Position numbers and translations under genes: made by a program. 42,921 bases of DNA from Pseudomonadota bacterium (GTDB taxonomy: Bacteria; Pseudomonadota; Gammaproteobacteria; Burkholderiales; Burkholderiaceae_C): assembly GCA_031119395.1 (NCBI GenBank), contig JAVHYA010000042.1, positions 2,209 through 45,129 of the forward strand, read 5' to 3'. Below, one piece after another: positions 1-42,921 of the stretch. The notes below the pieces were generated by a model. That model was not told where the DNA came from and did no database searches. It saw only the letters and a list, made by a program, of their open reading frames with translations. Numbering within the stretch: position 1 is the first letter of the stretch; each line of letters opens with the position of its first letter.

Positions 1-70
1 GGCGTGCAAGGGCCTCTGACATGAAGCGGTTCCGACACTCCCCCGCTTCGCGCGGCCGGGCGCAACTGAC

Positions 71-1090
71 ATGACGCCCGAACAGTTCGTGGCCGGCCTG
101 CCCAAGGCCGAGCTGCACATGCATCTGGAGGGCTCGATCGAGCCCGACCTGTTCATCCGGCTGGCGCGGCGCAACGGCGTCGAGATCCGCTGGAAGACCG
201 AGCAGGAACTGCGTGCCGCCTACCGCTTCGAGGACCTGCAGGACTTCCTCGACCTCTACTACGACGGCTGCCGCGTGCTCGTGACCGCGCAGGACTTCCA
301 CGACATCACGCGCGAGTACCTGGCGCGCGCGCACGCCGACCGGGTGCTGCATGCCGAGATGTTCCTCGGCGTGCAGGGCCACACCACGCGCGGCGTGCCG
401 CTGGCCGCGGTGATGGACGGCGTGCTGGGCGCGATGGCCGAGGCCGAGGCGGCCGACGGCATCAGTGCGGGCCTGATCGTCGTGGCGCAGCGCCATCGCA
501 CCGAGGCCGAGGCGCTCGAACTGCTCGAATCGCTGCAACCCTGGTACGGCCGCATCCTGGGCTTCGGCCTGGGCGGCGCCGAGGTGGGCCACCCGCCGAG
601 CAAGTTCAGCGAGTTCTTCCGCCGCTGCCGCGCGCTGGGCTTCAAGGTGGTCGCCCATGCGGGCGAGGAAGGACCGGCGGGCTACGTGCGCGAGGCGCTG
701 GACGTGCTGCAGGTGCACCGGCTGGACCATGGCAACGCCTGCGTGGACGACGCGGCGCTGGTCGCCGAGCTCGCGCGCAGCCGCATCCCGCTCACGATGT
801 GCCCGCTGTCCAACCTGCGGCTGAACGTGGTGCCGTCGGTGGCGGCGCACCCGCTCAAGCGGCTGCTCGACGCCGGCCTGTGCGTCACGGTCAACTCCGA
901 CGACCCCTCGTACTTCGGCGGCTACGTCAACGACAACTACCTGGCCTGCCAGGCGGCACTCGGGCTCGAACGCGCGGAGCTCGTCGCGCTGGCGCGCAAC
1001 AGCTTCGAGGCCGCGTTCATCACCGACGAACGGCGGGCCGAGGCGCTGCAGGCCATCGAGCGCTGGGCCCGCCAGGCGGAGGCCGCATGA
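71..1090 (+). CDS. add: Adenosine deaminase (or close purine-deaminase relative)
   Basis: Zinc-dependent hydrolase expected to deaminate adenosine to inosine in cytoplasmic purine salvage or catabolism. The 339 residues match the family length. All metal and catalytic landmarks are visible: H16-x-H18 in ELHMHLEGS, H196-A-G-E199, H220 in RLDHG, and D277-D278 in NSDDP. The ATG at 71 puts the HxH motif at the usual distance from the N-terminus, although no good ribosome binding site precedes it. The stop overlaps the start of the ABC ATPase gene (ATGA), so the two are probably translationally coupled. Some bacterial Add homologues are adenine deaminases; the sequence alone does not settle adenosine versus adenine. 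Confidence 0.9.
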   Translation: MTPEQFVAGLPKAELHMHLEGSIEPDLFIRLARRNGVEIRWKTEQELRAAYRFEDLQDFLDLYYDGCRVLVTAQDFHDITREYLARAHADRVLHAEMFLGVQGHTTRGVPLAAVMDGVLGAMAEAEAADGISAGLIVVAQRHRTEAEALELLESLQPWYGRILGFGLGGAEVGHPPSKFSEFFRRCRALGFKVVAHAGEEGPAGYVREALDVLQVHRLDHGNACVDDAALVAELARSRIPLTMCPLSNLRLNVVPSVAAHPLKRLLDAGLCVTVNSDDPSYFGGYVNDNYLACQAALGLERAELVALARNSFEAAFITDERRAEALQAIERWARQAEAA

Positions 1091-1995
1091 GCCCCCCACC
1101 GACCGTTCCGAAGGTGCTCCGCACCGCGGGCCCGGCCGACGGCGCCCCGCCGAGCGCGCGCGCCACGCTCCAGGTGGTGGCGGGGCGGGACAGCCCCGGC
1201 CCGCACGGCGCTGGCGCATCGTCGCCGCCGGCCTTCCGCTTCGAGGGCCTGCACAAGACCTTCAAGTCCAAGGACGGCAGCGAGGTGGTGGCGCTGCACG
1301 ACGTGAGCTTCAGCGTGGCGCGGGGCGAGTTCGTGACCGTGGTCGGACCCAGCGGCTGCGGCAAGAGCACGCTGCTGCGCATCCTGGCCGGGCTCGAGCG
1401 CGCGAGCCGCGGCACGGTCGAGCTGGCCGGCCGCCGCCATGCGGGGCCGAGCCGCGACGTCGGCGTGGTGTTCCAGGCCCCGGTGCTGCTGCCCTGGCGC
1501 AACGTGCTCGACAACGTGCTGGTGCCCGCGCAGATCCAGGGCCGCGACCCCCGCGTGGCGCGGGAGCGGGCCATGCACTACCTGCAGCTGGTGGGCCTGG
1601 CGGGCTTCGAGACCAAGTACCCGGGCGAGCTCTCGGGCGGCATGCAGCAGCGCGTGGGCATCGCCCGTGCGCTGGTCAACGATCCGCTGCTGCTGCTGAT
1701 GGACGAGCCCTTCGGCGCGCTCGACGCCATGACGCGCGAAAGCATGAACGTGGAGCTGCTGAAACTGCGCGAGCGCACCGGCGCCACCATCATGCTGGTC
1801 ACGCACAGCATTCCCGAAGCGGTCTTCCTCGGCGACCGTGTGGTCGTGATGTCGCCGCGGCCCGGCCGCGTGACCCAGGTCATCGACGTCGACCTGCCGG
1901 CCGCGCGCACGCTCGACCTCATCAACACCGAGCGCTTCGGCAGCCACGTCTCCCGCATCCGCACCAACCTCAACGCCACCGGAGGGCTCGACTGA
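1087..1995 (+). CDS. ABC transporter ATP-binding protein, nitrate/sulfonate/taurine class
   Basis: ATPase subunit of an importer in the SsuB/TauB/NrtD class, 302 residues. Walker A GPSGCGKST lies at 87-95, the signature LSGGMQQR at 182-189, Walker B LLLLMDEP at 201-208 and the switch histidine at H240 (THSIPEA). The ATG at 1087 overlaps the add stop codon, and the stop at 1993-1995 overlaps the permease start (TGATG), so the order is an operon. An unusual N-terminal extension of about 50 residues, rich in Pro, Ala and Gly, precedes the first recognisable ABC strand. The substrate is not given by the sequence. Linkage to adenosine deaminase suggests a nucleobase, nucleoside or related heterocycle, which is inference. 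Confidence 0.9.
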   Translation: MSPPPTVPKVLRTAGPADGAPPSARATLQVVAGRDSPGPHGAGASSPPAFRFEGLHKTFKSKDGSEVVALHDVSFSVARGEFVTVVGPSGCGKSTLLRILAGLERASRGTVELAGRRHAGPSRDVGVVFQAPVLLPWRNVLDNVLVPAQIQGRDPRVARERAMHYLQLVGLAGFETKYPGELSGGMQQRVGIARALVNDPLLLLMDEPFGALDAMTRESMNVELLKLRERTGATIMLVTHSIPEAVFLGDRVVVMSPRPGRVTQVIDVDLPAARTLDLINTERFGSHVSRIRTNLNATGGLD

Positions 1996-2843
1996 TGGCC
2001 GCCATCGCACAAGACATCCGCCCGCTGGACGCCGACGACGACGAAGGCGGCCCGTCGCATTGGCTCACGCCCGGCCGGCGCCGGCTGCTGATCGCCGGCG
2101 TGTTCGTGGGCGTGATGCTGCTCTGGCACGTGGCCGTGACCGCCTTCAACGTCTCGCACCTGATCTTTCCCGGACCGCTGGGCGTGGCCCAGTCGATCCA
2201 CGACGTGTTCGCCAGCGGCGAGGTGTGGCCGCACCTTGGCGTCACCCTCTACGAGATCCTGGCCGGCTTCGGGCTCGGGGCGCTGGCCGGCTTCGTGCTC
2301 GGCGCGCTGATCGGCCAGAGCGCGCTGCTGGAAGCGGTGCTCTATCCCTACGTGGTGGCCTTCCAGACGGTCCCGAAGGTCGCGATCGCGCCGCTGTTCG
2401 TGCTGTGGTTCGGCTTCGACACGACCTCGAAGGTCGTCATCACCGCCACCATCGTGTTCTTCCCGGTGCTGGCCAACACCATCGTGGGACTGCGCTCGGC
2501 GCCGCGCGACCAGATCGACCTCATGCGCGCCTTCACCGCCTCGGGCTGGCACGTCTTCCGGATGGTGCGGCTGCCCCATGCGCTGCCCTACATCTTCGCC
2601 GGGCTGGACATCGGCATCGTGCTGGCCGTCATCGGCGCGATCGTCGGCGAGTTCGTGGGCGCGCAGGCGGGCCTGGGCTACCTCATCCTGCAGCGCAACT
2701 TCTCGATGGACGCGGGCGGCATGTTCGCGATCCTCATCGTCCTCTCGGTCATCGGCATCGTGCTGCACGCTGTCGTGAAGTCGATCGCACGCCGCGTCAT
2801 CTTCTGGGCCGACGCCTTCACCGACCTGTCCCGCGGCGCCTGA
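1995..2843 (+). CDS. ABC transporter permease, nitrate/sulfonate/taurine class
   Basis: Inner-membrane permease of the BPD_transp_1 family (SsuC/TauC-like), 282 residues. After a polar N-terminus of about 30 residues there are roughly six hydrophobic segments: LLIAGVFVGVMLLWHVAV, the AGFGLGALAGFVLGALIG region, the stretch ending in APLFVLWFG, VVITATIVFFPVLAN, the DIGIVLAVIGAIVGEFVGA region, and FAILIVLSVIGIVLHAVV. The EAA-type loop that docks on the ATPase is around ASGWHVFRMVRLPHALPYIF. The start overlaps the ATPase stop, so the two proteins should form one transporter. No periplasmic binding protein gene is present on either side within the window; it may lie just upstream of position 1. 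Confidence 0.9.
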   Translation: MAAIAQDIRPLDADDDEGGPSHWLTPGRRRLLIAGVFVGVMLLWHVAVTAFNVSHLIFPGPLGVAQSIHDVFASGEVWPHLGVTLYEILAGFGLGALAGFVLGALIGQSALLEAVLYPYVVAFQTVPKVAIAPLFVLWFGFDTTSKVVITATIVFFPVLANTIVGLRSAPRDQIDLMRAFTASGWHVFRMVRLPHALPYIFAGLDIGIVLAVIGAIVGEFVGAQAGLGYLILQRNFSMDAGGMFAILIVLSVIGIVLHAVVKSIARRVIFWADAFTDLSRGA

Positions 2844-2872
2844 GCCGCCCTCATTCCCAAGGAGATCACCCC

Positions 2873-3883
2873 ATGACGCTCGCCGAGCACACCATCGACG
2901 CGCCCCGCCGTGCATCCGCGCAAGAGATGCCCATCCTCGACCTCGGCCCCTGGCTCGCCGGCGGACCGATCGGCCCGCTGGTCGAGCAGTTCAAGGCGGC
3001 CTGCACCAACACCGGCTTCTTCTACGTCAAGAACCATGGCGTGCCCCAGCAGGTCATCGACGAGGTCTTCGAGGCCACCCGCCGCTACATGTCGCTGCCG
3101 ATGGAAGAGCGCCTGAAGGACCGCATCGACGAGCGCTTCCGCCGCGGCTTCATGCCGATGGGCGTGACGCAGCATCCGGGCCACAAGCCCGACCGCAAGG
3201 AAAGCTACGAGCTGGGCCTGGACCTGCCGCTGACCGACCCGGACGTGCAGGCCGGCCGCCCGCTGCACGGGCCCAACCGCTGGCCCGCCGACAAGCCGTG
3301 GCTGGAGAAGGCGGCGATGACCTACTTCGACGCCACCATCGAACTCGGCCGCAACCTGCTGCGCGTGTTCGCGCTGGCGGTCGGGCAGGACGAGGGCTTC
3401 TTCCTGCAGTACACGAAGAAGCCGATGGTGCAGTCGCGCCTGTTCCACTACCCGCCGCAGGAGTCCTTCACCAACCTCGAACTCGGCGCGGCGATGCACA
3501 CCGACTACGGCATGCTCACCCTGCTCACGCAGGACCCGATCGGCGGGCTGGAGCTGTGCACGCGCAGCGGCGAATGGGTGGCCGCGCCGTACGTGGAGGG
3601 CACGCTGGTGGTGAACCTGGGCGACCTGGTGAAGGTGTGGACCAACGATGTCTACGTGTCGAACCCGCACCGCGTGGCCAACCGCACCGGACGCGAGCGC
3701 TATTCGATTCCCACCTTCTTCAACCTCGACTACGACACGCCGGTGCGCTGCCTGCCCGGCTTCGAACCGGCGGAAGGCGCGCCCCGGCACGCCCCCATCC
3801 AGTCGGGCGAGTACCTGGTGAGCCGCTTCGCCAGCGTGCAGAAGTACAAGACGCCGGCCGAGCTGGCCGCCGCCGAGGGCTGA
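2873..3883 (+). CDS. Isopenicillin-N-synthase-like Fe(II) dioxygenase
   Basis: Non-haem iron oxygenase of the IPNS/2-oxoglutarate-dependent family, 336 residues. The iron facial triad is H209-x-D211 (MHTDYG) and H266 (NPHRVAN). R276-Y-S278 is the RxS pair that binds 2-oxoglutarate in this family. The N-terminal DIOX_N region starts at MPILDLGPWL. The ATG at 2873 follows an AAGGAG ribosome binding site with proper spacing, 29 bases after the permease stop, so it closes the add operon. The substrate is unknown. Context suggests oxidation of a purine, pyrimidine or imported heterocycle. Characterised bacterial relatives act on very different substrates, so the specific reaction should be treated as open. 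Confidence 0.85.
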   Translation: MTLAEHTIDAPRRASAQEMPILDLGPWLAGGPIGPLVEQFKAACTNTGFFYVKNHGVPQQVIDEVFEATRRYMSLPMEERLKDRIDERFRRGFMPMGVTQHPGHKPDRKESYELGLDLPLTDPDVQAGRPLHGPNRWPADKPWLEKAAMTYFDATIELGRNLLRVFALAVGQDEGFFLQYTKKPMVQSRLFHYPPQESFTNLELGAAMHTDYGMLTLLTQDPIGGLELCTRSGEWVAAPYVEGTLVVNLGDLVKVWTNDVYVSNPHRVANRTGRERYSIPTFFNLDYDTPVRCLPGFEPAEGAPRHAPIQSGEYLVSRFASVQKYKTPAELAAAEG

Positions 3884-3900
3884 CGCGGCCTGGCGTCCAC

Positions 3901-4842
3901 TCAGCGCGCGGCGGGCGCCGCCTGCGCGCGGGCCTCGGCATCCTCGAGGACGAGCAGCAGTTCGGCCAGGAAGGTCTCGACGGGCAGCGGCAGGTTGCGG
4001 CCCTGGTGCACGCCCAGCGCCAGCCGCTGCGGGCGGGCCCGCGGGTCCTTCAGCGGCACGTAGGAGCCGGCCCGCGGTCGGGCCTGCGGGTCCTCGATCG
4101 GGGTGGTGGTGAAGGTCAGGCACATGCCCTCGGCCGCCACGTTGCGCATGAGTTCGTAGGAATTGGTCTCCAGCGCCACGCGCGGCCGGATGTTGGCCTT
4201 CGACAGCATCTCGTCGGTCTGCAGCTTGGCCCACAGCGAGGAATCCAGCAGCGAGAGGCCGTATTCGGCACAGTCGGACAGGCGCAGCGACTTGCGCCCT
4301 TCGAGCGGATGCCCGCTCGGCACCAGGACGAACAGCGGCATCAGGCGCGAATAGACGGTTCGAACGTCGGTCTGCGGCACGTCGCCGAAGGTGAAGCAGG
4401 CGTCGAGCTCGTCCTCCAGCAGCATCTGCGTCAATCGCGGGCTGCCGGCCACATGGACGCTGAACGAGATGCCGGGGTAGTCCTTGGAGAAGCGCGAGAA
4501 GAAGCCGGGCATCAGGTCACGCGTGAAGGACTCCGGCATGCCGAAGTGCACATGGCCGCGCCGCAGGCCCTGCAGCGCCTCCAGCTCCGCATGCACGCGG
4601 CGCGTCTCGTTGCTGATGTTCTTGTAGTAGCGCATCAGCAGCTCGCCCGCCGCGGTGAGCCGGACCTTGCCGCGCCCCTGCCGGCGCTCCAGCAGCGGCG
4701 CACCCAGCGAGTCCTCGAGCATCACCAGCTGGCGGCCGACCGCGGACGCCGCAACGAACAGGTTCTCGGAGGCCGCGCGGATCGAACCGGTGCGCGCGAC
4801 TTCCGCGAAGTAGCGCAGGGCGGTCGTCGAGACGAGTTTCAA
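3901..4842 (-). CDS. LysR-family transcriptional regulator
   Basis: LysR-type regulator of 313 residues. An N-terminal winged helix-turn-helix covers about residues 5-64 (ALRYFAEVARTGSIRAASE...LGAPLLERR), followed by a periplasmic-binding-protein-like effector domain. The start is TTG at 4842: an in-frame TGA lies a short distance upstream, no ATG lies between, and a GGAG stands 8 bases before the TTG. It converges on the oxygenase gene with 17 bases between the stop codons. It is a possible regulator of the purine/transport operon, but it is not divergent from it, so this is only positional inference. Effector unknown. Confidence 0.87.
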   Translation of the reverse strand: MKLVSTTALRYFAEVARTGSIRAASENLFVAASAVGRQLVMLEDSLGAPLLERRQGRGKVRLTAAGELLMRYYKNISNETRRVHAELEALQGLRRGHVHFGMPESFTRDLMPGFFSRFSKDYPGISFSVHVAGSPRLTQMLLEDELDACFTFGDVPQTDVRTVYSRLMPLFVLVPSGHPLEGRKSLRLSDCAEYGLSLLDSSLWAKLQTDEMLSKANIRPRVALETNSYELMRNVAAEGMCLTFTTTPIEDPQARPRAGSYVPLKDPRARPQRLALGVHQGRNLPLPVETFLAELLLVLEDAEARAQAAPAAR

Positions 4843-4936
4843 GCAGGGGCTCCAGGCGATGGCGAAACGTCAGCACGGATTGTTGCGCCGGTCGGCCACG
4901 CGCGCCGGCGCGCGCGGCAACAGCCCGCAAGTGCGC

Positions 4937-5845
4937 TCAGGCCGGCCCGGCCCAGGCGCGCGAGAACTCCAGCAGCACCTCCGCCACGCGCGCCACGGCG
5001 CCCTCGCGCGACTCGGTCGCACGCTGACCGATGACCAGCTTGCGCACCAGCCGCGGGCTCAGCGGCACCACCCGCACCCGCGGGTTGGCGTAGGCCTTGT
5101 CGCCGGGCGCCACCGGCAGCAGCGCGGCGCCGTAGCCCGCCTCGACCAGGCCGCGCATGGCGGTGTCGTAGTTGTGCTCGATGCGCGGGCGCGGTGCGTA
5201 GCCGGCGCGGGCGAACCACTCCATGGTGAGCGTCTGCATGCGGCTGCCCGGCTCGTTCATGACCAGGGGCCGTTCCGCCAGCCACGCCGGCGTCGCCCGC
5301 TTGACCGCCGGCCACTGGGCCGGCACCAGCGCGCGCATCTCGTTGGTCATCCAGGGCGTGAAGCGCACGCCGGGCAGTGCGGGCTGCGGCAGCGAGACCA
5401 GCGCCAGATCGACCGTGCCCGCCTGCAGCCCGGCCACCGAACCTTCGGAGCCGACGAACATGGGCGAGATCTCGATGCCGGGATGGCGCTTGGCCAGCGC
5501 CTCGAACACCGGCGGCAGCAGGTCCACCACGATGCCGGTGGTGCTCACGCCCACGCGCACGCGCCCCTCCAGGCCCGCATGGCGGCGCTGGGCGGCGTCC
5601 ATGGCCTCGTCCACGTCGCGCAGCAGGCGCCGGCCACGCTCGACCAGCTCGGCGCCGGCGGGCGTGGGCTGCACGCGGCGCGAGGCGCGCACCAGCAGCG
5701 GCACGCCCAGGCGGGATTCGAGCTCGCTCACATGCAGGCTGACGGTGGGCTGCGCCAGGTGCAGCGACTGCGCGGCGGCCGAGAAGCTGCCCAGGTCGGC
5801 GATGGCGATGAGGGTGCGGAGCTGGTCGAGGTTGAGGTGGCGCAT
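4937..5845 (-). CDS. LysR-family transcriptional regulator
   Basis: LysR-type regulator of 302 residues with the standard N-terminal helix-turn-helix (LRTLIAIADLGSFSAAAQ... AQPTVSLHVSELE) and effector-binding domain. It starts at the ATG at 5845 and is followed downstream, after 94 bases, by the other LysR gene in the same orientation; the two paralogues are diverged. The 114-base gap to the divergent DUF1127 gene contains an inverted repeat TTCTGA-N9-TCAGAA just upstream of the start, which suits autoregulation or control of the neighbour. A link to the nearby beta-lactamase, as with AmpR, is possible but not supported by adjacency. Target and effector are unknown. Confidence 0.88.
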   Translation of the reverse strand: MRHLNLDQLRTLIAIADLGSFSAAAQSLHLAQPTVSLHVSELESRLGVPLLVRASRRVQPTPAGAELVERGRRLLRDVDEAMDAAQRRHAGLEGRVRVGVSTTGIVVDLLPPVFEALAKRHPGIEISPMFVGSEGSVAGLQAGTVDLALVSLPQPALPGVRFTPWMTNEMRALVPAQWPAVKRATPAWLAERPLVMNEPGSRMQTLTMEWFARAGYAPRPRIEHNYDTAMRGLVEAGYGAALLPVAPGDKAYANPRVRVVPLSPRLVRKLVIGQRATESREGAVARVAEVLLEFSRAWAGPA

Positions 5846-5850
5846 CAGCG

Positions 5851-5872
5851 ATTCTGATCACAGCGCTCAGAA
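5851..5872. promoter_or_regulatory. Candidate LysR operator (inverted repeat)
   Basis: TTCTGA at 5852-5857 and TCAGAA at 5867-5872 form a perfect 6-base dyad with a 9-base spacer. It begins 6 bases upstream of the LysR gene start and lies about 90 bases before the divergent DUF1127 gene. The position fits an autoregulatory LysR site. The classical T-N11-A spacing is not exact, so this is a moderate candidate only. Confidence 0.35.
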
Positions 5873-5959
5873 ATCTCAACTTCTCCAATCGAAGGCCGCG
5901 GCGCATGATCGCGTCACTTCCACTCACAGCCCCGTTGCCCACCGACCTGGAGCCCGATC

Positions 5960-6154
5960 ATGAACGCCGTCCTGCGCCCCGCCGTCCCGTCCCTTCTGCC
6001 GCTGCGCGGCCTGCAGCAATGGTGGCACCGCGCCGCCCTGGTGCGCCGCCAGAAGGCCGAGGCGCGCGCGTTGATGGCGCTGGGCCAGCACGAGCTGAAC
6101 GACCTCGGCGTGGGCCGCAGCGAACTGCCGGCCCTGGTGCGCGAGGCAGACTGA
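5960..6154 (+). CDS. DUF1127 small protein
   Basis: Small basic protein of 64 residues. Its C-terminal half (WWHRAALVRRQKAEARALMALGQHELNDLGVGRSEL) is the DUF1127 (YjiS-like) pattern, which ends in a short helix with an L-x-D-[IL]-G motif. A GGAG stands 8 bases before the ATG at 5960. It is divergent from the LysR gene and convergent with the beta-lactamase gene, whose stop lies 9 bases beyond. Members of this family in alphaproteobacteria have been tied to phosphate metabolism and small-RNA-related regulation. No specific function can be claimed here. Confidence 0.78.
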   Translation: MNAVLRPAVPSLLPLRGLQQWWHRAALVRRQKAEARALMALGQHELNDLGVGRSELPALVREAD

Positions 6155-6163
6155 ACCCGTCGT

Positions 6164-7072
6164 TCAGGCCGCGCCGGCCCAGCCGGCGACGATGCGCGAC
6201 GCCGCCGCGATGACGTCGTCGCGCGGCTTCGCATCCTGCGCCTCGAGCCGCGTGTAGACCGCGAGCACCAGCGGTGCCGCCTGCGGACGCCAGACGACCG
6301 CGATGTCGCTGGCCGCGCCATGGGCGCCGGTGCCCGTCTTGTCCCCCACCGTCCACGCCGGCGGCATGCCGGCGCGGATGCGCGCGCCGCCGGTGGTGTT
6401 GCCGCGCAGCCAGTCCTGCAGGCGGGCGCGCTGCGCCGTGGGCAGGCCGTCGTCCACCGCCAGGGTGCGCAGCAGGCGGGCCATGGCCTCGGGCGTGGAG
6501 GTGTCGCGCGGGTCGTCGGCCAGCGCGCTGTTGAGTTCGGTTTCCCAGCGGTCGAGGCGGAAGGTGCTGTCGCCCCAGGCGCGCGCCTGCGCCGTCAGTG
6601 CCTCGGGACCGCCGATGCGCCGCAGCAGCAGGTTGGCGGCGGCGTTGTCGCTGTACTGCACGGTGGCGGCGCACAGTTCGGCCACCGTCATGCCGCGTGC
6701 CAGCTCGCGGCCGGTGACGGGCGAGTGGGCGATCAGGTCCGCCTTCGTGTAGCGCACACGCTCGTCGAGCAGCCCCGGCTCGCGCACGCTGCGCGCCAGC
6801 AGCGCGCCGGCGAGGACGGCCTTGAAGGTGCTGCAGATCGGAAAGCGCTCGCTGGCACGGTGGCCGATGGTGGCGCCGCTGGCGGTGTCGATGGCGAAGA
6901 CGCCGAGACGGCCGCCCAGTCCTTCTTCGAGTCGCGCGAGCGCGGCGGCCGGGTCGCGGGAGGCGCCGCGCGACGCCGCGGTGCACGCCGTGGCGAACGG
7001 GACGAGGGAGGCGGCCATCAGCACATGACGGCGGGTGAGCGCGGCGGCCGATGGGGCCGGGGGAATGGGCAT
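6164..7072 (-). CDS. Class A serine beta-lactamase
   Basis: Predicted periplasmic penicillin-hydrolysing enzyme of 302 residues. Active-site motifs are complete: S81-T-F-K84 (Ambler 70-73), S141-D-N143 (130-132), R175-W-E177-x-x-x-N181 (164-170) and K245-T-G247 (234-236), with G249 in place of the Cys238 of KPC-type enzymes. C80 precedes the catalytic serine. The N-terminus has a twin-arginine pattern (LTRRHVLMAASL) and an imperfect lipobox ending at C30 (FATAC), so Tat export and perhaps lipidation are plausible. The ATG at 7072 is chosen because the reading frame upstream is only a long GC-rich open frame antisense to the next gene. Spectrum and expression cannot be inferred. Confidence 0.9.
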   Translation of the reverse strand: MPIPPAPSAAALTRRHVLMAASLVPFATACTAASRGASRDPAAALARLEEGLGGRLGVFAIDTASGATIGHRASERFPICSTFKAVLAGALLARSVREPGLLDERVRYTKADLIAHSPVTGRELARGMTVAELCAATVQYSDNAAANLLLRRIGGPEALTAQARAWGDSTFRLDRWETELNSALADDPRDTSTPEAMARLLRTLAVDDGLPTAQRARLQDWLRGNTTGGARIRAGMPPAWTVGDKTGTGAHGAASDIAVVWRPQAAPLVLAVYTRLEAQDAKPRDDVIAAASRIVAGWAGAA

Positions 7073-7219
7073 TCGAGGTCTCCTGAGATGCGGGGGCGCC
7101 GACAATGCGGCGCCGGTGGAATGGATGGACATGTCGCGACGCTTCGCATCGTAGGAAGCCGCACCCCTCCCACCAAGCCCGCCGGCCTCGCCGCCGCACA
7201 CCGCTGTAACGCCTGTCAC

Positions 7220-8854
7220 ATGGCCCTGCCTCCCCTCACCGTCGAGCTCACGTCGCCGCAGTCCGTCGACGGCCGGCCCGCGCCCTACCAGTCGCTGTGG
7301 CTGCTGGTGCGGCTGCACCGCGCCCGCCTCGATGGCGAACCGCTGCGCCTGGACGCCCTGCGTGGCCAGGTGTCGTCTGCCGCGACGCTGCGCATGGTGG
7401 TGAGCCGCGCGTTCCGCGACTTCAAGGCCTGGGGCGTGGCCGTGGGCTGGGGCGCGGACGCATCGCGCGACCCGCGCTTCCTCAACGCCGAGGGGCGCAG
7501 CCAGGGCCCGTTCTGGCTGCCGCCGGCGCAGGCGGCGCGGCTGCGCTTGCAGGTCGAAGGCCAGCCGGCGACGGCGGCCGAGGTCGCGTCGTTCCTGGGC
7601 CTGGACCTGGCGCCCGCCACGACGACGCTCGCACCGGCCGGGGTGCAGCTGCGCGACGCGCGCTTCTGGCAGCAGCTCGCCGCGGCCCAGCAGGCGATGC
7701 GCCAGGGACGGTGGGCCACGCCGGTGGTCGGGCCGCGCGGCGCGGCAGTGCCGGCCAATGCCCTGGAGGCGATGCGGCAGGCCGGCAGCCTGGCGCACGG
7801 CGATTTCCAGCGCGCCCTGGTCACGCTCAACGAGGCGCTGCTGTGGCGCCGCCTGGGCGACGAGGCGCAGGCGCGACGACGGGTGCAGGCGCTGCAGCGG
7901 CAGCGGCTGGCGCAGCACGTGGCGGGCCACGAGTACCTGGGCGCGATGGCGGCGATCGTCTCGGCCTGGTGCGCCTACACGGCGCGCGACCTGCCGGCGG
8001 CGCAGGCGCAGCTGTCGGCGCTGGCCGCCGACCCGGCCCATGCGCCGCTGCTGCGCCACCACCCGCAGGTGCGCTTCGAGTGGAGCAACCTGTGGGCCCT
8101 GGCCTGCCGCTCGCGCGCGTTGGCGATGGCCGCGCAGGATGCGCCGGCCGCCGCCGCCCAGGCGCAGGAGGCGATGCAGCACTTCGGCCACGCGCTGGCG
8201 GCGGCCTTCGAATCGCACGCCTTCGATGCGGCCCAGCACGTGGCCGCCAACCTCGGCATGGCGGTGTGGCTGTTCGACCGCGTGGGCCTCGCATTGCCCG
8301 CCACCGAGGGCGCACGCGGCGAGGATGCCGTGCCGCAGGCCGTGCAGTGGATCGCCTTCAGCGAATGGCTGAGCAGCCTGGTGGACGTGCAGGGCCGCTC
8401 GGCCTGGAACGCGATCTACCTGCTGCGCATCGCACGCGGCGCCTGCCGGCCGGCGGCGAGCGGCACGCTGCGGGCCTTCCGTGCGCTGCGACCGCTCGAA
8501 CCGGCGGCCCTCGCGGCGCAGGCGGGCACGCTGGCCGAGGCCTTCTCGCCCGCGGCCTGGCCCGCGCGCTGGGTGGACGTGGCCCGGCTTCGGCTCGACG
8601 AGCATGGTCAGGGCCAGCGCCGCTATCCCGGCCTGCAGCACGCGAGCCTGCTGTTCGAACACGCGTGGTACGCAGCCCACGCCGGCGACCTGCGTGCCGC
8701 GGCACACTCGCTGGGTGCGCTGCGCGAGGCCCTGCCCCAGCTGGTGGCCAGCGACCGCGCCTATTTCCGCGAGGTGTGGAACGACGAGCTGCCGGCCGAT
8801 CTGCTGGCGCTGGAGCCCCCGCCCCGGCGTGCCGCCACGCGCCGCGGCGCCTGA
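7220..8854 (+). CDS. Protein of unknown function with helical-repeat character
   Basis: Soluble-looking protein of 544 residues that I do not recognise. There is no signal peptide or membrane segment. The first 120 or so residues contain short beta-type segments and an arginine-rich helix (TLRMVVSRAFRDFKAWG), somewhat like a winged helix. From about residue 150 to the end it is alanine- and leucine-rich with repeated helix pairs and W/A/L patterns, as in TPR-type solenoids (for example ALVTLNEALLWRRLGDEAQA). The ATG at 7220 lies 147 bases from the divergent beta-lactamase start, so the two may share a control region. A regulator or scaffold with a C-terminal helical-repeat domain is one possibility, which is speculation. 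Confidence 0.7.
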   Translation: MALPPLTVELTSPQSVDGRPAPYQSLWLLVRLHRARLDGEPLRLDALRGQVSSAATLRMVVSRAFRDFKAWGVAVGWGADASRDPRFLNAEGRSQGPFWLPPAQAARLRLQVEGQPATAAEVASFLGLDLAPATTTLAPAGVQLRDARFWQQLAAAQQAMRQGRWATPVVGPRGAAVPANALEAMRQAGSLAHGDFQRALVTLNEALLWRRLGDEAQARRRVQALQRQRLAQHVAGHEYLGAMAAIVSAWCAYTARDLPAAQAQLSALAADPAHAPLLRHHPQVRFEWSNLWALACRSRALAMAAQDAPAAAAQAQEAMQHFGHALAAAFESHAFDAAQHVAANLGMAVWLFDRVGLALPATEGARGEDAVPQAVQWIAFSEWLSSLVDVQGRSAWNAIYLLRIARGACRPAASGTLRAFRALRPLEPAALAAQAGTLAEAFSPAAWPARWVDVARLRLDEHGQGQRRYPGLQHASLLFEHAWYAAHAGDLRAAAHSLGALREALPQLVASDRAYFREVWNDELPADLLALEPPPRRAATRRGA

Positions 8855-8890
8855 ACCGCGACCCGATCCGACCACTTCGACCCACGACCC

Positions 8891-9358
8891 ATGAACGCCC
8901 TGACCTACGCCACGCTCCTCTTCCTGCACGTCACCAGCGCGGCCTTCTGGGTCGGCGGCATGGCGGCGATGCACTTCGCCGCGCGGCCGGCCGCGGTGGC
9001 CACGCTGGCGCCGCCGCAGCGCCTGCCCTTCATGGCGGCGGCACTGGGACGCTTCTTCCGCGGCGTGGACATCGCGCTCACGCTGCTGTGGGCCAGTGGC
9101 CTCGCGATGTTCGCGGCGCTGGGCGGCTTCGCGGGTTCGCACTGGCGCGTGCACGCGATGCTCACCCTGGCGCTGGTGATGACCGGCGTGTACGTCTGGC
9201 TGCGCGCCCGCGGCCTGCCCGCGCTGCGCCGCGCGGCGGCGGCCGCGCAGTGGCCCGAGGCCGGCGAGCGGCTGGGCACCATCCGGCGGCTGGTGGCGAC
9301 CAACCTCGCACTCGGCACGGCGGTGTTCGCGGTGGCGCTGGTGGGACGCGCCGGGTGA
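8891..9358 (+). CDS. CopD-like integral membrane protein
   Basis: Small inner-membrane protein of 155 residues with four hydrophobic segments: TYATLLFLHVTSAAFWVGGM, IALTLLWASGLAMFAAL, AMLTLALVMTGVYVWL and ATNLALGTAVFAVALVG. The first segment carries the H-x4-FWVGG pattern typical of the CopD/DUF2269-like superfamily, in which the histidines may bind copper or haem. It starts 36 bases after the 544-residue protein and may be cotranscribed with it. The function is not established; copper handling is a family-level guess. Confidence 0.72.
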   Translation: MNALTYATLLFLHVTSAAFWVGGMAAMHFAARPAAVATLAPPQRLPFMAAALGRFFRGVDIALTLLWASGLAMFAALGGFAGSHWRVHAMLTLALVMTGVYVWLRARGLPALRRAAAAAQWPEAGERLGTIRRLVATNLALGTAVFAVALVGRAG

Positions 9359-9372
9359 GCGCGCAGCCCGAT

Positions 9373-9435
9373 TGCTATTGATTTGATAGCTGCTCGCGCC
9401 CGTCCGGCGGGCGCTGCGGCCTCATTTTGTTCAAG
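9373..9435 (+). repeat. Two-stem intergenic palindromic repeat, copy 1
   Basis: Copy of a dispersed element made of an AT-rich palindrome, GCTAT-N7-ATAGC at 9374-9390, followed by a GC stem, GCGCCCG at 9396-9402 paired with CGGGCGC at 9408-9414, and then a GCGGCCTCATTTTGTTC tail. The tail could let the GC stem act as a terminator for the CopD-like gene. The same architecture recurs at 22890-22950, 26400-26455 and 30041-30100. From memory this class of repeat is common in Comamonadaceae genomes. Confidence 0.72.
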
Positions 9436-9455
9436 ACTCCGGCGAACGATCCTCC

Positions 9456-10364
9456 ATGCTCCCCCACGGAACCCTGCGCGGCATCGCCGCCATGCTGCTG
9501 GCCTGCGCCTTCTTCGCCTGCATGGACGCGCTGCTCAAGCAGCTCGCCGGCCACTACCCGCCGCTGCAGGTGATGGCGCTGCGCGGCCTCACGGCCTTGC
9601 CGCTGGTGTGCGTGTGGATCGCCTGGCGACGCGAAGCGGGCACGCTGGTGCACCGGCGCCTGCGCTGGGGCCTGCACCTGCTGCGGGCGGCGCTGAACAT
9701 GACGATGCTGGTGCTCTTCGTCTACGGCCTGCAGACGCTGGGCCTGGCCGAGGCGTACACGCTCAGCTTCATCGCGCCGCTGCTGATGGTGCTGATCGCG
9801 GTGCCGTTGCTGGGCGAATCGGTGCTGCCGCGGCACTGGCTGGCGATCGGGCTGGGCTTCGCAGGGGTGGTGATCGCGCTGCGGCCCGAGCAGGACGACT
9901 TCCTCTCGGCCGGTGCGCTGGCCGTGCTGGGGGCCGCGGCCTGCTACGCGCTGTCGAACATGCTGGGCCGGCTTGTCAGCCGCACCGAGTCGAGTTCGGC
10001 CCTGGTCTTCTGGACCACGGCGGCGATGGCGGTGGGCGGCAGCCTGCTGGCGGCGCCGCAGTGGGTGCCGATCCGGCCCGGACACGGCTGGCTGCTGGCG
10101 GGGCTGGCGGTCTTCGGGTTCCTGGGCCAGGTCACGATCGCCGAGGCCTTCCGGCATGGGCAGGCCGCCGCCATCGCGCCCTTCGAGTACAGCGCGCTGG
10201 CCTGGGGCATCGCGCTGGACTGGCTGTTCTGGCACGCCGTGCCCGATGGCTGGACGCTCGCAGGCGCCGCGATCATCGTCGCCAGCGGCATCTGGCTGGT
10301 GCGCGGCGAGTCGAGGCCCCGGCCGCAGCCGCGCGACGAGGCCTCGACGCAACACTCGCGCTGA
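9456..10364 (+). CDS. EamA/DMT-family exporter
   Basis: Drug/metabolite-transporter superfamily protein of 302 residues with ten predicted membrane segments arranged as two EamA repeats. The first runs from GIAAMLLACAFFACMDALLKQLAG to about 140 and the second from ALAVLGAAACYALSNMLGRL to the C-terminus. The typical ends are present: a short basic N-terminus and a charged RGESRPRPQPRDE tail. Proteins of this family export amino acids, nucleosides or small metabolites; the substrate here is unknown. It follows a palindromic repeat that may isolate it transcriptionally from the CopD-like gene. Confidence 0.85.
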   Translation: MLPHGTLRGIAAMLLACAFFACMDALLKQLAGHYPPLQVMALRGLTALPLVCVWIAWRREAGTLVHRRLRWGLHLLRAALNMTMLVLFVYGLQTLGLAEAYTLSFIAPLLMVLIAVPLLGESVLPRHWLAIGLGFAGVVIALRPEQDDFLSAGALAVLGAAACYALSNMLGRLVSRTESSSALVFWTTAAMAVGGSLLAAPQWVPIRPGHGWLLAGLAVFGFLGQVTIAEAFRHGQAAAIAPFEYSALAWGIALDWLFWHAVPDGWTLAGAAIIVASGIWLVRGESRPRPQPRDEASTQHSR

Positions 10365-10477
10365 GCGGTCCGGCGCGACGGGGCGGCAACCTACGCACGA
10401 CTCGCCGGGCCGACGACAGGCGCGGCCATGGGCGCGGCACGACAGTGCCGCATCGTCCATCCCTGCCACGCCTTCCC

Positions 10478-10873
10478 ATGGCCACTTCGTCCCGCTCTTC
10501 CCGGTCCCCCCGGTCCTCCCGCACGAACGCCGATGCGGACACCAAGACCGACCACGTACTCAGCGACTTCAAGGCGGCCGTCAACATGACGCCCGCCCAA
10601 TTGGAGCGCTGGCTGCAGACGGACGAATCGCGCACCGTCGGCTTCAAGGGCGCACCGGGCAAGGAATCCGTGGGCCATGCGTCGGGCCGGCGCATCGTGC
10701 GGCTGCTGGGCAAGGACCGCGAGGCGCTCACCACCGGCGACCTGGCCCACATGCGCAAGGTGGTGGGCTACGTGCATCGGCACCTCGCGCAGCGGCCCTC
10801 GGGGAACGTGCGCGACACCCCATGGCGCCAGTCGCTGATGAACTGGGGCCATGACCCGCTCAAGCGCGGCTGA
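10478..10873 (+). CDS. DUF3140 protein
   Basis: Small basic soluble protein of 131 residues. After a Ser/Arg-rich disordered N-terminus, residues about 25-125 follow the DUF3140 pattern: VLSDFKAAVNMTPAQLERWL, then TDESRTVGFK, a GHASGRRIV segment, and a terminal block with RDTPWRQSLMNWGHDPLK. The biochemical function of the family is unknown. The ATG at 10478 is the first one consistent with the domain. It sits alone between the exporter and a DUF4174 gene. Confidence 0.75.
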   Translation: MATSSRSSRSPRSSRTNADADTKTDHVLSDFKAAVNMTPAQLERWLQTDESRTVGFKGAPGKESVGHASGRRIVRLLGKDREALTTGDLAHMRKVVGYVHRHLAQRPSGNVRDTPWRQSLMNWGHDPLKRG

Positions 10874-10915
10874 GGTGCCGCGCCGCTCGCCGAACGTCGC
10901 ACGCAGGTCCTCCCC

Positions 10916-11368
10916 ATGAAGCTCTGGCACCACGTGTTGCGTTTCGCCCTCGCCGGTTGCCTGGCGGTCCCTCCGGGCGCCGCGTCGGCGGATGCCGAAG
11001 GCGCCAACCCGCTGGTCGCCGAACGCTGGAAGACGCGGCCGATCGTGGTCGTCGTGCCGCACGCGGACCACCCGCTGCTGCGGCGCGTGGAAGCGACGCT
11101 GGCCGAGACGGCCGGGCGCGAGGCGTTTCGAGACCGCGAGATGGTGCTCTACACCGTGGTGGCGGGGAAGGGAATGCGCAACGGCCGGCCCCTGGCCGCC
11201 GCGCGCACCGCCGCGCTGCTGCGCGCCATCGACGTGGAGGCAGGCGGTGCACCGACCTTCGTGCTGGTGGGCAAGGACGGCGGGGTGAAGATGCGCGAAG
11301 GTGCCGACGTGCGCCTGCCGTCGGTCTTCGAGGAGATCGACCGCATGCCGATGCGCCGCCAGCGCTGA
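10916..11368 (+). CDS. Exported DUF4174 protein
   Basis: Protein of 150 residues with an N-terminal signal peptide (HHVLRFALAGCLAVPPGAASA, cleavage probably near residue 26), so periplasmic. The mature part matches DUF4174, a short thioredoxin-like alpha/beta fold lacking the CxxC: RPIVVVVPHADHPLLRRVE, then a segment around MVLYTVVAGKG and a G-x-PTFVLVGKDGGVK strand-turn-strand. Its role is unknown. It converges on the CoA-transferase gene; a GC-rich imperfect hairpin without a T-run fills the 58-base gap. Confidence 0.75.
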   Translation: MKLWHHVLRFALAGCLAVPPGAASADAEGANPLVAERWKTRPIVVVVPHADHPLLRRVEATLAETAGREAFRDREMVLYTVVAGKGMRNGRPLAAARTAALLRAIDVEAGGAPTFVLVGKDGGVKMREGADVRLPSVFEEIDRMPMRRQR

Positions 11369-11426
11369 CAGGCGCTCCGGCACGCGGCCACGGGCCGGGC
11401 CGTGCGGCCGGCCGGGCCGCCGCCGC

Positions 11427-12659
11427 TCAGAGGGCGCCGGCGACGCGCAGCGCTTCGATCTCCGCCGCCGACAGGCCCATCTCCTGCAGCACCTCGTCGG
11501 TGTGCTGCCCCAATGCGGGCGGCGCGCGGCGCAGCACCGGCGGGGTAGCCGCAAGACGCAGCGGGCTGGCCACGCCGGTGATCGCCGCGATGCCGTCGCC
11601 CGCGTCGCGCGGCAGCGAGACGGCCAGGCCGCGCGCCTTCACCTGCGCATCGTCGAACGCGGCGCCGATGTCGTTGATGGGGCCGCAGGGCACGGCCTTG
11701 TCTTCGAGCAGCGTGACCCATTCGGCGGTGGTGCGCGTACGGGTGACGGCCTCCATGGCGGGGATCAGTTCGTCGCGGTGCTTCACGCGCAGCGTGTTGC
11801 TGGCAAAGCGCGCGTCGGCCGCCCACTCGGATTGGCCCGCCGCCTCGCAGAAGCGTGCGAACTGGCCGTTGTTGCCGATGGCCAGCAGCATGGCGCCGTC
11901 CTTCGTCGGGAAGTCCTGGTAGGGCGCGAGGCTGGGGTGCGTGTTGCCCTGGCGCTGCGGCGGCTTGCCGGTGTTGAGGAAGGCGCTGGCCTGGTTGGCC
12001 AGGATGGCCATGCCCACGTCCAGCAGCGCCATGTCGATGTGCTGGCCCTGCCCCGTCTGCTCGCGCACGCGCAGCGCGGCGAGGATGGCGGTGCTGGCGT
12101 AGCAGCCGGTGAAGAGGTCGGTGAGCGCCACGCCCACACGCAGCGGGCCGCCGCCGGGCTCGCCGTCGGGGCGGCCCGTGATGCTCATCATGCCGCTCAT
12201 GGCCTGGATCATCAGGTCGTAGCCGGCGCGCTCGGCGTACGGTCCGTCATGGCCGAAACCGGTGACGCTGCAGTACACCAGGCGCGGGTTCGCGGCGCGC
12301 AACGTCTCGTGGTCGAGTCCGTACTGCTTCAGCCCGCCGGTCTTGAAGTTCTCCACCACCACGTCGGCCTGCGCGGCCATGCGCTGCAGCAATGCCCGGC
12401 CCTCGGGCGTCGCCATGTCGACGGTGACCGATCGCTTGTTGCGGTTGCACGCGGTGAAGTAGGTGGACTGCGCCGTGTCCTGGCCCGCCTCGTCCTTCAG
12501 GAAGGGCGGGCCCCAGGTGCGCGTGTCGTCGCCGACCCCGGGGCGTTCGATCTTCACCACGTCGGCCCCCAGGTCCGCCAGGATCTGGGTGCACCACGGG
12601 CCGGCGAGCACGCGCGAAAGGTCGAGGACTTTGATGCCGTCGAGGGCTGCTGGGGTCAT
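11427..12659 (-). CDS. CaiB/BaiF family III CoA-transferase, probably glutarate-specific
   Basis: Family III CoA-transferase of 410 residues. N-terminal LDGIKVLDLSRVLAGPWCTQILADLGA and KIERP are hallmark segments, and GQHIDMALLD carries the aspartate that forms the acyl-enzyme intermediate in formyl-CoA transferase relatives. It lies just downstream of glutaryl-CoA dehydrogenase on the same strand, separated by a hairpin repeat, with a LysR gene divergent from the pair. This arrangement suggests it activates glutarate by transferring CoA (the SUGCT-type reaction), feeding glutaryl-CoA to the dehydrogenase. The substrate assignment rests on context. Confidence 0.85.
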   Translation of the reverse strand: MTPAALDGIKVLDLSRVLAGPWCTQILADLGADVVKIERPGVGDDTRTWGPPFLKDEAGQDTAQSTYFTACNRNKRSVTVDMATPEGRALLQRMAAQADVVVENFKTGGLKQYGLDHETLRAANPRLVYCSVTGFGHDGPYAERAGYDLMIQAMSGMMSITGRPDGEPGGGPLRVGVALTDLFTGCYASTAILAALRVREQTGQGQHIDMALLDVGMAILANQASAFLNTGKPPQRQGNTHPSLAPYQDFPTKDGAMLLAIGNNGQFARFCEAAGQSEWAADARFASNTLRVKHRDELIPAMEAVTRTRTTAEWVTLLEDKAVPCGPINDIGAAFDDAQVKARGLAVSLPRDAGDGIAAITGVASPLRLAATPPVLRRAPPALGQHTDEVLQEMGLSAAEIEALRVAGAL

Positions 12660-12666
12660 GGAAATT

Positions 12667-12795
12667 CGGGTACCGGAACGCGAAGGGCGCGAAAGTCACG
12701 CGAGGGTCGCGAAAGAAAGATCGAAGATTGGTTCGTTTTGCTTTCGCGTCCTTCGCGAAATCTTCGCGCCCTTCGCGTACGGATGTCCGTATTCA
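12667..12795. repeat. Long hairpin repeat, copy A (between gcdH and the CoA-transferase)
   Basis: Two 38-base arms (12678-12715 and 12741-12778) are inverted with 32 of 38 positions complementary, around a 25-base loop. Each arm is a tandem of two similar units built from CGCGAAGG and CGCGAAAG words. The outer left end is CGGGTACCGG and the right end is ACGGATGTCCGTATTCA, whose last three bases are the reverse complement of the gcdH stop codon TGA. Related copies lie at 31576-31712 and 39815-39939. In RNA it would form a very stable stem-loop between the two cistrons. Confidence 0.85.
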
Positions 12796-13992
12796 GTTCG
12801 AGAACGCCGCGATCCCCGTGATCGCGCGGCCGAGGATGAGGGCGTGCACGTCGTGCGTGCCCTCGTAGGTGTTGACCACCTCCAGGTTGACCAGGTGGCG
12901 TGCCACGCCGAACTCGTCGCTGATGCCGTTGCCGCCCATCATGTCGCGCGCCAGGCGGGCGATGTCCAGCGACTTGCCGCAGTTGTTGCGCTTCATGATC
13001 GAGGTGATCTCGACCGCGGCGATGCCCTCGTCCTTCATGCGGCCCAGGCGCAGGCTGCCCTGCAGGCCCAGCGCGATCTCGGTCTGCATGTCGGCCAGCT
13101 TCTTCTGGATCAGCTGGTTGGCGGCCAGCGGGCGGCCGAACTGCTTGCGGTCGAGCACGTACTGGCGGGCGCGGTGCCAGCAGTCCTCGGCGGCGCCGAT
13201 CGCACCCCAGCTGATGCCGTAGCGGGCGCTGTTCAGGCAGGTGAAGGGGCCCTTGAGGCCCTGCACCTCGGGGAAGGCGTTCTCTTCCGGCACGAAGACG
13301 TCGTCCATGACGATCTCGCCGGTGATGGAGGCACGCAGGCCCACCTTGCCGTGGATGGCCGGGGCCGACAGGCCCTTCATGCCCTTCTCGAGCACGAAGC
13401 CGCGGATCGGGCCCACGGCGCCGCCTTCGCTCACTTCCTTCGCCCAGACGACGAAGACGTCGGCCACGGGCGAGTTGGTGATCCACATCTTGTTGCCCTT
13501 GAGGCGGTAGCCGCCGTCGGTCTTGTAGGCGCGCGTGGCCATGCTGCCGGGGTCGGAGCCGTGGTCGGGCTCGGTCAGGCCGAAGCAGCCGATCCACTCG
13601 CCGCTGGCCAGCTTGGGCAGGTACTTCTGCTTCTGCGCCTCGGAGCCGAATTCGAAGATGGGCACCATCACCAGCGAGGACTGCACGCTGGCCATGGAGC
13701 GGTAGCCGGAATCGACGCGCTCGACTTCGCGTGCGATCAGGCCGTAGCAGACGTAGTTCAGCCCCGGGCCGCCGTACTGCTCGGGGATGGTCGGGCCCAG
13801 CAGGCCCAGCTCGCCCATCTCGCGGAAGATGGTGAGGTCGGTCTTCTCGCCGCGGAACATCTCCAGCACGCGCGGCGCCAGCTTGTCCTGGCAGTAGGCG
13901 TTGGCGGCGTCGCGCACGGCGCGCTCGTCGTCGGTGAGCTGCTGCTCGAGCAGGAAGGGGTCGTCCCAATGGAAGGCGGCTTTGGTGGCCAT
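12793..13992 (-). CDS. gcdH: Glutaryl-CoA dehydrogenase
   Basis: FAD-dependent acyl-CoA dehydrogenase that oxidises and decarboxylates glutaryl-CoA to crotonyl-CoA in lysine, tryptophan and glutarate breakdown; 399 residues. The [13 protein letters not shown] segment contains the Arg and Ser that bind the glutaryl carboxylate in characterised enzymes. E377 in [20 protein letters not shown] is the catalytic base position. [15 protein letters not shown] is the flavin-side motif. The ATG at 13992 gives the normal N-terminus. Its stop codon is formed by the end of hairpin repeat A. It is probably cotranscribed with the downstream CoA-transferase and controlled by the divergent LysR gene. Confidence 0.93.
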
Positions 13993-14111
13993 GGTGTGCG
14001 GTCTCCGGGAGGCTGTGGCGCGGTGCGCGGCGATGGACAAAGGGGAAAGGCGCCATCGTACGACCGCCGCCGCGACGCGGGCAAACGAGAATTCCACACC
14101 CAGATATGCTG

Positions 14112-14133
14112 TTCGCTCATGTCTCGAAGCGAA
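14112..14133. promoter_or_regulatory. Candidate operator in the gcdH-LysR divergent region
   Basis: TTCGCT at 14112-14117 and AGCGAA at 14128-14133 form a perfect 6-base dyad with a 10-base spacer, within the 198-base region between gcdH and the divergent LysR gene. The site is 57 bases before the LysR start and 119 bases before the gcdH start, a reasonable position for a LysR binding site controlling both. No other evidence supports it. Confidence 0.33.
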
Positions 14134-14190
14134 TGCCGGCGTCCCGGTCCCCACGCCGTCCACGATCCAACTATGTAGCCGCCGAATACC

Positions 14191-15087
14191 ATGCGCCGAA
14201 AGATCCCCTCGACCCAGTCCCTCGCCTGCTTCGAGGCCGCCGCCCGGCACGAGAGCTACACGCGCGCCGCGCAGGAGCTCGCGCTCACGCAGAGCGCCGT
14301 CTCGCGCCAGATCGGCGCGCTCGAGGACTTCATGGGCCTGGCGCTGTTCCGCCGCACCCGCCACGGCGTGCAGCTCACGGCCGCCGGCGCCGACTACGCG
14401 CGCCAGATCTCGCGCCAGCTCGACGCCATGGAGCGCGACACGCTGGACGCCATGGCCCGCCAGGGCAGCGGCGGCGCGCTGCAGCTCGCGGCGGTGCCCA
14501 CCTTCGCGACGCGCTGGCTGATCCCGCGGCTGCCGGCCTTCGCGCAGGAGCATCCCGACGTCACGGTGCACATCGAGACGCGCACGCGCCCCTTCCTCTT
14601 CGCCGACTCGCCCTTCGACGCGGCGCTGTACGCGGGCACGGCCGAGCAGGCGGCCAACTGGGCCGGCACGCGGTCCACCGTGCTGATGCACGAGGACGTG
14701 GTGCCGGTGTGCAGCCCCGCGCTCATCGCCCCGAAGCGGCAGCTCACGGCCGCAGCCGTGGCGCGCCTGCCGCTGCTGCAGCAGAGCACGCGGCCCGAAG
14801 GCTGGCGCCAGTGGTTCGACGCCCAGGGCGTGGAGGCGCCGCGCGCGCGCAGCGGGCCGCGCTACGAGCTGTTCTCGATGCTCGCCGTGGCGGCGGCGCA
14901 CGGGCTCGGTGTCGCGTTGATGCCGCTGCTGCTGATCGAGGCCGAACTGGCCCGCGGCGAACTGGTGGTGGCCTGCCCGCGGCCGTTGCGCGGGGAGCGC
15001 AGCTATTTCTTCGTCACCCCCGCGCGGCCCGACGAACCGGGCGTCGTGGCGCAGATGCGGCGGTGGCTGCTGGCCCAGATCGACTGA
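14191..15087 (+). CDS. LysR-family regulator of the glutarate locus (GcvA-like)
   Basis: LysR-type regulator of 298 residues in the GcvA-like subgroup. It begins [19 protein letters not shown], with a helix-turn-helix at about 8-65 ([32 protein letters not shown]), followed by the substrate-binding fold with [13 protein letters not shown]. It is divergent from gcdH, the usual arrangement for a LysR activator and its target, so it probably responds to glutarate or glutaryl-CoA; this is inferred from context only. The ATG at 14191 follows no obvious Shine-Dalgarno sequence. Confidence 0.88.
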
Positions 15088-15214
15088 CGCCGCGCCCGCC
15101 TGTCAGGGCACTCGCTCCCGGTTTTCGAAAAAAAGTGTGTCGAATTCGCCATGCATTGTCATTTGATTGTTTCCTGATCTCCTGGAGGGGAAGACGAAAC
15201 GAAGGCGTCCACGC

Positions 15215-17164
15215 ATGATGCCGGTCCCGGCTTGCCGGCCTGCCGGCCTGCCGGCCCCGTTGCGATCGTTCATGTCCGTCACCGCTCCTTCCCGCCCCCC
15301 TCGCCTGCGCCGCTTTCGCGTCGATGTCGGCACCATCATCACGGTGGTGGTGCTGTTCCAGTCCCTGCTGCTGGTCGCGATCGGCTACTGGGGATCGCAG
15401 CGCCTGGTGTCGACCATCGGCGAGTCGGCCCAGCGCGCCGACCACCTGCGCATCGAGGACAAGGTCAATGCCTTCCTGGCCAAGGCGGCCTCGGTGGTCG
15501 ATGCCGTGGCCGCGGCGCCCAGCCTGCGCCCGGCCGGCGAAGGCGCCGTGCCCACGGCCGAGTTGCTGTGGGTGCTGCTGCAGCAGTCGCACGAGCTCGA
15601 CAGCCTGTACGTCGCCAACGACGCCGGCCGCATGCTGATGGTGCAGCGCTACCCCGAGGTGGCGGTGCGCCACATCGTGCGCGAGAGCGATTTCACCGTC
15701 GAGACCTGGGAGTACAAGCCCTCGGGCGACGATGGCCGGGACATCCAGCAGCGCTACCAGACCGAGCGCATCTCGGCCTTCCGCACCCAGTACGAGCCCC
15801 GCGCGCGCAGCTGGTACGTGCAGGCAACGCAGCGGGGCGCGCCGGTGTGGACCGCGCCGTACGTGTTCGCTGCCTCCCAGGAGCTCGGGGTGACCTACGC
15901 CGTGCCCGGCCAGCGCCGCGACCGCGACGGCGCGCAGGTGCTGGTCGCCGCGGGCGACGTGACGCTGGGCCGCCTGTCGGACTTCGTGCGCCTGTTCAGC
16001 CGGGCGGGCTATGGCGACAGCGCGCTGCTCAGCGCCGATCACCAGGTGCTGGCGCGCAGCGACCAGCCCGGCCGCATCCAGGCCCTCGCGCTGCCGGGCA
16101 ACGGCGTGCTGGGCGCCATCCACGCCCGCATGCTGGCCGACGGCAGCGCGCGCGGCACGGTGAACACGGCCTTCCCGATCGACTTCGACGGCCAGCGCTA
16201 CCTGGTGCAGACCTCGCGCATCCCGGCCACCAACTGGCGCCTGATCAGCTGGGTGCCCGAGGACAAGCTGCTGGGCGGCCTGCGCCGGGCGGTGCTGTGG
16301 TCGATGCTGCTGGTGGTGGCCTTCCTCATGCTCATCGTCGGGGTGTCGCTGCGCCTGGCCCAGCGCGTGACGGCACCGGTGGAGCGGCTGTCGTCGATCG
16401 CGCGGCGCATCGGCCGGCTGGAACTCGACGGGCTGCCGCGCGTGGAGAGCCGCGTGCTGGAGATCCAGCACCTCGACCAGGCGCTGGACGATTCGGCGCG
16501 CGGCCTCAAGGCCTTCCGCAAGTTCGTGCCGGTGGACGTGGTCACGCAGCTGGTGGAAAGCGGCCACACGCTCGGCCCGAGCGGCGAGCCGCGCCGCATC
16601 ACGGTGATGTTCACCGACGTGGCGGGCTTCACCCGCATCGCCGAGGCCACGCCCACCGAGGTGCTGGTGCGGCAGATGACGCGCTACTTCAACCTCGCCG
16701 CGGCCGTGTTCACGCGCCATGGCGGCACCATCGACAAGTACATCGGCGACGGCACGATGGTGTTCTGGGGCGCGCCCTCCGACGTGCCGCACGCCGAGGA
16801 AAGCGCCTGCCGCGCCGCGCTGGAACTGCAGGCCGAACTGGACCTGCTCAACGCCGAATGGCGTGCCAGCGGGCTGGCGGAGTTCCAGACCCGCATCGGC
16901 ATCCACACCGGGCCGGCGATCACGGGCGTGCTCGGTTCGAAGGACCGGCTCGCCTACACCGCCGTCGGCGACACGGTGAACGTCGCCAGCCGCATCGAGG
17001 GCATCAACAAGGAGCTGGGCACGCGCGTGCTGATCTCCGAGACCACCTTCGACGGCCTGGCCGGGCGGTTGCCCACGCGACGCATCGACGCCATGACCAT
17101 CCGCGGCCGGCAGAAGCCGCTCCTGGTCTACGAGCTGCTGGAGCCCGCACCGCCGGCTGGCTGA
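15215..17164 (+). CDS. Membrane-bound class III adenylate/guanylate cyclase with extracytoplasmic sensor
   Basis: Predicted receptor-type nucleotide cyclase of about 649 residues. Order: cytoplasmic N-terminus; membrane helix at about 38-58 (TIITVVVLFQSLLLVAIGYWG); a periplasmic dCache-like sensor of about 300 residues; a second helix near 360-382 (LLVVAFLMLIVGVSL); a HAMP-like linker; and the cyclase domain at about 463-640. The cyclase shows FTDVAGF and the GDGTMVFWG loop as metal sites, and the YTAVGDTVNVASR block. The ATG at 15215 has a GAAGG 9 bases upstream; an ATG at 15272 is an alternative, giving 630 residues. A ligand probably gates cAMP production, but the ligand is unknown. The gene is followed by two lipoprotein genes. 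Confidence 0.87.
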   Translation: MMPVPACRPAGLPAPLRSFMSVTAPSRPPRLRRFRVDVGTIITVVVLFQSLLLVAIGYWGSQRLVSTIGESAQRADHLRIEDKVNAFLAKAASVVDAVAAAPSLRPAGEGAVPTAELLWVLLQQSHELDSLYVANDAGRMLMVQRYPEVAVRHIVRESDFTVETWEYKPSGDDGRDIQQRYQTERISAFRTQYEPRARSWYVQATQRGAPVWTAPYVFAASQELGVTYAVPGQRRDRDGAQVLVAAGDVTLGRLSDFVRLFSRAGYGDSALLSADHQVLARSDQPGRIQALALPGNGVLGAIHARMLADGSARGTVNTAFPIDFDGQRYLVQTSRIPATNWRLISWVPEDKLLGGLRRAVLWSMLLVVAFLMLIVGVSLRLAQRVTAPVERLSSIARRIGRLELDGLPRVESRVLEIQHLDQALDDSARGLKAFRKFVPVDVVTQLVESGHTLGPSGEPRRITVMFTDVAGFTRIAEATPTEVLVRQMTRYFNLAAAVFTRHGGTIDKYIGDGTMVFWGAPSDVPHAEESACRAALELQAELDLLNAEWRASGLAEFQTRIGIHTGPAITGVLGSKDRLAYTAVGDTVNVASRIEGINKELGTRVLISETTFDGLAGRLPTRRIDAMTIRGRQKPLLVYELLEPAPPAG

Positions 17165-17165
17165 T

Positions 17166-17189
17166 CGGCCGCCCCGGCCGCGCATTTTT
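17166..17189 (+). terminator. Weak candidate terminator after the cyclase gene
   Basis: Immediately after the stop codon, CGGCC at 17166-17170 pairs with GGCCG at 17176-17180 around a 5-base loop, and a run of five T residues follows at 17185-17189. The stem is short but all G-C. It would separate the cyclase gene from the downstream lipoprotein gene. Confidence 0.35.
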
Positions 17190-17287
17190 CGACGCAAAAG
17201 CGACGACGCCGCGCCGGAAAGCGAGACGTAAGCAAAGGTTTCGGCTAGATTCGGTGCCTCGCCGACGGTGGCGGAGGGAACACGACC

Positions 17288-17947
17288 ATGAAGAGCACCT
17301 GGATGGGCATCGCCTGCGCCCTGGCAATCGTCGCGGGCTGCGCGAGCCGGCCGACCGACGGCCCGGGCTCCGGCTACGGGGCGAACTACGTGCCCCTGGT
17401 CCAGGCCACCGACGTGCCCGCCGCGACCTACGACGCCGACGTTGCTGCCTGCCAGAAGACGGCCCGCAGCTACACCTTCGCGACGCCCGACGAGCACCGC
17501 GACGCGCTGTTCGTCCTCAATGCGGTCACGCTGGGCGCCGCCGCCTCCATGCCCGCGGGCTGGGTGCCCCGGCTGGCCAGCACCGGCACCACCTGGGGCC
17601 TGAACAACGGCTTCGAGTACGGTGTGTACTCCCCGCAGCGCGCCGCCTTCCACGCCCGCCAGGAAAGCGCGATCGCCAACTGCATGGCCCGCAAGGGCTA
17701 CCTGAACGCCGACCCCAGCGTGGCCGTCACCTGGACGCCGACGCCGGCCGCCGCGGTCACCGCGCTGCGCCGCACCGGCGTCGACACCTACAACGCCGAG
17801 CGCGTGGCCAAGAACATGCAGTGCACCGCCGAGCCTTTTGCCAAGTTGATCGACAAGGGGCCCGGTTTCGAGCGTCACGCCGTCTTCTGCAGCAATGGCC
17901 GGGCGCTGGTCGTGCGCTGCGAATTCGGCAACTGCCGCGCAGGTTGA
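17288..17947 (+). CDS. Lipoprotein of unknown function with a four-cysteine C-terminal module
   Basis: Predicted outer-envelope lipoprotein of 219 residues. The signal peptide ends in the lipobox IVAGC (lipidated cysteine about residue 18). The central part (AACQKTARSYTFATPDEHRDALF to MARKGYL) resembles small glycine-zipper-free lipoproteins but gives no recognised family. The last 50 residues contain MQC, then GPGFERHAVFCSNGRALV and RCEFGNCR, with four cysteines. The same pattern ends the next gene's product, so this is a shared module. A GGAGGGA ribosome binding site precedes the ATG at 17288. Function unknown; periplasmic, possibly with two disulfides. Confidence 0.78.
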   Translation: MKSTWMGIACALAIVAGCASRPTDGPGSGYGANYVPLVQATDVPAATYDADVAACQKTARSYTFATPDEHRDALFVLNAVTLGAAASMPAGWVPRLASTGTTWGLNNGFEYGVYSPQRAAFHARQESAIANCMARKGYLNADPSVAVTWTPTPAAAVTALRRTGVDTYNAERVAKNMQCTAEPFAKLIDKGPGFERHAVFCSNGRALVVRCEFGNCRAG

Positions 17948-18028
17948 GCGCAGGCGGGGCGACGGGAACCGCTGCGGGCACACGGCAGCCGCCCCGCGGC
18001 GCCAACAAATTTTCTGGAGGGAATCGGG

Positions 18029-18712
18029 ATGAATCGCAAGCAACGCATCGGCCTGGCGGCCGCGGCGCTCGTGGCCTTGAGCGGCTGCGCCAGCATCTTC
18101 AATGGCCAGACCCAGGCGGTCACGATCAACAGCGTGCCTGCGGGCGCGACGGTGACCGTCACCAACCGTGCGGGCCAGGCCGTGCACACCGCCGTCACCC
18201 CGGCCACGGTGCAGCTCAAGCGAGGTGCCGGCTACTTCAAGTCGGAGTCGTACAGCGTTGCCTTCAAGAAGGACGGCTTTGCCGACGGCAATGCGGTGCT
18301 CGATAGCTCGGTGAGCGGCTGGTACATCGGCAACCTCGTTTTCGGCGGGTTGATCGGGATGCTGGGGGTCGATCCGGCAACGGGCGCGATGTACACCTTC
18401 CCGGACAGCGCCACGGCCACCCTGGCGCCCGGCGTCGGCACGGCGGCCCCCGCCGTGGGCATGGCGGCCCCCGCCGTCGCGGGCGGTGCGCAGCAGCCCC
18501 TGGGGGTCACCGGCGCACGAGCCGGCAATTCGCCGCGGGTGGGCGTCTACGTCGTCGCCGCCGAGCAGGCGGGGTCGACGATGCGGTGCGCGGCATCGCC
18601 GGCGGCACACATGGTGGACAGCGGGCCGACCTTCGAGCGTTTCGCCATGTCCTGCGACAACGGCAGCGCGCTGGTCCTGCGCTGCACCTCGGGCGGCTGC
18701 CGGCGCGAGTAG
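18029..18712 (+). CDS. PEGA-like lipoprotein with the same four-cysteine C-terminal module
   Basis: Predicted lipoprotein of 227 residues with lipobox ALSGC (cysteine about residue 20). Residues about 25-110 look like a PEGA-type surface domain: NGQTQAVTINSVPAGATVTV, then TPATVQLKRGAGYF and a GWYIGNLVFGGLIGMLGVDPATGAMY segment, as in many Gram-negative lipoproteins. An Ala/Pro-rich linker (about 130-165) leads to the C-terminal block with MRC, GPTFERFAMSCDNGSALVLRC and GGCRRE, which aligns to the preceding protein. A GGAGGGA ribosome binding site is present. The pair probably arose by domain sharing rather than simple gene duplication, because their N-terminal domains differ. Confidence 0.78.
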   Translation: MNRKQRIGLAAAALVALSGCASIFNGQTQAVTINSVPAGATVTVTNRAGQAVHTAVTPATVQLKRGAGYFKSESYSVAFKKDGFADGNAVLDSSVSGWYIGNLVFGGLIGMLGVDPATGAMYTFPDSATATLAPGVGTAAPAVGMAAPAVAGGAQQPLGVTGARAGNSPRVGVYVVAAEQAGSTMRCAASPAAHMVDSGPTFERFAMSCDNGSALVLRCTSGGCRRE

Positions 18713-18898
18713 CGCGCCGCGCCTCGCCCCGGCGATTGCCGGCCCCTCGGGCGCCGCAGGCACGCGGCCTGGGTCACGGACCGGTCCTTCGATCGCCGCG
18801 CGCTCCAACCCGGAGCGACAGCGGAATCCGCGCGAACGCGGCACACTTTGCCCGAGCGCGTCAGCCCCGCATGCCGCGCCTGGCCGAGAAGGACCCCC

Positions 18899-20155
18899 AT
18901 GGAGACAACGCCCCCGCGCCCGGCGCGCCTGCCGGACTCGCGCTATGCCGTGATGCGCCTCGTCGTCACGCTGCTCATCATGACCGTGGGCAGCAGCGGC
19001 ATGTACGTCGTGTCGGTCGTGCTGCCGGCCGTGCAGGCCGACTTCGGCGTGGCGCGCGCCGAGGCGTCGCTCCCGTACACCCTGCTGATGGTCGGCTTCG
19101 GCCTGGGCGGGGTGGTGATGGGCAAGCTGGCCGACCGCTTCGGCGTGATGTGGCCGCTGCTGCTCGGCGCGGTGGGGGTGGGCGCCGGCTTCGTGGCCAG
19201 CAGCTTCACCAGCGGCATCCTCGGCTTCTCGCTGGTGCAGGCGCTGTTCATCGGCCTGGGCAGCGGCGCGGTGTTCGCGCCGCTGGTGGCCGACACCTCG
19301 CTGTGGTTCGTCCGGCGGCGCGGCACGGCGGTGGCGGTGTGCGCGAGCGGCAACTACGTGGCCGGGGCGGTGTGGCCGCCGATCGTGCAGCACTTCGTCG
19401 AGACGGCGGGCTGGCGTGCGACCTACGTCGGCCTGGGCCTGTTCTGCGGGCTGGCGATGGCCGGGCTGGCACTGTGCCTGCGCGAGCGTCCGCCTGCGCT
19501 CGCCGCCGCGCCGGCCGGCCCCGCGGGCGCGTCACCGGCGGTGGCCGCCACGATGCGGCCCTTCGGCCTGAGCCTGGGCATGGCGCAGGGGCTGCTGTGC
19601 GTGGCGGGCACCGCCTGCTGCGTGGCCATGGCGATGCCGCAGGTGCACATCGTCGCCTACTGCACCGACCTGGGCTACGGCGCCGCCCGCGGGGCGCAGA
19701 TGCTGTCGCTGATGCTGGCCTGCGGCATCGTGAGCCGGGTGGTCTCGGGCGCCATCTGCGACCGCATCGGGGGACTGCGCACGCTGCTGCTGGGCTCGGT
19801 GCTGCAGGGCGTGGCGCTGCTCATGTTCCTGCCCTTCGACGGGCTGGTGCCGCTGTTCGTGGTGTCGGCGCTGTTCGGGCTGTTCCAGGGCGGGATCGTG
19901 CCCTCCTACGCGATCATCGTGCGCGAGCATTTCCCGCCGGCCGAGGCCAGCGCGCGCGTGGGCAGCATCATCGGCTGCACGCTCCTGGGCATGGCGCTGG
20001 GCGGCTGGATGTCGGGCAAGGTGTTCGACCTGACAGGCAGCTACCACGCGGCCTTCGTCAACGGCATCGCCTGGAACCTGCTGAACATGGCGATCGCCCT
20101 CACGCTGCTGCTGCGCACGCGCGGGCGATGGCGCGGCGTCGCGGCGGCAGGCTGA
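18899..20155 (+). CDS. MFS transporter
   Basis: Major facilitator superfamily protein of 418 residues with twelve predicted helices. The loop 2-3 motif reads GKLADRFGVMWPLLLGAVGV. The general layout (long first loop, VVLPAVQADFGVARAEASLPYT) resembles monocarboxylate or organic-anion porters in Burkholderiales. The ATG at 18899, with AAGGA 7 bases upstream, is preferred over a longer frame. It stands alone: 186 bases upstream of it are GC-rich and carry nothing I can name, and an inverted repeat lies downstream. Substrate unknown. Confidence 0.85.
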   Translation: METTPPRPARLPDSRYAVMRLVVTLLIMTVGSSGMYVVSVVLPAVQADFGVARAEASLPYTLLMVGFGLGGVVMGKLADRFGVMWPLLLGAVGVGAGFVASSFTSGILGFSLVQALFIGLGSGAVFAPLVADTSLWFVRRRGTAVAVCASGNYVAGAVWPPIVQHFVETAGWRATYVGLGLFCGLAMAGLALCLRERPPALAAAPAGPAGASPAVAATMRPFGLSLGMAQGLLCVAGTACCVAMAMPQVHIVAYCTDLGYGAARGAQMLSLMLACGIVSRVVSGAICDRIGGLRTLLLGSVLQGVALLMFLPFDGLVPLFVVSALFGLFQGGIVPSYAIIVREHFPPAEASARVGSIIGCTLLGMALGGWMSGKVFDLTGSYHAAFVNGIAWNLLNMAIALTLLLRTRGRWRGVAAAG

Positions 20156-20173
20156 GCCCCGCGCATCCCTGGA

Positions 20174-20261
20174 GGACATCGGGCGCAAGCGCCCGTCCTG
20201 CCGGCGCGCGCAGCGATGAAAACACGCGCACCCGGCATGCTTGCACTCGGCAACATGCCGG
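20174..20261. repeat. Two inverted repeats between the MFS and DUF1161 genes
   Basis: The first is a hairpin at 20174-20198, GGAC-atc-GGGCG paired with CGCCC-GTCC, just after the MFS stop, without a T-run. The second is a perfect 8-base dyad, CCGGCATG at 20232-20239 and CATGCCGG at 20254-20261, about 70 bases before the DUF1161 start. The first may be a rho-independent-like barrier; the second could be a hairpin or an operator. Neither belongs to the two repeat families named elsewhere. Confidence 0.35.
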
Positions 20262-20329
20262 CGCGGGGCCGGGGCTAGACTGGCCGGCCCGCCCTTGTCC
20301 GCCCGCCTGTCTGCGCACCGTTGCTGCCC

Positions 20330-20686
20330 ATGAAGTCCCCGTTGTCGCTGCTGCTGTCCCTTGCCGGCCTGCTCGTGGCCACCGCGCCGGCCGCCCACGC
20401 GGCCGCCGGCTGCGACCTGTTGCGTTCGGAGGTCGAAGGCAAGATCGCGTCGGCTGGCGTCACCCGTTTCAGCGTCACGGTGGTCGATGCCGATGCGCCC
20501 GTCACCCACGGCAAGGTGGTCGGCAGCTGCGAGCTCGGCAGCAAGAAGCTGGTCTACGAGACCACCCCCGCGGCACCCGGCACTCCTGCGGTGGCCGCGC
20601 CTGCAGCGAAAGGCGCAGGCAGTGAGCGCATCCTCACGGAGTGCCGCGACGGCACGGTGTCGATGGGCGGCGCCTGCAAGCCCTGA
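20330..20686 (+). CDS. Exported DUF1161 protein
   Basis: Small periplasmic protein of 118 residues. It has a clear signal peptide (LSLLLSLAGLLVATAPAAHAA, cleavage near residue 25). The mature part matches DUF1161: CDLLRSEVEGKI, then VTVVD and GKVVGSCELGSKKLVY, the two cysteines probably forming a disulfide. A C-terminal tail, ERILTECRDGTVSMGGACKP, carries two more cysteines. The family's role is unknown. The ATG at 20330 is preferred over an in-frame TTG nine bases upstream because it gives a normal signal peptide. Confidence 0.75.
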   Translation: MKSPLSLLLSLAGLLVATAPAAHAAAGCDLLRSEVEGKIASAGVTRFSVTVVDADAPVTHGKVVGSCELGSKKLVYETTPAAPGTPAVAAPAAKGAGSERILTECRDGTVSMGGACKP

Positions 20687-20713
20687 CGGTGGCTGGGTGC
20701 CGCAACGACCCGG

Positions 20714-21298
20714 TCAGCGGCAGACCTGGGTCGAGTTGATCTGGCGGCAGTTCCTGCCGTCGCCGTTCTGGTAGCGGTCGATCTGGCCCTTGCGGTTGGT
20801 GTGGTTGCCCAGCGTGTCGGTGCAGCCGTTGGCGTCGCAGTTGCGGATCGTCGGTCGCATGTCGCGCGGCGGTGGGGCGGGACGGCCGTAGTAGCCGCCG
20901 CCGTAGGGGTACCAGGTGTCGGCCACGATGCCCGACTCGCCGCGGTCGCTGTAGCGCGGATCGGGCGTCACCTCGCGCGCATTGCCGCCGCGCCCATCGA
21001 TGACCGCGGCGCCCGCCGGTGGCTGGGCGGGCCGCGTGGCCGCGTCGACCGTGTCCTGCCGCAGCTGGCGTGCGCGGTTGACGCTGTCGAGCTGGTCACG
21101 GGCCGCGCGATCGTTCGGCGCATAGCCGGGCGGGGCAGCCTCGGGCACCGGCACGTTGCCCGTCGGCTTCGAGCCGTCGGGGCAAGCGGGCTGGTCGGTG
21201 TAGCTGACGCGGCCCGCCGCATCGGCGCAGCGGAGCACGTCGGCGTGCGCCGCTGGCAGGGCGGCGAGAAGAAACAGGCAGCAGGCGATGGTGCGCAT
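20714..21298 (-). CDS. Exported DUF4124-domain protein
   Basis: Periplasmic protein of 194 residues. A signal peptide (RTIACCLFLLAALPAAHA) is followed directly by the DUF4124 pattern DVLRCADAAGRVSYTDQPAC at about residues 19-45. The middle is low-complexity and proline-rich, with YPYGGGYYGRPAPPP, and the C-terminus has four cysteines in the segment NCDANGCTD...NCRQINSTQVC, probably disulfide-bonded. It converges with the DUF1161 gene with 27 bases between the stop codons. The function is unknown; DUF4124 proteins are common in betaproteobacteria. Confidence 0.78.
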   Translation of the reverse strand: MRTIACCLFLLAALPAAHADVLRCADAAGRVSYTDQPACPDGSKPTGNVPVPEAAPPGYAPNDRAARDQLDSVNRARQLRQDTVDAATRPAQPPAGAAVIDGRGGNAREVTPDPRYSDRGESGIVADTWYPYGGGYYGRPAPPPRDMRPTIRNCDANGCTDTLGNHTNRKGQIDRYQNGDGRNCRQINSTQVCR

Positions 21299-21386
21299 GA
21301 GCGGATTGTCGTGCGTCGGCACCGCGGTGGACAGCCGTCCAGCGCGCCGAGGGCACCGCCGCGGCCTCGCCCGCTCGCGGCGGCGC

Positions 21387-21866
21387 TCAGGCCGCTGCCA
21401 TCTGTTCTTCCATCAGGTCCGCCTTGCGCAGGCGCAGCAGCTCGCCCAGGCTCACCAGGTCGACGCCGCTGTCGCGGGCCTGCGGAAAGAGTTCGTTGCG
21501 CTCTTCCTTGACGTGGTGGTCGATGTACTCGCCCAGCACCTTCACGCGGGCGTCGAACATGTCGTCCACCTCCGAGGCCTGCTCGATCTGGGCGATGAGG
21601 TCCTTGGCGCTCTGGTGCTCGACGTTCGCCTCGTCCAGCAGGTCCTCGTCGCGGATCTGGCCGCGCAGTGCGGGGTAGAAGATCTCCTCCTCGATCTGCG
21701 TGTGCACGGTCAGCTCGAGGCAGATGTGGCGCGCCAGCTCGAGCTTGCGGCTGCGCACGTCCTGCGCTTTCGAGGCATTCAGGCCCTCGTAGGTCTCGAA
21801 CATCTTCTTGACGTTCTTGTGGTCCGCATCCAGCAGGGTGCAGGCATCGGCGGGGGCGGTGGGCAT
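21387..21866 (-). CDS. Hemerythrin HHE-domain protein
   Basis: Four-helix-bundle di-iron protein of 159 residues. Putative iron ligands appear in the HHE order: H16 in LLDADHKNVKKMFE, H55 and E59 in VHTQIEEEIFYP, the histidine in NVEHQSAKDLI, and the YIDHHVKEERNELFP pair. Such proteins bind oxygen, NO or iron, or act in nitrosative and oxidative stress. The ATG at 21866 begins the domain directly; the upstream open frame is a GC-rich artefact. It lies between DUF4124 and DUF3175 genes on the same strand. Confidence 0.85.
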   Translation of the reverse strand: MPTAPADACTLLDADHKNVKKMFETYEGLNASKAQDVRSRKLELARHICLELTVHTQIEEEIFYPALRGQIRDEDLLDEANVEHQSAKDLIAQIEQASEVDDMFDARVKVLGEYIDHHVKEERNELFPQARDSGVDLVSLGELLRLRKADLMEEQMAAA

Positions 21867-21999
21867 GGTGACGACTCCTTCATCGTGGTTGGTTGGGAGC
21901 CCCAAATTGCGCCGCGCCCGGGACCGCACGGGTAGGAGTGCAGCGCATGCGCCTGACGAATGAGCCGACATCGCGCGCATCGGCCTCGGCCGGCATCCC

Positions 22000-22329
22000 T
22001 CAGCCGCCGGCGCTGCGCTCGGCCGGCTTGTGGAACAGCCGTCGCAACGCGCGCTTGGCGGCTTCCAGCCTCCGCAGCCGGGTCGGCGACAGGTTGTGGC
22101 CGGCACGGTTGATGTAGAAGGTCAGCATCGACATCGCCGAACGGTAGGGCTCGCTCTTGCGGCGCCGGCTGCGTTCGGCCGAACGCTTGAGCGACTGCGC
22201 GATGGCCTGCGCGCTGCCGAGCTTGAAGACGCCGGGGTCGAGGTCCATCGCGTCGCTGGTGTCGGTGACGCGCTGCGACCAGCGTGCGCTGGCGGCGCGG
22301 TGGGCGGCGTGTGTGGCGGCTCGGGTCAT
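22000..22329 (-). CDS. DUF3175 protein
   Basis: Small very basic protein of 109 residues matching DUF3175: ARWSQRVTDTSDAMDLDPGVF, KLGSAQAIAQSLKRSAERS, then RRKSEPYRSAMSMLTFYINR. The family is widespread in soil proteobacteria, is usually under 120 residues and has no known activity; the charge suggests nucleic-acid binding, which is a guess. It is oriented divergently from the holin-like gene. An AGGAG-type site (tctcctgg on the plus strand) lies just upstream of the ATG at 22329. Confidence 0.75.
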   Translation of the reverse strand: MTRAATHAAHRAASARWSQRVTDTSDAMDLDPGVFKLGSAQAIAQSLKRSAERSRRRKSEPYRSAMSMLTFYINRAGHNLSPTRLRRLEAAKRALRRLFHKPAERSAGG

Positions 22330-22450
22330 GGTCGTGGTCTCCTGGATGAAGGCCCATGCTCACCCCCTCACCGGGCTCCCGCGTAGGCGATCGCTTGCGG
22401 CGCCTGTCGGCCGCCTGCCGTGCACACCCCTTCCACGCAAGGCCGCCGAT

Positions 22451-22867
22451 ATGATCGGTCGCATGCTCGCCAACCTCGTGCCGTTCCTCATTCACTGGGC
22501 CATCACCGCCGTGTCGCTCTGGGTCGCGAGCCACATCTTCCGCGGCCTGAAGTTCGACAGCACCGGCGCACTGATCGTGGCGGCCTTGCTGCTGGGCTTC
22601 GCCAACGCCATCGTCAAGCCGCTGCTGATCGTGCTGACGCTGCCGCTCACGCTGGTGACCTTCGGCCTGTTCCTCCTGGTCATCAACGCGCTCATGATCC
22701 TGCTGGTCGCGGCGCTGGTGAAGGGCTTCCGCGTCTCCGGCTTCTGGACCGCGCTGTTCGCCAGCCTGTTCGTGTCGATCCTGAGCATCCTGATCGGCTC
22801 GCTGCTCGGTGGCAGCGACCCCGCCACCACGATCCAGATGCCCCAGGGCACCGGCAACTGGCTCTGA
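22451..22867 (+). CDS. Phage-holin-4 superfamily membrane protein (YvlD-like)
   Basis: Integral membrane protein of 138 residues with four hydrophobic helices: LVPFLIHWAITAVSLWVASH, GALIVAALLLGFANAIV, LLIVLTLPLTLVTFGLFLLV plus INALMILLVAALV, and ALFASLFVSILSILIGSLLG. The FANAIVKPLLIVLTLPLT and GLFLLVINALM motifs are those of Pfam Phage_holin_4_2. Despite the name these are ordinary chromosomal envelope proteins, and no phage genes surround it. The ATG at 22451 is used; an ATG at 22463 is a close alternative. Copy 2 of the two-stem palindrome follows the gene and may terminate it. Confidence 0.82.
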   Translation: MIGRMLANLVPFLIHWAITAVSLWVASHIFRGLKFDSTGALIVAALLLGFANAIVKPLLIVLTLPLTLVTFGLFLLVINALMILLVAALVKGFRVSGFWTALFASLFVSILSILIGSLLGGSDPATTIQMPQGTGNWL

Positions 22868-22889
22868 CGCCGGGCCTCGAGGCGTTTCG

Positions 22890-22950
22890 GGTCGAAACAG
22901 CCCGCAACGCCCGCCAGTCGGGCGCGGGTCGCTCCTGATTTCATAGCAAC
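22890..22950 (-). repeat. Two-stem palindromic repeat, copy 2
   Basis: Read on the minus strand, this begins TTGCTATGAAATCAGGAGC (22949-22931), followed by the stem CGCCCG (22924-22919) paired with CGGGCG (22913-22908) and a TGCGG tail. This is the same order and spacing as the copies at 9373 and 30041. The AT-rich core is partly degenerate. It fills part of the 222-base gap between the holin-like gene and the acidic protein gene. Confidence 0.62.
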
Positions 22951-23089
22951 GGCGTGGCGGAGCGCGCGCGCCGGCCAGGACGACGCCCGCCGTCGGCCCC
23001 GTCTCACACGGCCTCCGCGCCGCGGTGTCCACAGTGCTTCCATCGCACCGCGCACGGCGCGGCCCCTGGACGAACGGAGCATTGACCCC

Positions 23090-23440
23090 ATGAGCACCGA
23101 CCCCCTTCTCGGCGGCAGCCGAGCCCCCGCCCACGCCTCCGGCAAGGACATCGACGCGCTCGGTCCGAGCGACACCAGCGACAGCGGCAGCGACGTGCAG
23201 ACCGACCTGCGCCGCACGTCCCTGGACGAAGGATCCGAAGGCGCGCTGCCCATCGCACACGACAGCACCAGCGACTCGGCCGGCACCGGCGAGAGCGCGT
23301 CCGCCGACCCGGCACCGCCCGAGCTCGATGCCGACCTGCTGCCCGACCGCACCGCACGCGTGCCCGGCGAGCCCGGCGACGACCTCGATGCGACGACGGC
23401 CGAAAGCCTGGCCGACGACAACGACGAGGACGAGGGCTAG
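23090..23440 (+). CDS. Acidic low-complexity protein of unknown function
   Basis: Highly acidic, probably disordered protein of 116 residues rich in Asp, Ser, Ala, Gly and Pro, ending DDNDEDEG. The central phrase KDIDALGPSDTSDSGSD is distinctive, and I associate it with short conserved hypothetical proteins of Burkholderiales. There are no cysteines, no signal peptide and no membrane segment. A GGAG lies about 10 bases before the ATG at 23090. Its stop codon shares three bases with the stop codon of the convergent MFS gene. No function is proposed. Confidence 0.66.
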   Translation: MSTDPLLGGSRAPAHASGKDIDALGPSDTSDSGSDVQTDLRRTSLDEGSEGALPIAHDSTSDSAGTGESASADPAPPELDADLLPDRTARVPGEPGDDLDATTAESLADDNDEDEG

Positions 23441-24654
23441 GCCCGAGCGACCGCCACCGTCGGCCGCGGGCTGAAGGCGTAGGGCAGCAGGCCCGCGAGC
23501 ACGAGCGCGGCCGCACAGCCGAAGATCGCGCCATAGCTGGCCACCGGTGCCCATTGGTGGCGCTGGCCCGCATCGGCGATCAGCCCGAAGGCCCAGGCGG
23601 CGAGCGCCGAACCCAGGAACACGAAGCTGTTGAGCAGCCCCAGCCCGCGCCCGCGCAGGGCGGGCGGCACGAGCTCGCGGCCATGCGCCATCACCAGCGG
23701 GTGCAGCATGCCCACGGTGCCCAGCAGCGTGAGCAGCGCGAGGTCGGGGCCCAGGCCCGCGGCCGGCCACGCGGCCAGGGCCAGCGCCGCGGCCAGACAC
23801 AGCGCGGACCAGCCGAGCACCGTGCGCTTGATCGAACTGCGCCGCACCAGCCAGGACAGGAACAGCGCGGTGCAGAAGCCGCCCAGGCTCAGCACCGTCA
23901 ACGCCATGCCGCGCGCACCGGCCTGCAGCCCGAACACGTTGGCCAGGTAGGGCCCGCCCCAGGCATTGCGGAACGACGTGCCGGCGGCCATGGCGATGCA
24001 CAGCGGAATCAGGGTCCACAGGGCCGGCCGCCCCAGCAGCCGTGCACTGGCCCCCAGCATGGCCAGCGGCGCCTCGCCCTTCGCGTCGGCATGGCCGTGG
24101 TCGCGCACCTGGCGCCACACGCCGATGCAGGCCAGCAGGATGCACAGCGCCGCCAGCGCCATCGGGATGCGCCAGCCCACCGCGTGCACGGCCCAGCCCA
24201 GGGGCGCCGTCGCCAGCAGGGCGCCCACCATGCCCAGCGCATTGGTGCGCCCGATGAAGGCGACGTAGCGCTGCGGCGGCAGGCTGGCCGACGCGTGGTG
24301 CATCAAGCCCATGAACACCGGCGCGAAGGCCAGCCCGAGGCCCAGCTGCGCCAGCATCGCCGTGCCGCCGTTGGGCGCCGCCACGAAGAGCAGCGCCGAC
24401 CCCACGCCCAGCGCCAGCAGCACGCGCGTGGGCGCGCCCACGCCGTAGCGGTCGAAGGCCATGCCCACGGGCACCTGCGCGAGCGCGAAGGAGAGGAAGA
24501 AGCAGGACGACAGCGCGCCGAAGCCTGCCGGCGAGAGCGCCAGGTCGTGCTGCAGCTCGGGCGCCATGACGGCGAGGCAGGTGCGGAAGAACTGGCTGAG
24601 CGCGAAGGCGACAGTGAGCGCGCGCAGGCCGCGCGTGGTGGCAGGGCTGACCAT
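23437..24654 (-). CDS. MFS transporter
   Basis: Major facilitator superfamily protein of 405 residues with twelve predicted helices. The loop 2-3 motif is VPVGMAFDRYGVGAPTRVLL; the first helix begins ALTVAFALSQFFRTCLAVM. The central cytoplasmic loop RDHGHADAKGEAPL separates the two halves. It is unrelated in detail to the MFS gene at 18899. The stop codon TAG is read from the same CTAG tetranucleotide as that of the convergent acidic-protein gene. Substrate unknown. Confidence 0.85.
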   Translation of the reverse strand: MVSPATTRGLRALTVAFALSQFFRTCLAVMAPELQHDLALSPAGFGALSSCFFLSFALAQVPVGMAFDRYGVGAPTRVLLALGVGSALLFVAAPNGGTAMLAQLGLGLAFAPVFMGLMHHASASLPPQRYVAFIGRTNALGMVGALLATAPLGWAVHAVGWRIPMALAALCILLACIGVWRQVRDHGHADAKGEAPLAMLGASARLLGRPALWTLIPLCIAMAAGTSFRNAWGGPYLANVFGLQAGARGMALTVLSLGGFCTALFLSWLVRRSSIKRTVLGWSALCLAAALALAAWPAAGLGPDLALLTLLGTVGMLHPLVMAHGRELVPPALRGRGLGLLNSFVFLGSALAAWAFGLIADAGQRHQWAPVASYGAIFGCAAALVLAGLLPYAFSPRPTVAVARA

Positions 24655-24766
24655 GGAGCAGGATCGAAGGCGGCCCCGCGCACGAACGGCGCGGGGGGTC
24701 GGTCCGCATTAGAACCCGCGATCACCGGCGGCCCTGTCGCACGCCGGATCGATCGCGCTTGAATGC

Positions 24767-25012
24767 TCAGCGCTCGGCGTCGATGCGCTTCGCTTCCTCG
24801 TCCTGCCAGGCGTCGTTGGAGATGTCGGGCGTGCCCGGGTAGCCCTGTTGCTTGAGCTTCTCGCGGCCCATGCGGCTGCCTTCCTCGGGCGGGTCCTGCC
24901 CGATGGCGCGGCTTTGCTGCAGGTTGACGCCGGACTGTTCGCCGCGGTCGCCGGCGAAGGCTTCGCCGGGTTCGGAGTGGGTGATGGGGGCGGGATGGCG
25001 TGGATCGGTCAT
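24767..25012 (-). CDS. Small hydrophilic protein of unknown function
   Basis: Hydrophilic protein of 81 residues with no cysteine, signal peptide or membrane segment. The segment EEGSRMGREKLKQQGYPGTPDISNDAWQDEEAKRIDAER looks conserved-type rather than random, and an AGGAG ribosome binding site stands 7 bases before the ATG at 25012. I do not recognise a family. It may be a stress-associated small protein like others in this region (DUF3140, DUF3175), but that is only a size and composition analogy. Confidence 0.62.
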   Translation of the reverse strand: MTDPRHPAPITHSEPGEAFAGDRGEQSGVNLQQSRAIGQDPPEEGSRMGREKLKQQGYPGTPDISNDAWQDEEAKRIDAER

Positions 25013-25124
25013 GGGGAATCTCCTGGATGCCCCATGTCGCCACGCGATGCGCCACGCCGACGCCGTCCCCCGCGCCCTGCGCGTGTGGGAAGTGCCCCAC
25101 AGCGCGCCGGGCGAGCGCCGTCGA

Positions 25125-27125
25125 TCAGGCCGCCGCCTGCGCCCGCCGCTCGGCCAGCGCCACGTACCAGTCGAGGCTGCCGGGGTTGGCCATCGCCTCG
25201 CGGTTCACCACGCGCTCGATGGGCTGGCCCAGGAGCAGCTTCTTGATCGGGAGTTCCTGCTTCTTGCCGGACAGGGTGCGCGGGATCTCGGCGACCTGGA
25301 AGATGTCGTCGGGCAGGAAGCGCGGCGACAGCGCGGTGCGGATGGCGTCGTTGAGCTTCCTGCGCATGGCGTCGTCGAGCGCGACGCCGGGGCGCAGCAC
25401 GACGAACAGCGGCATGTAGCTCTCGCGCCCGAGGTACTCGAGGTCGACCACCATCGAGTCCATGACCTCGGGCAGCGCCTCGACGGCGTTGTAGATCTCG
25501 CTGGTGCCCATGCGCAGGCCCTGGCGGTTGATGGTCGCGTCGCTGCGGCCGTAGATGACGCAGCCGCCGTCCTCGCCGATCCTGATCCAGTCGCCGTGCC
25601 GCCAGACACCGGGGTAGGTGTCGAAGTAGCTCGACAGGTAGCGTGCGTTGCCGGGGTCGTTCCAGAAGTACAGGGGCATCGAGGGAATGGGCCGGCTGCA
25701 CACCAGCTCGCCCACTTCACCGATCACGGGCCGGCCCTGCTCGTTCCAGGCCTCGACGCTGGCGCCCAGCTGGCGGCACTGCATCTGGCCGGGCACTTCG
25801 GGCAGTTCTCGGTTGCCGCCGACGAAGGCGCCGCAGAAGTCGGTCCCTCCCGAGATATTGCACCACCAGGGGTCGGGCGAGCCGGCGGCCTTGAGCTGCG
25901 CCGTGCCCCAACGCTGCACGTCCTCCGCCAACGGCGAGCCCGTGCTGCCCAGCGCCCGCACGCGCGACAGGTCGCCGCAGTCGCTGGCCACGACGCCCGC
26001 CTTCATGCAGTTGGTGAAGTAGGCCGCGCCGGCGCCGAAGAAGGTGACCTTGTGGCGCGCGACGAAGCGCCACAGCACGGTCCAGTCGGGCTTGTCCTTG
26101 CTGCCGCCGGGGTGGCCGTCGTAGATGCAGATGGTGGCGCCGAAGGCCAGGCCCGAGAGCTGCGAGTTCCACATCACCCAGCCGGTGGAGCTGAACCAGT
26201 GGTAGCGCTCGCCGCGGTTGTTCTCGCCGTAGCTCGCGCCCACGTCGTTGTGCAGGCCGCAGGCGTACATGTTGATGATGATCCCGCCCTGGCCGTGCAC
26301 GATGGGCTTGGGCAGGCCGGTGGTGCCGCTGGAGTACACGACCCAGATCGGGTGGTCGAAGGGCAGCCACTCGGGCTCGAAGGCCGCCACTTGCGCATCG
26401 TTTCGAGCTGCAGCGCCCGTCCAGTCTGCGTCATGCGCTATGGATTTCGTAGCGTAGGAGCTCTTCACCAGCAGAAGCTTCTGCACCGAGGGCAGCGCCT
26501 CGCGCAGCTCCTGCACGATGGCGCTGCGGTCCACCGGCTTGCCGCCGTAGTGCACGCCGTCGGCCGCGATGAGCACCTTGGGCTCGATCTGCTTGAAGCG
26601 ATCGGCCACCGCGGCGGTGCCCATGTCGGGCGCGCACACGCTCCACACGGCGCCGATGCTGGAGCAGGCGAGGAAGGCGACCATGGTCTCGGGCACGTTG
26701 GGCAGGTAGGCCGCGACGCGGTCGCCGCGCTGCACGCCGAGCGACCGGAGCGTGAGCGCGACCGAGGCGACCTGGCGCCTCAGCTCGGGCCACGACATCT
26801 CGCGCACCTCGCCCAGCTCGTTGTCGCTCACGATGGCCGGGCAGCCGGCGGCGTGCGCGGCGTCGGCATGGCGCAGCACCTCGCGTGCGTAGTTGACCTG
26901 CGCGCCGGGGAACCACACGGCGCCCGGCATGCGGTCCTCGGCCAGCACGGCCGTGTGCGGCGTGGGCGAGTGCATGCCGCTGTAGTCCCAGATGCTCTGC
27001 CAGAACGCGTTCAGGTCGGTGACCGACCACTGCCAGAGGTCGGCGTACGCATCGAAGGCGAGGCCGCGGGTCTCGCGCAGCCAGTTCTGGTAGAGGCGGA
27101 TCTGGGGGATGTTGGGTGCAGTCAT
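25125..27125 (-). CDS. Acetoacetyl-CoA synthetase (acetoacetate-CoA ligase)
   Basis: ANL-superfamily ligase of 666 residues, the usual length for acetoacetate-CoA ligases, which activate acetoacetate with ATP for ketone-body or polyhydroxybutyrate metabolism. The ACAS N-terminal block (LWQWSVTDLNAFWQSIWDYS) comes first, then the P-loop YSSGTTGLPKP from Y264, YHWFSSTGWVMWN, and the C-terminal GRSDATINRQGLRMGTSEIY and SGKKQELPIKK, which carries the catalytic lysine. The ATG at 27125 is chosen by family start. Residues about 224-242, just before the P-loop, are encoded by a copy of an intergenic palindromic repeat that keeps the frame open. Confidence 0.88.
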   Translation of the reverse strand: MTAPNIPQIRLYQNWLRETRGLAFDAYADLWQWSVTDLNAFWQSIWDYSGMHSPTPHTAVLAEDRMPGAVWFPGAQVNYAREVLRHADAAHAAGCPAIVSDNELGEVREMSWPELRRQVASVALTLRSLGVQRGDRVAAYLPNVPETMVAFLACSSIGAVWSVCAPDMGTAAVADRFKQIEPKVLIAADGVHYGGKPVDRSAIVQELREALPSVQKLLLVKSSYATKSIAHDADWTGAAARNDAQVAAFEPEWLPFDHPIWVVYSSGTTGLPKPIVHGQGGIIINMYACGLHNDVGASYGENNRGERYHWFSSTGWVMWNSQLSGLAFGATICIYDGHPGGSKDKPDWTVLWRFVARHKVTFFGAGAAYFTNCMKAGVVASDCGDLSRVRALGSTGSPLAEDVQRWGTAQLKAAGSPDPWWCNISGGTDFCGAFVGGNRELPEVPGQMQCRQLGASVEAWNEQGRPVIGEVGELVCSRPIPSMPLYFWNDPGNARYLSSYFDTYPGVWRHGDWIRIGEDGGCVIYGRSDATINRQGLRMGTSEIYNAVEALPEVMDSMVVDLEYLGRESYMPLFVVLRPGVALDDAMRRKLNDAIRTALSPRFLPDDIFQVAEIPRTLSGKKQELPIKKLLLGQPIERVVNREAMANPGSLDWYVALAERRAQAAA
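26400..26455 (-). repeat. Two-stem palindromic repeat, copy 3, inside a coding sequence
   Basis: On the plus strand, GCAGCGCCCG (26410-26419) is followed by exactly 17 bases and GCTAT (26437-26441), then a TAGC at 26450-26453. The reverse complement of copy 1 shows the same GCAGCGCCCG, 17 bases, GCTAT and a closing TAGC. The second half of the GC stem has decayed. It lies in frame within the acetoacetyl-CoA synthetase gene and is translated on the minus strand. Confidence 0.65.
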
Positions 27126-27361
27126 GGCGCTGGAGCTTACGAGGCCGCATCGGTGGCGTGCCAGCGGGGATGTCCCGTACCGGACGGGCGCACACGAACG
27201 CGCGAGCGACCCGTTGCGCCGACAGCCCAGTCCCACACCGCGCGGCGACGGCGACGTACGCGACGCCCGGCGCTGCCATCTGCAAGGTGTGCCTCACATC
27301 GGCTGGCGCAGGCAGCGCGGCCGGTGTTCACCGACATCCACATCGAAAGGAAGGACAGACC

Positions 27362-27826
27362 ATGCAACGAGAACGACAGCACCCGCGCTTCTTGGCCGGC
27401 GCCCTGTTCGCGGCGCTTCTTGCGGCCGGCGGCGCCGCGCACGCCCAGGGCGTGGGCGTGGGCGTCGGCGTGAACGCCGACGTCAACGCCACGGGAGCCG
27501 CCCCGCGCGGCCAGGCGGGCAGCACCGCGGGCGCGCGGGCAGGTGCGCGCACCGATGCCCACGGCACGGCGGGCGGCACGGGCAACGCGATCGGCGGTGT
27601 GCTCGGCAGTACCACCGGCGCCGTGGGTGGCGCGGTCGGCGGGGCGACCGGTGCGGCGGGCGGCGTGACCCAGACCGTCGGGGGCACGCTCAATGGCGCC
27701 AACGGCGCCGTCCAGGGTGCCGCAGGCACGGCGGGCGCGGTCGGCGGTGGCGTGCGCACGCCGGCCGCCGGCGTGAACGCCAACGGCCAGGCCCAAGGAT
27801 CGGGCGCGCTGAACGTCAAGCCCTGA
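27362..27826 (+). CDS. Secreted glycine/alanine-rich low-complexity protein
   Basis: Exported protein of 154 residues. The signal peptide (RFLAGALFAALLAAGGAAHAQ, cleavage near residue 29) is followed by a mature chain built almost entirely of Gly, Ala, Thr and Val: GVGVGVGVNADVNATG, then repeated GGxxGxxxGGVxGxxxGA units and a C-terminal NVKP. The imperfect glycine-zipper-like repeats could form surface or amyloid-like structures, but this is inference. A strong AAGGAAGGA ribosome binding site precedes the ATG at 27362, and a strong terminator follows, so it is a monocistronic gene that may be highly expressed. Confidence 0.74.
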   Translation: MQRERQHPRFLAGALFAALLAAGGAAHAQGVGVGVGVNADVNATGAAPRGQAGSTAGARAGARTDAHGTAGGTGNAIGGVLGSTTGAVGGAVGGATGAAGGVTQTVGGTLNGANGAVQGAAGTAGAVGGGVRTPAAGVNANGQAQGSGALNVKP

Positions 27827-27842
27827 CCGACGCCCGCCGAGG

Positions 27843-27877
27843 GGCCTGCAGCATTCGCGTGCTGCAGGCCTTTTTTT
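27843..27877 (+). terminator. Strong rho-independent terminator
   Basis: GGCCTGCAGCA at 27843-27853 pairs perfectly with TGCTGCAGGCC at 27860-27870 around a 6-base loop (TTCGCG), followed by seven T residues at 27871-27877. It ends the glycine-rich protein transcript 17 bases after its stop codon and may also block transcription into the opposing box operon. It is the clearest intrinsic terminator in the window. Confidence 0.95.
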
Positions 27878-27891
27878 CGCCGGCGGGCGTT

Positions 27892-28335
27892 TCAGAGGGC
27901 GCGCTTGAGGCGAAACAGGCTGACCGCCTCCACGTCGAGGACTTCGGCGCCGCGTTGGTTGAACAGCTGCCAGCGCCAGCGGACCGTCCCCAGGCGCGGA
28001 CGTGCCGGGTCGTGAAGCACCTCGAGCACCTCGGCGCGCAGGCGCAGCAGATCGCCGGGCCGCACCGGATGGGGCCAGCGCACATGGCCCAAGCCCGGCG
28101 AAGCCAGCGACTCCGAACCCTCGAGCGCGGACTGCACCACCAGGCGCATGGCGATCGTGCAGGTGTGCCAGCCGCTGGCGATGAGGCCGCCGAACACGCC
28201 CTGGGCCGCTGCCTGTGCGTCGGTGTGGAACCACTGCGGGTCCCACTGCCGTGCGAAGGCGACGAGCTCGTCCTCGGTGACCGCGTACGGCCCGGCCTCG
28301 ATGACCTGGCCGGCGAAGAAGTCGGCGAACTTCAT
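27892..28335 (-). CDS. MaoC-like dehydratase
   Basis: Hot-dog-fold protein of 147 residues in the MaoC/R-hydratase family. The active-site Asp-His pair is in ARQWDPQWFHTD (D-x4-H) and the ASGWHTCTIAMRL helix is typical. MaoC-like enzymes hydrate enoyl-CoA thioesters. The ATG at 28335 overlaps the cupin gene's stop (TGA within ATGA), so the two are coupled. They lie at the distal end of the boxCBA transcript with no terminator seen between, so a role on a CoA intermediate of benzoate breakdown is plausible. Alternatives are fatty-acid or polyhydroxyalkanoate metabolism. Confidence 0.8.
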   Translation of the reverse strand: MKFADFFAGQVIEAGPYAVTEDELVAFARQWDPQWFHTDAQAAAQGVFGGLIASGWHTCTIAMRLVVQSALEGSESLASPGLGHVRWPHPVRPGDLLRLRAEVLEVLHDPARPRLGTVRWRWQLFNQRGAEVLDVEAVSLFRLKRAL

Positions 28336-28646
28336 CCGTGCCGTCGCGCGGCCCAGTAGGTGGCGCCCTCGCTGCCGTACCGTTCGGCGTGCGGCTGGTC
28401 GGGCGCGAGCGCGAAGCGGTCGCCCCGGCGCAGCACGCGCGTGTCGTCGCCGATGGTGAGCGCGAGTTCGCCCTGCACCATCAGCGCCTCCACCGCGAAG
28501 GGATGGCCATGCAGCCCCAGCTGCGTGTCTGCCTCCCAGGTCCGCTCGGCCACCTCGTCGAAGCCGCGCGCGCGGGCATCGGCCTCGAAGTCGGCGAAGC
28601 GCGGCATCGCGGCTTCGGCGACGGGCTCGGGGAAGGCGGAGGTCAT
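28332..28646 (-). CDS. Cupin-domain protein
   Basis: Single-cupin protein of 104 residues. The first cupin motif is LGLHGHPFAVEALMVQGELAL (HxH plus a Glu further on) and the second is GDRFALAPDQPHAERYG, so a mononuclear metal site is likely. The start is at 28646, with the stop overlapping the MaoC gene. It may be a thioesterase-like or regulatory protein, or a small isomerase; nothing in the sequence decides. It lies 103 bases downstream of boxA on the same strand and could belong to the same transcript. Confidence 0.75.
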   Translation of the reverse strand: MTSAFPEPVAEAAMPRFADFEADARARGFDEVAERTWEADTQLGLHGHPFAVEALMVQGELALTIGDDTRVLRRGDRFALAPDQPHAERYGSEGATYWAARRHG

Positions 28647-28749
28647 CGGGCAACTCCTGCAGTTCGGGATGGCGAGGCCCGCAGTGTCCCGCAGCCCGCG
28701 CCGCGTGCCCAGCCCGGCGCGACTATGCCGGCCATAGCCCCGGGTGCGA

Positions 28750-30027
28750 TCAGTAGGTCTCCAGATGGAGCCGCCCCTCGCGCTTGAGCTGCGCCGCGAC
28801 CGCTTCCCAGTCCAGCCCGCCCTCGTGGGCCACGTCGCGCAGCGCCATGACCACGCCCTCCTCCATGCTCTTCAAGCCGCAGACGTAGAAGTGGCTGGCG
28901 CCGTCCTTGAGCAGCGCGACCAGGTCGGCCGCGCGCTCGCGCAGGCGGTCCTGCACGTAGGTCTTGGGCTGGCCCGGCGTGCGCGAGAAGGCGAGGTTGA
29001 TGTCGATGAAGTCCTTGGGCAGCGACTGCAGCGGGCCGAAGTACGGCAGCTCCTGCTGCGTGCGCGCGCCGAAGAAGAGCATCAGCTTGCCGCCCTCGAA
29101 CTTGCCGCTCTTGCGCAGCCGCCGGCGCCACTCGGTCATGGCCCGCATGGGCGCGCTGCCGGTGCCGGTGCAGATCATCACGATGTGCGACTTCGGATGG
29201 TTCGGCATCAGGAAGCTGCTGCCGAAGGGGCCGACCACCTGCACCGTGTCGCCGACCTTGAGGTCGCACACGTAGTTGGAGCAGATGCCGCGCACCGGCT
29301 GGCCCTGGTGGTCCTCGGTGACGCGCTTCACGGTGAGCGACACGTTGTTGTAGCCCGGCCGCTCGCCGTTGCGGGCGCTGGCCACCGAGTACTGGCGCGG
29401 CTGGTGCGCCCGGCCCAGCGCGTCGGTGCCGGGCGGGATGATGCCGATGGACTGCCCTTCGAGCACCGGGAAGGGCATGGCGCCGAAGTCGAGCACGACG
29501 TGGTGCGTCTCGCTGTCGAAGCCGGCCTCGGTGCAGTTGAAGTTGCCGGTCACGGTGGCGGTGACGGGGCTCTTGGGCGCGTGCAGGTTGGTGTACGCGT
29601 GCGCGGCCGACCAGGGCGGACGCGTGGCGCCGTAGCTCGCGGAATTGAAGGGCACGGTGCCGGGCTCGGCCTCGGCCGCGGGGGCCGGCGCGGCGGCTGC
29701 GGGCGCAGCTTCGGCGTCGGCGGGCACGCCCGCCTCGGCCAGCTGCTCGGGCGTGAGTTCGGCCGGCAGTTCGTCCCAGGTCAGCTGCTCCTCGATCGAG
29801 TACGCGCGCGCCCTGGGCATGGTGCGCCAGTTGTCGATCGAGCCCGTGGGGCACGGCGAGATGCAGGCCATGCAACCGTTGCACACGTCGGCCTTGACGA
29901 CGTAGTTGCGGTCGTCGTGCGTGATGGCCCCGATCGGGCAGGTGGCTTCGCAGGTGTTGCAGCGGATGCAGATCTCGGGGTCGATCAGGTGCTGCTGGAT
30001 CACCGCCTCGTTCACGGCCATGTCCAT
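28750..30027 (-). CDS. boxA: Benzoyl-CoA 2,3-epoxidase reductase component
   Basis: Electron-transfer subunit of benzoyl-CoA epoxidase, 425 residues: it passes electrons from NADPH through FAD and iron-sulfur clusters to BoxB. Two ferredoxin 4Fe-4S motifs occur at C20-x2-C-x2-C-x3-C30-P and C49-x2-C-x2-C-x3-C59-P. An Ala/Glu-rich linker (about 105-125) leads to the ferredoxin-NADP-reductase-type module with RQYSVASAR (flavin), [15 protein letters not shown] (nucleotide) and [12 protein letters not shown]. The ATG at 30027 is unambiguous, with the AGGAG of GTAAGGAGAACACG upstream. It is third in the boxC-boxB-boxA order, and a palindromic repeat separates it from boxB. Confidence 0.94.
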
Positions 30028-30040
30028 CGTGTTCTCCTTA

Positions 30041-30100
30041 CTATCGATTTGATAGCTGGTTGCGCCCGCCGCTCGAGCGCGATGGCCTTGTTTTCTTCAA
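30041..30100 (+). repeat. Two-stem palindromic repeat, copy 4 (between boxB and boxA)
   Basis: CTATC-gattt-GATAG at 30041-30055 is followed by GCGC at 30062-30065 and 30077-30080, then GATGGCCTTGTTTTCTTCAAG, closely matching the tail of copy 1 (GCGGCCTCATTTTGTTCAAG). It occupies most of the 81-base gap between the boxB stop and the boxA start, so it lies inside the box transcript and may fold as an intercistronic stem-loop affecting message decay. Confidence 0.75.
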
Positions 30101-30108
30101 GAAATTGC

Positions 30109-31536
<1,428 letters not shown>

Positions 31537-31575
31537 GGGGCGGTCCTCTCGAAGATGGGGGAGCGAAAACGGGTA

Positions 31576-31709
31576 CGGGTACCGGACGCGAAGAACGCAA
31601 AGGTTTCGCGAAAGGCGCGAAAGGCGCGAAAGGAAAGAAGAAAACCTTTCATGTCTTCTTTCGTGTCCTTCGCGAAACCTTCGCGCCCTTCGCGTACGGA
31701 TGTCCGCTT

Positions 31710-31712
<3 letters not shown>
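31576..31712. repeat. Long hairpin repeat, copy B (between boxC and boxB)
   Basis: Arms 31586-31623 and 31658-31695 are inverted, 32 of 38 positions complementary. The left end is CGGGTACCGG (31576-31585) and the right end is ACGGATGTCCGCTTTCA, whose final TCA is the complement of the boxC stop codon. An extra CGCGAAAGG unit follows the left arm. It is the second member of the family seen at 12667-12795 and 39815-39939. As RNA it would form a strong stem-loop between boxC and boxB. Confidence 0.87.
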
Positions 31713-33383
<1,671 letters not shown>

Positions 33384-33441
33384 GGAAGTCTCCTGTGGGG
33401 CCTGAACCGGAAGCAAAATGCACTTTGCTTCATCCATGACA

Positions 33442-33473
33442 TGCATCATCATGCATGTTTGCGGGTGCGTCAA
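33442..33473 (-). promoter_or_regulatory. boxC promoter with overlapping BoxR-type operator
   Basis: On the minus strand a TTGACG -35 (33473-33468), a 17-base spacer and a GATGAT -10 (33450-33445) lie about 60 bases before the boxC start. Two TGCA boxes spaced by exactly 6 bases, at 33442-33445 and 33452-33455, overlap the spacer and the -10. The BzdR/BoxR family binds TGCA-type repeats and is released by benzoyl-CoA, so this is the expected repressor site. A third TGCA lies at 33419-33422. Confidence 0.7.
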
Positions 33474-33515
33474 CCCCCGAGGTGGAATTTGTGTGACCGT
33501 GGGTTGCCGCGCCCG

Positions 33516-34460
33516 TCAGCGCGCGGCGTCGGCGTCCATGGCCGCCCGCACGGTCGTGCGCAGGGCTTCGAAGGCCTGCTGGAGCGTCTTGCCGCTGGTG
33601 TCCACGCGCAGGTCGGCCTTCGAATAGAAGGCCGCCCGGCCGTCGAGGATGCGGCGCAGGTCGTCCATGGCCTCGCGGCTCGCGGCCATCGGGCGGGTGT
33701 CGCCCTGGGCGGCCACGCGGCCCATGTGCTCCTCGGGCGCGGCCTGCAGCCACACGGTGGTGCAGTGGGCGAGCAGCTCGTTGAAGGTGGCCGGGTCGGA
33801 GACGATGCCGCCGGGCGTGGCGATGACCACCTCGCCGTAGATCTGCACCGTCTCCTCCAGCGCGCGACGCTCGTAGCGGCGGTAGGCGTTGGTGCCGTAC
33901 AGGTCGTGGATCTCGCGCACGCTGCAGCCCGCGAACTTCTCGATCTCGCGGCTGAGTTCGACGAAGGGCATCTCCAGGTCGTCGGCCAGCATCTGGCCGA
34001 GGGTGGACTTGCCCGCGCCGCGCAGCCCGACGAGCGCGATGCGCCGGTGGCGCGCCGGGTCGACCGCGGCCGTGCCGAGCAGCTCGCCGATGGCGACGCG
34101 CACCCGGCGCAGGTCGGCTTCGCCGCGGTGCTCGAGCAGCTCGCGGATCAGCAGCCATTCGGGCGAGCTGGTGGTGACGTCGCCCACCAGCTCGGCCAGC
34201 GAGCAGTGCAGCGCCCCGGCCACCTGCTGCAGCACCAGGATGGACGCGTTGCCGATGCCGTATTCGAGATTGGCCAGGTGGCGCTCCGACACGCCGGCCG
34301 CCAGCGCCACCGCCTTGCGCGTCAGGCCGCGGCGCGCCCGCAGGCTGCGCACCCGCTCCCCCAGTGCCGCCAGCAGCGCATCGCGCGCCTCGTCCGGCTC
34401 GTTGGCTGCCGCGGCGCCCTCCTCCGGCGCCCGCAGCAGCGCCTCGTTGCGCTCAGTCAT
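33516..34460 (-). CDS. boxR: Benzoyl-CoA-responsive regulator BoxR
   Basis: Two-domain regulator of 314 residues. An N-terminal XRE-type helix-turn-helix at about 35-92 (RSLRARRGLTRKAVALAAGV, SERHLANLEYGIGN) is joined by a linker to a shikimate-kinase-like domain with the P-loop GLRGAGKS at 145-152. This architecture is diagnostic of BoxR/BzdR, whose kinase-like domain binds benzoyl-CoA instead of shikimate. The ATG at 34460 with AAGGA five bases upstream is preferred over a GTG five codons earlier. It is divergent from the DUF4863-ligase operon and upstream of boxC on the same strand, so it is placed to control both directions. Confidence 0.93.
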   Translation of the reverse strand: MTERNEALLRAPEEGAAAANEPDEARDALLAALGERVRSLRARRGLTRKAVALAAGVSERHLANLEYGIGNASILVLQQVAGALHCSLAELVGDVTTSSPEWLLIRELLEHRGEADLRRVRVAIGELLGTAAVDPARHRRIALVGLRGAGKSTLGQMLADDLEMPFVELSREIEKFAGCSVREIHDLYGTNAYRRYERRALEETVQIYGEVVIATPGGIVSDPATFNELLAHCTTVWLQAAPEEHMGRVAAQGDTRPMAASREAMDDLRRILDGRAAFYSKADLRVDTSGKTLQQAFEALRTTVRAAMDADAAR

Positions 34461-34515
34461 GGAAATCCTTGTCACGGTCGCCGATTCTCGTGCGGCTCAG
34501 GGTTAACACCTGATA

Positions 34516-34580
34516 TGCACTATATTGCTTGACACGCATTTTGGCGACATTTATGGTTCGTCCGCAAGCAAGATACTGCA
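34516..34580 (+). promoter_or_regulatory. Promoter of the DUF4863-bclA operon with TGCA boxes
   Basis: A perfect -35 TTGACA at 34529-34534, a 17-base spacer and a TATGGT -10 at 34552-34557 lie about 70 bases before the DUF4863 start. A TGCA at 34516-34519 followed after 6 bases by TGCT sits just upstream of the -35, and another TGCA at 34577-34580 falls near the expected start of transcription. The boxes match the BoxR-type motif at the boxC promoter and suggest joint control of both arms of the regulon. Confidence 0.65.
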
Positions 34581-34624
34581 CATCGCCAGCCACCACAAGC
34601 CGACGACGTCAAAGGAACACCACG

Positions 34625-35098
34625 ATGGCCAAGCAAGACTTTCATGCGCTGGTCGCCACGCTCACGCGCGAGCTGGCCGGCAGGCCGCTGGACGGCGAAC
34701 TCGACGCCTGGCTCAACCGCGAGCACGGGCCCGGCACCACCACCTACGCCTGCCTGAGGTCGGCCTGCGAGCAGGGCGTGGCCGAGGGCTGGCTGTGCGA
34801 GCGCGAAGGCGGCGGCATCCGCTACGGCCGCGTCTTCAAGGCCGAGGACGCGCTGCACGGCTTCTCGGTCGACGTGGTCGACATGCAGGACATCGCCGGC
34901 CCGCACCACACCCACCCCGAGGGCGAGATCGACCTGATCATGCCGATGGGCGGAAGCGGCGCCACCTTCGATGGCCGCCCGGCGGGCTGGTGCGTCTACC
35001 CGCCCGGCAGCGCCCACCGGCCCACCGTGGCCGACGGCCGCGCGCTGGTGCTCTACCTGCTGCCGCAGGGCCGCATCGAATTCACGCGCGCGGGCTGA
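34625..35098 (+). CDS. DUF4863 cupin-like protein of the box cluster
   Basis: Protein of 157 residues matching the DUF4863 type seen in benzoate box clusters. The N-terminal half is helical (FHALVATLTRELAGRPLDGELDAWLN); the C-terminal half is cupin-like with H94-H-T-H97-P-E99 (GPHHTHPEGEID) and H131 in VYPPGSAHRP, which could hold a metal. An AAAGGAA ribosome binding site precedes the ATG at 34625. It is the first gene after the BoxR-type promoter and lies 53 bases before the ligase gene, so it should be induced with the pathway. No activity is known to me; a role in handling a labile intermediate is conjecture. Confidence 0.8.
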   Translation: MAKQDFHALVATLTRELAGRPLDGELDAWLNREHGPGTTTYACLRSACEQGVAEGWLCEREGGGIRYGRVFKAEDALHGFSVDVVDMQDIAGPHHTHPEGEIDLIMPMGGSGATFDGRPAGWCVYPPGSAHRPTVADGRALVLYLLPQGRIEFTRAG

Positions 35099-35151
35099 GC
35101 GCCCGCGCACGGCGCCGGCCCACGCGGCGCCCCGAACGACTGGAGACAACG

Positions 35152-36702
35152 ATGAGCCTGCCCGCCCGCTTCAATTTCGCCGAGCACCTGTTCGCCCTCA
35201 ACCGCGGCCGGGCCGAGCGGGTCGCGTACATCGACGACCGCGGGCCGCTGCACTACGGCGAACTGGAAGCGCGTGCCCGCCGGCTCGCCGGCGCCCTGCA
35301 CGCCGCCGGCGTGCGCCGCGAGGAGCGCGTGCTGCTGCTCATGCACGACTCGCACGACTGGCCGGTGAGCTTCCTCGGCTGCCTGTATGCCGGCGTGGTG
35401 CCGGTCGCGGTGAACACGCTGCTCATGTCCGAGGACTACGCCTACATGCTGGAACACGCGCGCGCGCAGGCGGCCCTGGTGTCGGGCGCGCTGCTGCCGG
35501 TGCTGCAGAGCGCGATGGAGAAGGTGCCGCACGAGCTGGCGACGGTGCTGGTGTCGCAGCCCACGGGTGAACTTCCGGCCGGCATGGTGGAGTTCGAGGC
35601 CGCGCTGGCCGCCGCCACGCCGCGCACCACCCCCGCGCCCACGACGCCCGACGACCCCGGCTTCTGGCTGTACTCCTCCGGCTCCACCGGCAAGCCCAAG
35701 GGCACGGTGCACACGCACGGCAACCTGTGGTGGACCGCCGAGCTCTATGGCAAGGCCGTGCTGCAGCTCACCGAGGACGACGTGTGCTTCTCGGCCGCCA
35801 AGCTGTACTTCGCCTACGGGCTGGGCAACGCCCTGACCTTCCCCCTCTCGGTCGGCGCGAGCGTGGTGCTGATGGCCGAACGCCCGACGCCCGATGCGGT
35901 GTTCAAGCGCTGGACCGCGGCCGAGCACAGGCCCACCGTGTTCTTCGGCGCGCCCACCGGCTACGCCGGCATGCTCGCCTCGCCCCACCTGCCCCCACGC
36001 GAGCAGGTGGCGCTGCGCATGGGCTCGTCGGCCGGCGAGGCGCTGCCGGCCGAGATCGCGCAGCGCTTCAAGGCGCATTTCGGCTGCGACATCATCGACG
36101 GCATCGGCTCCACCGAGATGCTGCATGTCTTCATCTCCAACCGGCCGGGCGACGTGCGCTACGGCAGCACCGGCAAGCCGGTGGAAGGCTACGAGATCGA
36201 GCTGCGCGGCGAGGACGGCCGCCCGGTGGCCGACGGCGAGGTGGGCGATCTCTACATCAAGGGGCCCAGCAGTGCGCTCATGTACTGGGGCAACCGCGAG
36301 AAGACGCGCGACACCTTCCTGGGCGGCTGGACCAAGAGCGGCGACAAGTACATCCGCGACGCCGAGGGCTACTACACCTACGCCGGCCGCAGCGACGACA
36401 TGCTGAAGGTCAGCGGCATCTACGTCTCGCCCTTCGAGGTCGAGTCCACCCTGCAGCAGCACCCGGCCGTGCTGGAGGCGGCCGTGATCGGCATTCCCGA
36501 CGCCGAGGGCCTGACCAAGACCAAGGCCTTCGTGGTGCTCAAGCCCGGCCAGCAGGCGGACGAGGCGGCGCTCAAGGCCTTCGTCAAGGAGCGGCTCGCG
36601 CCCTACAAGTACCCGCGCCTGATCGAGTTCATCGACGAGCTGCCGAAGACCGCCACGGGCAAGATCCAGCGCTTCCGGCTGCGCGAAAAAGAGCGCGCAT
36701 GA
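35152..36702 (+). CDS. bclA: Benzoate-CoA ligase
   Basis: ATP-dependent acid-CoA ligase of 516 residues (ANL superfamily) that forms benzoyl-CoA from benzoate, CoA and ATP, the entry step of the box pathway. The P-loop YSSGSTGKPKG lies at 174-184, with a YGSTGKPVEGYEIELRG segment, the hinge region YAGRSDDMLKVSGIYVSPFEVE, and the catalytic lysine K504 in KTATGKIQRFRL. The N-terminus SLPARFNFAEHLFALNRGR is typical of benzoate-CoA ligases. The ATG at 35152 has a GGAG 8 bases upstream. Relatives also accept fluoro- or aminobenzoates; the exact range is not visible. Confidence 0.92.
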   Translation: MSLPARFNFAEHLFALNRGRAERVAYIDDRGPLHYGELEARARRLAGALHAAGVRREERVLLLMHDSHDWPVSFLGCLYAGVVPVAVNTLLMSEDYAYMLEHARAQAALVSGALLPVLQSAMEKVPHELATVLVSQPTGELPAGMVEFEAALAAATPRTTPAPTTPDDPGFWLYSSGSTGKPKGTVHTHGNLWWTAELYGKAVLQLTEDDVCFSAAKLYFAYGLGNALTFPLSVGASVVLMAERPTPDAVFKRWTAAEHRPTVFFGAPTGYAGMLASPHLPPREQVALRMGSSAGEALPAEIAQRFKAHFGCDIIDGIGSTEMLHVFISNRPGDVRYGSTGKPVEGYEIELRGEDGRPVADGEVGDLYIKGPSSALMYWGNREKTRDTFLGGWTKSGDKYIRDAEGYYTYAGRSDDMLKVSGIYVSPFEVESTLQQHPAVLEAAVIGIPDAEGLTKTKAFVVLKPGQQADEAALKAFVKERLAPYKYPRLIEFIDELPKTATGKIQRFRLREKERA

Positions 36703-36733
36703 GCCCGCGCCCGGCCGCTGCGAAGGGGCTCCC

Positions 36734-37567
36734 ATGACCGCCCAGTTCGCGTCCATCGACTGGCGCGGCCGCGCGGTGCGCATCGAGCACCGCTGGATCG
36801 GCCCGCGCGAAGGCGGCGCGCCGCTGGTCGTCTTCCTGCACGAGGGCCTGGGCTCGGTGGCGATGTGGAAGGACTTTCCCGATCGCCTGTGCGCCGAGGC
36901 CGGCGTGCGCGGCCTGGTGTTCTCGCGCCCGGGCTACGGCCGCTCCACGCCGCGTGCCGGGGGCGAGGTGTGGGACGTCGACTTCATGCACCGCCAGGCC
37001 CACGAGGTGCTGCCCGCCTTCTTCGAGGCCATCGGCCTGCACGAGAAGCCCTGGCTCCTCGGCCACAGCGACGGCGGCTCGATCGCGCTGCTGTACGCCT
37101 CGCGCTTTCCCGAACGCACGCAGGGCCTCGTGCTGCTGGCGCCGCACATCTTCGTGGAGGACGTGACGGTGGCCAACATCGAGCTCGCGCGCCAGGCCTA
37201 CGCGAGCACCGACCTGCGCGAGCGCCTGGCCCGCTACCACGACGACGTGGATTCGGCCTTCGGGGGCTGGAACGGCATCTGGCTGCACCCGCCCTTTCGC
37301 GACTGGAACATCGAGCACGCGCTCGACGGCATCCGCTGCCCGGTGCTGGCGATCCAGGGCCTCGACGACGAGTACGGCACGCTGGCCCAGATCCGCGGCA
37401 TCGCGGCGCGGGTGCCCGGCACGCGGCTGCTCGAAATCGCCGCATGCGGACATTCCCCACATAGGGATCAACCCGAACAGGTGATCGCCGCCACCGCGGG
37501 CATGGTGTCGGCCTCGACGCGAGACGCGCCCGGACTTCGGGGAAACACGCGTTTTAGTTCTGAATAG
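36734..37567 (+). CDS. Alpha/beta-hydrolase of the box cluster
   Basis: Alpha/beta-hydrolase fold protein of 277 residues with a complete predicted triad: S112 in LGHSDGGSIAL, an aspartate in the LDDEYG segment (D211/D212) and H240 in CGHSPHRDQPEQV. HEGLGSVAMWKDFP carries the oxyanion-hole strand. It starts 31 bases after the ligase stop, with AAGGGG upstream. Such hydrolases recur in box clusters; possible jobs are ester or lactone hydrolysis or removal of dead-end thioesters, and none can be chosen from sequence. The last 15 or so residues overlap a candidate promoter for the transporter genes. Confidence 0.84.
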   Translation: MTAQFASIDWRGRAVRIEHRWIGPREGGAPLVVFLHEGLGSVAMWKDFPDRLCAEAGVRGLVFSRPGYGRSTPRAGGEVWDVDFMHRQAHEVLPAFFEAIGLHEKPWLLGHSDGGSIALLYASRFPERTQGLVLLAPHIFVEDVTVANIELARQAYASTDLRERLARYHDDVDSAFGGWNGIWLHPPFRDWNIEHALDGIRCPVLAIQGLDDEYGTLAQIRGIAARVPGTRLLEIAACGHSPHRDQPEQVIAATAGMVSASTRDAPGLRGNTRFSSE

Positions 37568-37581
37568 TTTACGGTTAAAGT
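37553..37581 (+). promoter_or_regulatory. Candidate promoter for the Liv-type transporter genes
   Basis: TTTAGT (37553-37558), a 17-base spacer and TAAAGT (37576-37581) stand in an AT-rich island that contrasts with the surrounding GC-rich DNA, ending 28 bases before the substrate-binding protein start. It overlaps the 3' end of the hydrolase gene. The match to sigma-70 elements is moderate. No TGCA box is present here, so the transporter could be expressed independently of BoxR. Confidence 0.35.
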
Positions 37582-37609
37582 ATTTTCACCACCCCGAGAG
37601 GAGACAGAC

Positions 37610-38779
37610 ATGCGCATCCGCTTCGCCCGCACCGCCCTGGCCACGCTGGCCTTCGCAGGCCTCGCCGCCACCGCCGCCGCCCAGGGCGCCGGCAAGATCA
37701 AGGTGGGCCTGATGCTCCCCTACAGCGGCACCTACACCGCCCTGGGCGTGGCCATCGAGAACGGCTTCAAGCTCTACGTCGAGGAACAGGGCGGCAAGCT
37801 CGGCGGCCGCGAGATCGAGTACTTCAAGGTGGACGACGAGTCCGACCCGGCCAAGGCGACCGACAACGTCAACAAGCTGATCAAGCGCGACAACGTCGAC
37901 GTGATCGTCGGCACCGTGCACTCGGGCGTGGCGATGGCGATGGCCAAGGCGGCCAAGGAAAGCGGCACCATGCTGATCGTGCCCAATGCCGGCGCCGACG
38001 CCGTGACCGGCCCGATGTGCGCACCGAACATCTTCCGCAGCTCCTTCAGCAACTGGCAGCCGGCCTACGCCATGGGCGAGGTGGCGGCCAAGCAGGGCAA
38101 GAAGACCGCCATCACCCTGACCTGGAAGTACGCGGCCGGCGACGAGTCGGTGGCCGGCTTCAAGGAAGGCTTCGAGAAGGGTGGCGGCAAGGTGGTCAAG
38201 AACCTGACGCTGCCCTTCCCCAACGTCGAGTTCCAGGCGCTGCTGACCGAGATCGCCGCGGCCAAGCCCGATGCGGTGTACTCCTTCTTCGCCGGCGGCG
38301 GCGCCGTGAAGTTCGTCAAGGACTACGCCGGCGCGGGCCTGAACAAGTCGATTCCTCTGTACGGCCCCGGCTTCCTGACCGACGGCACGCTGGACGCACA
38401 GGGCGAGGCCGCACAGGGCATGCTCACCACGCTGCACTACGCCGACGGCCTGAACACGCCGCGCGACAACGCCTTCCGCACCGCCTACGCCAAGGCCTTC
38501 AAGCTGCAGCCCGACGTGTACGCGGTGCAGGGCTACGACGCGGCGCAGATGCTGGGCGCCGGCCTGGCCGCCACCAAGGGCGACTTCTCCAAGAAGGCGG
38601 AGATCGCCGCCGCCATCGAGAAGGCGAAGATCGACAGCCCGCGCGGCGCCTTCACGATCGGCAAGTCGCACAACCCGGTGCAGGACATCTACCTGCGCAA
38701 GGTCGAGGGCAAGGAGAACAAGCTGGTGAACGTGGCGATCAAGGGCCTGGCCGATCCGGCGCGCGGCTGCCGGATGTAG
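37610..38779 (+). CDS. ABC transporter substrate-binding protein, Liv/benzoate type
   Basis: Periplasmic binding protein of 389 residues (Peripla_BP_6 family, LivK-like). A signal peptide ending near AAAQGAG (about residue 25) precedes GKIKVGLMLPYSGTYTALGVAIENGF, and the two-lobe fold continues with VDDESDPAKATDNVNKLI, DVIVGTVHSGVAMAMAK and PNVEFQALLTEIAAAKPDAV. A strong GAGAGGAG ribosome binding site is present. Its place between the benzoate-CoA ligase/hydrolase pair and liv-type membrane genes suggests binding of benzoate or a related aromatic acid rather than branched-chain amino acids; this is inference from context. Confidence 0.88.
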   Translation: MRIRFARTALATLAFAGLAATAAAQGAGKIKVGLMLPYSGTYTALGVAIENGFKLYVEEQGGKLGGREIEYFKVDDESDPAKATDNVNKLIKRDNVDVIVGTVHSGVAMAMAKAAKESGTMLIVPNAGADAVTGPMCAPNIFRSSFSNWQPAYAMGEVAAKQGKKTAITLTWKYAAGDESVAGFKEGFEKGGGKVVKNLTLPFPNVEFQALLTEIAAAKPDAVYSFFAGGGAVKFVKDYAGAGLNKSIPLYGPGFLTDGTLDAQGEAAQGMLTTLHYADGLNTPRDNAFRTAYAKAFKLQPDVYAVQGYDAAQMLGAGLAATKGDFSKKAEIAAAIEKAKIDSPRGAFTIGKSHNPVQDIYLRKVEGKENKLVNVAIKGLADPARGCRM

Positions 38780-38785
38780 ATCACC

Positions 38786-38880
38786 CACCCCCGTTTCTTG
38801 CTCACTTCGTGTAGCCGAATCCCCCCTCAAGGGGGCACACCCAGCGGCCTGGCAAGGCCAGTTCCGCGGGTGTCCTGAGA
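38786..38880. repeat. Composite intergenic repeat between the binding-protein and livH-like genes
   Basis: CCCCC-tcaa-GGGGG at 38822-38835 is followed by an outer dyad, ACACCC-ag-CGG (38837-38847) with CCG-c-GGGTGT (38864-38873), that encloses GGCC-tggcaa-GGCC. The composition and words resemble a dispersed repeat I associate with Comamonadaceae. Lying just after the binding-protein gene, it could terminate or process most transcripts and so lower expression of the membrane subunits relative to the binding protein. Confidence 0.6.
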
Positions 38881-38926
38881 CATCGCGGCGCTTCGCGCAC
38901 GCTCTTTTCATCAGAGGCCATCACCC

Positions 38927-39799
38927 TTGGATCTCGGCACCTTCCTCGTCCAGTGCCTGAACTCGGTTCAGTACGGGCTGCTGCTCTTCCTGCTGGCCTC
39001 GGGCCTCACGCTGATCTTCGGGATCATGGGCGTGATCAACCTGGCGCACGGCAGCTTCTACATGATCGGCGCCTACATGGCCTTCGCGCTGTCGCCGCTC
39101 TTCGGCGACCAGTTCCTGGTCATGCTGGTGGCGGGCGTGGTGCTGGCCGCGATCTTCGGCTACGTGCTGGAGTGGGTGTTCTTCAGCTACCTCTACCAGC
39201 GCGACCACCTGCAGCAGGTGCTCATGACCTATGGCCTGATCCTCGTCTTCGAGGAGCTGCGCTCCATCCTGCTGGGCAACGACGTGCATGGCGTGAAGGT
39301 GCCGCCCTGGCTGGACGGCAGCTTCGCGCTGGGCAGCGTGATGAGCTATCCCTGGTACCGCCTCTTCGCGTCGGCCGCCTGCATCGTGCTGGCGGTGGCG
39401 CTGTACTGGGTGGTCAACCGCACGCGCCTGGGCATGATGATCCGCGCCGGCGCCAGCAACCGCGACATGGTGCGCGGGCTGGGCATCGACATCCGCCGGC
39501 TGTACCGCATCGTCTTCGCGGGCGGCGTGGCGCTGGCGGCGCTGGCCGGCATGATCTCGGCGCCCATGTCCTCGGTGTACCCCAACATGGGCGCGAGCGT
39601 GCTCATCATCTGCTTCGTGGTGGTGGTGATCGGCGGCATCGGCTCCATCACCGGCGCGCTCATCGCCTCGCTGCTGGTGGGCTTCGTCGACACCTTCGGC
39701 AAGGTCTTCTTCGCCGAGATCAGCGGCATCGGCGTCTACGTGCTGATGGCCGCCGTGCTGATCTGGCGGCCCGAGGGGCTGATGGGGAGGCGCACGTGA
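38927..39799 (+). CDS. ABC transporter permease, LivH type
   Basis: Inner-membrane permease of 290 residues (BPD_transp_2, LivH-like) with about eight hydrophobic segments. It begins DLGTFLVQCLNSVQYGLLLF, the conserved opening GLTLIFGIMGVINLAHGSFYM follows, and the ASNRDMVRGLGIDIRRLYRIVF loop is the ATPase contact. The start is TTG at 38927: no ATG occurs in frame before the conserved opening, and an AGAGG lies about 10 bases upstream. It is the first membrane subunit of the transporter and is separated from livM by hairpin repeat C. Confidence 0.88.
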   Translation: MDLGTFLVQCLNSVQYGLLLFLLASGLTLIFGIMGVINLAHGSFYMIGAYMAFALSPLFGDQFLVMLVAGVVLAAIFGYVLEWVFFSYLYQRDHLQQVLMTYGLILVFEELRSILLGNDVHGVKVPPWLDGSFALGSVMSYPWYRLFASAACIVLAVALYWVVNRTRLGMMIRAGASNRDMVRGLGIDIRRLYRIVFAGGVALAALAGMISAPMSSVYPNMGASVLIICFVVVVIGGIGSITGALIASLLVGFVDTFGKVFFAEISGIGVYVLMAAVLIWRPEGLMGRRT

Positions 39800-39814
39800 A
39801 GACGGGAACCAAAG

Positions 39815-39939
39815 CGGGAACCGTACGCGAAGGGCGCCAAGATTTCGCGAAAGGCGCGAAAGGAACCGCCGAATCTCTATCTCTTCTTCGCGTCCTTCGC
39901 GTGACTTTCGCGTCCTTCGCGTCCGGCTGCCCGCACTCA
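39815..39939. repeat. Long hairpin repeat, copy C (between livH and livM)
   Basis: Arms 39825-39862 and 39885-39922 are inverted, 28 of 38 positions complementary. The left end is CGGGAACCGT (39815-39824) and the right end is CCGGCTGCCCGCACTCA. The terminal TCA overlaps the first base of the livM start codon (TCATG). This copy is the most diverged of the three but keeps the same arm length. No Shine-Dalgarno sequence remains between the hairpin and livM. Confidence 0.8.
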
Positions 39940-40892
39940 TGAACCGCCTTTCCGTCCTGCTGCCGCTGCTGTGCGCCGTGGCCCTCGCCATCGCCGGCCC
40001 CCTGCTCGGCGGCTACCTGTCGGACCTGGTCGTCAAGGTGATGATCCTGTCGATCTTCGCGCTCAGCCTCGAACTGCTGGTGGGCATGACCGGTCTCGTG
40101 AGCCTGGGCCACGCGGCCTTCTACGGCATCGGCGCCTATGCCACGGTGCTGGCCTCGGGCAAGGACGGCGGCAACCTGCTGGTGGTGCTGGTGCTGTCGA
40201 TGGGCGCAGCGGCGCTGTACGCGCTGGTCACGGGCGCGCTGAGCCTGCGGACCAAGGGCGTGTACTTCATCATGGTCACGCTGGCCTTCGCGCAGATGGC
40301 CTTCTTCGTCTTCCACGACACGCCGGTCGGCGGGGGCAGCGACGGCATCTACATGTACATCCGTCCCGCCATCGGGCCGCTCGACCTGGAGAACCGCACC
40401 GTGCTGTTCTACGTGGTGCTGGCGGCGCTGGTGGCCACCTACGGGCTGCTGGCGCTCATCCGCCGCTCGCGCTTCGGCGCCGCGCTGGCGGGCATCCGCG
40501 TCAACGAGCAGCGCATGCGCGCGATGGGCTTTCCCACCTACGCCTACAAGCTCGCGGCCTTCGTCATCGCCGGCGCGCTCGCGGGCCTGGCGGGCTGCCT
40601 GGTCGCCTCGCGCGACGGCGTGGTCAACCCCGAGCTGCTGGCCTGGCACAACTCGGGTGAGGTGCTCCTCATGATCATCCTCGGCGGCCTGGGACACCTG
40701 CGCGGCGCGGTGCTGGGTGCCGTGGCCTTCACGCTGCTCAAGGAGCTGCTGTCCACGCACGCGCTGGTCGGGCCGCTGGCCGACCACTGGCAGCTCAGCC
40801 TGGGGCTGGTCATCATCGTCTTCGTCGCCTTGCTGCCCAAGGGCCTGATCGGCATCGCGCAGCGCCTGTCGCCGCAGGGAGGTGCACGATGA
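39939..40892 (+). CDS. ABC transporter permease, LivM type
   Basis: Second permease of the Liv-type importer, 317 residues, with about nine hydrophobic segments. Conserved blocks are LLVGMTGLVSLGHAAFYGIGAYAT, then LRTKGVYFIMVTLAFAQM and the ATPase-contact loop RVNEQRMRAMGFPTYAYKL, followed by AGALAGLAGCL and ILGGLGHLRGAVLGA. The ATG at 39939 directly abuts the end of hairpin repeat C and lacks a visible ribosome binding site. The stop overlaps the start of the ATPase gene (ATGA), so those two are translationally coupled. Confidence 0.88.
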   Translation: MNRLSVLLPLLCAVALAIAGPLLGGYLSDLVVKVMILSIFALSLELLVGMTGLVSLGHAAFYGIGAYATVLASGKDGGNLLVVLVLSMGAAALYALVTGALSLRTKGVYFIMVTLAFAQMAFFVFHDTPVGGGSDGIYMYIRPAIGPLDLENRTVLFYVVLAALVATYGLLALIRRSRFGAALAGIRVNEQRMRAMGFPTYAYKLAAFVIAGALAGLAGCLVASRDGVVNPELLAWHNSGEVLLMIILGGLGHLRGAVLGAVAFTLLKELLSTHALVGPLADHWQLSLGLVIIVFVALLPKGLIGIAQRLSPQGGAR

Positions 40893-41635
40893 GCCGCTTC
40901 CTCCAGGTCGAGGGCCTCACGCGCCGCTTCGGCGGGCTGGTGGCGGTGAACGCCGTCACGCTCGACCTGCACGTGGGCGAGGTGCATGCCGTCATCGGCA
41001 CCAACGGCGCCGGCAAGTCGACGCTGATCAACATGCTCTCGGGCGAGATCGCCGCGTCGGCCGGGCGCATCACGCTCGAGGGCGAGGACATCACCGCGCG
41101 CAGCCAGCCGCGGCGTGCCCTCGACGGCGTGGGTCGCAGCTACCAGCGCACGACCATCTTTCCCGAGTTCACGGTGCTGGAGAACTGCCGCCTGGCGGCG
41201 CAGGCGGCGCATCCGCGGCCGTGGGCGCTGTGGGAGTCGAGCCGCGGCTGCGCCACCAGCAACGCCGCCGCGCAGTCCGCACTCGAAGCGACGGGCCTCG
41301 CCGCCGAGGCCGATCGCATCGCCGGCACGCTCAGCCACGGCGCCAAGCGGCAGCTCGAAGTGGCGATGTGCCTGGCCACCCGCCCGCGCGTGCTGCTGCT
41401 GGACGAACCGCTGGCCGGCATGGGCGCCGAGGAAACCGACCGCATGCTGGGCCTGCTGGCGCAGCTCAAGACCTCGCATGCGATCCTGCTGGTGGAACAC
41501 GACATGGACGCCGTGTTCCGCATCGCCGACCGCATCACCGTGATGGTCAACGGCGCCGTCATCGCGACCGGCGACCCGGCCGCGATCCGCACCAATCCGG
41601 ATGTGCGCACCGCGTACCTGGGTGAGGAGCATTGA
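40889..41635 (+). CDS. ABC transporter ATP-binding protein, LivG type
   Basis: ATPase of 248 residues. Walker A GTNGAGKST lies at 37-45, the signature LSHGAKRQLE begins at L148 (His replaces the usual Gly in LSGG, common in LivG proteins), Walker B is RVLLLDEPLAGM, and the switch region is ILLVEHDMDAVFRIAD. It begins inside the livM stop codon. The C-terminus IRTNPDVRTAYLGEEH is the characteristic BCA_ABC_TP_C tail. It pairs with the LivF-type ATPase 157 bases downstream. Confidence 0.9.
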   Translation: MSRFLQVEGLTRRFGGLVAVNAVTLDLHVGEVHAVIGTNGAGKSTLINMLSGEIAASAGRITLEGEDITARSQPRRALDGVGRSYQRTTIFPEFTVLENCRLAAQAAHPRPWALWESSRGCATSNAAAQSALEATGLAAEADRIAGTLSHGAKRQLEVAMCLATRPRVLLLDEPLAGMGAEETDRMLGLLAQLKTSHAILLVEHDMDAVFRIADRITVMVNGAVIATGDPAAIRTNPDVRTAYLGEEH

Positions 41636-41696
41636 GGTCCGACGCCATGCTTCCACACGGATTCCCGGTCTGAGCCGGTCATGAAATCGCCCATCC

Positions 41697-41756
41697 CCGT
41701 TCGGGCTGAGCCTGTCGAGGCCCTGCGCGGCGCTTCGACAGGCTCCGCGTGAACGG
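41697..41756. repeat. Intergenic inverted repeat (GCCTGTCGA type)
   Basis: A 22-base arm at 41697-41718 is inverted at 41735-41756, with 19 of 22 positions complementary and a 16-base loop. The words GGGCTGAGCCTGTCGA and TCGACAGGCTC are those of a widespread palindrome in betaproteobacterial intergenic regions. It sits between the two ATPase genes of the transporter. It may act as an mRNA stem-loop or simply be a dispersed element. Confidence 0.72.
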
Positions 41757-41792
41757 CTGGTCGGCAGCGTCCGGTCCGAACATCCTCCTGAC

Positions 41793-42494
41793 ATGCTCTC
41801 CATCCGCGACCTCCACACCTACTACGGCGACAGCCACATCCTGCGCGGCGTCGACGCCGAGGTGCCCGCCGCGACCTCCGTCGGCCTGCTGGGCCGCAAC
41901 GGCATGGGCAAGACCACGCTGATCCGCAGCGTGATGGGCTACGTGCGGCCGGCCTCGGGCCAGGTGCAGTGCGACGGCCGCCCCGTCACCGGCTGGGCGC
42001 CCGAGAAGATGGCACGGCTGGGCATCGGCTACGTGCCCGAAGGCCGCGGCATCTTCCCCAACCTAACGGTGCGCGAGAACCTCGTCATGGCCGCGCGCGC
42101 GGGCACCGACGGCCGGCGCGACTGGACCTTCGAGCGCGTGATGGCCACCTTCCCGCGCCTGGCCGAGCGCCTCTCGCACGGCGGCCAGCAGCTGTCGGGC
42201 GGCGAGCAGCAGATGCTCTCCATCGGCCGCGCGCTGATGACCAACCCGCGCCTCATGATCCTCGACGAAGCCACCGAAGGCCTCGCGCCGCTGGTGGTCG
42301 CCGAGATCTGGCGCGTGATCGCCGAGATCCGCGGCACCGGCATCGCCACCCTCATCGTGGACCGCGACTGGCACAAGGTGCTGCACCACACCGACCAGGC
42401 GGTGGTGATGGAGAAGGGCCGCATCGTGCTGGCCGGCGCGTCGGCCGATCTGCTGGCGCAGCCGCAGGCGCTGGCGGAGCGGCTGGGGGTCTAG
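41793..42494 (+). CDS. ABC transporter ATP-binding protein, LivF type
   Basis: ATPase of 233 residues. Walker A GRNGMGKTTL begins at G34, the signature LSGGEQQM begins at L134, Walker B is RLMILDEATEGL, and GIGYVPEGRGIFPNLTVREN is the LivF-specific Q-loop segment. The switch region reads IVDRDWHKVLHHTDQ in place of the usual VEQN, a mild oddity. There is no strong ribosome binding site before the ATG at 41793. It completes the importer together with the binding protein, both permeases and the LivG-type ATPase. Confidence 0.9.
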   Translation: MLSIRDLHTYYGDSHILRGVDAEVPAATSVGLLGRNGMGKTTLIRSVMGYVRPASGQVQCDGRPVTGWAPEKMARLGIGYVPEGRGIFPNLTVRENLVMAARAGTDGRRDWTFERVMATFPRLAERLSHGGQQLSGGEQQMLSIGRALMTNPRLMILDEATEGLAPLVVAEIWRVIAEIRGTGIATLIVDRDWHKVLHHTDQAVVMEKGRIVLAGASADLLAQPQALAERLGV

Positions 42495-42557
42495 CCCCTC
42501 GAAAACGGAAAGTGCAATCGGCCTGCAGCGCCCACCCCACGGGCGTTGCGGCCGAAT

Positions 42558-42575
42558 TCGTCACGTTCGTGACGA
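42558..42575. terminator. Candidate hairpin between convergent genes
   Basis: TCGTCAC at 42558-42564 and GTGACGA at 42569-42575 form a perfect 7-base stem with a GTTC loop, in the 91-base gap between the LivF-type gene and the convergent VOC gene. No T-run follows in either direction, so it is only a possible bidirectional end point. Confidence 0.3.
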
Positions 42576-42585
42576 TCGGCTTCCC

Positions 42586-42921
42586 TCAGGCCGGTGTGTG
42601 GCAGACGGCTTCGACGTTGTGCCCGTCCGGGTCGAGCACGAAGGCCCCGTAGTAGTTCGCGTGGTAGTGCGGCCGGATGCCCGGGGCGCCGTTGTCCTTG
42701 CCGCCCGCCGCCAGTGCGGCTGCATGGAAAGCGTCGACCTGCGCGCGGGTGTCGGCCACGAAGGCCAGGTGCAGATGGGCCGGCCGCTCCTTGGTTTCGG
42801 AGAGCCACAGCGAGGGCTTGTGGTTGCGCCCCAGCCCCACGCCGTACGGGCCTTCCATCGCGACCTCGACGCCCAGCGGTTGCAGCGCCTGCAGGTAGAA
42901 CGCCTTGCTTTCGGCCAGGTT
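42586..42921 (-). CDS. VOC-family (glyoxalase-fold) protein, cut by the window edge
   Basis: The visible 111 residues are the C-terminal part of a vicinal-oxygen-chelate protein; the frame stays open to 42921, so the N-terminus lies beyond the window. Visible pieces are NLAESKAFYLQALQPLGVEV, the strand-turn GVGLGRNHKPSLWL, a histidine in PAHLHLAFVA, the NYYGAFVLDPDGHNVEAV strand typical of the metal-binding end of the fold, and a terminal HTPA. Members include glyoxalases, dioxygenases and resistance proteins; the reaction cannot be told. It converges with the transporter operon. An internal ATG at 42858 is not the true start. Confidence 0.83.
   Translation of the reverse strand, partial: NLAESKAFYLQALQPLGVEVAMEGPYGVGLGRNHKPSLWLSETKERPAHLHLAFVADTRAQVDAFHAAALAAGGKDNGAPGIRPHYHANYYGAFVLDPDGHNVEAVCHTPA

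Follow-up and report, generated by a model that had tools for sequence, protein, structure and literature searches.

The acetoacetyl-CoA synthetase gene (aacS) in the 42,921-nucleotide stretch of bacterial DNA analysed here (the window) includes, read in frame as part of the coding sequence, a genuine member of a high-copy, REP-like family of palindromic repeats found in Comamonadaceae. The copy belongs to a family dispersed through the genome, its site and reading frame in aacS are common to many genera, it is close to neutral in length, and it carries anomalous codons that are conserved among relatives. On balance, we consider it probable that an old REP-like family is kept as DNA genome-wide and that it replaces protein loops, or is tolerated in them, by way of its one always-open reading frame. 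Repeats of this kind take the place of native enzyme loops in Comamonadaceae with little change in length or none, at sites common to several genera, and are apparently held there as DNA. They offer a case, open to test, in which protein sequence and codon usage would be dictated by a non-coding repeat, and for which a natural comparison is available between repeat-rich and repeat-poor species within one genus.

The repeat family

Read in the direction of the gene, the repeat unit runs from GCTAT-N7-ATAGC through a short variable part to a GC-rich second stem ending at GCGCT and then a T-rich tail, and its hairpin arms are visible in an alignment of 48 genomic copies. The exact core, GCAGCGCCCG-N17-GCTAT, is matched 159 times in the window's 5.1 Mb genome, and a reversed control gave no match; among the matches listed (at least about 100) the gap is 17 bases at every place, although gaps of 10-25 were permitted. 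The earlier note had reported GCAGCGCCCG, a 17-base gap, GCTAT and a closing TAGC inside aacS, and this arrangement was borne out, the aacS copy being one of the 159 genomic cores. RNA pairing was considered as the feature that is kept and was set aside, since by eye several copies retain ATAGC despite an altered left arm.

A pattern for the first part of the repeat gave 258 matches in the window's genome and a maximum of 305, in a relative. Of 149 genomes, 27, among them that of the window, had five or more matches, and 8 of the 14 other genomes carrying the window's genus code had 0-3. The reversed control of this pattern gave at most 2 matches in any of the 149 genomes, and counts of 1 stand at the control level (15 genomes had 1 or 2 control matches). 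Within the window alone, a looser core with 3 mismatches was not commoner than in shuffled sequence (18 matches against a shuffle mean of 13), so that only exact or profile matches are informative. The copies found in the window are collected in Table 1; the intergenic copy has orthologous counterparts in three relatives (G009, G012 and G013) and is eroded in its left half in a fourth (G007). Rfam returned no match at gathering score across the whole window, and literature searches, short strings of the repeat sequence included, gave no recognisable description of this repeat in a literature whose subscription papers were mostly beyond reach.

Table 1. Features of the window, with positions counted from its first base.
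Feature	Position	Strand	Basis or remark
Intergenic repeat copy	9373..9434	-	58.0 bits, profile of 48 genomic copies
Further degenerate repeat copy	22886..22949	+	30.7 bits, profile of 48 copies
aacS, acetoacetyl-CoA synthetase, 666 aa	25125..27125	-	ORF, Pfam, PDB sequence and fold matches
Repeat-derived coding segment, residues 225-243 (ATKSIAHDADWTGAAARND)	26397..26453	-	Profile match, codon test
GCAGCGCCCG block of in-gene copy	26410..26419	+	Sequence, core pattern
17-base gap of in-gene copy	26420..26436	+	
Hairpin part GCTAT-N7-GTAGC of in-gene copy	26437..26453	+	Sequence; GCTAT 26437-26441, (G)TAGC 26449-26453
Further repeat copy, partial in profile match	30041..30080	-	25.6 bits
Possible partial repeat copy, GC-rich stem part only	42510..42547	+	18.8 bits; weak

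The spread of the family may be due to a Y1-type transposase encoded by a neighbouring gene. At three loci (L221, L222 and L223), in three species of the window's genus, a repeat copy adjoins the 3' end of such a gene, and a copy was found near a Y1 gene in five of six repeat-rich genomes inspected, one of them about 620 bases off, with the sixth giving only 8 bits. These adjacent copies fit a REP-like family, although they do not prove its mobility. Y1-type transposase genes occur in 107 of the 149 genomes, with or without repeats, and the presence of the gene was rejected as the sole explanation of repeat abundance. One genome (G029) has 20 matches to the Y1 transposase family, several of them equal-scoring; most relatives have one.

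The copy inside aacS and its codons

The aacS protein has the Pfam domains AMP-binding, ACAS_N and AMP-binding_C, its best PDB sequence match is 4wd1 (E 3.4e-187), which is also its best fold match, and the nearest named records are titled Xenophilus and are 97% identical. The earlier note had placed the segment just before the P-loop at residues 224-242; the position holds, with YSSGTTG starting at residue 264, and the numbering is shifted by one (Table 1). The gene lies on the minus strand and the element's own orientation is plus. The profile of 48 copies matches positions 26403-26454 with 36.4 bits (E 2e-9 for the whole of the sequence searched). In the AlphaFold model (mean pLDDT 85, with 92-96 over residues 221-250) the segment is predicted to form a loop plus a short helix at residues 235-240; the earlier note had anticipated a surface loop.

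Sites in homologous genes were scored against a profile constructed from the window's genome together with six others, and were called repeat-like at 7 bits or more on the gene's strand. By this measure 27 of the 120 parsed close aacS loci (26 distinct, identical loci such as L077 and L186 being counted twice) are repeat-like at the same site and strand, in many Comamonadaceae. When each of these genes was back-translated synonymously with its own codon use, none of 300 versions reached the real score, in all 27 loci, and the proposal that this part of the protein is repeat-derived and read in frame is supported.

The codons themselves are out of keeping with their surroundings. The window's aacS has a GC3 of 0.97 outside the segment but 0.54 within it, and in the 27 repeat-like genes isoleucine is encoded by ATA in 26 of 35 segment codons against 25 of 707 elsewhere. 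Among 54 aacS genes from a single clade, very rare codons stand at codon 229 in 31 genes and at codon 241 in 27 (the next column has 6); ATA accounts for 28 of the 54 at codon 229 and CGA for 23 at codon 241. No other column of the 658 has very rare codons in at least half of the genes, and these two both lie inside the segment. AT-ending codons as a class also peak outside it, the highest column being codon 86 (CAT in 42 of 54). A 20-base motif around codon 241 was found in aacS only, in 2 of the 149 genomes; exchange between copies would therefore be insufficient on its own to keep that part of the element.

Proposed maintenance, erosion and possible renewal

We propose that repeat DNA replaced most of a variable loop-helix of aacS long ago, its net length altering little if at all, and that this replacement probably predates the separation of the genera with repeat-like aacS. 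The loop would tolerate the Ala-rich peptide produced by the frame of the element that is open in every copy examined. A genome-wide process, for which exchange between copies or selection via a repeat-binding factor are candidates, would hold the DNA of the element near its consensus in genes and intergenically alike, and where this process fails, in-gene copies would drift to ordinary GC-rich codons. Both the upkeep process and a single old replacement, rather than many, are what we infer from the pattern of retention and loss. More tentatively, an upkeep process blind to coding may rewrite the loops repeatedly, in a fixed frame and with little change in length, and so hold very rare codons in place in several genera, with joint decay of coding and intergenic copies if it is lost.

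Repeat content and the state of the aacS copy go together. The aacS site scores at least 4 in 15 of 18 genomes with five or more repeats and in 1 of 29 others (Fisher 2e-8, a value that ignores kinship). The sample is the 47 genomes with a parsed aacS, and the cut-offs were chosen afterwards, with G013 passing at 4.5. The exceptions are G009, G007 and G077, which bear repeats and score low, and G049, which departs in the opposite way; G014, a near twin of G009, is left out of the count. On the tree, which leaves out L166-L174 (L174 being without a parsed aacS motif), there are only 6 independent pairs, of which about 4.4 agree and none disagree, too few for significance. Joint loss is seen in G007, which has 21 repeats against 169-305 in five others of its group, its nearest relatives. 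Erosion, complete or partial, has affected all six of its orthologous copies examined (those in aacS, ThiL, biotin carboxylase, Nnr and a GlcE-like protein, and one intergenic); part of the element survives in the GlcE-like copy and in the intergenic one.

Another account would treat the segment as a fossil only, left by one ancient insertion or replacement that was inherited vertically and has decayed neutrally, the DNA not being maintained. Such a history would suit the site and frame that several genera have in common, and the segment has diverged among G012, G013, G009 and G007 at roughly the rate of their fourfold sites, as in an unconstrained stretch. Furthermore, two repeat-rich genomes of the genus, G009 and G013, have eroded aacS copies, an observation that counts against maintenance, which does not predict such erosion. 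Decay alone, however, sits poorly with the retention of ATA and CGA in about half of the 54 diverged, high-GC3 genes, and with erosion accompanying low repeat content, and we regard the fossil account as unlikely.

The segment of G000 raises a different possibility, namely that the partly similar loop of the window's lineage was recently converted to near-consensus repeat by exchange with a genomic copy. Between G000 and its nearest relative, G013, 21 of 72 segment bases differ, against 4.4% in the rest of aacS, an excess over the fourfold rate with P 1.5e-4 (uncorrected for the 21 pairs tested). Of 421 codons compared, 14 are private to G000; A or T is the last base of all seven that lie in the loop, and G or C that of all seven outside it. 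The private base changes of G000 raise the summed repeat score (P about 0.001), and those of the other four genomes do not. The aacS copy of G000 thus looks partly renewed, to judge from these substitutions. Yet only five private base changes qualify, three towards the repeat and two away from it; retention in G000 with parallel loss in the others could give the same picture, and a donor copy was not identified. Recent overwriting is accordingly, in our estimation, rather improbable.

Probable replacement of a loop rather than insertion

If the repeat had entered aacS as a simple in-frame insertion of about 19 residues, in the style of the Rickettsia palindromic elements, the loop should be longer where the repeat is present. 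We measured the loop between the conserved LPSV and FDHP motifs, leaving aside L191 and L192, which lack the LPSV anchor, and L196-L198, which lack the motif. It has 41 residues in the window's protein and likewise in all 14 loci from the genus of the window, eight of them from genomes with 0-3 repeats. The prediction of the earlier note that an insertion of about 19 residues would be restricted to repeat-bearing genomes thus fails: within the genus the loop has 41 residues with or without repeats. Across the close homologues 84 of 120 parsed loci have a loop of 41 residues and the others 39-52; divided by repeat-likeness, the 27 repeat-like loops have 41 residues in 17 cases and 44-49 in 10, and the other 93 have 41 in 67 cases and 39-52 in 26. 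Deeper homologues (24 parsed; among the outgroups L164 and L166 have their anchor placed more upstream) have 39-53 residues, and the solved structure 4wd1 has 36, counted on a sequence alignment. The loop aromatic W235 aligns, by eye, with an aromatic in outgroups without the repeat. Since the loop lengths are alike, W235 is aligned and the model gives a loop with a short helix, we take the segment to stand in the place of a native element; because W235 aligns with the aromatic of repeat-free homologues, part of the segment may itself be native.

The family also enters other genes. Eight of 89 genomic copies, these being the places listed for the strict core pattern rather than a random sample, lie within other long open frames of coding base composition. 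The likeness to Rickettsia palindromic elements drawn in the earlier note is therefore apt: inspection of 89 copies showed at least eight further genes to carry the repeat in an open frame. Six of the eight are read in the aacS frame and two in the matching frame of the opposite strand. The frame used in aacS is open in every one of the 89; for the remaining frames the numbers of open copies are 0, 11, 66, 82 and 82. The open-frame scan depends on GC-rich flanks and may overlook genes; L008 and L129, flagged by it, were left out as unidentifiable proteins. Pfam supports the identification of the copy-bearing proteins as ThiL (thiamine-monophosphate kinase), Nnr (NAD(P)H-hydrate repair enzyme), a biotin carboxylase chain, a penicillin-binding protein, an endonuclease-family protein and CobS. 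Two further proteins, neither of which had a Pfam match, we take to be GlcE-like and DUF58-like; the GlcE-like protein has homologues in 20 of 20 genomes.

Lengths in these proteins speak for insertion, as do the presence of the repeat in frame in several genes and the 10 longer repeat-like aacS loops. The ThiL copy recurs in other genera (lengths parsed outside L336, L343 and L351): the measured stretch has 48 residues in six genera, two of whose genomes carry only 3 and 6 repeats, 52 in two other genera and 61 in one. Five genus-code species with 0-3 repeats have 43-46 there, three genomes of the same family have 40, and nine genomes of other families, all free of the repeat, have 40-41, so that the net gain over these outgroup families is about 7-8. 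The GlcE-like protein of the window's group (L327 being unparsed) has gained about 9-13 residues relative to outgroup families, its stretch having 38 residues against 33-37 in three other genera, and Nnr has gained 5-8 relative to genus-code species with few or no repeats. The repeat-coded stretch, however, is about 20 residues, larger than any of these gains, and the change in ThiL, the GlcE-like protein and Nnr is therefore mostly replacement as well. Among four other genera without a visible repeat, the Nnr loop is just 1-3 residues shorter in three and 9 shorter in the fourth, and the biotin carboxylase linker differs in length by 1-4 within the genus. For aacS the loop lengths rule a simple insertion out, and as a general account it is very improbable.

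That coding constraints alone produced the resemblance is, judging from the sequence comparisons, scarcely credible: the peptide is similar to the ordinary Ala-rich loop sequence of homologues, but the synonymous-codon test contradicts such an origin in 27 of 27 loci and the matches lie at the same aacS site in many genera. The rule offered in the earlier note, that residues of similar length in homologues lacking the repeat would make the resemblance a coincidence, does not hold here, the DNA match being common to many genera and carried by synonymous codons.

Comparison with known systems

Repeat elements read in frame are familiar mainly from Rickettsia and are regarded there as insertions. 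DNA uptake sequences are motifs kept genome-wide, in and between genes, with preferred reading frames, and are much shorter; by analogy, the present repeat may resemble them in its genome-wide upkeep and preferred frame. Like the Rickettsia elements, the present repeat is palindromic and present in many copies (159 exact cores, with hairpin arms in 48 aligned copies), and it lies in frame within several unrelated genes of one genome (8 of 89 copies, besides aacS), the compatible frame being a further likeness (compare PMC3733652). The present family differs in belonging to Comamonadaceae, in measuring about 45-60 bp, in leaving aacS without net lengthening in the genus (41 against 41 residues) and in a gene site common to several genera; ThiL, Nnr and the GlcE-like protein show partial gains only, in contrast to lengthening by the full element.

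REPs of the GTAG/CGTC type are described in PMC3733652 as high-copy palindromes, some lying wholly inside ORFs, with a transposase gene beside REP copies; the same paper reports that in two Xanthomonas species REPs sit at nearly one and the same place in recB. Whereas the GTAG/CGTC unit has 20-40 bp, the consensus of the present repeat is longer and shows, by eye, no fixed GTAG/CGTC end tag. Five Comamonadaceae genus names sought in the main text of PMC3733652 are absent from it, and the section of it consulted makes no mention of the length neutrality seen here in aacS. BRE, which according to PMC3110155 has full-length copies of 75-91 bp and at most 29 copies per genome in Bordetella, also has copies in Comamonadaceae, some entirely inside coding sequences; compared by description only, it shares with the present repeat this family and the in-gene copies.

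A second repeat family and other insertions in aacS

A second repeat family, recognised by the motif GCGCCCCCTCGGGGGGCAGCGA, has made true in-frame additions to aacS in two genomes. The aacS of G013 (L104) carries a 28-residue addition with the GCGCCCCCTCGGGGGGCAGCGA motif at about residue 505, and that of G008 (L185) has the exact motif in a 108-base extra stretch at about residue 413. Many Comamonadaceae aacS proteins have insertions of about 5-46 residues relative to the window's protein, at about residues 414-418 and 491-505; these are rich in G, S, P and R, and some resemble translated repeats. In the biotin carboxylase gene of G003 and G004, the GCGCCCCCTCGGGGGGCAGCGA motif lies just past the start of the protein match (residue 73-74), which suggests another in-gene or gene-edge copy of the second repeat.
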